Shown here piece after piece: positions 1 through 37,003 of a stretch of 37,003 nucleotides of DNA. The stretch is taken from NCBI GenBank assembly GCA_024695705.1, contig JAILHP010000032.1:1-37003 (forward strand), read 5' to 3'. The DNA is from Prevotella sp. Its GTDB lineage: Bacteria > Bacteroidota > Bacteroidia > Bacteroidales > Bacteroidaceae. The position numbers and the translations under genes are program-made. The number at the start of each line of letters is the position of its first letter. Within the stretch, counting starts at the first letter, position 1. The notes beneath the pieces are model-generated. The model made no database searches. It was not told where the DNA came from and saw only the letters and a program-made list of their open reading frames with translations.

Positions 1-104
1 CCATGGGCTTTCTTGTAATAGGTGCCCGTATCATTCGGGCCTTGTGCGAAGGCTGCTGCTGCAACGGCGAGCAGACAAACCAGATGAAGTATTCTTCGTT
101 TCAT
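1..104 (-). CDS. N-terminus of a secreted protein truncated at the window edge, possibly endonuclease I family
   Basis: Minus strand reads MKRRILHLVCLLAVAAAAFAQGPNDTGTYYKKAHG: signal peptide then a GPNxTGTYYxxAxG motif. Not in the ORF track because it is truncated. Confidence 0.5.
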   Translation of the reverse strand, partial: MKRRILHLVCLLAVAAAAFAQGPNDTGTYYKKAH

Positions 105-145
105 AGGCGTGATAGTTTTAGCGCAGTCTTGCGGTGTTTACGCTG

Positions 146-176
146 CAAAGATACAAATAAACAGGGAAAAGACAAA
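146..176 (-). promoter_or_regulatory. Bacteroidetes-type promoter for the gene starting at 104
   Basis: Minus strand TTTG (173-176), 19-nt spacer, TATCTTTG (146-153); matches TTTG-N19-21-TAnnTTTG. Confidence 0.6.
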
Positions 177-220
177 ATAAATAGACAAAATATTTGCTGA
201 CACGTAATAGTCGGGCAACA

Positions 221-1876
221 TCAGGCGACGTACTGCGAAGGCGCCACGCCATAGATGCGCTTGAAGGTACGGCTGAAGCTCGACGTTTCGTTGAAGCCGC
301 ACTGCTGTGCCACATCGTTGACCGACAGCTGGGTCGTGGTCAGCAGAGTCACGGCTTTCTGCATCTGAATGGCCGTGATGAACGACTTGGGCGTTTCACC
401 GGTGACCTGCTGCAGACGACGCCGCAAGGTAGTGGAAGACATGTTCAACTGCTGTGCAATCAATTCTACGCTGAACTGACTGGAAGGCAGGTTGTCGTTC
501 ACCAGCGTGATGACATTGACCAGGAACTGCTGGTCTGAGAACACGTTCAAGGGGAGTTCTTCCGCCGTCTCCTGCCGCTGTGCTTCAGCCGACTGGATGC
601 GCAGCTGATTGTTCTGTTCACGAATCAGTCCTATCTCCCGCGTCAGCTCGGCAATCCTCTTGCTCTGACGCCGTACCCACCAATAGCTGACACCCCACAT
701 CAGCAGCGCCAGCAGGATGACCGCCGCAATCACCATATAGACATTACGCCGACGTTCCTGCTGCAACTCCTCGTTTTCAGCCTGTAGACGTTCGTTGTCC
801 AACTGGGCGGCATAACGGCTCAGCAGCATTCCCGTTTCCTTGTCGAAGATGGAGTCCCTCAACATGTTATAGCGGTCGTTGTGCTGCATGGCAAGTGCCG
901 GATTGCTTTCTCTCAGCGCCTCATACAGTCCTCTGCGGCTACGGCTTTCGTTAAAAATATCTTTCTGCTCCAAGAAGATTTCCAACGCTTCTTCAAAGTA
1001 ACGGGCAGCATCGTCTCTTTCGTTCTCCACCAGCAGCAGACGTCCCATCTGGTTACAGGTGATGCCCAGAGAGTGGCGGTTGCCGTCAGTACGCAGCTCA
1101 GGGATGGCCTGTTGTAACAGCTGCTTCGCCTTGTCATACTTGCCAAACCCCATCAGCGACTCCGCCAACTGTGACTGACGCATGGCTATCTTGTCTTTCC
1201 GCTTCAGCTCCTGCTCCATCTCCAGCGCCTTCTGGCCATAGGACAATGCCTCCTCGTATTTTCCCATGTTGTTATATACCTCACAGGCCATGCCGGTAAG
1301 AATGGCCTGACGCTGTGGGTTCTGGGCTTTGCGACAATAGTCCAGTCCCTTGATGATACACTTCTCCGCCTCTTCGTACTGACGGGCACCAATGAAGATG
1401 GCGGTAAGCAAATTAAACGACGATGAAATCTTGTCGGGGTCGCCAGCCTGCAGGTCCAATTCGTTACAGCGCTTGGCATAGCCGATGGCCTGTTCGAAGT
1501 CACCCATCCGGAAATAACTGATGGCAATGGAGGTCAGGCAGTCACACTCCGCCGTGAGTTCCGTTTCGGCATCAATCAAGGGCAACGCCTTCTTGCCATA
1601 GGCCGTTCCCTGTTCGTAATTCTGATGGGCCAGATAGTACTCGGACGCCCAGTACCACACCTGCTGGCACAGCTCCTGTGACGAAGTGGATGCAGGGAAA
1701 TGAATGAGCGAGTCGGTAATCTCTTCCTTGTCCAGCAAGGAAAAGAACTGATTAGCCGTCTGGACGGAATTGTGAGCATTAAACACAGCCAACAGGGAAT
1801 CTCCCTTTTCCGTCTGCGCCAGGGCAGAGGCGGAAAAGAGCATCATCAGCACCCATATTTTGTATCTCATCTTCAT
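221..1876 (-). CDS. TPR-containing, membrane-anchored AraC-family transcriptional regulator
   Basis: Signal peptide, TPR-like repeats, TM segment (VYMVIAAVILLALLMWGVSYWW), C-terminal AraC HTH (VNDVAQQCGFNETSSFSRTFKRIYGVAPSQY). Confidence 0.85.
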   Translation of the reverse strand: MKMRYKIWVLMMLFSASALAQTEKGDSLLAVFNAHNSVQTANQFFSLLDKEEITDSLIHFPASTSSQELCQQVWYWASEYYLAHQNYEQGTAYGKKALPLIDAETELTAECDCLTSIAISYFRMGDFEQAIGYAKRCNELDLQAGDPDKISSSFNLLTAIFIGARQYEEAEKCIIKGLDYCRKAQNPQRQAILTGMACEVYNNMGKYEEALSYGQKALEMEQELKRKDKIAMRQSQLAESLMGFGKYDKAKQLLQQAIPELRTDGNRHSLGITCNQMGRLLLVENERDDAARYFEEALEIFLEQKDIFNESRSRRGLYEALRESNPALAMQHNDRYNMLRDSIFDKETGMLLSRYAAQLDNERLQAENEELQQERRRNVYMVIAAVILLALLMWGVSYWWVRRQSKRIAELTREIGLIREQNNQLRIQSAEAQRQETAEELPLNVFSDQQFLVNVITLVNDNLPSSQFSVELIAQQLNMSSTTLRRRLQQVTGETPKSFITAIQMQKAVTLLTTTQLSVNDVAQQCGFNETSSFSRTFKRIYGVAPSQYVA

Positions 1877-1907
1877 TCGTCCTTAACTGATAGCCATCAA
1901 CAATGTG

Positions 1908-3935
1908 TTATTTCGTATAATAACGGTGAATAAACTGCGTGTATTCGTCACAGCGCGACACGTAGTCAGAGGGAGTTCCGCCCTTCGACTCCTCAAAGTC
2001 GGCCAACCTGGCAAAAGCCTTGTACTGGTCGGCATCCCGCTGCGGAATGTAAGAATAATCACCCGTTTCGCTGTTCCACTTGGTTTCAAACCAGCGGTCC
2101 TTATTCAGATAGACATAAGACAAAGCAAACAGCACACGCTCCTTGAGCTGAGGGTCCTTAGTGCCGACCGCCTGACGCAGCAGGCTGACTGCCTTAGCAT
2201 CCATATCCGTCTCGTTGGGGCTGACCTCGGCATAGGCACTCTTGCCGTCGTGTGTCAGGAACCAGCAGTCGCCTGATATGCTGGCCTGTGCATAGCGTAC
2301 GGCGAGGTCATAAAGACGCTGCTCGCGGGCCTTTCCAGAAAGCACGTTCAGCTCGCCTTCCATCTTCTGCATCTCACGGGCAAAGGCCACTCTGGGATTA
2401 GCTGAAAGGGTAAGTCGGTTCTCGCCTTGCTGTGCCTCGGTGAGCCACTGACGCGTAATCCACGGCTCCACAGTATAACGGCGGTAATAGGCATAATTGA
2501 CATAACCCTTCTGGTTGTAATACGACAGGGGCACCTTGTTCAACCATTCCAAAGCCTTATCCCACTGGCAGACACACATATACTTGGCACCGATACGGTC
2601 GAAGTATTCCTTCTCGTTATAGTCCAGACGCGGTTTCACGAAACGGTCAACGGGCGAGGAATCGCTGTTTCCCTTCAGGTAAGCCAGATAGTTTTGCAGC
2701 TGGGTCGTGCTCATGGTATCCAACGCATTGGTAAAGTTGTAGGAGTGAACCATCTGGTAGAGTACCATGGAGGTGTTCTCCCTGCCAGCCTTCATGTATT
2801 TGTCAGCCAGCACCTGGTGTACGGTACGGTCGAGTGCTGCGACAAAGAAGCCGTCCTCCTGGGGCTTGTCAGTCATCCATTTTATTTCATCAGCCAAGTA
2901 ACGCTCGAACTGGGCGTTCAGCGGACTCTGTGCCGACGTGATGTAGAGTTTCAGGACTCGGGCCACATCCTTGACACGCTCGGAACCGTCGAGCGTCATG
3001 GCGGCATTGATATCCTGAAGGGCCTGCTCACCGTTGCCGAACAGATATTCCAACCATGCCTGGGCCGACTTCCAGAGGGCAGGCTGATGCGTCTTGCCCT
3101 CGCTGACCACCTGACCAGCGAAATGCCACATCATCTCCGCCTCATTGCGGGTAATGGTACGCACGAAGAGCTTTCCTTGTGAGACGCCTTCGCCGTCAAT
3201 GGCTTCCTGTGCATTGTTGACGAAATCCTGGAGCAGGAAGGGCAGCACGGCAGAATTGGGATTGCGACGGTACTCCTGACGGATGGCGGCAAACGAACGT
3301 TTCTTATAATACTGCGTCATCAGACTGTTCCAGTCGTGCATCTCGGCAAACAGCTCTCCTGCCCTGTCAAGATGTCCTGTCTTGTAGAGCGCACCGGCAT
3401 AGATGTTCTGCATCATGTCCTTATAGACGCTCTCAATAAACTGGCTGGCGGTCTCCTCCCAGAAGGTAACGTTCTCCTGGTGATAGCCCAGCATCATGTT
3501 ACAGCGCATGAAGAGCAAAGCGTGCTGGCTGCGCAACTTGGACTTGATTTTGCCCTGCGCATAGGTGCGGATGGAACGAAGCGTATTGTTGCGTTTGTCA
3601 ATATCAGCCTTGGTGGGGTACTCCCACTGCTCACTCCTCACCGACTGCACACATTCCAGGTACTGCACCAGATGGCGCACATAGCTCACCATGAGGGCAT
3701 CCCCCTTCTGCTCGGCGAAGTTGATAATCTGGTCGGCATCAAACCACCAGTAGTCAGTGGTGTTGCCGAGATAGGCTTTCCAGTTGTTAATGGTGATCTT
3801 ATCCACACGGCTGGAAAACTCCTCTTCGTTGCATACCTTGAAAAGATAGCTGTTGTGACTGTCAAACCACAAACAGGCGTGTGCCAGCTGGCTGGCTCCA
3901 ATGGCCAAAAGGCTAATGATGATAAATCGTTTCAT
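1908..3935 (-). CDS. Hypothetical secreted protein, possibly helical/TPR-like
   Basis: 675-aa ORF with signal peptide MKRFIIISLLAIGASQLAHA; no confident family. Confidence 0.75.
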   Translation of the reverse strand: MKRFIIISLLAIGASQLAHACLWFDSHNSYLFKVCNEEEFSSRVDKITINNWKAYLGNTTDYWWFDADQIINFAEQKGDALMVSYVRHLVQYLECVQSVRSEQWEYPTKADIDKRNNTLRSIRTYAQGKIKSKLRSQHALLFMRCNMMLGYHQENVTFWEETASQFIESVYKDMMQNIYAGALYKTGHLDRAGELFAEMHDWNSLMTQYYKKRSFAAIRQEYRRNPNSAVLPFLLQDFVNNAQEAIDGEGVSQGKLFVRTITRNEAEMMWHFAGQVVSEGKTHQPALWKSAQAWLEYLFGNGEQALQDINAAMTLDGSERVKDVARVLKLYITSAQSPLNAQFERYLADEIKWMTDKPQEDGFFVAALDRTVHQVLADKYMKAGRENTSMVLYQMVHSYNFTNALDTMSTTQLQNYLAYLKGNSDSSPVDRFVKPRLDYNEKEYFDRIGAKYMCVCQWDKALEWLNKVPLSYYNQKGYVNYAYYRRYTVEPWITRQWLTEAQQGENRLTLSANPRVAFAREMQKMEGELNVLSGKAREQRLYDLAVRYAQASISGDCWFLTHDGKSAYAEVSPNETDMDAKAVSLLRQAVGTKDPQLKERVLFALSYVYLNKDRWFETKWNSETGDYSYIPQRDADQYKAFARLADFEESKGGTPSDYVSRCDEYTQFIHRYYTK

Positions 3936-4776
3936 ACGTCTCAGTGTTATATCTGTTGATATTCTCGTTGTCCAAATGATAGGTCAGGATGGTGCGGCGC
4001 AGCTGCGGCCTTCGTTCCTCTACGGTCTGTTTCACCCGCAGGATCTCGTCGGCTGCCACCTCATGCTCCACCCTCACGCCGTTGATGTTCCGCTGCCAGC
4101 GATACACGGGATAGGCGGCTGCCAGAGACAGCGGATAAGCGGGCAGGTAACGCAGGTAAGGTTCCACGTCGCGCAGGTCCAGAATGGGGTTACGCTCCAT
4201 GAACTTACGCGGGTCTCCCGTATTGTAAATCATCAGCACACCGTAATCAACGGGAGGTGCCTTCATCGCCAGCTGGTGCAGGCGGATGGTGGTGGAGAGC
4301 CTTAGTCCGTGAGCCGCCGCCTCACTCCTTACCGTTTCCAGAAAGTCGTAATAGACGCTGCGGCTCCGTGAAGTATAGTCACAGTCAATCTGCAACTCCC
4401 TCACACCGATGATGTCGTTCGTCTCGTTCATCTGCAGGATACGTTTCACCAGCTTCTCGGCTAGTCCGGCATGCGCCTCATGCATGCAGTCCTCAGTGAT
4501 ATAGACGGTGGGGATGAGCTCCACTCCCTCTGGCACCGCCTCGTCAAAGCTCAGCGTGGCATTCGGCATTGGCACCGAGTCGGCCATCACCACATCGAAG
4601 TAGCGGCAATACACCTTATGAATGTCGTATTGACGGAGGAAAGCCTGTTCCGTAGAGTCAAGCCTCCACTCCGTACGCCAGTAATAGACGGCATTCTCCT
4701 CGTCCATCTGCTCCTCTTGTCGGCAGCAGACAGTCAGCAGGCAGAGCGCCAACAGTATCCAAGACGACTTTTTCAC
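3913..4776 (-). CDS. Hypothetical lipoprotein
   Basis: 287-aa ORF, lipobox-like MKKSSWILLALCLLTVCC; overlaps the start of the downstream gene (operon-like). Confidence 0.75.
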   Translation of the reverse strand: MKKSSWILLALCLLTVCCRQEEQMDEENAVYYWRTEWRLDSTEQAFLRQYDIHKVYCRYFDVVMADSVPMPNATLSFDEAVPEGVELIPTVYITEDCMHEAHAGLAEKLVKRILQMNETNDIIGVRELQIDCDYTSRSRSVYYDFLETVRSEAAAHGLRLSTTIRLHQLAMKAPPVDYGVLMIYNTGDPRKFMERNPILDLRDVEPYLRYLPAYPLSLAAAYPVYRWQRNINGVRVEHEVAADEILRVKQTVEERRPQLRRTILTYHLDNENINRYNTETYETIYHH

Positions 4777-4880
4777 GCTGCAAAGATAGGGAAAAGTTAG
4801 GAGTTAGAAGTTCTTTTAGTCGTTAATCTTTGTAAAAGCGGCAGAGCCGAGCGAGGAGTTAGGAGTTTTTTGTTTTTTTT

Positions 4881-4929
4881 CACTCATCAACCACCACTCA
4901 CCATTCATCAACTACCACTTACCATTCAT
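4881..4929. repeat. Heptamer tract (7 units) at the 3' end of dusB
   Basis: CACTCAT CAACCAC CACTCAC CATTCAT CAACTAC CACTTAC CATTCAT; the dusB stop lies inside it. Confidence 0.9.
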
Positions 4930-5880
4930 CAAAATTTCCTTCGCCTTGTCAATGATGCTGAGGAGTTCCTCCACTTTGGTGGCCCGCAACATGTCAATAC
5001 GTGTCTGCCGGAAGTTGGGAATACCTTTGAAGACCGGACTGGCTGCCAAGTGACGACGGGTGTGCAGGATGCCGCGGTATTCGTCGATGCGCTCCACGTT
5101 GATGCGCAGCTGCTCCTTCAGCACGTTGATCTTTTCGTCTAATGACAGCTCCCTGCGAGAGAAGATCCACGGACACCCGAAAGTGGCACGGCCAATCATG
5201 ACGCCATCCACACCATACTGCTCAAAGGCAGCGTCAGCCTCTGCCAGCGAATGGATATCGCCGTTACCGATGATGGGGATACGGATGCGTGGATTACGCT
5301 TCACCTCGCCGATAAGCGTCCAGTCGGCCTCTCCCGTGTACATCTGTGCCCGGGTACGGCCATGAATGGTCAGTGTCTGGATGCCGCAGTCCTGCAACTG
5401 TTCGGCCAGGTCGGTGATGATGAGCTGCTCATTGTTCCAGCCCAGACGGGTCTTGACGGTGACAGGCACGCGGACAGCCTTTACCACCTCGCGTGTTATC
5501 TCCAGCAGCAGCGGGATATTTTGTAACATACCGGCACCTGCACCCTTGCTGGCCACCTTCTTCACAGGACAGCCGAAGTTCAGGTCTATGACGTCAGGAC
5601 GGGCCTCCTCCACGATGCGGGCAGCTTCAACCATCGCCTCCACGTCACGTCCGTAGATCTGAATACCCACGGGACGCTCTTCGTCGCTGATGGTCAGCTT
5701 CTTCACGGTGCTGTTGACGTTGCGCACCAGCGCCTCGGCCGACACAAACTCCGTATAGACCATCGCTGCACCATAACGCTTACACAACAATCGGAACCCG
5801 ATGTCGGTAACGTCCTCCATCGGTGCCAACAGCAACGGTCTTTCGCCTAAGTCTATTCCACCTATACCCCCAATCCTCAC
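4912..5880 (-). CDS. dusB: tRNA-dihydrouridine synthase (DusB-like)
   Basis: LLLAPMEDVTDIGFRLLCKRYGAAMVYTEF, DLNFGCPVKKVASKGAGAGML, TIHGRTRAQMYTGEADW, GNGDI, DGVMIGRATFGCPWIF. Confidence 0.92.
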   Translation of the reverse strand: MRIGGIGGIDLGERPLLLAPMEDVTDIGFRLLCKRYGAAMVYTEFVSAEALVRNVNSTVKKLTISDEERPVGIQIYGRDVEAMVEAARIVEEARPDVIDLNFGCPVKKVASKGAGAGMLQNIPLLLEITREVVKAVRVPVTVKTRLGWNNEQLIITDLAEQLQDCGIQTLTIHGRTRAQMYTGEADWTLIGEVKRNPRIRIPIIGNGDIHSLAEADAAFEQYGVDGVMIGRATFGCPWIFSRRELSLDEKINVLKEQLRINVERIDEYRGILHTRRHLAASPVFKGIPNFRQTRIDMLRATKVEELLSIIDKAKEILMNGKW

Positions 5881-5885
5881 CTTTT

Positions 5886-5920
5886 TTAATCTTTAATTTC
5901 CAATTTTCAATCTTTAATGT
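5886..5920. repeat. Heptamer tract (5 units) at the dprA/dusB junction
   Basis: TTAATCT TTAATTT CCAATTT TCAATCT TTAATGT. Confidence 0.8.
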
Positions 5921-7026
5921 ACCAAATGGTACGTCCCTCCTGCCAGCGGTTTGATGATGCCCTTCATCTCCATTTGGAAGAGCAGGGCAGTGAGCTGGCC
6001 TATGGGAATATTGCTCTTGACTGACAGGATGTTCAGCTGCAAGTCGTTGGTCTGCTGGAGGATATCCACCACCTTCCGCTCTTCGGGAGTAAGGTCAGGA
6101 AACAGCTGACGTTCCACCGTCTCGGGCTGCTCACTGACGGTCTGCCAGCGCATGGATTCAAGGAAGTCTTCAGCCGACATGATGAGGGCTGCCGTGTTGT
6201 TGCGTATCATCCGGTTGCATCCTTCAGAGTAAGGCATGCCCACAGCACCCGGGAAGGCAAAGACGTCCCGCCCATACTCCTGGGCGATGCGACAGGTTAT
6301 CAGCCCCCCACCCTTATAGGCGCTTTCCACAAGAACGGTGGCATCCGAAATGCCTGCTACAATGCGGTTTCGCTGTCTGAAGTTATTGGGCAGTGCCTCC
6401 GTCTGACTCATGTATTCCGTCAGCAGACCACCCTGACGAAGCATCCTGACGGCGTCGTCACGATGGCAGTAAGGATAAATCTGGTCCAGCCCATGAGCCA
6501 GCACACCTACTGTCTCGTAGCCCAGTTCCAGGGCATTCCGATGCGCACAGATGTCAATGCCATAGGCCAGTCCGCTGACAACGAGCACCTGCGGACACTG
6601 CTGTCGCAGGTCGCGGAGGAAGCTACGTACCATGTCCTTGCCATACGACGTGCATTGACGAGTGCCAACCACATTCAACACATAACGCTGGTTGAGGTCT
6701 GCACTACCAATATAATAAAGGAGTATGGGTGCGTCGGGACATTCACAGAGACGCTGCGGATAATCGGCATCCTGCATGGTGAAAGCCCGTATTCCCTTCT
6801 TGGTGATAAACTCCATCTCGGCAGCGGCACGTTTCAGAGCATCGTCCCAGTTCTTCATCGCCTCGCGTAAACGTGGTGTAGCGTCGGGCAATACGTCGCC
6901 CACATCGTTACGGTGCTCATAAACCGCCTGACTGCTGCCCAGCGCCTGGTAGAGCTGCAGCGCCATAGCGGCGTTGAAGCCTGTCATCCTTGTCAGGGCA
7001 ATGGAGTAGTAGATTTCTTCATTCAT
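5914..7026 (-). CDS. dprA: DNA-processing protein DprA
   Basis: VVGTRQCTSYGKDMV, VVSGLAYGIDICAHRNAL, NNFRQRNRIVAGISDATVLVESAYKGGGLIT, C-terminal winged-helix-like region. Confidence 0.93.
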   Translation of the reverse strand: MNEEIYYSIALTRMTGFNAAMALQLYQALGSSQAVYEHRNDVGDVLPDATPRLREAMKNWDDALKRAAAEMEFITKKGIRAFTMQDADYPQRLCECPDAPILLYYIGSADLNQRYVLNVVGTRQCTSYGKDMVRSFLRDLRQQCPQVLVVSGLAYGIDICAHRNALELGYETVGVLAHGLDQIYPYCHRDDAVRMLRQGGLLTEYMSQTEALPNNFRQRNRIVAGISDATVLVESAYKGGGLITCRIAQEYGRDVFAFPGAVGMPYSEGCNRMIRNNTAALIMSAEDFLESMRWQTVSEQPETVERQLFPDLTPEERKVVDILQQTNDLQLNILSVKSNIPIGQLTALLFQMEMKGIIKPLAGGTYHLVH

Positions 7027-7427
7027 GGGGCTAATAATTGACTAAATGCCTGGTCATAGTCCTCACTGCGACCGAGCCGACCGTTGACCAGACACACCAA
7101 TTCTATCTGTGCGCGGAAGCAGAGCTTCTCGTCGACAGCACGGTAGAGGTCCTGATGAAAAACATACTTGATGCCGTCCTTGGTCAATGCCAGACGCGAG
7201 ATGAACACGTCGTCAGGGCGCAGCGGCACCTTATATTGCAGTGACATACGGGCCACAACGGCATCCACGCCCTTGGCATGCATGTCGGCAAAACTCAGTC
7301 CGCACTGCTGCAGAAAGAGGTGACGCGTATGTTCACAGTAATGCACATAGTTCGCGTTGTTCACAATTCCCTCGATGTCGCACTCATAGTCGCGCACCTC
7401 CATCCGGGTTTCAAAGATGTACTTCAT
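7023..7427 (-). CDS. Acyl-CoA thioesterase, hotdog fold (4-hydroxybenzoyl-CoA thioesterase-like)
   Basis: MEVRDYECDIEGIVNNANYVHYCEHTRHLFL; overlaps dprA start by 4 nt. Confidence 0.85.
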   Translation of the reverse strand: MKYIFETRMEVRDYECDIEGIVNNANYVHYCEHTRHLFLQQCGLSFADMHAKGVDAVVARMSLQYKVPLRPDDVFISRLALTKDGIKYVFHQDLYRAVDEKLCFRAQIELVCLVNGRLGRSEDYDQAFSQLLAP

Positions 7428-7465
7428 ATCTCTCAGTTTTGCCGCTTTGCACCACTAACCTCTAA

Positions 7466-8050
7466 CTACTTTACCTCCATCTCCTTAACGAAACGGCCCT
7501 CGGTGGTGAAGACAAGCAGAACGGAGAAACGGCCGCCCTCGTCGGGGTCGGGGTTGTAGCGGTAGGACTGCATGACGATGTAGGTCTCATCCTCCCCGCA
7601 GAAGCCTACGAGACCGGAATTGGAAGACAGCTGGAAGGCCTTCTTAGTGTTCAGGTCAATGACATACGACCACACGTTACGCGAGTCGGGCACTCCCTCG
7701 ACGATGACCTTGCTCTCACCTGGAACAAAGCGGGCCTTGTAGGCAGCAGCAATCTGTGTCAGGGGCACGTTGACGGCATTGCGGTCCTGCATACGGTCCC
7801 ACATGCCTTCTGCATCAGGATTAGTGACCAGCAGCCGGGTAGCCGTTTTTGTTTGTTTGTTGACGATCCAGACGGACATGATGTCAGGGGTTCCTTCGTC
7901 TTCATCGCCCGCGCGATCATAGTTCAGATAAACCTGTTGGAAGCCGTTGTCGTCGGCCAACTGTGCCGTAGCAGGCAGTTTGGTTTGTGCCGTTGACGAC
8001 ATTGCCGTCATCAACAACAGTACTGTAAAGAGGGATTTCAGTTGTTTCAT
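7466..8050 (-). CDS. Hypothetical secreted protein (start revised)
   Basis: Signal peptide MKQLKSLFTVLLLMTAMSSTAQ begins at 8050; the longer ORF start at 8176 translates a promoter repeat. Confidence 0.75.
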   Translation of the reverse strand: MKQLKSLFTVLLLMTAMSSTAQTKLPATAQLADDNGFQQVYLNYDRAGDEDEGTPDIMSVWIVNKQTKTATRLLVTNPDAEGMWDRMQDRNAVNVPLTQIAAAYKARFVPGESKVIVEGVPDSRNVWSYVIDLNTKKAFQLSSNSGLVGFCGEDETYIVMQSYRYNPDPDEGGRFSVLLVFTTEGRFVKEMEVK

Positions 8051-8075
8051 ATCTTCTTCTTTAATGATTTGGGCA

Positions 8076-8251
8076 CAAAGGTACGAATAAGCGAGAAGAA
8101 AACCAAAAGTATTTTGGATTTTCTTGAGCGAGAGTACCTTCGATGAAGTCAAAGGTAGTAATAATTCATCATTCATAATTCATAATTTTTAAGGCGGCAG
8201 CAAATTTTTCACTTTTCACTCTTCACTTTTCACTTAAAATGATTACCTTTG
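8076..8251. repeat. Composite divergent-promoter repeat, copy A
   Basis: CAAAGGTACGAATAAGCGAGAAGAAAACCAAAAGTATTTTGGATTTTCTTGAGCGAGAGTACCTTCG...TCAAAGGTAGTAA...GGCGGCAGCAAATTTTTCACTTTTCACTCTTCACTTTTCACTTAAAATGATTACCTTTG; near-identical to 14263-14450 and to the reverse complement of 24669-24866. Confidence 0.85.
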
Positions 8252-8256
8252 CGGGC

Positions 8257-9555
8257 ATGGAACAACTGTTGCATTATGTTTGGAAGCACAAGATGTTTCC
8301 GCTCAAAGAACTGATGACGACCGACGGCAGGAAAGTGGAAGTCATTGACTCAGGACTGCACAACCGTAACGCCGGCCCTGACTTCTTCAATGCGAAGGTG
8401 AAGATTGACGGTACGCTATGGGTGGGTAACGTGGAGATACACGACCGGTCAAGCGACTGGTACCGTCATGGGCACGACCATGACTCGGCCTATGACAACG
8501 TGGTGCTGCACGTGGCGGGCGTTATCGACTCGGAGGTACAGACCACCAGCGGACAGCAACTGCCGCAGCTGCAGTTAGACGTGCCGCCCATGGTGCAGCA
8601 GCAATATGACGAACTGCTGAAGACTGACCAGTATCCTCCCTGCTACAAGATTATCCCCGACCTGTCGTTACTGACCGTCCATGCCTGGATGGCAGCCTTG
8701 CAGACGGAACGGCTGGAGCGGAAGACGGAGGATATCCGCAAACGAGCCGACCGTTGCAACGGCTCTTGGGAGGATGCCTACTTTGTGACGCTGGCCCGTA
8801 ACTACGGCTTCGGCATCAACGGCGATGCCTTCGAGCAGTGGGCATACCATGTGCCTCTCTCGGCGGTGGGCAAGCATCGTGACGACCTGTTCCAAATAGA
8901 GGCCATCTTCATGGGACAGGCAGGACTGCTGGAGCTCGACACCGTACCCGCTCATTATCAGAAGGATGCGCTGAACGAGGGCTACTTCGCAAAACTGCGC
9001 AATGAGTACCAGTACCTGGCGCATAAGTTCTCGCTGCAACCCATGAATGTCACGCTGTGGCGCTTCCTTCGTCTGCGTCCGCAGAACTTCCCCCACATCC
9101 GCATCTCGCAGCTGGCCAATCTCTATTACGAACGGAAGGCATCGTTGTCAAAGCTCATTGAGTGTCAATCGGTCAAGGAGATGCAGGAGATGATGCGAAC
9201 CCACGTCACCCCCTATTGGGAAACGCACTATACCTTTGGCTCCGAAAGTCCGGAAAACAGCAAACACCTGTCGCCTTTCTCGCTGAACCTGCTGATGATC
9301 AACACCGCCATCCCCATGCTCTTTGCCTATGGGCGCCATGCTTCGAAGGAGCAGTTGTGCGACCGTGCCTTCGACTTCCTGGAAGAGTTGAAAGCGGAGA
9401 ACAACCACATCATCCGGATGTGGCGCGACTGTGGCTTGGAAGTCAAGAATGCCGGTGACTCCCAGGCGCTGATACAACTCAAGAAGGAATACTGCGACCG
9501 CAAGGACTGTCTGCGCTGTCGCTTTGGCTTTGAGTACCTAAGGAAAAACAGCTAA
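8257..9555 (+). CDS. DUF2851 family protein
   Basis: MEQLLHYVWKHKMFPL...VEVIDSGLHNRNAGPDFFNAKVKIDGTLWVGNVEIHDRSSDWYRHGHDHDSAYDNVVLHVA; C-terminal CDRKDCLRCRFGFEYL. Confidence 0.88.
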   Translation: MEQLLHYVWKHKMFPLKELMTTDGRKVEVIDSGLHNRNAGPDFFNAKVKIDGTLWVGNVEIHDRSSDWYRHGHDHDSAYDNVVLHVAGVIDSEVQTTSGQQLPQLQLDVPPMVQQQYDELLKTDQYPPCYKIIPDLSLLTVHAWMAALQTERLERKTEDIRKRADRCNGSWEDAYFVTLARNYGFGINGDAFEQWAYHVPLSAVGKHRDDLFQIEAIFMGQAGLLELDTVPAHYQKDALNEGYFAKLRNEYQYLAHKFSLQPMNVTLWRFLRLRPQNFPHIRISQLANLYYERKASLSKLIECQSVKEMQEMMRTHVTPYWETHYTFGSESPENSKHLSPFSLNLLMINTAIPMLFAYGRHASKEQLCDRAFDFLEELKAENNHIIRMWRDCGLEVKNAGDSQALIQLKKEYCDRKDCLRCRFGFEYLRKNS

Positions 9556-9563
9556 ATTCTCCG

Positions 9564-10196
9564 CTACAAATAGAAAATTGCTTCTGGCCCCATACAGAAG
9601 AGCAAATCAAGAATACTGAGGTTGGGCTGGAAGCCGAATTTGTGCGCAAAAACCTGATAGTAGGGCTTTGTAGAGTGTAGAGTGTAGAGTGTAGAGTCTG
9701 CTACCGCGATACCTTTTGCAGAGACATCATGGGCGGTAGCAAACTCTACACTTTTCATTCTAAACTTTTCACTATGTAAGACGTGGGGATGGATGTCAAG
9801 GAGTTCACATATCTTCTGCATGATTTCGAAGTTGAAATCGTAGAGGAATTCATAGTCTTGCTCGAAGAATGGACGGAGGTCGTCCGCGTAAAACTCAAAG
9901 AAGGGGCTTTCGCTGTAGGCCGACTGCAAGGCGTTCCAGTGGACGCGGCGCCACGAGCCGTGGTTGCTGATGCGGACGTCGCGGATTAGGCGGCTACCCC
10001 CGTGCTCAATGGGAACGGTAAGGGCCTGCTGACCATTGGCGGTGGCAATGATGCAACGGTTTCGGTAGGTCTGCTTGATGAACGACTCGCAGGCCTCCAG
10101 ATAGACAACATCTGCACGGTTCAGCTGCTGATACCACTCAACAGGGCCGAAGTAGGTAGTGGTAAGAAGGGTCTCACCCCCTTTGTCCTTCATCAT
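9564..10196 (-). CDS. WbqC family protein
   Basis: TTYFGPVEWYQQLNRADVVYLEACESFIKQTYRNRC...TKPYYQVFAHKFGFQPNLSILDLLFCMGPEA; carries a repeat-derived insert before KPYYQVF. Confidence 0.88.
   Translation of the reverse strand: MMKDKGGETLLTTTYFGPVEWYQQLNRADVVYLEACESFIKQTYRNRCIIATANGQQALTVPIEHGGSRLIRDVRISNHGSWRRVHWNALQSAYSESPFFEFYADDLRPFFEQDYEFLYDFNFEIMQKICELLDIHPHVLHSEKFRMKSVEFATAHDVSAKGIAVADSTLYTLHSTKPYYQVFAHKFGFQPNLSILDLLFCMGPEAIFYL
9671..9698. repeat. Heptanucleotide tandem repeat (TAGAGTG x4, last unit TAGAGTC) inside the WbqC gene
   Basis: Sequence TAGAGTG TAGAGTG TAGAGTG TAGAGTC. Confidence 0.95.
9688..9752. repeat. Inverted repeat, 20-bp arms (19/20), inside the WbqC gene
   Basis: AGTGTAGAGTCTGCTACCGC (9688-9707) versus GCGGTAGCAAACTCTACACT (9733-9752), 25-nt spacer. 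Confidence 0.95.
9743..9777. repeat. Degenerate heptamer tract, second arm in WbqC
   Basis: ACTCTAC ACTTTTC ATTCTAA ACTTTTC ACTATGT. Confidence 0.8.
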
Positions 10197-10212
10197 TTAT
10201 CATTTATCATTA
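10192..10212. repeat. Heptamer tract at the signal peptidase/WbqC gene overlap
   Basis: ATCATTT ATCATTT ATCATTA; contains the stop of one gene and overlaps the start of the other. Confidence 0.85.
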
Positions 10213-10807
10213 GGCCACAGGGCGCCAGAAAGCGGTCTGAGCGCCAGCCTTCCCAAAGGGGTTGTTCAGGGTCATGACTATATATAATAAGGTACGCGCG
10301 ACCGATGATGTGGTCTTCGGGCACGAGAAGGGAGGCTCCACCTGATCTCCCCGAAAGGGGAGGGATTCCGACGGGTTCCATGAGGTAGTAGTCCTTGTCG
10401 GCACAGGAATAGCGGCCGGGAACTAATTGGTTTGTGGTGAGTGGTGAGTGTTGAGAGGAGGAAGTGACCGTGTCACCAGGCACTGCCTTGCAGCACAGCA
10501 ACAGCACACGACGGTCGCTGATGTCGTCCTGCAGACTATCGGCAGGGTCGTTGACGGCTACAATGTCTCCCCGTTCTACGGGTTGCCGCCACAAGCGGTT
10601 ATAATGCAGAAAGCGATTGCCACCTACACGCAGGCCATAGCTCCATCGGTTGACCAGCACACGGTCGCCAGCCAGGAAGAAAGGCTCCATGGCGTTGCCC
10701 TCAATACAGCAAACAGTCGCCACTGCTGCCCTGAACAGAAACACGGCAACAATGGCGACAGCCAGTGTGATGAGGGTTTTTAGCAGTTGGCTTTTAGCTT
10801 TGGACAT
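10193..10807 (-). CDS. S26 family signal peptidase (short paralogue)
   Basis: CCIEGNAMEPFFLAGDRVLVNRWSYG, RGDIVAVNDPAD, VPEDHIIGRAYLI; next to a second lepB. Confidence 0.85.
   Translation of the reverse strand: MSKAKSQLLKTLITLAVAIVAVFLFRAAVATVCCIEGNAMEPFFLAGDRVLVNRWSYGLRVGGNRFLHYNRLWRQPVERGDIVAVNDPADSLQDDISDRRVLLLCCKAVPGDTVTSSSQHSPLTTNQLVPGRYSCADKDYYLMEPVGIPPLSGRSGGASLLVPEDHIIGRAYLIIYSHDPEQPLWEGWRSDRFLAPCGLMINDK
10435..10455. repeat. Heptamer tract inside the short signal peptidase gene
   Basis: TGGTGAG TGGTGAG TGTTGAG. Confidence 0.8.
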
Positions 10808-10824
10808 TGACGCTTGTCACTATA

Positions 10825-12246
10825 TCACTTGATATTATCTACGAAGCGGAACAAGCGGCTCCAGCGTATGCCGCGCCCGTCGGGATCAGAGCTCCACCAG
10901 ATGAAGATGGGCTTGCCCACGATGTGATCTTCAGGCACGAAGCCCCAGTAGCGGGAGTCGGCAGAGTTATGACGGTTGTCACCCATCATCCAGTAGTAGT
11001 CCATCTTGAACGTGTAACGGTCGGTCTGCTTGTCGTTGATGTAGATCTTGCCATTCTTCACCTCCAGCTTATTGCCTTCGTAGGCACGGATGCAACGCTC
11101 GTAGATGGGCAGGATGTCAAGGTTGAGCATGAGCGTCTCGCCCTTGTTAGGAATCCAGACGGGACCGTAGTTGTCACGTGTCCAGTGCTTGTTGCCGTTC
11201 AGCGGGTAGATGTCCCACTCTTCGGCATCGGTATTGATTTCCAGCGTCTCCACCAGGTCCTTGCGCTTGCCCAGTTCCGTGGCGGTGCGCTGGGTCATCG
11301 GCATGTAACCCATGGCGTTGAGTATACCCAACTCCTCGTTGGTGATGCCCAGGTCGTCGATGAGTTCCTCAGGCAGGTTCTGCTTGAGCTTGAGGCGATA
11401 GGTATATTGCACGTTGTCAGGCTCCTTGTTGGGTTTGCCGTCCAGATATACCACACGGTTTTTGATTTCCAGCGTCTGACCGGGCAGACCCACGCAGCGC
11501 TTCACGTAGTTCTCACGACGGTCGGTGGGACGCGTCATGATGCTGCCGTACTCCTGCGGATTGGCCTCAATCTGTGCCCTACCTATCTGATAGAGCTCCT
11601 GATAGAACTTCAGACGCTGCTCAGCCGACATCTCATCGGGGTTCGGACGGTTGGGATAGGACTGATAGCCCAGCATGTAACAGAGCCGGTAGAAGTCGTC
11701 TGCCTGATAGCGGATGTTTGAGCACAGCGTATCGCCCGACGGGTAGTTGAAAACCACGATGTCGTTCAGCTCCACCTTGCCGAAACCCTTCACACGACGA
11801 TAGTCCCAGTGGGGCCACTCGATGTATGACTTACACTCCACGACGGGCAGCGTGTGTTGGGTCAGCGGCATGGTGAGCGGCGTCTCAGGAATGCGGGGGC
11901 CATAGCTCACCTTGCTGACAAAGAGGTAGTCGCCCGTCAGCAGGCTCTTCTCCAAAGACGAAGAGGGAATGACATAGTTCTGGAAGAAAAACAGGTTGAT
12001 GAAATAGACGGCCACCAGGGCAAACACCAATGCATCAACCCATGACATGATGAAACGCAGCGGGCCTTCGCTCTCTCGCCACCACTGCCACTTGATCTTC
12101 TTCGTGATATAGATGTCGAAGATGAAGGGTACGACCAACAGGCCCCACCATGACTTCACCCAAAACAGGAACAGCAAATAAAGTACGAGGACGATGATGA
12201 ACTTCGTCCACTGCTTCTTCATATTTATTTCTTCTTTTCTTACCAT
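10825..12246 (-). CDS. lepB: Signal peptidase I
   Basis: VIPSSSLEKSLLTGDYLFVSKVSYGPRIPETPL, RRENYVKRCVGLPGQTLEI, DYYWMMGDNRHNSADSRYWGFVPEDHIVGKPIFIWWSSDP. Confidence 0.95.
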   Translation of the reverse strand: MVRKEEINMKKQWTKFIIVLVLYLLFLFWVKSWWGLLVVPFIFDIYITKKIKWQWWRESEGPLRFIMSWVDALVFALVAVYFINLFFFQNYVIPSSSLEKSLLTGDYLFVSKVSYGPRIPETPLTMPLTQHTLPVVECKSYIEWPHWDYRRVKGFGKVELNDIVVFNYPSGDTLCSNIRYQADDFYRLCYMLGYQSYPNRPNPDEMSAEQRLKFYQELYQIGRAQIEANPQEYGSIMTRPTDRRENYVKRCVGLPGQTLEIKNRVVYLDGKPNKEPDNVQYTYRLKLKQNLPEELIDDLGITNEELGILNAMGYMPMTQRTATELGKRKDLVETLEINTDAEEWDIYPLNGNKHWTRDNYGPVWIPNKGETLMLNLDILPIYERCIRAYEGNKLEVKNGKIYINDKQTDRYTFKMDYYWMMGDNRHNSADSRYWGFVPEDHIVGKPIFIWWSSDPDGRGIRWSRLFRFVDNIK

Positions 12247-12249
12247 AGC

Positions 12250-12981
12250 CTAAAACTTAAACATATCGGAAATCGTTAATAATCCCTGATGCTTGGCCGT
12301 ATATTCGGCAGCAAGCACGGCACCAAGGGCAAACCCCTTACGTGAGTGGGCATCGTGAGTGATGGTGATGATGTCAGCGTCTGAGTCGTAGCGCACGGTA
12401 TGAATGCCAGCAACTTCGCCTCGACGGATGTGGTCAACCCTTAAGAGTTTGGGATCTGTGGTTTCTTCTGCCCATGCCTCCTTGCGGTCGATACGCTCCA
12501 CTATCTCCTCCGCCAGCGTGATGGCTGTACCACTGGGATGGTCAAGTTTATGCACATGGTGCGTCTCTTCCATCTCCACGTCGTACTGCGGAAACTCGTT
12601 CATGATCTTGGCCAGGTAACGGTTGACGGCCGAGAAGATGGCCACGCCGATTGAGAAGTTAGAGGCCCAGAAGAGGGTGGAGGGTTGAGGGTGGAGGGTA
12701 GAGGGCGTGCATGCCTGGCGCACGTCGTCGCCATGTTCCTTCATCCAGCCCGTCGAGCCGCTTACCACCTTCACGCTCTTGGCCCACGCCTTGAGATAGT
12801 TGCCGTAGGCGGCCTGCGGAGCGGTGAACTCAATGGCGACATCGGCCGAGGCAAACTCTGGTGAGTCAAAGTCCTGCTGGTTGTCAATGTCTATGATACT
12901 TACAATCTCATGGCCACGGTCGCGGGCAATCTGCTCAATCATCTTGCCCATCTTACCGTAGCCGATTAATGCTATCTTCAT
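12250..12981 (-). CDS. dapB: 4-hydroxy-tetrahydrodipicolinate reductase
   Basis: MKIALIGYGKMGKMIEQIARDRGHEIV, SGSTGW, WASNFSIGVAIFSAVNRYLAKIMNEFPQYDVEMEETHHVHKLDHPSGTAITLAEEI; start set at MKIALIG. Confidence 0.95.
   Translation of the reverse strand: MKIALIGYGKMGKMIEQIARDRGHEIVSIIDIDNQQDFDSPEFASADVAIEFTAPQAAYGNYLKAWAKSVKVVSGSTGWMKEHGDDVRQACTPSTLHPQPSTLFWASNFSIGVAIFSAVNRYLAKIMNEFPQYDVEMEETHHVHKLDHPSGTAITLAEEIVERIDRKEAWAEETTDPKLLRVDHIRRGEVAGIHTVRYDSDADIITITHDAHSRKGFALGAVLAAEYTAKHQGLLTISDMFKF
12673..12705. repeat. Heptamer tract (GAGGGTN x4 plus GAGGG) inside dapB
   Basis: GAGGGTG GAGGGTT GAGGGTG GAGGGTA GAGGG; encodes the STLHPQPSTL segment. Confidence 0.9.
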
Positions 12982-13005
12982 GTCTTTTCTCTTTTTTAAT
13001 CGCTG

Positions 13006-13036
13006 CAAAGGTAGTGCAAACCGAGAGAAATGCAAA
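13006..13036 (-). promoter_or_regulatory. Bacteroidetes-type promoter for dapB
   Basis: Minus strand TTTG (13033-13036), 19-nt spacer, TACCTTTG (13006-13013). Confidence 0.6.
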
Positions 13037-13113
13037 ATAATTTACAAATTATTATCATTTCCGAGGTGCTGCCTACCTAAGAGACGTAGTCTCAAAGGTA
13101 ACAAAAAAGTGAT

Positions 13114-13134
13114 GTCACTTAGGACTTGTCACTT
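13114..13134. repeat. Heptamer tract at the 3' end of the SGNH hydrolase gene
   Basis: GTCACTT AGGACTT GTCACTT. Confidence 0.75.
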
Positions 13135-14233
13135 AAAACCAGTGCATCAGGGTCCTGAGGTAGGCTGTCAGCTCACCGGCCATCTTCTGGTGCTGCCAGA
13201 TGGAGGGATGCCAGTCGGCACCATAGAAGAGGTCGCCGGTCTGAGGCGTGAAGTTGAAGCGATACACCTCCATGTCACCGTTCTTATGCGCATCCTCCAC
13301 GAGCTGGTCCAGCGTCTTCTTGGCCACCTCCAGTTCCGGACCGTTCATCATCGAGCCGGTGAGCAGCACAATCTTCGCCTTGGGGTTATGGCTGCGCACC
13401 TGACTGACAAAGCGGTAGAAAGCCTGTTGGAACAGCTTCACGTCGTAGTTATTGGTTGATAAGTCGTTGGTGCCCAGGTTGATGCACACCACCTGCGGCT
13501 GGTAGCGGCTGAAGTCCCAGCGCTCCGAACGGTCGTACAGGTTGGTGTATTCGTACTCGGTGGTCATCACGTTCTGCGGGGTGCCCGTCTTCGGACCGCC
13601 ATACTGACGATAGACGCCGATGCCCGAGCGGGCCACCACATAGGCCATGGCATCCAGCGCACGGGCCGTCATCTGGGCGTAGCCATAGTAGTGGTTCTCC
13701 GTGGCATATTCAAAATGGTCTGACTCTTTCACGCTCTCGTTGCCATAGGCGCAGGTGATGCTGTTGCCGATAAACTCAATGGTACGCTCAGGCAGGGTCG
13801 GCGCATCGAGCATCGTGCCGTCCTTGTCAAGCACGAAGCCACGGAACTCAGGTTTCAGCTCGTAGCCCTCCACCACGTACATCAGTCGTACCAGGTGTTC
13901 GCCGCGCTGCATGGCAGTGGCCAGTGTCACCACGGAGTCAGCCTCACTCATGAAGCTCACCTTGAAAGGCTCCGCCTCATCAATCTGTGCCATGAAGTAG
14001 CCGCTCTTCGGCTTGGCCATCATCCTGAGCGACGTTCCCGTGAAGCGGGCGTTGATCTGCACGCCAGGGAAGGTGAAGCGCGGGCGCTGGGGGTTCTGGA
14101 AACAGATGCGTCCCACATATTGTATATGCGAGTCGTCGGCAGGAATCACTTTTCCCTGTATGGGCAGTGTGGTCGAGGCTTGGCCAGCGAGTACCGTCAG
14201 CAAGGCGACGGCAGCAATAAGCATTCTTTTCAT
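13133..14233 (-). CDS. SGNH/GDSL hydrolase, acetylxylan esterase-like (CE2-like)
   Basis: IEFIGNSITCAYGNE, VCINLGTNDLSTNNYD, GADWHPSIWQHQKMAGELTAYL; start revised to MKRMLIAAVALLTVLAGQAS. Confidence 0.85.
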   Translation of the reverse strand: MKRMLIAAVALLTVLAGQASTTLPIQGKVIPADDSHIQYVGRICFQNPQRPRFTFPGVQINARFTGTSLRMMAKPKSGYFMAQIDEAEPFKVSFMSEADSVVTLATAMQRGEHLVRLMYVVEGYELKPEFRGFVLDKDGTMLDAPTLPERTIEFIGNSITCAYGNESVKESDHFEYATENHYYGYAQMTARALDAMAYVVARSGIGVYRQYGGPKTGTPQNVMTTEYEYTNLYDRSERWDFSRYQPQVVCINLGTNDLSTNNYDVKLFQQAFYRFVSQVRSHNPKAKIVLLTGSMMNGPELEVAKKTLDQLVEDAHKNGDMEVYRFNFTPQTGDLFYGADWHPSIWQHQKMAGELTAYLRTLMHWF

Positions 14234-14262
14234 ATCTAATAGTTTTAAGTTCTTTTGGTCTG

Positions 14263-14450
14263 CAAAGGTACGAATAAGCAAGTAGAAAACCAAAAGAATT
14301 TTGGATTTTCTCAAGCGAGAGTACCTTCAACCGTCAGGTCAAAGGTAGTAAAAATACATAATTCATAATTCATAATTCATATTTTTTTATGGGCGGCAGC
14401 AAATTCTTCACTTTTCACTCTTCACTTTTCACTTAAAATGATTACCTTTG
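14263..14450. repeat. Composite divergent-promoter repeat, copy B
   Basis: CAAAGGTACGAATAAGCAAGTAGAAAACCAAAAGAATTTTGGATTTTCTCAAGCGAGAGTACCTTC...GTCAAAGGTAGTAA...GGGCGGCAGCAAATTCTTCACTTTTCACTCTTCACTTTTCACTTAAAATGATTACCTTTG. Confidence 0.85.
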
Positions 14451-14482
14451 TAGCGATGAAACACTAACAACAAGCATCAGAT

Positions 14483-16048
14483 ATGAAGAAAACACTGTTT
14501 TTGGTAGCCCTTGCGCTACTGAGTCTGACTGCCTCGGCGCAGCAGCCCTTACTGAAAACTCATGTGGAAACAGGTGACGTCCAAGGCATCCTCGACGGCA
14601 CGGACCTGGCCGTCTTCAAGGCCATTCCCTATGCCGCTCCACCCGTTGGTGACCTGCGCTGGCGTGCGCCGCAACCCGCCCAGCCGTGGGAGGGCGTAAG
14701 GCTCTGCGACACCTTCGGCCCCTGGCCCCCACAGCCCACACGTCCTGGACGTACGGCCGACATGATGAGCGAGGACTGTCTCTACCTGGGCATTGCCACG
14801 CCTGCCACTTCGGCTACTGACCGCCTGCCGGTGATGGTATGGATTCATGGCGGCGGCTTCCAGACGGAATGGTACGGAGGCGACCTCTGGACTACCCTGG
14901 CCCGTCGCGGCGTGGTTATCGTCAGCGTGGAGTATCGCACGGGTGCCCTGGGCTTCATGGCACATCCGGAACTCACCAAGGAGTCGCCCGACGGCCACTC
15001 CGGCAACTACGGTCTGCTCGACCAGATCTTTGCCCTGCAGTGGGTACAGCGTAACATCACCAACTTCGGCGGCGACCCCACGAAGGTGACCATCTTCGGC
15101 GAGTCGGCAGGTGCCATCAGCTGCAGCATGCTCTGCGGCTCACCCCTGGCCAAGGGACTCTTCCGCGCTGCCATCAGTCATAGCGGCGGCTCCTTCGCCC
15201 CATGGAGCGACCAGCCCCGTTCGCTGGGTCTTGATGCCTCGCAGAAAGGTGCCGAGCAGCAAGGCCTTGCCTTCCAAAAACATCTGAATAAGAAAAACAT
15301 CAAGCAGATGCGCAAGATGTCGGCCATGGAGCTTTGCGACGGTAACGTAGGCTTTGGCGGCTTCTGGCCCTGCGTCGATGGCTACGTCATCTGTGACGAC
15401 CAGTACCGTCTGTACGAGAAGGGCGAATACAATGACGTGCCCGTCATCGTCATGACCAACAGCGACGAGGGAGCCCTCTTCACCCCTGGTAACATCAAGG
15501 CCGAGGACTACCAGAAGTCCGTGGAGAAGATTTTCGGTCCCTTTGCCGACGAGGCCAAGCGCGTGTATCCGGGCAATACGGATGACGAGGCGTACCACGC
15601 CTATGGTGATGCCTTCCGCGACATGGGATTCGCCTGGCCTTCCTTTGCCTGGGCCAGCCTGCAGAACAAGACGGGCCATAGTCCGGCCTACAGCGCCTTC
15701 CTGGCTCAGCCCTCCAAGCGCAGCTTTGCCAATGACCCGCGTCGTCGCGGTGTGGCCCATGCCGATGACATCATGTACCTCAACGGCGAGTTCCTGAACA
15801 AGCCCACGGAGTTTCCCAACGAGGCGGCCGTTGCCGAGATTATCCAGCAGTACTGGGTGAACTTCGCCAAGACGGGCAACCCCAACGGCAAGGGTCTTCC
15901 CTACTGGCCGAAGTTTGACAAGGACCAGCCCACCACCATGCAGTTCAGCTACGGCGCTTCGCTCATCATGCTGCCTAACCGTGAGCAGATTGACTTCGTG
16001 GATCGCTACTACCAATGGAAGCGGCAGGAAACGGAGGGAATGAGATAA
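14483..16048 (+). CDS. Type-B carboxylesterase family protein
   Basis: AIPYAAPPVGDLRWRAPQPAQPW, SEDCLYLGI, VMVWIHGGGFQTEWYGG, TIFGESAGAISCSMLCGSPLAKGLFRAAISHSG. Confidence 0.93.
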   Translation: MKKTLFLVALALLSLTASAQQPLLKTHVETGDVQGILDGTDLAVFKAIPYAAPPVGDLRWRAPQPAQPWEGVRLCDTFGPWPPQPTRPGRTADMMSEDCLYLGIATPATSATDRLPVMVWIHGGGFQTEWYGGDLWTTLARRGVVIVSVEYRTGALGFMAHPELTKESPDGHSGNYGLLDQIFALQWVQRNITNFGGDPTKVTIFGESAGAISCSMLCGSPLAKGLFRAAISHSGGSFAPWSDQPRSLGLDASQKGAEQQGLAFQKHLNKKNIKQMRKMSAMELCDGNVGFGGFWPCVDGYVICDDQYRLYEKGEYNDVPVIVMTNSDEGALFTPGNIKAEDYQKSVEKIFGPFADEAKRVYPGNTDDEAYHAYGDAFRDMGFAWPSFAWASLQNKTGHSPAYSAFLAQPSKRSFANDPRRRGVAHADDIMYLNGEFLNKPTEFPNEAAVAEIIQQYWVNFAKTGNPNGKGLPYWPKFDKDQPTTMQFSYGASLIMLPNREQIDFVDRYYQWKRQETEGMR

Positions 16049-16073
16049 TGAGAAATGAAGATATTGAGATATT

Positions 16074-17003
16074 ATGCGTAAAGTTATAGGAATCGGAGAA
16101 ACCGTACTCGACATTATCTTCCGCAACGAGCAGCCCATCAGCGCCGTGCCGGGAGGTTCCACGTTCAATGCCATGATATCGCTGGGACGCGCCGGCATCA
16201 ATACCACGTTCATCAGCGAGACGGGCAACGACCGCGTGGGACGTCGTATCATCAACTTCCTGGAGGAAAACCACGTCAATTCATCGCACGTCAACGTCTA
16301 TCCAGAGTCGAAGTCGCCGCTGTCGCTGGCCTTCCTCAACGACCAGAACGATGCGGAGTACCTCTTTTATAAGGACCACCCGAAGGACCGTCTGGACTTC
16401 TCCTACCCCGAGGTCAACGAAGACGACATCGTGGTGTTTGGCAGCTATTACGCCCTGAACCCCGTCATCCGTCCGCAGGTGCTGGGATTCCTGCAGTATG
16501 CCCACCAGCGTGGCGCCATCCTGTATTACGACGTCAACTTCCGTGCCGCCCATCAGCATGAGGTGATGAAGCTTACCGCCAACTTCCTGGAGAACCTGGA
16601 ACTGGCCGACGTGGTGCGCGGCAGCCATGAAGACTTCGACGTGCTCTTCCACACCACGGATGCCAGCACCGTCTATCGTACCCAAATCTCCTTCTACTGC
16701 AAGAAGTTCATCTGCACGTATGGCAGCGAGCCGATAGAGGTGCGTGGTGAGGACGGTTTCCAGAAGCAGTATGCCGTGCAACCCGTCGAGGCTGTCAGCA
16801 CCATCGGTGCGGGCGACAACTTCAACGCCGGCTTCGTCTATGGCCTCATGCAGTACGGCATCTCCCGCAGCGACATGAACGGCAGCCTCAGCGAGAACCA
16901 GTGGGATGCCCTCATAGCCAGCGCCCAGCGTTTCTCCATGGAATGCTGCAAAAGCATCGATAACTCCATCTCTGTAGAGTTCGGCAATACATTAAAAATA
17001 TAA
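16074..17003 (+). CDS. PfkB-family carbohydrate kinase
   Basis: VIGIGETVLDIIF, PGGSTFNAMISLGRAG, VSTIGAGDNFNAGFVYGL. Confidence 0.9.
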   Translation: MRKVIGIGETVLDIIFRNEQPISAVPGGSTFNAMISLGRAGINTTFISETGNDRVGRRIINFLEENHVNSSHVNVYPESKSPLSLAFLNDQNDAEYLFYKDHPKDRLDFSYPEVNEDDIVVFGSYYALNPVIRPQVLGFLQYAHQRGAILYYDVNFRAAHQHEVMKLTANFLENLELADVVRGSHEDFDVLFHTTDASTVYRTQISFYCKKFICTYGSEPIEVRGEDGFQKQYAVQPVEAVSTIGAGDNFNAGFVYGLMQYGISRSDMNGSLSENQWDALIASAQRFSMECCKSIDNSISVEFGNTLKI

Positions 17004-17007
17004 AACA

Positions 17008-18216
17008 ATGAAAATTACAGACAAAATCTATTACGTAGGCGTAAACGACCGCAACAAGAACCTCTTTGAGGGCTTGTGGCCCCTGCCCAACGGCGTGAGC
17101 TATAACTCGTATCTCATCGACGACGAGAAAGTGTGCCTGATTGATACCGTAGAGGTTGATTTCTTCACGCAGTACATTGAACACATCCATGAGGTCATCG
17201 GCGAACGGCCGATTGACTACCTGATCATCAACCACATGGAGCCTGACCACAGCGGCTCCATCGCGCTCATCAGGAAGTATTACCCCGACATCCAGATTGT
17301 GGGCAACAAAAAAACCTTCCAGATGATGGAAGGCTTCTATGGCATTGCCGACAACACCGTAGAAGTGAAAAACGGCGATTCCATCGCACTGGGAGCCCTC
17401 AGCCTCAGCTTCGTCCTCACCCCCATGGTCCACTGGCCTGAGACAATGGTCACGCTTTGCGTTCCGTCTGTTGCGACTGAGTCGCAACAAACTGTGTTGT
17501 TCTCCGGCGACGCCTTCGGCTGCTTCGGAGCCCTCAACGGCGGCATCATCGACAGCCAGATCAACTGCGACACCTTCTGGCTGGAAATGACACGTTACTA
17601 CTCCAACATCGTGGGTAAGTACGGTACGCCCGTGCAGAACGCCCTGAAGAAGCTGGCCGGCATCAAGCTCGACTACATCTGCGCCACCCACGGTCCCGTT
17701 TGGCACGAATACATTGACAAGGTCATCGGCATCTACGACCGCCTGTCGAAGTACGAGACCGACCCAGGCCTCGTCATCTGCTACGGCACTATGTACGGCA
17801 ATACCGAGCGTGCTGCCGAGGTCATTGCCCGTGCTGCCTCCGAGGCTGGCGTGAAGAACATCGTGATGTACAACGTATCGAAGACCCACCACTCCTACAT
17901 CATCCGCGACGTGTTCCGCTACAAGGGCCTCATCGTGGGTGCCCCCACCTACAACACCGCCCTCTATCATGAGATGGACGTGCTGCTCTCGGAACTGGCC
18001 GGCAAGGATATCAAGAACCACCTGCTGGGCTGGTTCGGCTCCTACGGCTGGGCCTCAAAGGCTGTCAGCGAGATACAGCGCTGGAACGACGAGCGCCTGC
18101 ACTTCGAACCCGTCGGCACTCCTGTGGAAATCAAGCAGAGCCTGACACCCGAGACTACCGCACAGTGCGAAGCCCTTGGACGGGAAATGGCAAAACGCTT
18201 GTTACTTGGGAGTTAA
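17008..18216 (+). CDS. FprA family A-type flavoprotein
   Basis: MEPDHSGSIALIRKYYPDIQIVGNKKTF, VLFSGDAFGCFGAL, flavodoxin motif YGTMYGNTERAAEVIARA. Confidence 0.93.
   Translation: MKITDKIYYVGVNDRNKNLFEGLWPLPNGVSYNSYLIDDEKVCLIDTVEVDFFTQYIEHIHEVIGERPIDYLIINHMEPDHSGSIALIRKYYPDIQIVGNKKTFQMMEGFYGIADNTVEVKNGDSIALGALSLSFVLTPMVHWPETMVTLCVPSVATESQQTVLFSGDAFGCFGALNGGIIDSQINCDTFWLEMTRYYSNIVGKYGTPVQNALKKLAGIKLDYICATHGPVWHEYIDKVIGIYDRLSKYETDPGLVICYGTMYGNTERAAEVIARAASEAGVKNIVMYNVSKTHHSYIIRDVFRYKGLIVGAPTYNTALYHEMDVLLSELAGKDIKNHLLGWFGSYGWASKAVSEIQRWNDERLHFEPVGTPVEIKQSLTPETTAQCEALGREMAKRLLLGS
17469..17489. repeat. Palindrome inside the FprA gene
   Basis: TGTTGCGACT-G-AGTCGCAACA; 10-bp perfect arms around one central nucleotide. 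Confidence 0.9.
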
Positions 18217-18226
18217 GAGGAGAGTC

Positions 18227-18763
18227 ATGAAGATATGCGTGTTTTGTTCTGCCAACCGGCAGCTGGATCCAGAGTTCTTTACTTTGACAGAGGAACTGGG
18301 GCGCTGGGCAGCAGAAAACGGCCATTCCATCGTGTATGGCGGAGTGAATATGGGACTGATGGAGTGTGTGGCGAAGGCAACGAAGGAAGCCGGCGGCCAC
18401 ACCATCGGCGTAGTACCCACCATCATTGAGAAAACGGGTCGCCTGAGCGATTATGTGGATGTTGAGATACGCTGCGACAACCTGAGCGACCGCAAGCAGC
18501 TGATGCAGGACCAGAGCGACGTGTTCATCGCGCTGCCTGGCGGCTTGGGAACCCTCGATGAGATCTTTACCGTTATCGCTTCGGCCACCATAGGGTATCA
18601 TGAAAAGCCCCTCATACTTTATAATATGAAGGGCTTTTGGGACAGCTTCCTGGCCTTGCTTGACGACCTGCAGGCCAAGGGTGTGGTTCGTGGCAACTGG
18701 CGGGACTACATCAAGCTTGCCCGTTCGTTGGAGGAAGTTATTGTGGAAGTTAAGGGGAGTTAA
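18227..18763 (+). CDS. LOG family protein (TIGR00730, Rossmann fold)
   Basis: MKICVFCSANRQLDPEF, VYGGVNMGLMECVAKA, ALPGGLGTLDEIFTVI. Confidence 0.92.
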   Translation: MKICVFCSANRQLDPEFFTLTEELGRWAAENGHSIVYGGVNMGLMECVAKATKEAGGHTIGVVPTIIEKTGRLSDYVDVEIRCDNLSDRKQLMQDQSDVFIALPGGLGTLDEIFTVIASATIGYHEKPLILYNMKGFWDSFLALLDDLQAKGVVRGNWRDYIKLARSLEEVIVEVKGS

Positions 18764-18837
18764 GGCGGGGGCTTGTTCATTCGAAGCTTACTTCTTACTC
18801 ATTCGAAGGCGCCGACTCTTAAAGACTTTGGACTGGG

Positions 18838-18873
18838 CTAAGCCCTGAATTCTCGAGAGAATTCAAGCCTTAG
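18838..18873 (+). other. Hairpin in the 5' region of the DEAD-box helicase gene
   Basis: CTAAG-CCC-TGAATTCT-CGAG-AGAATTCA-AGC-CTTAG: 8-bp inner and 5-bp outer stems, symmetric 3x3 internal loop. Confidence 0.6.
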
Positions 18874-18983
18874 GACCGAGCAATCATCGCAGGGTGCTTG
18901 GGGTATCATCAAGCCTGCTTACTTCTATTGAATAGAGAATGCCTGCAGAGTGCACAGGTCTGCCGTTTAGAGATAGAATAAAT

Positions 18984-20807
18984 ATGAAGACATTTGAAGA
19001 ACTGGGCGTGTGCGAGGAGATTCGCCGCGCCATTGAGGAGCTGGGATTCACACAGCCCATGCCCGTACAGGAAGAAGTGATTCCCTACTTGTTAGGTAGT
19101 CGGAACGACGTGATTGCCCTGGCCCAGACGGGTACGGGCAAGACGGCAGCATTCGGCATTCCCGTGCTGCAGCGCATTGACCCCGTGCGCAGGGAGACGC
19201 AGGCGGTGATCCTTTCCCCCACCCGTGAACTCTGCCTGCAGATTACCGACGACCTCAGGGACTTCTCCAAGTACATGAAGGGCATTCACATTGAGGCGGT
19301 ATATGGCGGTGCCAGCATAGGACAGCAGATACGTGCCCTGAAAAACGGTGCCCACATCATCGTGGCAACACCCGGCCGACTGATTGACCTGATGAACCGT
19401 GGAGTGGCGAAGCTCGACGAGGCCTATAACGTGGTGCTCGATGAGGCTGACGAGATGCTGAACATGGGATTCTCGGAAAGCATCGACGCCATACTGGAGC
19501 AGATTCCCGAAGACCGTAACACGCTGCTGTTCTCGGCAACGATGAGCCGTGAGATAGAACGCATTGCCAAGGGCTACCTGCATGACCACAAGGAGATTGT
19601 GGTGGGCTCACGTAATGAGGGCGCGGAGAACGTGAACCACATCTATTACATGGTGAACGCCAAGGACAAGTATCTGGCCCTGAAGCGCATTGTGGATTAC
19701 TACCCACGCATCTTTGCCATCATCTTCTGTCGCACGAAGGTGGAGACGCAGGAGATTGCCGACAAGCTCATCAAGGACGGTTACAACGCCGAGTCGCTGC
19801 ACGGCGACCTGAGCCAGCAGCAGCGAGACCTGACTATGCAGAAATTCCGCCAGCACACCGTGCAGCTGCTGGTGGCCACGGACGTGGCAGCACGCGGACT
19901 GGATGTGGACGACCTGACGCATGTGGTCAACTTCGGACTGCCTGACGACATTGAAAACTACACGCACCGCAGCGGACGTACAGGACGTGCCGGCAAGAAG
20001 GGAACGAGCATCAGCATCATCAACCTTCGTGAGAAGTTCAAGATCCGTAACATTGAAAAGGAGATTGGCAAGGAGTTTGTGGAGGGTAAAATGCCCACCG
20101 CTCAGGAAATCTGCCAGAAGCAGCTGTACAAAGTGATGGACCAGATAGTGAAGGCCGACGTCAATGACGATGAAATCGCGCCTTTCATGCAGGACATCAA
20201 CCGTTACTTCGAGTATGTGGAGAAAGAAGACCTCATCAAAAAGATTGTATCGCTGGAGTTTGGAAAGTTCCTGGCCTACTATGCCGATGCACCCGAGATT
20301 GAGGTGGTCAAGAAACAATCCTCCGGTGAGAAGAAGCAGGGAGCGGGCAATAAAAACAAAGGTGCCACCAAGCCTGAGAGCGGTTTCCGCCGCCTGTTCA
20401 TCAACCTGGGCAAGGCCGACGGCTTCTATCCGGGTGAGCTGATGCAGTTCCTGAACAGAAACGTAGAGGGATACGTGAGCGTCGGCCACATTGACCTGCT
20501 GACGAAGTTTGCCTACTTCGACGTGCTGGAGAAAGATGCCAAGCGCGTGATGAATGCCCTGAACGGACAGCGGTACAAGGGCCGTGAAGTACGTTGCAAC
20601 GATTCAAGTGACAAGAAGACAAGCGGCAAAAGACAAGCGACAAATGATAAGAGACAAGCGACAAATGACAAGAAAAAAGGGAAAAAAACAACAAAAAAGA
20701 AAGAAGACTGGAAAGAATTCCTAAATCCCAAATCAATGAAGCTAAAGGGTGAAATTCCCGATTTCACCGAAGAAGGATGGGCTCGTCGCCACCCCAAAAA
20801 GAAGTAA
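18984..20807 (+). CDS. DEAD/DEAH-box RNA helicase (DeaD/CsdA-like)
   Basis: GFTQPMPVQEEVIPYLL, ALAQTGTGKTAAFGIPVLQ, VLDEADEMLNMGF, LLFSATMS, THRSGRTGRAGKKG, DbpA-like RNA-binding region. Confidence 0.95.
   Translation: MKTFEELGVCEEIRRAIEELGFTQPMPVQEEVIPYLLGSRNDVIALAQTGTGKTAAFGIPVLQRIDPVRRETQAVILSPTRELCLQITDDLRDFSKYMKGIHIEAVYGGASIGQQIRALKNGAHIIVATPGRLIDLMNRGVAKLDEAYNVVLDEADEMLNMGFSESIDAILEQIPEDRNTLLFSATMSREIERIAKGYLHDHKEIVVGSRNEGAENVNHIYYMVNAKDKYLALKRIVDYYPRIFAIIFCRTKVETQEIADKLIKDGYNAESLHGDLSQQQRDLTMQKFRQHTVQLLVATDVAARGLDVDDLTHVVNFGLPDDIENYTHRSGRTGRAGKKGTSISIINLREKFKIRNIEKEIGKEFVEGKMPTAQEICQKQLYKVMDQIVKADVNDDEIAPFMQDINRYFEYVEKEDLIKKIVSLEFGKFLAYYADAPEIEVVKKQSSGEKKQGAGNKNKGATKPESGFRRLFINLGKADGFYPGELMQFLNRNVEGYVSVGHIDLLTKFAYFDVLEKDAKRVMNALNGQRYKGREVRCNDSSDKKTSGKRQATNDKRQATNDKKKGKKTTKKKEDWKEFLNPKSMKLKGEIPDFTEEGWARRHPKKK
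20617..20672. repeat. Heptamer tract (8 units) inside the DEAD-box helicase gene
   Basis: AGACAAG CGGCAAA AGACAAG CGACAAA TGATAAG AGACAAG CGACAAA TGACAAG; encodes the KRQATND x2 protein repeat. Confidence 0.92.
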
Positions 20808-20810
20808 ATG

Positions 20811-20862
20811 GGGGCAAAATTGTTTCTTTGACACTTAAATTTTGTTAGAATGCCCTTTTTTT
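20811..20862 (+). terminator. Likely terminator of the helicase gene
   Basis: GGGCA...TGCCC and CAAAATT...AATTTTG inverted repeats, followed by T7 (20856-20862). Confidence 0.55.
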
Positions 20863-20874
20863 CTTCAGGAAAAG

Positions 20875-20905
20875 TTTGCAGATTGAAAAATTCCTTATAC
20901 CTTTG
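20875..20905 (+). promoter_or_regulatory. Bacteroidetes-type promoter with no annotated downstream gene
   Basis: TTTG (20875-20878), 19-nt spacer, TACCTTTG (20898-20905). Confidence 0.65.
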
Positions 20906-20939
20906 CCGCGTACTTTTGAGGAAAGTGTGTTATATATCC

Positions 20940-20979
20940 GTTTGCAGTGTGTCGAGAGGACATGCTGCAAACACTTTTT
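20940..20979 (+). terminator. Intrinsic terminator-like hairpin, plus strand
   Basis: GTTTGCAGTGTGTC-GAGAG-GACATGCTGCAAAC (14-bp stem with two G-U pairs), then AC and T5. Confidence 0.65.
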
Positions 20980-22024
20980 AGGGGGTAGCCAATTCACTTC
21001 GGAACTGGCCGGGACTCATGCCTTTCAGTTTGACAAAGGCCCGCCGGAAGGTGGAAAGCGAATTGAACCCACTCTCAGCCGCAATAAACTCCATGGTGTA
21101 TTCCGGATGCTGTTGTATCAGGGGTACCGCCTTCTTCACAATACGCAGCTCGTTGATGTAGTCATAGAACGTGGTATGCTTGTGATTGCTGAAGTAATCG
21201 CTCAGATAGGTGCGGTTGGTTCCCACGGCCTTGACCAGATCGGACAGCGTCAGGTCTTTGTTCAGGTAGAGGGCATTGCTTTCCACTATCTCCTCAATAT
21301 TGCCGGCAAAGGCGTATGACGACGGAGCGTCGGTCGGTTCCTTCACCTTGGTTTCCACGATGGCGATGGGTCGCAGGGACATACTATAGCGGAAGGCCAG
21401 ATGCCACATGGCGAAAGCCGAGATATAATAAAGTATCTCCACCAGCAGGTTGTCGTATAACGAAACAATGAAGTAGGTAGTCTGCTCCAGGATGGCAAAG
21501 ATGAACACGTACTTCATCCACGTGATGTCGAAGTCATCAATGTTGGAATAGTTCTCATGGATATACTTGATGTAACGATGGGAGAGGAAGAAACCCACCG
21601 TAAAGAAGGAAACGGCACAGAACCACAGGAAGATAACATAGATGTTAAGTACCGTGTAGTTGGTCCAGATGGAATAGATGACGGTAAAGACCAGGAAGGG
21701 CAGGCTGAGCAGCAGCACTTTCCATCGGGTGGTCCAGCGGGGTTGGGTGAGCTCATAGATGAAGATGACATAGGTAACCGTTGACCAACCGTCAATAAGA
21801 ATAAAGTAATTGTGTACCTGCGGGGTGTAGATTTCCGGAAAGGCGATGGCGATGTCCTTGAAGTTCAGGACGGCCCAAAAGGCGAAGCACCATTCTAAGA
21901 CAGTCTGCAAACGTGTCCTCTTCTTGTGCTCGAAGATGTGCACGGCACAAAGGATGAAATAGGCGGTGATGGCTCCTGCAAAGAAGACCGCAGGGGTTGG
22001 GGTTTGGGGTTCAAACATATTCAA
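20978..22024 (-). CDS. AraC-family regulator with N-terminal multi-TM domain
   Basis: N-terminal hydrophobic segments; C-terminal HTH (TLSDLVKAVGTNRTYLSDYFSNHKHTTFYDYINELRI...FIAAESGFNSLSTFRRAFVKLKGMSPGQFR). Confidence 0.88.
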   Translation of the reverse strand: MNMFEPQTPTPAVFFAGAITAYFILCAVHIFEHKKRTRLQTVLEWCFAFWAVLNFKDIAIAFPEIYTPQVHNYFILIDGWSTVTYVIFIYELTQPRWTTRWKVLLLSLPFLVFTVIYSIWTNYTVLNIYVIFLWFCAVSFFTVGFFLSHRYIKYIHENYSNIDDFDITWMKYVFIFAILEQTTYFIVSLYDNLLVEILYYISAFAMWHLAFRYSMSLRPIAIVETKVKEPTDAPSSYAFAGNIEEIVESNALYLNKDLTLSDLVKAVGTNRTYLSDYFSNHKHTTFYDYINELRIVKKAVPLIQQHPEYTMEFIAAESGFNSLSTFRRAFVKLKGMSPGQFRSELATP

Positions 22025-22048
22025 ATCTAGTTTTTGAGTTTTCTGCGT

Positions 22049-24649
22049 TTAATAGTTTGAAATGTTGTCGAGGCGCTGCAGCTGACGGTCTCCCACGACA
22101 CCAGTTAGGGCGTTCATCAGGTCCGCCAGGGGAATCTGGAAGGATGGTTGAAAGTTGTCACTCTGCATGTACTTCATCAGACTGAGATAGAACTGGCGTC
22201 CCTCAGGATACTGCAGGGTGCTGTCCAGATGACTCATGCAGATTAGCAGCTTGCCTCGGCCGACGGCAAACTCGCTGATGAGTCCAAGCTTATGGTTGCG
22301 TTCTACGTTGTCTATAACCTGCACCACAGGAAGGTATGACTTGGGCAAGTTGTCGAGGACGAGCGGGCGCGAAGCCTTGATGATGGGGAACCACTGCCAG
22401 CTGGTATAGCCCTCGGTAGGAAAGTCGGCGAAGAGAGGATGTTCCGGATGACAGAGAAGGCCCAGCGTTCCCGGTGAAACGGGCTTTTTATTGTTCTCAC
22501 AGATGGTCTTGAACATGCGGAAGTTCCAGTAGTCGGTCTGGAAAAGTCCGCCAACGGTGTTTTTCTCCAACTGCTTCCAGGCACACGTTTCCTGCCCGTC
22601 AGGGGAGTAAGGCATCCACAGCACTTTGGCGCCTGCAGAGAGTTTTTTGCCGATTTCATCGGTCATCGTCGTGGTAACAAGGATGTCACCGGTGGTAAGT
22701 TCCTGCTCCTTGGGATAAACCCAGAGGGGCCATTCGTTCTCGGAAAGAGTTTCCGCTTCGTCCATGTCGATGAGACACAGCCGGAGCGTACAGCGCTGGG
22801 CACCCTCCACGTCGTCGAGCGGGAATTCAAGGTCACCAATGGTGAGCAGTCCGGTACTGTCGCTCTCCACATCCAGCCACTGACAGATATTCATGCCCGA
22901 AGGACAGCCGCCGTACTCCGAATCGAACACCAATCCACAAACCACCTTCTTGCCCTGCAGGCTCCTGCCGCCATAGTTGGCTATCTGCACCCGCACCTTC
23001 AGGGTCTCATCGTTCGTATAAGTATAGCGGGGGAAGGCAGCCAGCATGACGATGGAATCGCAGAATTCATGCCAGTGGTAGGCATCGTTGTGCTTGGGTT
23101 CCATGAAAGCGTCGAGGATGCCGATATAGGCAGAGCCCTGACCGGGATAGTCCTGCAAGTCGAGCAACTGGAAACCGGCCATCGACTCCGTGCGCAGGTC
23201 CAGCTCCACGTCGGCCTTGTACAGCTGCATACTCCACATGCCGCTGGCACGATGGAAGTCAAAGGCCTGACCGAGCATGCCTGCCGAGTCGAGTCGGGCC
23301 TTGAACACCTCGAGGTTATAAGGATAGAGCACACCTATATATTTCTCGATTTCATCAAAGTCAGGGAAGGTTTGGAACTGGCCCGTCTCATGGCTGATGA
23401 CCGGCACTTCCGAACGCAGACAGCCGGCATCCAGCGTGTAGAGCGTGCCCGGATACTCCGCATTGAGCAGTCCGCCCTCCTTGGCATCTGCAAAGGAGAA
23501 GGAGCCACGCGTATGGGTGTCGTACGAACCCCATGCCTCGCCGCCCACCCGACAGGTGGTGAAGTAGTCCATGCCGGGCTTTACGCCCTGATAGCCAAGG
23601 TAGTAATTGGAGCCGAAGGTGAAGTATATCTCTGGGCAGATACCACGGAACTCTTCTACGAAACGAGCCATCTCATCGATGCTGCCCCACAGCTCATTGC
23701 CCAAGGAGAACATGACGAACGAGGGATGACTGCCATAGGTCTCCAAGATGCTCACGCCTTCCTGGAACAGGTAGTCCATGAGCGGACGGTCGTCGGCATT
23801 GAAGTCACCCCAGAAAGGTAGCTCCGGCTGCAGGTAGATGCCCATGTCATCGGCAACAGCAAAGGCGGCTTCCGGCGGACACCAGGAGTGGAAGCGCACG
23901 TGGTTGATGCCATACTCAGCACAGGTCTCAAAATAACGGCGCCACGAGGTGGTGTCCATTGGACAGTGGCCCGTCAGCGGCCACACGGCAGCGTCGTGCT
24001 TGCCTCGCAAAAAGACAGGCTGTCCGTTGGCATAGAAGTGTCGCCCCTTGATGCGAAACTCACGGAAGGCGTCCAGATTGGTAGGGCGGGTGTTCTGGTA
24101 CTCCGCATAAAGGCGGTCGGTGGTCAGGTACATCAGGCCGATGATGCCGTTCCAGTTGGTCTGCGTGTCCTCACAAAGGGCGTGGCTCGATGCATAAAGC
24201 TGCTGGGGGATACCACTGCCGTTGTCCACAACAATGGTCAGTTGATGTGCTCCGGGCTTCAGCTGTCCGAGGTGATAGACGTGAGGAGTGGAGATGCGGT
24301 TACAGGAATCCACGAACGCGCCATCCACATAGACCTTCGTGAACTTGGTGCGTTCCAGGTACAGTGTAACGTCCCTGTTCTTCCACCGTTGAGGAATGTT
24401 GACGGTACGCGAGTAGGTGGCAGGACCCGTATAGCTGAAGAGACGCGTCAGACGGGTGGTTTCCTGCCGGTTCGTGCAGGGCGTACCCTGCCGGTTGGTG
24501 TCCATGGTCCCTGGCAACGTGACCACGGCGGTGGTCTCTCCGTACTGCAGGCTCCACTCGCCGCCAAGGTCAAGGCGGTCGCGAGCTTGTCCGAAAACAG
24601 GAGACAACGAGGCAAAAGCCAAAAACAGGGAAACGAGACGGTTGGTCAT
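22049..24649 (-). CDS. Glycoside hydrolase family 2 protein
   Basis: LDLGGEWSLQYGE, sugar-binding/Ig/TIM-barrel order, FLRGKHDAAVWPL, GINHVRFHSWCPPEAAFAVADDMGIYLQPELPFWG, MFSLGNELWG. Confidence 0.88.
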   Translation of the reverse strand: MTNRLVSLFLAFASLSPVFGQARDRLDLGGEWSLQYGETTAVVTLPGTMDTNRQGTPCTNRQETTRLTRLFSYTGPATYSRTVNIPQRWKNRDVTLYLERTKFTKVYVDGAFVDSCNRISTPHVYHLGQLKPGAHQLTIVVDNGSGIPQQLYASSHALCEDTQTNWNGIIGLMYLTTDRLYAEYQNTRPTNLDAFREFRIKGRHFYANGQPVFLRGKHDAAVWPLTGHCPMDTTSWRRYFETCAEYGINHVRFHSWCPPEAAFAVADDMGIYLQPELPFWGDFNADDRPLMDYLFQEGVSILETYGSHPSFVMFSLGNELWGSIDEMARFVEEFRGICPEIYFTFGSNYYLGYQGVKPGMDYFTTCRVGGEAWGSYDTHTRGSFSFADAKEGGLLNAEYPGTLYTLDAGCLRSEVPVISHETGQFQTFPDFDEIEKYIGVLYPYNLEVFKARLDSAGMLGQAFDFHRASGMWSMQLYKADVELDLRTESMAGFQLLDLQDYPGQGSAYIGILDAFMEPKHNDAYHWHEFCDSIVMLAAFPRYTYTNDETLKVRVQIANYGGRSLQGKKVVCGLVFDSEYGGCPSGMNICQWLDVESDSTGLLTIGDLEFPLDDVEGAQRCTLRLCLIDMDEAETLSENEWPLWVYPKEQELTTGDILVTTTMTDEIGKKLSAGAKVLWMPYSPDGQETCAWKQLEKNTVGGLFQTDYWNFRMFKTICENNKKPVSPGTLGLLCHPEHPLFADFPTEGYTSWQWFPIIKASRPLVLDNLPKSYLPVVQVIDNVERNHKLGLISEFAVGRGKLLICMSHLDSTLQYPEGRQFYLSLMKYMQSDNFQPSFQIPLADLMNALTGVVGDRQLQRLDNISNY

Positions 24650-24668
24650 CTTTTTCGTAATTTGGTGA

Positions 24669-24866
24669 CAAAGGTACGAATTTTTTGTGAAAAATGAAAA
24701 GTGAAAAGTGAATAATTTGCTGCAGCCCTACTAAAAAAGAAAAAACTCCTAAATCTTAACTCTTAAATCCTAACTTTTTATTACCTTTGATTTGATGGTC
24801 GAAGGTACTCTCGCGCGAGAAAATCCAAAAATCTTTTGGTTTTCTTCTCGCTTATTCGTACCTTTG
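24669..24866. repeat. Composite divergent-promoter repeat, copy C (inverted relative to A and B)
   Basis: Reverse complement reads CAAAGGTACGAATAAGCGAGAAGAAAACCAAAAGATTTTTGGATTTTCTCGCGCGAGAGTACCTTCGACCATCAAATCAAAGGTAATAA...GCAGCAAATTATTCACTTTTCACTTTTCATTTTTCAC...TACCTTTG. Confidence 0.85.
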
Positions 24867-24935
24867 CCGCGTAAACGCGGCGAGTCTGCTCACGCTCGGC
24901 CATTCAAGCAAGCTTGATGGCACCCGCTCACTCGC
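24866..24935 (+). promoter_or_regulatory. Structured 5' leader upstream of the sialate O-acetylesterase gene
   Basis: GCCGCGT-AA-ACGCGGC (24866-24881); GCGAGT (24880-24885) pairs with ACTCGC (24930-24935), enclosing GCCAT-t-CAAGC-AA-GCTTG-ATGGC (24899-24921). Confidence 0.55.
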
Positions 24936-24971
24936 AGCCTTGCCAGCAAAATACGTAAAAACCAAAACTAT

Positions 24972-26426
24972 ATGATGAAAAGAACAGTATTCGGATTGAT
25001 GCTGACGCTCGTGGCTGTCAGCTCACAGGCAAAGGTGAGGTTGCCGCATATCATTTGCGACAACATGGTACTACAACAACAGACCGAAGCACGCCTCTGG
25101 GGCTGGGCGAAGGCTGGCAAGGAGGTAAAGGTGACCGCCTCGTGGGACGGAAAGACCGTCAGCACCAAGGCCGATGCCAATGGCAAGTGGCTCGTCAAGG
25201 TGCAGACACCCACGGCTTCCTATACGCCGTACAGCATCACTTTTGATGACGGTGACGGCAAGGTAACCATCCAGAATGTACTTGCTGGCGAGGTATGGGT
25301 ATGTGCCGGACAGTCGAACATGGAGATGCCCCTCAAAGGCTTCGGCCAGTGTCCCGTGGAGAACTTCAACCAATTGGTGATGGAAGCTCAGAATCCCAAT
25401 GGGGTACGCAGTGTAAAGATTCCCAGCATCATGCGTGCAACCCCACAGGAGGATGCCGACTGTAGCTGGAAAGAGTGTACGCCGCAGAACGTTATTGAGT
25501 TCTCGGCCACGGGCTATTTCTTTGCCCGTCTGGTCAACAAGGCACTCGGCATTCCCGTCGGCCTCATCGAAGCCAACAAAGGAGGCTCGCGTGTGGAAAG
25601 CTGGCTAACGAAGGAGAACCTGCAGCGTTACACGGACGACCCGACCGACTCCCTGGAGATTGTCAAGCGCTGGCCACAGTGGGACTACCACCGCTCGCTG
25701 CTGTGGGGCAACGGTACGTTTAACCCCATCCTAAACTACACCGTCAAGGGCATCTTGTTCTATCAGGGATGTTCCAACGTGGGCGACCCAGGCAACCAGT
25801 ATTCCGAACGGCTGAAGCTGCTGGTGGAGCAATGGCGCAGCCAGTTCGGACTGGGCGAGATACCCTTCTACTTCGTTGAAATCGCCCCTTATTGGTATGA
25901 CGATGACAACGGAGTGAGCGGTGCCTTGCTCCGTGAACAGCAGTTCCGTGCTTCACAGATCATCCCCAATAGCGGCCTGGTATGCACCAACGACTGCGTC
26001 TATCCCTACGAGCGGGAACAGATACACCCCACACAGAAGCAGAAAGTGGGCGAACGCCTTGCCTTCCTCGCCCTGAACGAGCAGTACGGCATGAAATCCA
26101 TCATTGCCAGGAGCCCCTCGTTCAAGGAGCTGACGGTGAAGAACGACACCGTTTTCGTCCATTTCAACGATGAGTTCGGCGGTCTGAACCGCTTCGAGGG
26201 CATTGAAGGCTTTGAGATTGCCGGAGCCGACCAGGTGTATCACAAGGCGGAGGCGCGTCACTTCTGGCGTCCTGGCGGCGACAAGTGGGACGAGGCACTC
26301 ATCGTTTTCTCTCCCGAAGTCAAGAAACCGGTGGCTATACGCTACTGCTTCCACAATTTCCAGATTGGTAACCTGGGAAACATGGGCGGTCTGCCTCTGT
26401 TCCCGTTTGCAGCGAAGTGTGAATGA
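24972..26426 (+). CDS. Sialate O-acetylesterase family protein
   Basis: KVRLPHIICDNMVLQQQTEARLWGWAKAGKEVKV, GEVWVCAGQSNMEMPL, GLIEANKGGSRVESWL, FYQGCSNVGDPGNQYSERLKLLVEQWR. Confidence 0.93.
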   Translation: MMKRTVFGLMLTLVAVSSQAKVRLPHIICDNMVLQQQTEARLWGWAKAGKEVKVTASWDGKTVSTKADANGKWLVKVQTPTASYTPYSITFDDGDGKVTIQNVLAGEVWVCAGQSNMEMPLKGFGQCPVENFNQLVMEAQNPNGVRSVKIPSIMRATPQEDADCSWKECTPQNVIEFSATGYFFARLVNKALGIPVGLIEANKGGSRVESWLTKENLQRYTDDPTDSLEIVKRWPQWDYHRSLLWGNGTFNPILNYTVKGILFYQGCSNVGDPGNQYSERLKLLVEQWRSQFGLGEIPFYFVEIAPYWYDDDNGVSGALLREQQFRASQIIPNSGLVCTNDCVYPYEREQIHPTQKQKVGERLAFLALNEQYGMKSIIARSPSFKELTVKNDTVFVHFNDEFGGLNRFEGIEGFEIAGADQVYHKAEARHFWRPGGDKWDEALIVFSPEVKKPVAIRYCFHNFQIGNLGNMGGLPLFPFAAKCE

Positions 26427-26445
26427 GAAAATGAGAGATGGAGAG

Positions 26446-26994
26446 ATGAAGCATCCGTTAGAGATATTCCGTTTCTGCCCGGTGTGCGGCAGCAAGCATT
26501 TTGAGGTCAACAACTTCAAGAGCAAGAAGTGTGAGGACTGCGGGTTCACGTATTATGCCAATCCGTGTGCCGCCACGGCAGCCATCATACTGAGGGGACA
26601 GGAGACCGGTGACAAGGAGCCGGAACTCCTCGTTGTGCGTCGTGCCAAGGAGCCCGCCAAGGGAACGCTGGACTTGCCCGGCGGCTTCGTCGATATGTAT
26701 GAGACAGCCGAGGAAGGCATGCGCCGTGAAATCAAGGAAGAAACGGGGTTGGAAGTCCAGGAGCTGCAGTACCTATTTTCTTCGCCCAACGTCTATCTGT
26801 ATAGCGGCATGGGCGTCCATACCATCGACATGGACTACCTGGTCCGTGTGAAGGACGACACGGAGCTGCATGCTGCCGACGATGCCGCCGAGTGTCTGTG
26901 GATTCCCCTCAGCCAGGTGAACCCTGACGAATTCGGCCTCACCAGCATCCGCAATGCCGTCATCCGATTCTTACAAACCTATCAAAAACAATAG
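26446..26994 (+). CDS. NUDIX hydrolase with N-terminal zinc ribbon
   Basis: FCPVCGSKHF...KCEDCGFTYYANP; Nudix box GGFVDMYETAEEGMRREIKEETGLE. Confidence 0.92.
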   Translation: MKHPLEIFRFCPVCGSKHFEVNNFKSKKCEDCGFTYYANPCAATAAIILRGQETGDKEPELLVVRRAKEPAKGTLDLPGGFVDMYETAEEGMRREIKEETGLEVQELQYLFSSPNVYLYSGMGVHTIDMDYLVRVKDDTELHAADDAAECLWIPLSQVNPDEFGLTSIRNAVIRFLQTYQKQ

Positions 26995-26996
26995 CT

Positions 26997-27494
26997 ATGA
27001 ACAGAAAACTATTTCCATTTATCTTTGCCTCCCTGTTTTCGACGCTGACGACAGCCTGCGGACAGAAGGCGACATCCCTTTCAAAGGAAGACGTGGAGAA
27101 AGCCTCCGCCATTTCGTTCTACACCGACAACGGCACGGTTGCGCCGGACTATCACTGGGGTATGACGATTACCGTTTCTCCCAAGCAGGTGAACCTGCAG
27201 GTGGTCAAAGGCTACAGCGGGAAGGTGGTTTACGACAAGACATTGCAGCTGACTCCCGCTCAGTACCAGCAGTTCATTGGGGAAATCAATCAGCTGTCCA
27301 TCAAGAAGAGAAAGTTCAACGGTCCCTACACCACTGGCGGCAGCAGCGAATACCTGTGCGTAAAACGCGGTCCGCTGAAGGTGTTTGATGCCAACAAAGA
27401 GGAGCTCCACTGCGAAGGCGACCTGACCGCAGTTTTCCAACGCTTGCTGTCCGACGAAATGGCCCAGGTGTTCCGTCATCCGGACGACCTGTAA
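26997..27494 (+). CDS. Hypothetical lipoprotein
   Basis: Lipobox-like FASLFSTLTTACGQKAT; immediately after NUDIX. Confidence 0.7.
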   Translation: MNRKLFPFIFASLFSTLTTACGQKATSLSKEDVEKASAISFYTDNGTVAPDYHWGMTITVSPKQVNLQVVKGYSGKVVYDKTLQLTPAQYQQFIGEINQLSIKKRKFNGPYTTGGSSEYLCVKRGPLKVFDANKEELHCEGDLTAVFQRLLSDEMAQVFRHPDDL

Positions 27495-27549
27495 CGTTAA
27501 TAAAACAAAAAATCTGCTATATAAATAAGGTGTAACCAAAAGTTTTCTC

Positions 27550-27557
27550 TACTTTTG
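27550..27557 (+). promoter_or_regulatory. -7 box upstream of topA
   Basis: TACTTTTG matches TAnnTTTG, 41 nt before the topA ATG; -33 not clear. Confidence 0.45.
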
Positions 27558-27598
27558 CAGCCCAAAAAACAGTTCATACACAAAAATAACAATTACGG

Positions 27599-29932
27599 AT
27601 GCAAAAGAATTTAGTCATTGTTGAGTCTCCTGCAAAGGCGAAGACGATAGAGAAGTTCTTGGGAAAGGACTTCAAGGTCATGTCAAGCTACGGACATATA
27701 CGCGACCTGAAGAAACGTGAGATGAGCGTGAACCGCGACACACTGGAACCTGAATATGAGATTCCCGAAGAAAAGCAGCGACTGGTTCGCGACTTAAAGG
27801 CAAATGCCAAGAAGGCCGAGAAGGTCTGGCTGGCAAGCGATGAAGACCGTGAGGGAGAAGCTATTGCGTGGCACCTGTGTGAGGTGCTGGGGCTGGACGA
27901 AGCCAAGACCAGCCGTATTGTGTTCCACGAAATTACCAAGTCGGCCATTCAAGAAGCCATCAGCAACCCGCGTCATGTAGATATGAATCTCGTGAATGCG
28001 CAGCAGGCGCGTCGCGTGCTCGACCGCATCGTAGGCTTCAACCTTTCCCCCGTGTTGTGGCGTAAGGTGAAGCCGGCACTGTCAGCCGGTCGTGTGCAGA
28101 GTGTTGCCGTCCGCCTCATTGTGGAGCGTGAACGTGAAATACAAGCTTTCAAGAGTGAGCCGTTCTACCATGTAAGTGCGGTATTCGCCGTGACGAATGC
28201 CGACGGTTCGCAGACCGAGGTTAAGGCACAGCTTGACCGTCGTCTGAAGACGCGTGAAGAAGTGGTGGCCCTGCTGGAAAGCCTGAAGGCACAAGAGGGA
28301 CAGCACGTGGTGACAGCAGTGACCAAGAAACCTGTCAAGCGTACGCCCGCACCTCCCTTTACCACTTCCACCCTGCAGCAGGAAGCCGCCCGCAAGCTGG
28401 GCTTTACGGTCAGTCAGACCATGATGGTAGCACAGCGCCTGTACGAAAGCGGACGCATTACCTACATGCGTACGGACTCCGTCAACCTCTCCAGCCTTTG
28501 TCTGGCAGCCAGCCGCGAGGAAATCAAGCGCCTCTATGGTGACAAGTATAGCAAGACACGTCAGTACCACACCAACAGTAAAGGAGCCCAGGAGGCTCAC
28601 GAAGCCATCCGTCCGACGTTTATGGACGCCACGGAGGTAGAGGGCACGGTACAGGAGAAGCGTCTGTATGAACTCATCTGGAAACGTACCATCGCCTCAC
28701 AGATGGCAGATGCGGAAATGGAGAAGACAACGGTAGAAATAGGCGATTTCATCGCACAAGGCGAGGTCATCACCTTTGACGGTTTCCTCAAGGTTTACCG
28801 TGAGTCACTGGACGATGAGGACAACGGACAGCAGTCTGCTGACAACGCCCAGCGCTCGGCAGACAACGGACAATGGTCAACGGAGAATGGCCATCTGCTG
28901 CCGCCGCTGAAGGTTGGTCAGGCCCTGGAGCGCCGTGAGGTATCAGCGACGGAGCGTTTCAGCCAGCCACCCCTGCGCTATACGGAAGCATCGCTGGTTA
29001 AGAAGCTCGAAGAGCTTGGCATTGGCCGTCCTTCTACCTACGCACCGACCATCTCCACCATCCAGCAGCGTGAATACGTGGAGAAGGGCGACAAGAAAGG
29101 TACGGAGCGCCAGTATTCCGTCTTTACACTGAAAGGTAAACAGGTAACAGAGAAGAATCGCAAGGAGATAACCGGCTCAGAGAAAGGTAAGCTGTTGCCT
29201 ACGGACATCGGTATCGTGGTCAACGACTTCCTCATGGAATACTTCCCCACCATCATGGACTACAACTTCACCGCCAAGGTGGAGCAAGACTTTGACAAGA
29301 TTGCCGAGGGCAAGGAGAAGTGGAACGAGATGATGGAACAGTTCTACAACGACTTCGAACCTACGGTAGAGCAGACGCTGAATGTCCGTCAGGACCATCG
29401 TGCCGGCGAGCGTCAGCTGGGCAACGACCCCAAGAGCGGCCGTCCCGTGTTTGTGAAGATAGGCCGTTTCGGTCCTGTGGTTCAGGTGGGTACTGCCGAG
29501 GATAAGGTTAAGCCGCTGTTTGCTCAGATTCCCAAGGAGAAGAGCATTGAGACCATCACGCTGGAGGAGGCCATGGAACTATTCCGCCTGCCGCGTGAGA
29601 TAGGCAGCTACGAGGGCAGCAAGGTCACCATCGGTGCCGGCCGCTTCGGTCCCTACGTGCTGCATAACGGCAAGTATGCTTCACTGCCGAAGGATGCCGA
29701 CCCCATGAGCTTCACGCTCGACGAGGCCATCGCCCTCATCCGCGAACGCCGCACCCAGGAGGCCCAGCGCCACCTCAAGCTGTTTGCCGAAGACGACAAG
29801 CTGGAGATTCTCAACGGCCGTTTCGGTCCCTACATTGCCTATGACGGCAAGAACTACCGCCTGCCTAAGAACATGCACGAGCGGGCTGCCGACCTCACCT
29901 ATGAGGAGTGCATGAAGATTGTGAACAAATAA
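27599..29932 (+). CDS. topA: DNA topoisomerase I
   Basis: MQKNLVIVESPAKAKTIEKFLGKDFKVMSSYGHIRDL, DEDREGEAIAWHL, RRVLDRIVGFNLSPVLWRKVKPALSAGRVQSVAVRLIV, YMRTDS, LGIGRPSTYAPTI. Confidence 0.97.
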   Translation: MQKNLVIVESPAKAKTIEKFLGKDFKVMSSYGHIRDLKKREMSVNRDTLEPEYEIPEEKQRLVRDLKANAKKAEKVWLASDEDREGEAIAWHLCEVLGLDEAKTSRIVFHEITKSAIQEAISNPRHVDMNLVNAQQARRVLDRIVGFNLSPVLWRKVKPALSAGRVQSVAVRLIVEREREIQAFKSEPFYHVSAVFAVTNADGSQTEVKAQLDRRLKTREEVVALLESLKAQEGQHVVTAVTKKPVKRTPAPPFTTSTLQQEAARKLGFTVSQTMMVAQRLYESGRITYMRTDSVNLSSLCLAASREEIKRLYGDKYSKTRQYHTNSKGAQEAHEAIRPTFMDATEVEGTVQEKRLYELIWKRTIASQMADAEMEKTTVEIGDFIAQGEVITFDGFLKVYRESLDDEDNGQQSADNAQRSADNGQWSTENGHLLPPLKVGQALERREVSATERFSQPPLRYTEASLVKKLEELGIGRPSTYAPTISTIQQREYVEKGDKKGTERQYSVFTLKGKQVTEKNRKEITGSEKGKLLPTDIGIVVNDFLMEYFPTIMDYNFTAKVEQDFDKIAEGKEKWNEMMEQFYNDFEPTVEQTLNVRQDHRAGERQLGNDPKSGRPVFVKIGRFGPVVQVGTAEDKVKPLFAQIPKEKSIETITLEEAMELFRLPREIGSYEGSKVTIGAGRFGPYVLHNGKYASLPKDADPMSFTLDEAIALIRERRTQEAQRHLKLFAEDDKLEILNGRFGPYIAYDGKNYRLPKNMHERAADLTYEECMKIVNK
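28820..28889. repeat. Heptamer tract (10 units) inside topA
   Basis: GACAACG GACAGCA GTCTGCT GACAACG CCCAGCG CTCGGCA GACAACG GACAATG GTCAACG GAGAATG; protein repeat DNGQQSA/DNAQRSA/DNGQWST. Confidence 0.92.
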
Positions 29933-30459
29933 TGCGAAGAATCATTCTCATCGGCTATATGGGTTCCGGCAAGACGACCGTCGGACGGGCACTCGCCAAG
30001 GAACTCGGTCTGCGCTTCTATGACCTTGACTGGTACATAGAGAGCCGCCGCCGCAAGACAGTGGCCCAGCTGTTTGCCGAAGTCGGTGAGGATGGGTTCC
30101 GCCAGATAGAGCGCAGCATGCTGCACGAGGTGGCAGAGTTTGAGGACGTCATTGTCAGCTGTGGCGGCGGCACGCCCTGTTTCTTTGACAACATGGAGTA
30201 CATGACGCAGCAGGCAGACGTCGTCTGGCTCAAAGCCGAACCCGAAGTGCTCTACAAGCACCTGCTGATGGGAAAGACCGAGCGCCCGCTTTTGAAAGAC
30301 AAGTCGCCTGAGGAACTCATCTGCTTCATCCGCCAGCAGTTAGAGAAGCGCACACCCTATTACGCCCAGGCACAGCATGTTGTCGATGTCAGCCTGATGG
30401 ATACCTACGACAAGATTCACATTACCGTAAACAATATAAAGGAACTACTGAGTCTATGA
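29932..30459 (+). CDS. aroK: Shikimate kinase
   Basis: MRRIILIGYMGSGKTTVGRALAKELGLRFYDLDWYIE, VSCGGGTPCF; overlaps the topA stop by 1 nt. Confidence 0.93.
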   Translation: MRRIILIGYMGSGKTTVGRALAKELGLRFYDLDWYIESRRRKTVAQLFAEVGEDGFRQIERSMLHEVAEFEDVIVSCGGGTPCFFDNMEYMTQQADVVWLKAEPEVLYKHLLMGKTERPLLKDKSPEELICFIRQQLEKRTPYYAQAQHVVDVSLMDTYDKIHITVNNIKELLSL

Positions 30460-32348
30460 AGAAGTGGACGATTGAGGACTCTAAGGAGCTCTACAACATC
30501 AATGGCTGGGGCACCAGCTATTTCGGCATCAACGAACAGGGCAACGTCTTTGTGACGCCCTGCAAGGACGGTACGCAGATTGATATCCGCGAAGTGATGG
30601 ACGAGTTGGCATTGCGCGACGTACAGTCGCCTGTGCTGCTGCGTTTCCCCGACATTCTCGACAACCGCATCGAAAAGACGTGGAGCTGCTTCAAGAAGGC
30701 GGCCAAGGAATACGAGTACAAGGCCGACAACTACGTCGTCTATCCCATCAAGGTCAACCAGATGCAGCCCGTGGTAGAGGAGATCATCTCCCACGGACGT
30801 AAGTTCAACCTCGGACTGGAAGCCGGTTCCAAGCCTGAGCTGCACGCCGTCATCGCCATGCAGTGCCAGAGCGACAGCATCATCATCTGCAACGGCTACA
30901 AGGACCAGAGCTACATTGAGCTGGCCCTGCTGGCACAGAAGATGGGCAAGCAGATCTTCATCGTCGTTGAGAAGATGAACGAGCTGGAGCTCATTGCCAA
31001 GGAGGCCAAGAAGCTGAAGGTACGTCCTAACATCGGCATCCGCATCAAGCTGGCCAGCTCGGGCAGCGGCAAGTGGGAAGAGAGTGGCGGCGACGCCTCG
31101 AAGTTCGGACTCACCAGTGCCCAGTTGCTCGAAGCCCTCGAGCTGCTCGACAAGAACGACATGCGCGACTGCCTGCGCCTCATCCATTTCCACATCGGTT
31201 CCCAGATTACGAAGATTCGTCGCATACAGACCGCCCTGCGCGAAGCCTCCATGTTCTACATCCAGCTGCACAAGATGGGCTACAACGTCGATTTCGTGGA
31301 CTGCGGCGGCGGACTGGGCGTTGACTACGACGGCACCCGATCCCCGTCGAGCGAGAGTTCCGTCAACTACTCCATTCAGGAGTACGTCAACGACTGTATC
31401 TACACCTTCGTGGATGCAGCCAACAAGAACAACCTTCCCCACCCCAACATCATTACCGAGAGCGGTCGCTCGCTGGCCGCCCACCACTCCGTGCTCGTCA
31501 TCGACGTGCTGGAAACGGCTTCGCTGCCTGAGATGGACGAGGAGTTTGAGCCCGACGAGAGTTCCCACCAGCTGGTGAAAGACCTCTACGAGATTTGGGA
31601 CAATCTCTCACCCCGTAACATCCTGGAAGACTGGCACGACGCAGAGCAGATACGCGAAGAGGTGCTCAACCTCTTTGCCCACGGCATTGTGGACCTCAAG
31701 ACGCGTGCCGAGATAGAGGCCATGTACTGGAGCGTCTGCCACGAAATCAATGCTCTGGCCAAGAACCTGAAGCACGTGCCTGAGGAGCTGATGAACATCG
31801 ACAAGCTGCTGGCCGACAAGTATTTCTGTAACTTCTCACTCTTCCAGAGCCTCAGCGACTCATGGGCCATCGACCAGCTCTTCCCCATCATGCCTGTACA
31901 GCGACTCAACGAGCGGCCAACGCGCAACGCCACGCTGCAGGACATCACCTGCGACTCTGACGGAAAGATTACCAACTTCGTCACTAACCGGCACAACTCC
32001 CACTCGCTGCCCGTTCATGCCCTGAAGAAGAACGAGCCCTACTATCTGGGCGTCTTCCTCGTAGGAGCCTATCAGGAGATACTCGGCGACATGCACAACC
32101 TTTTTGGTGACACCACCGCCGTGCATATCTCCGTGAAGGACAATGGCTACCACATTGACCAGATTATCGACGGCGAGACAGTTGCCGAAGTGCTGGAATA
32201 TGTGCAGTATGAGCCCAAGAAACTCGTGCGTCAGCTGGAAATCTGGGTTGCCAAGAGCGTCAAGCAGGGTAAGATTTCCCTTGAGGAGGGTAAGGAGTTC
32301 CTCAGCAACTACCGCAGCGGCCTCTACGGCTACACCTATCTGGAGTGA
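30456..32348 (+). CDS. speA: Biosynthetic arginine decarboxylase
   Basis: PVLLRFPDILDNRIEKTWSCFKKAAKEY, YPIKVNQMQPVVEEI, LGLEAGSKPEL, FHIGSQITKI, VDCGGGLGVDYDGT. Confidence 0.95.
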   Translation: MKKWTIEDSKELYNINGWGTSYFGINEQGNVFVTPCKDGTQIDIREVMDELALRDVQSPVLLRFPDILDNRIEKTWSCFKKAAKEYEYKADNYVVYPIKVNQMQPVVEEIISHGRKFNLGLEAGSKPELHAVIAMQCQSDSIIICNGYKDQSYIELALLAQKMGKQIFIVVEKMNELELIAKEAKKLKVRPNIGIRIKLASSGSGKWEESGGDASKFGLTSAQLLEALELLDKNDMRDCLRLIHFHIGSQITKIRRIQTALREASMFYIQLHKMGYNVDFVDCGGGLGVDYDGTRSPSSESSVNYSIQEYVNDCIYTFVDAANKNNLPHPNIITESGRSLAAHHSVLVIDVLETASLPEMDEEFEPDESSHQLVKDLYEIWDNLSPRNILEDWHDAEQIREEVLNLFAHGIVDLKTRAEIEAMYWSVCHEINALAKNLKHVPEELMNIDKLLADKYFCNFSLFQSLSDSWAIDQLFPIMPVQRLNERPTRNATLQDITCDSDGKITNFVTNRHNSHSLPVHALKKNEPYYLGVFLVGAYQEILGDMHNLFGDTTAVHISVKDNGYHIDQIIDGETVAEVLEYVQYEPKKLVRQLEIWVAKSVKQGKISLEEGKEFLSNYRSGLYGYTYLE

Positions 32349-32432
32349 GGAAACGGGTCGGTTCTTTGACCTAAAGCTACAAAGCGGCCGCTCGACCTTG
32401 GTCGTTCTTGCTACCGTAGAGACACAAGAAGA

Positions 32433-32454
32433 CCGAGTGCTTTTGTGCACTTGG
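32433..32454. terminator. Possible hairpin terminator between convergent genes
   Basis: CCGAGTGC-TTTTGT-GCACTTGG; 8-bp stem (one G-U), no clear T-tract. Confidence 0.35.
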
Positions 32455-32455
32455 C

Positions 32456-33100
32456 CTACAGTTCATAGCTGACTCCCATAGAAAAGGTGCAGAGGTTACA
32501 TAAATCCTGCCGTCCACCAATCATCCTCTTTTTCAAGAAACTAAAGTCAATGCTCATAAATAAACTTGCTTGTTTGAATTTTAATGCATTGATTAATTGT
32601 CCTCCAACATCGCAACGAGGGAAATTACCATCTTTGAAAATGTTGCGATGACCATCTACTGGAAAGCCCTCGAAATAATACAAGTCTTTGGGGACTTTCA
32701 TTGATTCACTAATACCGTAGGCTACATATAATCCACAACCGAACATATAGCTAAACTTGCTTTCAGGAGCGAAATTGTAATAAATGTTGACAGGAACAAC
32801 CAGATAATTGGCATCAACTATTATTCGGTAGTATTCATCATTATACTGCATGCCTTTACTGGCGTACTGTAATCCTATCAGAACATTAAAATGTTCCTGA
32901 TGATCAATGGGCAATCTCACGCCTCCGCCTACCAACAAACCTGTATGACTGTCATTAAAAGAGTCGCTGTTTGGCATGGTTACCAATAATCCTATAGCGG
33001 CATAAGGATGGAAGAGCCGTTTCTTAGGCTGTACGTCTTGCGCCAAGGCATGAACACAAGGCCATAGTAATAAAATGAACATGACGAGACGATGCTGCAT
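32456..33100 (-). CDS. Outer-membrane beta-barrel-like protein
   Basis: Signal peptide MQHRLVMFILLLWPCVHALAQ; repeated amphipathic beta strands. Confidence 0.65.
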   Translation of the reverse strand: MQHRLVMFILLLWPCVHALAQDVQPKKRLFHPYAAIGLLVTMPNSDSFNDSHTGLLVGGGVRLPIDHQEHFNVLIGLQYASKGMQYNDEYYRIIVDANYLVVPVNIYYNFAPESKFSYMFGCGLYVAYGISESMKVPKDLYYFEGFPVDGHRNIFKDGNFPRCDVGGQLINALKFKQASLFMSIDFSFLKKRMIGGRQDLCNLCTFSMGVSYEL

Positions 33101-33103
33101 GGC

Positions 33104-33646
33104 TTATTCCTCCTCAGGTTTGAAACCCAGCCAATGAGCATTTAGTTCATAATCTGACATTGGCTCATAATAATTTAATACATAAACAGAGAAATCACCT
33201 AACCTTTCAATGGTTCTCAATTGCCAATTGGAAATGGAGATTATTTGCATGTAATTTGCAATGGATGATTCTACAAGGTTTTCACGCGGATTATATACAT
33301 ATTTGTCTGCAACCAGCAGGTTACGGTCTTTTTCGTAGATGAACTGCCACAGGGAGTCTTTGCTGAAGTATAAGTCAATAGGTCCGCTGCCATCAGCCGT
33401 CCAACGGAATTCATCTAACCGGCCCATCTCATTGAATAATTGAGTTTTTGTACAATGCCATCCCTTACCAACGATTTGGTCATTGAAGACGGAGTCAGAG
33501 ATGGTCGTAATGGCTTTGAGAATAGGTTTTCCAGATTGATCCATTTGGAAAAACTCATCATTTTCTTGTTCGCACGTTGTTGCCAGCAATGGCAGCATAA
33601 ACAGGAATAGGAACAGGACATTCCGGTAATAAACAGTTTTCTTCAT
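33104..33646 (-). CDS. Hypothetical lipoprotein
   Basis: MKKTVYYRNVLFLFLFMLPLLATTCEQEND, lipobox-like; start revised from 33685. Confidence 0.7.
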   Translation of the reverse strand: MKKTVYYRNVLFLFLFMLPLLATTCEQENDEFFQMDQSGKPILKAITTISDSVFNDQIVGKGWHCTKTQLFNEMGRLDEFRWTADGSGPIDLYFSKDSLWQFIYEKDRNLLVADKYVYNPRENLVESSIANYMQIISISNWQLRTIERLGDFSVYVLNYYEPMSDYELNAHWLGFKPEEE

Positions 33647-33824
33647 ATTTATATTAGTTACTATGTTTGCAGACGGAAACACCAAACTGCCAATAGGAGA
33701 TAGTCCTTAAGGCAGAGAAATATTCCGCACCGTGAGGTGCAGAGAACCTCTTCGCTACGCTTCGAGAACCTCTCCATCTCACGTTGCGTGAAAAGGGGCT
33801 TCGCGAAGAAAAGAGGCAAAAAAG

Positions 33825-33855
33825 TTGGTACGTTAATAATTGGATTGTATTTTTG
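33825..33855 (+). promoter_or_regulatory. Promoter of the IS110/IS1111-type transposase
   Basis: TTG (33825-33827), 20-nt spacer, TATTTTTG (33848-33855). Confidence 0.55.
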
Positions 33856-33902
33856 TAGGTGCTAACAAACAACATACAATAACCAACTAAAAGCGTACCA
33901 GT

Positions 33903-34976
33903 ATGCAAAGGAACAAAATTTCTTTCAAAGGACAAAAGATTTTCATCGGAATTGATGTCCATGACAAGACTTGGGATGTGGCAATAGCTCCCGAAGTAGG
34001 GATAGTGAAGAGGCACCCTCAAAAAGCCTCTGCGAAAGAGCTCTTTGACTTTCTGAAGAAACATTACCCGGATGGGGATTATCTGGCTGTCTATGAAACA
34101 GGTTTCAGCGGTTTCTCCACCTACTATGCTCTGAAGGAGGTTGGAATTGAGTGTATAGTAATTCACGCTGCCGATGTTCCGACAACACAGTATGAGGAGG
34201 TGATGAAGACGGACAAGATTGATTCTGTTAAGCTGGTGAGGTCACTGAAGGCTGGTTTGCTGAAAGGCATCTACATCAGAGAAAAGCAGAATATTGATGA
34301 CCGTTCTGTTGTACGCATCCGCAAGACTATACAGAGGCAGCTCTGTGGATATAAAGCTAGAGTCAAGCACATGTTGCATTGTCATGGGGTGGAATATCCG
34401 GAGCGTTTTGAAAAGAAGCAAACTCACTGGTCAAGGGCATTTATCACATGGTTGTTGAATGATGTGAAGTTGATGTCTGACACCCGTACCTCGCTTGATC
34501 TGCTCATAAGGCAGGTTGAAGTTATCAGAGGAACGATGCTTCAGGCAACGAATGAGTTGCGTCGACTATGTCATGAAGATAGGTATAAGCGCAAATACGA
34601 ACTAATAACCTCTGTGCCAGGAATTGGAACTATCGTGGGTATGACCATTCTTACCGAAGTCTATGACGTAAGGCGTTTTCATAACGAGAATGAGTTTGCC
34701 GCATACCTCGGTTTGATTCCCACAAGTCATAGCAGCGGTGCAAAGACTGTCCATGGCGAGAAGACTTTCAGGGGTAACAGACAAATCGGTCCGATGATCA
34801 TCGAAACGGCTTGGATAGCAATCTGCAGGGACCCTGGGCTTGGAGCACAGTACCTGAATTACAAGAAAAGGATGGAACCACAGGAGGCGATAGTGAGAAT
34901 AGCGCGCAAACTGTCGAACATCATCTTCTCGGTTCTAAAGAATGATAAAGAATATGTACCATATACGGGTAAATAA
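33903..34976 (+). CDS. IS110 family DEDD transposase
   Basis: N-terminal IGIDVHDKTWDVAI, YETGFSGF, KTDKIDSVKLVR; C-terminal Transposase_20 region SVPGIGTIVGMTILTEV...AAYLGLIPTSHSSGAKTVHGEKTFRGNRQIGPMIIETAW. Confidence 0.95.
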   Translation: MQRNKISFKGQKIFIGIDVHDKTWDVAIAPEVGIVKRHPQKASAKELFDFLKKHYPDGDYLAVYETGFSGFSTYYALKEVGIECIVIHAADVPTTQYEEVMKTDKIDSVKLVRSLKAGLLKGIYIREKQNIDDRSVVRIRKTIQRQLCGYKARVKHMLHCHGVEYPERFEKKQTHWSRAFITWLLNDVKLMSDTRTSLDLLIRQVEVIRGTMLQATNELRRLCHEDRYKRKYELITSVPGIGTIVGMTILTEVYDVRRFHNENEFAAYLGLIPTSHSSGAKTVHGEKTFRGNRQIGPMIIETAWIAICRDPGLGAQYLNYKKRMEPQEAIVRIARKLSNIIFSVLKNDKEYVPYTGK

Positions 34977-35002
34977 AATACGGACTAATAGACAACTTCA
35001 CA

Positions 35003-35207
35003 AAGACGACTCCTGCGTTGTACTGATGGGCTTATAAGCGTCATCTCAAATTAGATTGTTGCGTCTTACTATATATTCTGAAGAAGTAAATTGATGGGCG
35101 GCCACCTGTTGCCGTTTTATCTCATAGAAGTTTGTCTGGTAGGTCTGTTGTCGACAGTCTTTCAGTACCCAGCGTTAGACGTTGGGTTGAAAGCTACGAC
35201 TTCTTCA
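35003..35207 (+). ncRNA. Candidate bridge RNA/seekRNA of the IS110/IS1111-type element
   Basis: AAGACG (35003-35008) / CGTCTT (35062-35067); TGAAGAAGT (35079-35087) / ACTTCTTCA (35199-35207), enclosing CTTTCA-gta-CCCAGCG-TTAGA-CGTTGGG-t-TGAAAG (35159-35193). Confidence 0.5.
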
Positions 35208-35385
35208 AAAAGTCATCGTACTAATGGACTTCACGCTAAGTGATTGATACATAACAGTTAATAAACAATAAATATTTTCCAATTATTTGGAAAGCAACAT
35301 AGAAGTACAACGATCACTCCGTGACATTACTCATCGAGAAAATACAAAGATATAATTACCGATATTCAAATTTTTTTTATATAAA

Positions 35386-35505
35386 ATGAACAACAACGAA
35401 AACACAAAACGAACCATCATCGCCTTAACCATCAAGTTCCTCCTCGCTATCCTGGCAGTAGGACTCCTCGCTTTTGTGCTATATCTCTATGTAGCTCCAG
35501 TATAA
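35386..35505 (+). CDS. 39-aa single-TM small protein
   Basis: MNNNENTKRTIIALTIKFLLAILAVGLLAFVLYLYVAPV; basic N-terminus plus one TM helix. Not in the ORF track. Confidence 0.55.
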   Translation: MNNNENTKRTIIALTIKFLLAILAVGLLAFVLYLYVAPV

Positions 35506-35577
35506 AATAGATCCTTTAAATGGATTAGATAGTTTAGGTAATTACCAATAATTATTACTATTTTTTTATTGTATAGC

Positions 35578-35605
35578 GGTTATTGGTTATTGTTTAAAGG
35601 TTATT
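35578..35605. repeat. Heptamer tract abutting the ugd start codon
   Basis: GGTTATT GGTTATT GTTTAAA GGTTATT, then GTATATC-ATG. Confidence 0.85.
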
Positions 35606-35612
35606 GTATATC

Positions 35613-37003
35613 ATGCGTGACTTCAAAGACATAAAAATCGCTGTGGCAGGCACTGGTTATGTAGGCCTGTCAATTGCTACCTTATTATCACAGCACCACC
35701 AGGTGACGGCAGTGGATGTCATCCCTGAGAAGGTGGATATGCTGAACAAGAAACAGTCGCCCATCCAGGACGAGTATATTGAGAAATACCTTCGGGAGAA
35801 AGATCTGCATCTTACGGCGACCCTCGATGGTGCCGCTGCCTATCAGGATGCTGACTATGTAATTATCGCTGCTCCCACGAACTATGACCCTGTAAAGAAC
35901 TTCTTCGATACCCATCATATCGAGGATGTCATAGACTTGGTAATCAGTGTAAACCCCGATGCAGTGATGGTCATCAAGAGTACCATTCCTGTGGGCTACT
36001 GCCGTAACCTCTATGTACGCTATGCCCTGAAGTTCGCCTCGACACCAGAGCTGAAGGACAAGAAGTTCAACCTGCTGTTCTCTCCGGAGTTTCTGCGTGA
36101 GAGTAAGGCCCTCTATGACAACCTTTATCCCAGTCGCATCATTGTGGGTTATCCCAAAAAGATTGATAACCCGGAATTCGCTGAGGAGAATGCTGCCATC
36201 CAGGCTTTCGGAAATCCTGAAGCAGAACAATACGCCCATACCTTCGCTGATCTCCTCCTAGAAGGTGCCATCGGCCCCCAAGGAAGCGAAGACAAAACAA
36301 GTGCGGAAGCAAATTCTTCATTCTTCACTCTTCATTCTTCATTAAAGAAAGGCATTCCTGTTCTCTTCATGGGTCTGAAGGAGGCCGAGGCTGTCAAGCT
36401 CTTTGCGAATACCTATCTGGCACTGCGTGTGAGCTATTTCAATGAGCTGGACACCTATAGTGAGGTAAAGGGTTTGGATACGAAGAGTATCATTCGTGGC
36501 GTAAGCCTCGATCCTCGTGTAGGAGATTACTATAACAACCCTAGCTTCGGTTATGGCGGCTACTGTCTGCCGAAAGATACGAAGCAGCTACTGGCTAACT
36601 ATAGCCACGTGCCCCAGAACATGATGACGGCCATCGTGGAGAGTAATCGTACGCGTAAGGACTTCATTGCGGATCAGGTGCTACGCAAAGCTGGTTATTA
36701 TGACTATACCTCACACAACCAATATGCAGCAGAGGAGAAAGAAGTGACGATAGGCATCTATCGTCTGACGATGAAGAGTAACTCTGATAATTTCCGTCAG
36801 TCGAGTATCCAGGGTGTGATGAAGCGTATCAAGGCGAAGGGGGCACGTCTCATCATCTTCGAACCTACCTTGAAAGAGGGTACGACATTCTTCGGCAGTC
36901 TGGTGGTTAACGACTTAGAGAAGTTCAAGTCACAGAGTGATGCCATCATCGCCAACCGTTATGATGCCTGTCTCTCTGACGTTGAAGACAAGGTATATAC
37001 CCG
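35613..37003 (+). CDS. ugd: UDP-glucose/nucleotide-sugar 6-dehydrogenase (truncated at window end)
   Basis: [117 protein letters not shown]. Not in the ORF track (no stop in window). Confidence 0.93.
36313..36340. repeat. Heptamer tract inside ugd
   Basis: ATTCTTC ATTCTTC ACTCTTC ATTCTTC ATTAAAG, preceded by GCGGAAGCAA. Confidence 0.9.

Follow-up and report, generated by a model that had tools for sequence, protein, structure and literature searches.

A dispersed palindromic element of rumen Prevotella is probably a miniature one-way mobile promoter that targets the -7 box of existing promoters

The window, that is, the whole 37,003-nucleotide stretch of Prevotella DNA that was analysed, carries several copies of a short palindromic element located upstream of genes. 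We consider it probable (roughly three chances in four) that this element, ~75-90 bp long, is a miniature one-way mobile promoter and inserts at the -7 box of an existing promoter. We observed dispersal, orientation relative to genes, empty sites, a box at each end of the element, stacked copies and compensatory changes in pairing, and promoter activity is what we infer from the consensus only. The source genome is a rumen Prevotella MAG (2.18 Mb assembly, 74% complete), whose closest named relatives are also rumen Prevotella.

A sequence-only reading had described the 176 bp at 8076-8251 as one composite repeat with a palindromic two-way promoter core. We found that this region consists of two things, a palindromic element at 8076-8157, which ends at the close of the second CAAAGGTA (8150-8157), and a separate heptad-repeat promoter at ~8158-8251. 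Positions 8152-8256 belong to a different repeat with 41 host-genome matches of its own; this right half is composed of GGCGGCAGCAAA, 7-bp repeats and TACCTTTG, and is the predicted promoter of the plus-strand gene. The composite stood as an arrangement, found only at copies A, B and C and on contig C84, but as a rule its halves are separate dispersed repeats. The predicted plus-strand promoter at 8244-8251 is separate from the element insertion and, judging by sequence comparison, older. The relevant features are as follows.

8076-8157, minus strand: element copy A, matching host repeats and the covariance model, with an empty site in the nearest relative (L083/L172)
8076-8083, minus strand: gene-proximal -7 box TACCTTTG of copy A, 25 nt from the ATG at 8050
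8104-8107, minus strand: -33 box TTTG of copy A, within the gene-proximal palindrome arm
8134-8142, minus strand: arm CGAAGGTAC of copy A, complementary to both boxes, with a sequence that tracks the downstream box
8150-8157, minus strand: gene-distal -7 box TACCTTTG of copy A, compared with the empty site
7466-8050, minus strand: gene for a hypothetical protein, with copy A as predicted promoter
8194-8237, plus strand: GCGGCAGCAAA and heptad array (TTTTCAC)n, a separate dispersed repeat upstream of the plus-strand gene
8244-8251, plus strand: -7 box TACCTTTG of the plus-strand neighbour, outside the inserted element, with an equivalent promoter in L083
8257-9555, plus strand: divergent gene, DUF2851-like, recognised from sequence
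14263-14347, minus strand: element copy B, boxes at 14263-14270 and 14340-14347, orthologue in relative G120 without element; predicted promoter of a minus-strand gene with its start near 14230 and its end at 13133
24782-24866, plus strand: element copy C, boxes at 24782-24789 and 24859-24866, missing in relatives G120 and G121; predicted promoter of the gene at 24972-26426 (plus strand)
13005-13069, minus strand: fourth, diverged copy of the CTCGGTTTGCAC spacer type, upstream of the gene at 12250-12981 (minus strand)

Several observations were made on the heptad repeats themselves. Arrays with a 7-bp period adjoined -7 boxes on their upstream side at 8194-8237, 14393-14436, 24669-24741, 9733-9776, 36303-36346 and 4781-4930, with TTTTCAC, AATTCAT, AACTCTC, AGTTAGG and others as units. 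In a non-random sample of fetched sequence, period 7 was by far the commonest tandem-repeat period in spacers, and such arrays numbered 99 in 33.7 kb of spacers versus 59 in ~181 kb of coding sequence. The heptad sequence differed between orthologous promoters. Besides, the regions of A (8076-8264) and B (14263-14463) were alike across the whole divergent spacer of ~190 bp (89-93% in aligned parts), which looks like copying of the composite in one piece, and the orthologue of B in G120 was without the composite.

The element is highly repeated in its host. The genome search proposed earlier with the ~85-bp core was run with an 89-bp query from copy A and returned 45 host-genome matches (BLAST, E<=0.01), which is far above chance, and an element profile gave 71 matches in 215 kb of fetched sequence. 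Copies B and C are real and share the architecture of A, as had been claimed, with 88-89% identity across the 89-base query and 92-94% over shorter ungapped stretches. For copies A, B and C, which were also in its training set, a covariance model gave scores of 94-103 bits, and for the weaker fourth copy, located between two co-directional genes, 36.5 bits. No match to a known structured RNA was found when the family models of Rfam 15 were compared with the window.

In the promoter direction, the element reads TAnnTTTG, a variable small loop, CGAAGGTAC, TCTCGCTCG, a palindrome of variable sequence, CTCGCTTATTCG and again TAnnTTTG. In copy A, on the minus strand, this order corresponds to an upstream box TACCTTTG (8150-8157), loop, arm, palindrome and a downstream box TACCTTTG (8076-8083). 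Among 48 copies parsed by sequence pattern, a sample in which strongly diverged copies are under-represented, 40 had TTTG 19-20 nt ahead of the downstream TAnnTTTG (0.8 in shuffled sequences), and thus matched the Bacteroidales sigma-ABfr consensus (TTTG at -33, 19-20 nt, TAnnTTTG at -7). On the reverse strand, TAnnTTTG was present as a -7 box in 0 of the 48, with TACCTTCG or similar in its place. The forward spacing and the consistent lack of a reverse TAnnTTTG make the element, by consensus, a one-way promoter. The sequence-only reading had located its signals exactly, both on the minus strand (TACCTTTG at 8076-8083 and TTTG at 8104-8107 with a 20-nt spacer) and on the plus strand (TTTG at 8113-8116, an 18-nt spacer and TACCTTCG at 8135-8142), with CCAAAAGTATTTTGG at the centre; the imperfect symmetry it described holds at the level of the palindrome but not at that of the promoter boxes.

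That reading took the whole for a mobile, MITE-like bidirectional promoter cassette specific to divergent gene pairs. Copies A-C indeed each lie between divergently transcribed ORFs, there are two symmetric cases (C135 and C77), and divergent spacers were occupied in 26 of 40 cases, compared with 12 of 55 tandem and none of 7 convergent ones, in fetched host sequence that was non-random, having been chosen for holding these elements or heptad repeats. However, placement is not restricted to divergent pairs: 12 of the 38 element-bearing spacers in this sequence were tandem (26 divergent, none convergent), and the fourth copy at 13005-13069 (minus strand) is in a co-directional spacer. The enrichment between divergent genes is also mild when counted per gene start (26/80 versus 12/55, with gene starts from a simple caller). 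A simple count found 59 of 61 element matches co-directional with a gene, which overstates orientation, since an element between divergent genes faces one of them whichever way it points. We therefore used tandem spacers as the test of orientation, and in these the element faced the downstream gene in 12 of 12. Placement random with respect to gene orientation, which had been named as an argument against the cassette, was thus not what we found, with all tandem copies correctly oriented and convergent spacers empty. What is not supported is the two-way design: together with the single orientation in tandem spacers, the absence of a reverse -7 box makes a bidirectional, divergent-specific cassette a most improbable explanation. 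The mobile and MITE-like part of the claim fared better, since the element is dispersed, of MITE size and present as lineage-specific insertions opposite empty sites.

Orthologous empty sites are, in our judgement, the decisive evidence for insertion, in that relatives have one predicted -7 box where the host has box-element-box. In the nearest relative (L083), the locus of copy A has the same neighbours and a single box, ..TTATTACCTTTG TACCCACAATCAT.., whereas the window has ..TTACTACCTTTG [ACTTCATCGAAGG..TTATTCGTACCTTTG] TGCCCAAATCATT... The inserted stretch measures 74 bp (8076-8149, which is equivalent to 8084-8157); an 8-bp box stands at each end, and the proximal one at 8076-8083 occupies the place of the orthologue's sole -7 box. 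We interpret the box at 8150-8157 as the likely pre-insertion -7 box, shifted ~74 bp upstream. For 32 host loci, we set the upstream region against its counterparts in three relatives, mostly draft MAGs, and the element was missing from 40 of 56 orthologous promoters. A box was present at 30 of these empty sites, and its distance from the gene start agreed within 4 nt in 19; it was off by more than 4 nt in about a third, so leaders change too. For example, at recO the host reads ..TTATTATCTTTG-element-TACCTTTGCATCGTTATG and relative G123 reads ..TTTAGTACCTTTGCATGGTTATG; similarly, at yidC, G120 has ..TTTTTTGTACCTTTGCACCTTGTTATA and the host has the same ends around the insert. Further empty sites were found for C59 and others. 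Stacking was observed at nuoA (these gene names are read from translations), where no element is present in G121 and a single one in G120; the host has the element of G120 and, inserted at the box of that element, another one. At the locus of copy C, G123 has related elements in the opposite, divergent promoter. The same genome carries identical copies upstream of two different genes, at contig ends, which suggests recent spread. Being short, non-coding and multicopy, with orthologous empty sites, the element has the traits of a MITE.

No clean empty site was seen when the tadA promoters of X. ruminicola strains D31d and Ga6B6 were compared, the other strain having a different palindromic promoter. 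The tadA genes at X. ruminicola loci L291 (G323) and L286 (G324) are 94% identical, but the promoters at this position, both palindromic, are unrelated to each other; that of Ga6B6 has palindrome arms GGCACGAATT..AATTCGTGCC.

The same comparisons bear on whether transposition is needed. Recombination or gene conversion among loci, together with tandem duplication, could instead have spread promoter modules, and this would account for the likeness of A and B over the whole composite (~190 bp) and for tandem arrays of near-identical units, which could grow via unequal recombination rather than insertion. We find this unlikely, as clean insertions occur at unrelated genes that have just the 8-bp box in common, with little homology available.

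The hairpin formed by the element is maintained by compensatory changes, including in other families. In 27 host copies, a 21-pair structure was 94.9% paired, and 11 pairs showed two-sided changes; its score was reached by 0 of 500 shuffles, and slid controls were 43-55% paired. The structure was drawn partly from the same host sequences, so the paired percentage alone is weak and the two-sided changes carry the weight. Among 23 matches (21 distinct) from other Bacteroidales families, two-sided changes were found in 16 of the 21 pairs, in an alignment fitted to the model. Furthermore, the small loop that follows the upstream box forms a stem as well, with at least 3 Watson-Crick pairs in 15 of 48 copies (2.7 in shuffled sequences, maximum 9), and the arm can pair with either box.

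Two further explanations can be weighed against this structure. In an ordinary regulon, the palindrome would be the dimeric operator of one transcription factor, kept by selection next to promoters. Its overlap with the -33 box, the strict promoter association and the conserved flanking motifs CTYTCGCTCG and CTCGCTTATTCG are consistent with such an operator. However, arm sequences differ widely among copies with pairing retained, unlike a sequence-specific operator, and the downstream genes look functionally mixed from their translations. Presence or absence flips between orthologues, an 8-bp box is present at both ends, and copies stack, all of which makes a regulon quite unlikely. Alternatively, transcripts from the upstream box might read through the element, which would then act in the leader RNA as an attenuator with two mutually exclusive hairpins. 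The arm's ability to pair with either box, and the upstream box often being still intact, agree with this model. Yet the predicted start of the element's own downstream promoter lies past the element, which often ends 5-60 nt ahead of the gene start, several copies (C40:40743, C83, C87) have no upstream box, the 3' end has no terminator-like U run, and dispersal is left unexplained; we regard an attenuator as very unlikely.

A mobile one-way promoter would work as follows. The element would insert at the TAnnTTTG of an existing Bacteroidales promoter, giving the order old box, element, new box. The gene-proximal palindrome arm would provide a new -33 TTTG, 19-20 nt ahead of the new -7 box, which would take the place of the old one relative to the gene, such that the start site would be nearly unmoved and everything upstream of -7 would be replaced by the element. 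Now ~75 nt further upstream, the old -7 box, in many cases together with the region preceding it, might serve as a second promoter, and repeated insertion into the newest box would stack promoters. The same end product is expected from transposition with an 8-bp duplication, from Campbell-type recombination at the box and from single-strand insertion 3' of the target, the IS200/IS605 mode. The end boxes were identical in 32 of 48 copies (19.6 in shuffled sequences, maximum 25), and where they differed the arm matched the downstream box at 30 of 33 positions and the upstream box at 14 of 33. This bias favours a downstream box carried by the element, although it could also have come from decay of the displaced upstream box. 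Against an element-borne downstream box, C28 has the downstream box TAATTTTG, the same as in its empty orthologue. With its arm pairing with a box, the element resembles a folded single-strand substrate. It is possible, if doubtful, that a promoter-hunting element is mobilised as folded ssDNA by a recombinase, with arm-box pairing selecting the target and with arm and box co-evolved across Bacteroidales families, in which TACCTTTG occurs with GAAGGTA, and TATCTTTG with TAGATA or GAAGATA.

A candidate mover was sought in several ways. No transposase or autonomous copy of the element was identified in the host genome, and a search for PF01797 (Y1) gave none there, the assembly being 74% complete. 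Similarly, G094 (99% complete, 37 element matches) and other copy-rich genomes were not among the 63 genomes with PF01797 matches, and 20 loci around Y1 genes of relatives contained two weak, distant element matches only. A RAYT/IS200-type mover was rejected: Y1 is missing in the host, and the ~250-330 aa Y1 proteins of relatives are mostly flanked by other repeats, e.g. GGGACAGGTTTTTGATT. Many of the Prevotella Y1 proteins at L225-L244 (~250-300 aa, IHQNPxxAG), which are RAYT-like, were flanked by their own GGGGACAGG-type repeats. The outer stem CGAAGGTAC/GTACCTTTG is present, and no parent IS was seen. A larger autonomous version was likewise not supported by a left-end pattern search, which gave mostly known short copies and few others; the inspected matches C97 (host) and C36 (G120) were ordinary copies. 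In the single-contig genome G117, copies on both strands were interspersed, and no replication-strand bias was visible by eye, the origin not being mapped.

The covariance model matched 94 of 120 same-genus genomes, with up to dozens of copies each; the 26 genomes without a match indicate that it does not merely fire on promoters. The seven closest named relatives had 30-78 matches. In the rest of the order, 11 of 196 other genomes matched, some with at least 10 copies, and copies there had TATCTTTG boxes with TTAGATAC or GAAGATAC arms. Cultured carriers include Xylanibacter brevis ATCC 19188 (30 matches) and X. ruminicola (5-6). In the G253 group, the hairpin is present without a TAnnTTTG box. 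Three identical hairpin copies in G253 (L260, L261 and L262, two of them at contig ends) have the same conserved internal motifs, but their outer stem is GTTGC/GCAAC and they lack a -7 box. The element's right end (20 nt) is contained in four IMG/VR contigs (L079-L082); in at least one of them, L080, it is upstream of a cellular-looking gene resembling mutS2 and may represent the host flank of a provirus.

Several known systems are similar in part. Mobile promoters (Matus-Garcia et al. 2012; van Passel et al. 2014, as described in PMC8049555 and PMC4596501, which cite them) are short dispersed repeats that are promoters or are assumed to be. The element resembles them, as far as those citing descriptions go, in its size, its assumed promoter role and its spread in genomes, and differs in its -7-box target, conserved hairpin, stacking and one-way design. 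Correia elements use TA rather than a promoter box as insertion site, and their TIRs are related to an IS. They are MITEs of Neisseria with promoters, small non-autonomous repeats upstream of genes (PMC10969869). The element is likewise small, upstream of genes and a predicted promoter, in another phylum. The BrickBuilt MITE of Porphyromonas gingivalis is, in the parts of its description available to us, intergenic, with 23-bp tandem repeats, IS-like TIRs and bidirectional promoter activity demonstrated by assay in E. coli (PMC4596501). It shares with the element the order Bacteroidales and an intergenic location, and differs in that no -7-box targeting is reported in those parts of PMC4596501. 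REP/REPIN elements, associated with RAYTs, are many-copy, hairpin-shaped imperfect palindromes (PMC3733652). In contrast to these, the element has no identified GTAG/CGTC tag, sits at promoters and has no RAYT found in its host; RAYT-like genes of relatives are flanked by repeats other than the element. IS200/IS605 ends have a hairpin, insert 3' of a fixed short target and pair with the target through an internal sequence. By analogy, the element may be compared with them in its hairpin, its ends in a target copy and the internal arm that could pair with the target, but no TnpA was found, the target is 8 nt rather than 4-5, and strand bias was not obvious in one single-contig genome. The defining features of REP/RAYT and IS200/IS605 were looked for and not found, and we place the element in neither group. 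Mobile promoters, Correia elements and BrickBuilt appear closest in kind, and none, in the accounts consulted, targets the -7 box. The open-access literature yielded no description of the element, and an earlier description elsewhere is possible.

If the proposed reading is true, nature would have in this element a means of rewiring transcription one gene at a time that leaves the genes themselves intact: each insertion would hit a start signal and give the gene a ready-made promoter. Such an element could rewire gene expression genome-wide. It would also offer a natural set of matched promoter swaps for studies of Bacteroidales transcription. Closely related Prevotella differ at most such promoters, and this could underlie fast regulatory divergence in these dominant gut and rumen bacteria.

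Follow-up and report, generated by a model that had tools for sequence, protein, structure and literature searches.

The palindromic element and its WbqC host gene

The window analysed here, a stretch of 37,003 nucleotides from a Prevotella sp. contig (JAILHP010000032.1), contains a gene of the WbqC family that hosts a palindromic element made of two inverted arms and a short loop, together with four single arms of the same element family (Table 1). The original prediction had placed the element inside a WbqC-family gene and had described a 19/20 inverted repeat at 9688-9707 and 9733-9752; the gene family was confirmed, and the repeat is present exactly there. Its presence is far above chance: scored with a matrix derived from family members, the two arms reach 47.2 and 60.6, compared with a best value of -27 in two shuffled 20-kb sequences.

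Table 1. Coordinates of the palindromic element, its host gene and the single arms in the window.
Feature	Position	Strand	Matrix score	Description
WbqC-family gene hosting the element	9564-10196	-		ORF; PF08889, E = 3.7e-40
Whole palindromic element	9667-9773	.		107 bp (41 + 25 + 41); arm-matrix matches at 9667 and 9733; family boundary 30 nt beyond the core
Left arm	9667-9707	+	47.2	Four TGTAGAG-type heptamers, then core TCTGCTACCGC (one change from TTTGCTACCGC)
Loop	9708-9732	.		25 nt (= 1 mod 3); minus strand encodes part of AHDVSAKGI
Right arm	9733-9773	-	60.6	Core GCGGTAGCAAA, then heptamers CTCTACA CTTTTCA TTCTAAA CTTTTCA
Single arm of the family	8194-8234	-	64.7	Between divergent TAnnTTTG-type promoters; ATAATTC heptamer tract 8161-8187 opposite
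Single arm of the family	14393-14433	-	65.4	AATTCAT heptamer tract 14353-14381 opposite
Diverged single arm of the family	24686-24726	+	44.2	Faces AACTCCT-type heptamers 24744-24775
Single arm of the family	36303-36343	-	56.0	

Each arm is 41 nt long and comprises four ARTKNAR heptamers, two further bases and the core TTTGCTRCCGC. The arms of the window element are 82% complementary over 39 nt, its left heptamer tract is a perfect repeat (TGTAGAG x4.1, 100% match), its RNA fold is far stronger than the folds of shuffled sequences on both strands (z = -8.3), and its 107 bp fall within the ~100-150 bp of Rickettsia palindromic elements (RPEs). Because conservation across the family stops abruptly 30 nt beyond the core, the ends of the element were fixed at 9667-9773, which corrects the limits of 9671-9777 given previously. 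Heptamer tracts had also been noted outside each repeat; they do exist, but as part of an arm fixed at four heptamers rather than as a free tract. In every class of copies the information content is near background just beyond position -30, the drop being steepest for copies inside genes.

Within WbqC, the element lies in the linker preceding KPYYQVF, where four close orthologues (L035, L037, L038, L043) have a motif such as DFREVINAKHPQPDAEF, and the stretch between the flanking anchors measures 41 residues in the window protein as in those four. The motif DFREAIxPKHPxPDADF, found in nearly all WbqC orthologues, is absent from the window protein. With length unchanged and the native motif gone, the WbqC copy is a replacement rather than a clean insertion; the addition of ~35 residues originally put forward is therefore unsupported, and the alignment did not reveal the segment as a conserved domain of the orthologues. 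The element is probably translated together with the rest of WbqC, and the protein carrying it presumably still works. In other species (L036, L037, L039, L043, L047, L054, L080, L081) the same linker holds heptamer tracts of differing units, which gives it the appearance of a place where such sequences have landed more than once.

Dispersal, reading frame and host genes of the family

The inverted repeat is not unique to this locus, as the genome-wide search proposed for it revealed a dispersed family: 17 pattern matches were found in the genome of origin vs 1 for the reversed control, and a second version of the pattern gave 46 vs 4. Matches also occurred in 28 of 80 related genomes, all but one of these 28 belonging to the same genus. 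In total, 134 distinct doublets were collected, two of which (L173, L181) are unrelated chance matches devoid of heptamers, while the others share one structure. Among the matches listed when a single genome was scanned for each species, almost all fell in rumen Prevotella, Prevotellaceae and Bacteroidaceae assemblies, joined by two isolates of Fibrella and one of Prevotella communis (the chromosome of E15-14); matches in isolate genomes argue against an assembly artefact. The doublets of Fibrella, a distant relative (L117, L135, L161, L188, L203, L206), share the core and have arms that are close to perfect; five of the Fibrella copies show near-complete agreement between their arms over all 41 positions, including the variable heptamer positions. 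Direct repeats of 1-9 nt flanking the elements were not above expectation as target-site duplications, and an Rfam search gave no hit over thresholds: all that matched were models of microRNA hairpins, at values far short of the gathering scores.

Loops with 85-100% identity recur amid unrelated flanks: in two copies inside a single MetH-like gene (L131), on a single contig (L189), and at loci in separate genomes (L072/L142; L201 and L003). Judged from the sequences, this is the appearance expected of copies of a mobile element.

The family keeps to the reading frame of its host genes. Loop length equals 1 mod 3 in 50 of the 52 copies lying in long ORFs vs 28 of the 82 others (Fisher p = 4e-14), and these 50 in-ORF copies maintain a single reading frame, FATA...AVANSTLYTLHST. 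In this frame the default arm contains one in-frame TAG; the T that creates it occupies the relevant heptamer position in 2 of 49 upstream arms vs 28 of 49 downstream arms, a comparison that is partly circular because lying within an ORF forbids a stop. When judged from the flanks only, ORF-flanked copies of the AG class were in frame in 30 cases and out of frame in six, three of the latter being from Fibrella, vs five in frame and 16 out for the AA class. Copies with AGTGTAG-type heptamers are mostly genic, those with AGTGAAA-type heptamers mostly intergenic. Removal of the segment by an intron-like process or by translational bypass was also considered and is unlikely, since the copies stay open in frame, which removal would not need.

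From their translations and general knowledge of the families, we take the host genes to include those of DNA ligase A (LigA), UvrA, a ClpA-like protein, RecG, the exonuclease VII large subunit (XseA), ArgC, MetH and WbqC, the last at two sites; the LigA and ClpA identities were compared with solved structures. In LigA, the element is placed between TIRSIPLVL and PREFEIRGE, where the E. coli protein has two residues. The closest orthologues (<=93% identical) have no insert; in most of them a native linker, variable and 33-36 nt long, takes its place, and the element-filled gene is longer by 54 nt at the linker, so that roughly 40 nt of native linker are missing. Host sequence is thus missing at filled sites, which simple insertion does not account for, and it has been replaced, whether upon insertion or afterwards. 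The LigA linker of L213 has AGTCAGG-type inverted heptamers around a retained native DLFAA, i.e. native sequence at the loop position.

IVP genes enclosed by the family arms

IVP is a four-helix-bundle protein of 23S rRNA intervening sequences. In two pairs of family arms the two arms stand ~385-390 nt apart and enclose an ORF whose product matches PF05635 23S_rRNA_IVP (E = 7.5e-28 and 2.4e-22) and TIGR02436 (four helix bundle protein). Four further examples among the IVP genes of arm-rich genomes bring the matched full-length elements to six in all, 467-548 bp in length, with the gene filling the interior and enclosed by exactly the family arms (four heptamers and TTTGCTRCCGC). One of the IVP elements (L238) is located between protein-coding stretches.

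Other IVP genes have different arms, in which some four 7- or 8-mers form an inverted array that has a core of its own, e.g. TATGATTAC; the arrays are of 8-mers rather than 7-mers at L258, L267, L275, L282 and others. Counting flanking inverted repeats at a score of at least 16, 61 of the 94 PF05635 genes examined lie between such repeats, mostly 7- or 8-mer arrays, compared with none of 201 random windows and one of 679 ORFs; by sample, the counts were 17/30 for order-wide loci, 7/14 for Fibrella and 8/30 for phylum-wide loci. Arm similarity tracks the similarity of the IVP proteins (Mantel r = 0.45, 0/999 permutations). IVPs matching the family arms occurred in five of 12 arm-rich genomes vs none of 36 others (p = 0.0005), with identities of 79-100% in clade b and 60-100% in clade a.

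In the other seven arm-rich genomes no arm-matching IVP was found. The genome of origin (74% complete) has three IVP genes, all with other arms, and the complete chromosome of Prevotella communis E15-14 has doublets and no IVP gene with matching arms; likewise, none of the IVP genes detected in Fibrella carries the core of the Fibrella doublets. Unmatched doublets may be relics, may have been moved in trans, or may indicate that IVP is not the mover. The 22-nt loop resembles the L239 IVP element at its inner ends (CATACC / GGGACG), a match too short to count towards a derivation of short loops from the ends of IVP elements.

We know of no enzyme activity of IVP, and of no recognised transposase or nuclease activity. 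Its relatives include Avd, the accessory protein of diversity-generating retroelements (PMC10053308), and a solved structure (2rld). RNase III excises the intervening sequence of Coxiella in vitro; mobility of intervening sequences has been proposed only (PMC4990558).

Origin of the elements and relation to known repeats

We regard it as likely that the window element is MITE-like: a member, short and non-autonomous, of a mobile palindromic family and a relative of the IVP-carrying element. The short form would derive from the long, IVP-bearing one, and IVP, alone or with host factors, would move the arms. Copies with short loops (12-40 nt) would disperse, and genic copies would persist if open in frame. 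In such copies the ribosome would, as we propose, read through and add a peptide of ~35 residues within a variable linker; the copy in the WbqC linker ahead of KPYYQVF has displaced the native motif.

The main competitor, to which we give a minor though real probability, sees here an in-frame palindrome of the RPE kind whose movement depends on the host or on some unknown mechanism, the IVP gene being a passenger between such arms. The in-frame copies of the genome of origin and the doublets of a complete isolate genome, both lacking a matching IVP, speak for it, as do the lack of an evident transposase family and the established precedent of RPEs (PMC10969869). Against it, the inverted 7- or 8-mer arms differ from one IVP clade to another, with the type of arm tracking the type of IVP, a pairing more consistent than one would expect of a passenger.

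Growth of a heptamer microsatellite through slippage, followed by fold-back copying into a palindrome and with no mobile element involved, would fit the many heptamer unit types in the window and in linkers, as well as arms that can be identical down to their variable positions, as in Fibrella. It is nevertheless improbable, as the fixed length of four heptamers, the conserved 11-nt core, the sharp end and the dispersed loop families are unexpected from slippage, and the core recurs in a group as distant as Fibrella.

That the element is a REPIN or BIME, with a REP-associated Y1 transposase (RAYT) spreading it, is very improbable. The family resembles REPINs in its dispersed pairs of short inverted repeats separated by a variable loop, but it is often intragenic and in frame and shows no association with a Y1 transposase; such an association was rejected, PF01797 not having been found in the genome of origin, G023, G032, G035 or G020, genomes with 9 to 36 arms each (three of the assemblies being >5% incomplete). 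An invertible switch or regulatory hairpin acting on the WbqC mRNA, suggested by the strong RNA hairpin and by window single arms adjoining promoters, is equally improbable, given that the loop is open and in frame, that the same structure occurs mid-gene in many unrelated genes and that the promoter-region copies in the window have one arm only.

We class the window element as RPE-like in behaviour, MITE-like in structure and, most likely, a short-form relative of elements that carry IVP. The family shares with MITEs a short inverted-repeat form with ends common to a longer gene-bearing relative (the six IVP elements with the same arms), but it differs in having no target-site duplication (1-9 nt) and a candidate parent gene (PF05635 / TIGR02436) that is not a known transposase. 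With RPEs it has in common a palindromic structure of ~100-150 bp, occurrence in frame in many unrelated genes and a recurrent encoded peptide, whereas its phylum, its arms of four heptamers with a fixed core and its gene-bearing full-length form set it apart. The resemblance to RPEs originally noted can thus be upheld for a dispersed palindromic family lying in frame in unrelated genes, but kinship with RPEs is unsupported; the RPE-like reading holds as an analogy, because 50 of the 52 copies in long ORFs keep one frame, in diverse hosts. RPEs themselves are the precedent for in-frame palindromes (PMC10969869).

The full-length form resembles 23S rRNA intervening sequences, being an IVP gene between terminal inverted repeats, about 430-550 bp for the whole element; yet the Prevotella elements lie between or inside protein genes (WbqC for the window copy) instead of in rRNA, and they have heptamer arms and many short in-frame relatives. 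The STRR heptanucleotide repeats of cyanobacteria are similarly dispersed heptamer repeats, but the fixed four-heptamer arm, the core and the inverted pairing distinguish the Prevotella family from them. More tentatively, and with somewhat less than even confidence, IVP could be what moves a large class of Bacteroidota mobile elements, with each lineage recognising heptamer or octamer inverted arms of its own and short derivatives colonising intergenic regions and, in frame, linkers of housekeeping proteins; the classical 23S intervening sequences would then be its rRNA-resident branch.

The open-access literature searched, outside which most subscription papers lie, contained no account of such elements in Prevotella or of IVP genes between heptamer arms. 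Protein-coding palindromes have been described mainly from Rickettsia; the Prevotella family adds a second case that appears to be independent and for which there are candidates both for the parent element and for the mobility gene. The function of IVP and the movement of intervening sequences have been a question since the 1990s, and the matching arms make both directly testable.

Prevotella genomes abound in heptamer repeats, for which the family suggests one origin. In the window, the single arms at 8194, 14393 and 24686 have a different heptamer tract in the place of the second arm, as if the element were chimeric. Short heptamer runs are found at 10192-10211, in the overlap of the signal peptidase and WbqC genes, and at 10434-10455, inside the signal peptidase-like gene. 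More tracts with a period of 7, 14 or 21 and other units lie at 4884-4932, 12672-12705, 20605-20673, 28820-28890 and 35566-35606; such tracts may be what is left of other, similar elements.

Follow-up and report, generated by a model that had tools for sequence, protein, structure and literature searches.

Locus and transposase

The window, a stretch of 37,003 nucleotides, is contig C134 of an incomplete 2.18-Mb genome whose relatives are Prevotella, and it carries a single, intact transposase gene of the IS110/IS116 family. Pfam comparison of the product returned Transposase_20 (E=4.5e-19) and DEDD_Tnp_IS110 (E=6.7e-8), and phmmer related its C-terminal domain to those of IS621 (8wt6, E=3.6e-5) and ISCro4 (9t56, E=7.8e-5). 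The IS1111-type motif GL-P----S(t)G is present as GLIPTSHSSG, together with D/E/D..D residues kept in relatives. A protein search yielded 27 relatives in Prevotella and its neighbours with 68-99% identity; the viral contigs searched held no relative of the element, and phages and plasmids held relatives below 60% identity only. Downstream of the gene, 329 nt of gene-free DNA extend to the right core, in line with the longer downstream non-coding region typical of IS1111 elements and with the roughly 300 nt without a gene that the initial annotation had described behind the transposase. An Rfam search gave no match. The features of the locus are as follows.

33648-33657, +: left target half TTTATATT plus core AG (matches the left target guide)
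33656-35303, +: whole insertion sequence, with one core AG copy at the left (flanks of relatives diverge here; empty sites; no empty outer unit)
33661-33670, +: left subterminal inverted repeat CTATGTTTGC (many genome occurrences; covarying pair in L127)
33662-33669, +: putative -7 box TATGTTTG of a circle-junction promoter, within the left inverted repeat
33671-33902, +: long structured 5' leader (folding z -3.5; several sequence types in relatives)
33824-33827 and 33848-33855, +: putative second promoter, for the transposase, GTTG - 20 nt - TATTTTTG (consensus only)
33835-33844, +: inner inverted repeat, left arm AATAATTGGA (sequence; the repeat of the initial annotation)
33903-34976, +: DEDD transposase/recombinase, 357 aa (Pfam; D, E, D..D and SG residues kept in relatives)
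35003-35134, +: seekRNA/bridge RNA core, covariance model R1 (covariation, model search)
35003-35010, +: P1, 5' strand, closing the target loop by pairing with 35061-35067 (helix 1, 98.8% paired)
35016-35024, +: right target guide (RTG) CGTTGTA-CT, pairing with top strand AG-TACAACG (scan peak, held-out test)
35025-35045, +: hairpin H1, between the target guides (helix 2)
35047-35054, +: left target guide (LTG), pairing with the bottom strand to the left (scan peak, held-out test)
35061-35067, +: P1, 3' strand (helix 1)
35085-35089, +: proposed right donor guide (RDG) AGTAA, complementary to left-end TTACT (conserved; L127 example)
35093-35121, +: hairpin H2, between the donor guides (helix 3)
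35123-35130, +: proposed left donor guide (LDG) CATAGAAG, equal to right end CATAGA plus core AG (conservation)
35159-35193, +: hairpin H3 (covariation)
35278-35287, +: inner inverted repeat, right arm TCCAATTATT (sequence)
35294-35302, +: right subterminal inverted repeat GCAACATAG (shared by relatives with as little as 41% transposase identity)
35304-35312, +: core AG plus right target half TACAACG (9/9 complementary to the RTG; junction rule from the empty sites of genome G216)

RNA structure

The region 3' of the transposase holds a conserved RNA fold, as revealed by an alignment of 24 relatives (A2), in which 97.7% of the cells of the 22 pairs in P1, H1 and H2 were paired and 14 of these pairs displayed double changes, both values being reached in 0 of 500 shuffles. 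The structure was chosen partly from the same alignment, which favours the paired percentage but does not explain the double changes. The covariation score amounted to 0.391, versus 0.182 for shuffled alignments and at most 0.12 when the structure was slid. Covariation among relatives, which the initial annotation had proposed to examine by a covariance model, is strong, and P1 varies from element to element as AAGACG/CGTCTT, AGAACG/CGTTCT, AAAACG/CGTTTT, AAGGCG/CGCCTT and ACAATG/CATTAT. The fold stability of the single sequence is weak (z = -1.7). Model R1 scored the region at 124.7 bits, its sole match in the window, and matched in 29 of 398 genomes of the genus.

Two of the three stems drawn previously are borne out by compensation: the 6-bp stem 35003-35008/35062-35067 corresponds to P1, four of whose seven pairs show compensatory changes, and the inner hairpin 35159-35193 covaries in five of seven counted pairs. 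The 9-bp closing stem 35079-35087/35199-35207 is present, its eight counted pairs being formed to 92.5% in 15 relatives, but it shows no double change, and L010, L050 and L020 lack its 3' strand or have another sequence there; we regard it as plausible, without covariation support. In two R1 matches (L159 and L160) the donor part is conserved and the target loop replaced; these are possibly decayed or re-used RNAs and were left out for their diverged target loop.

Ends of the element

The inverted repeat of the initial annotation, AATAATTGGA/TCCAATTATT, had been taken as the element's ends and proved to be internal; the true ends lie outside it, by 172 bp at the left and by 13 bp at the right. 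Outside this inner repeat relatives are still conserved, with TTTGGAWAGCAACATAG at the right and AAAAAGTTGG at the left, the latter preceded in relatives by a hairpin-rich stretch starting AG-TTACTATGTTTGC. In P. ihumii, three copies agree with each other as far as AG|TTACTATG on one side and CATAG|AAG on the other, and their surroundings are unrelated; a left part joined to a right part without transposase was absent from the 40 and 150 genomes searched. When the whole unit is removed from the 5'UTR of P. ihumii dps, the sequence aligns across the join with the dps 5'UTRs of other species. Finally, a relative of another genus, with 41% transposase identity, has a covarying end pair, CTATATTTGTAAT/ATTACAACATAG, the subterminal pair of L127 covarying over 12-13 bp. 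Taken together, these observations place the ends at CTATGTTTGC/GCAACATAG, subterminal inverted repeats with one gap, within the 7-17 bp known for IS1111 elements. Outside them lie AG-TTA at the left and A-AG at the right; the element measures about 1.65 kb, and the second core copy is 35304-35305.

Of 299 genomes, 60 contained the left-end sequence AGTTACTATGTTTGC, in about 115 places altogether (reversed control, 0), several copies standing beside IS110-type transposases of 46-100% identity; its frequent position at contig ends is expected of a collapsed repeat. In L072 and L098 this left end is followed, about 30 bases on, by a sequence starting GTGCGGCAG, which might be a group II intron; both contigs end soon after. 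L156 was left out, its apparent left end being too close to the RNA. A 'MITE-like' outer repeat carrying an independent IS was considered and rejected, as an empty outer unit was absent from the 150 genomes searched. As the earlier boundaries were wrong, the target proposed for testing was wrong too: its flanks (..AAAAAAGTTGG / AAAGCAAC..) are parts of the element, which relatives also carry although their insertion sites are unrelated. An inverted repeat inside such an element, even a perfect one, can pass for its end.

Target site and exact join

Genome G216 has four copies of the element in the same repeat, with CCGTAG|TTACTATG at the left and CATAG|AAGGGGCGGGG at the right, and the uninterrupted sequence CCGTAGGGGCGGGG 25 times (reversed control, 0); no empty site with extra bases (0-6 allowed) was found. 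The target there is CCGT-AG-GGGCGGGG; either side has one copy of the core AG, and the element contributes TTACTATG...CATAGA. Because the repeat is available both filled and empty (CCGTAG|GGGCGGGG), the junction is fixed to the base, and insertion is precise and target-specific without duplication beyond the core, as is characteristic of IS1111 elements. Applied to the window, this rule gives the target TTATATT-AG-TACAACG (in full, TTATATTAGTACAACG) and the element 33656-35303 with one core copy.

The G216 target repeat is palindromic (CCGTAGGGGCGGGGTTTATCCCC; L161, L167-L170, L172-L183), and its targeting resembles that of ISPa11, an IS1111 element targeting REP sequences. Five copies (L007, L012, L051, L144 and L150) have GG as right core, while the left core, where known, is AG; the difference may reflect which strand's core survives insertion.

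Target guides

Within the otherwise conserved RNA two stretches are hypervariable, from GACTCCT to H1 and from H1 to TTGTTGCG. The former is the reverse complement of the core and the flank to its right where the element sits, and the latter equals the left flank plus core there. For the element of the window, RTG CGTTGTA-CT matches AG-TACAACG in 9 of 9 positions and LTG CAAATT-AG matches TATATT-AG in 6 of 8 including the core. Most relatives examined have different guides, each matching its own insertion site, for example at the right in L028 (AGAAATTAG), L010 (AGAATAAAA), L052 (AGATTTAAG) and L004 (AGTTTCG) and at the left in L009 (TAAATCAG), L012 (CCCTCAG) and L007 (AAATAAG). In L155 both guides have the core AA, as does the left core, and matches were weak or shifted in register in L006, L016 and L020.

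Right guides agreed with their own flank at 6.39 of 10 positions, versus 4.24 for permuted flanks (23 elements; 0/20,000), and left guides at 4.71 of 8, versus 2.59 (24 elements; 0/20,000). When every RNA position was compared, on either strand, with the two flanks of about 40 elements, each flank gave a single dominant peak: the complement of the right flank at 35016 (z 11.1) and the left flank itself at 35047 (z 10.7). Unrelated values reached 5.6 at most. The result was reproduced at fixed register in a held-out set of elements first found by the covariance model, one per genome, in which the right guide scored 4.67 of 7 versus 2.48 (12 elements; 0/50,000) and the left guide 3.67 of 6 versus 1.69 (9 elements; 0/50,000). 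Complementarity between guide and target, anticipated by the initial annotation, is consequently present copy by copy and in held-out elements, but not to the sequences that it had named, AAAAAAGTTGG and AAAGCAAC, which belong to the element. A match of RNA TGTTGC to GCAACA of AAAAAAGTTGG/AAAGCAAC was dismissed; its bases are those of P1 and its flank, and it is lost in L050.

In several guides a start codon can be recognized (reverse complements ATTATGAAA, ACAATGAAC, GAAATGAAC and others), and start codon plus next codon (ATGAA) is found in the guides of L017-L021, L027, L014, L015, L006 and L007. With such guides the elements tend to be located immediately before genes, such as dps in P. ihumii.

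Candidate donor guides

The RNA 3' of H2 reads CATAGA-AG, the same as the right end of the element plus core, and the RNA 5' of H2 has AGTAA(A)TT, able to pair with the left-end AG-TTACT if one base is bulged. ATAGAAG of the LDG is invariant in relatives and its first base varies; L127, with TCC at its left end and GGA in the RNA at the place of the RDG, provides one compensatory example. Left ends that differ from TTA also include ATC, in L128/L132. We infer the donor guides RDG and LDG from this conservation and this example, and the segments prove little in themselves, as they are nearly invariant like the element ends. The proposed region fits published IS1111 RNAs, in which potential donor-binding bases reportedly lie in a multi-loop (PMC11208160). 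Two other candidates were discarded: RNA TTACTAT (about 35066-35072) as left-end guide is lost in relatives with the same left end, and the 10-base donor match CATAGAAGTT fails at its two final positions in L127, leaving CATAGA-AG alone as the proposal.

Leader, inner repeat and putative promoters

The left end of about 245 nt departs from the short left end towards which IS1111 elements tend, a feature that is not an exclusive criterion. Joining of the ends would put TTTG (35286-35289) 20 nt before TATGTTTG, and this predicted junction promoter, TTTG - 20 nt - TATGTTTG, is a good match to the Bacteroides consensus TTTG / TAnnTTTG (PMC7366714). Close relatives (L005, L007, L014 and L017) have several unrelated-looking types of leader at 33671-33822, one of them with a hairpin followed by a T run, resembling a terminator.

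The inner repeat is kept with compensatory changes (GGA/TCC, GGT/ACC), is replaced by another perfect repeat in L127 and is imperfect in L148. One of its arms lies in the spacer of the putative transposase promoter, and the other adjoins the predicted junction promoter's -33 box, positions which suggest a control function. At the right end, 35276-35291 form a 6-bp palindrome, TTCCAA-TTAT-TTGGAA, which in L050 is AACCAA-TTAT-TTGGTT. A G+C-rich hairpin, CTCTCGGGGGCTGCGAGCCCCCTGCCGCGAGGCACCCCCTCGGTGTTTTTCATA, recurs in Prevotella away from the transposase (L056, L058-L064, L073 and L077) and once just after the apparent end of another transposase, as a dispersed terminator-like unit.

That the leader and the nested inner repeat make up a second control layer, one without description in the IS1111 literature compared, is a tentative idea which we think rather unlikely. 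Under it, the junction promoter would be followed by the folded leader, terminator-like in some relatives, and a bound protein, perhaps the transposase, could switch the expression of transposase and guide RNA between the integrated and the circular state.

Discussion

RNA-guided DNA inserters of this kind were discovered in 2024. The initial annotation assigned an IS1111-type guide RNA to the DNA 3' of the transposase, and the strong covariation and the complementarity of guide and target, per copy and in held-out elements, uphold this assignment; judged from sequence, we consider it highly probable that the guide RNA of an IS1111-type insertion sequence is encoded here. For transcription, processing, circle formation, donor pairing and catalysis the course is inferred, its later steps following the published IS1111 family. 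The RNA would be transcribed with or after the transposase gene, presumably processed, and would fold into two parts, a target loop (RTG-H1-LTG) closed by P1 and a donor region (RDG-H2-LDG). The former would pair with both strands of a target of ~15 bp centred on the core AG, and the latter with the excised circle at its junction, CATAGA-AG-TTACTATG (in the longer predicted form, GCAACATAGA-AG-TTACTATGTTTGC). Bound by the RNA, the DEDD/SG recombinase would exchange strands at the core and join element and target there, with no duplication beyond it.

Three other explanations have to be weighed. If the element ended at the inner repeat AATAATTGGA/TCCAATTATT (about 33828-35290) and were inserted in a repeat AAAAAAGTTGG|AAAGCAACATAG, its circle junction would be ATTATTTGG-TACG and its empty site AAAAAGTTGG-AAAGCAACATAG. 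The perfect 10-bp repeat, with the 7-bp and 3-bp extensions expected of IS1111, speaks for such ends, as does an inner junction that would also give TTTG - 20 nt - TATTTTTG; yet identical copies in one genome share everything to AG|TTACTATG and CATAG|AAG, no joined empty repeat was present in 40 and 150 genomes, the empty sites of dps and G216 are without the leader as well, and the guides match the outer flanks, which makes these ends very improbable.

It is just as improbable that the region is a mere UTR or terminator of the transposase mRNA, matching the flanks by chance or shared ancestry. Its position directly 3' of the transposase, with no separate promoter found, would suit this, but the match is abolished when flanks are permuted among related elements, the guides of close relatives differ and match different sites, and the two strands are matched by different segments, each at one position. 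Agreement of guide and flank copy by copy would also be seen if the guide were copied from the target after insertion and had no role in finding it; against this, the P. ihumii copies have one common guide at different, partly matching sites, and a single guide is common to three G216 copies and L161, which sit in a repeat that existed beforehand, so we give this explanation the least credence. The guide-RNA gene of an IS1111-type element is hence our preferred reading.

Guide RNAs of IS1111 elements have been shown by experiment for few elements (PMC11187229). With the seekRNAs of ISEc11, ISPa11 and ISKpn4 (Siddiquee et al. 2024, PMC11187229) the element shares a guide RNA downstream of a DEDD transposase, subterminal inverted repeats, natural re-targeting between close relatives, a top-strand match 5' of the bottom-strand match (RTG, then LTG) and a circle-junction promoter, shown for ISEc11 and here predicted from sequence. 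It differs from them in the Bacteroidota type of promoter, the long left end with its structured leader, the nested second inverted repeat and a new guide set; the published RNAs were seen protein-bound, whereas the Prevotella RNA is known from sequence alone. With the IS110/IS621 bridge RNA (Durrant et al. 2024, PMC11208160) it has in common target and donor guides each with a core dinucleotide, and a related C-terminal domain of the recombinase. The IS621 RNA lies upstream, in the left end, with the left guide first; in contrast, our RNA lies 3' of the gene, the right guide precedes the left, the core is AG instead of CT and the proposed donor guides are not in a simple internal loop. Neither the upstream position nor the left-first order of IS621-type IS110 elements was found.

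The kind of element is thus already known; it is well supported by sequence that this member is new, that its target code has been read out and that the original coordinates and target are corrected. With many close Bacteroidota relatives carrying different guides, the target code is readable from sequence alone, nine RNA bases specifying the core and right side and about eight the left side and core. Exact filled and empty sites exist in sequenced genomes, one of which has 25 free targets, and the family offers natural RNA-guided recombinases of gut and rumen bacteria as a set open to testing.
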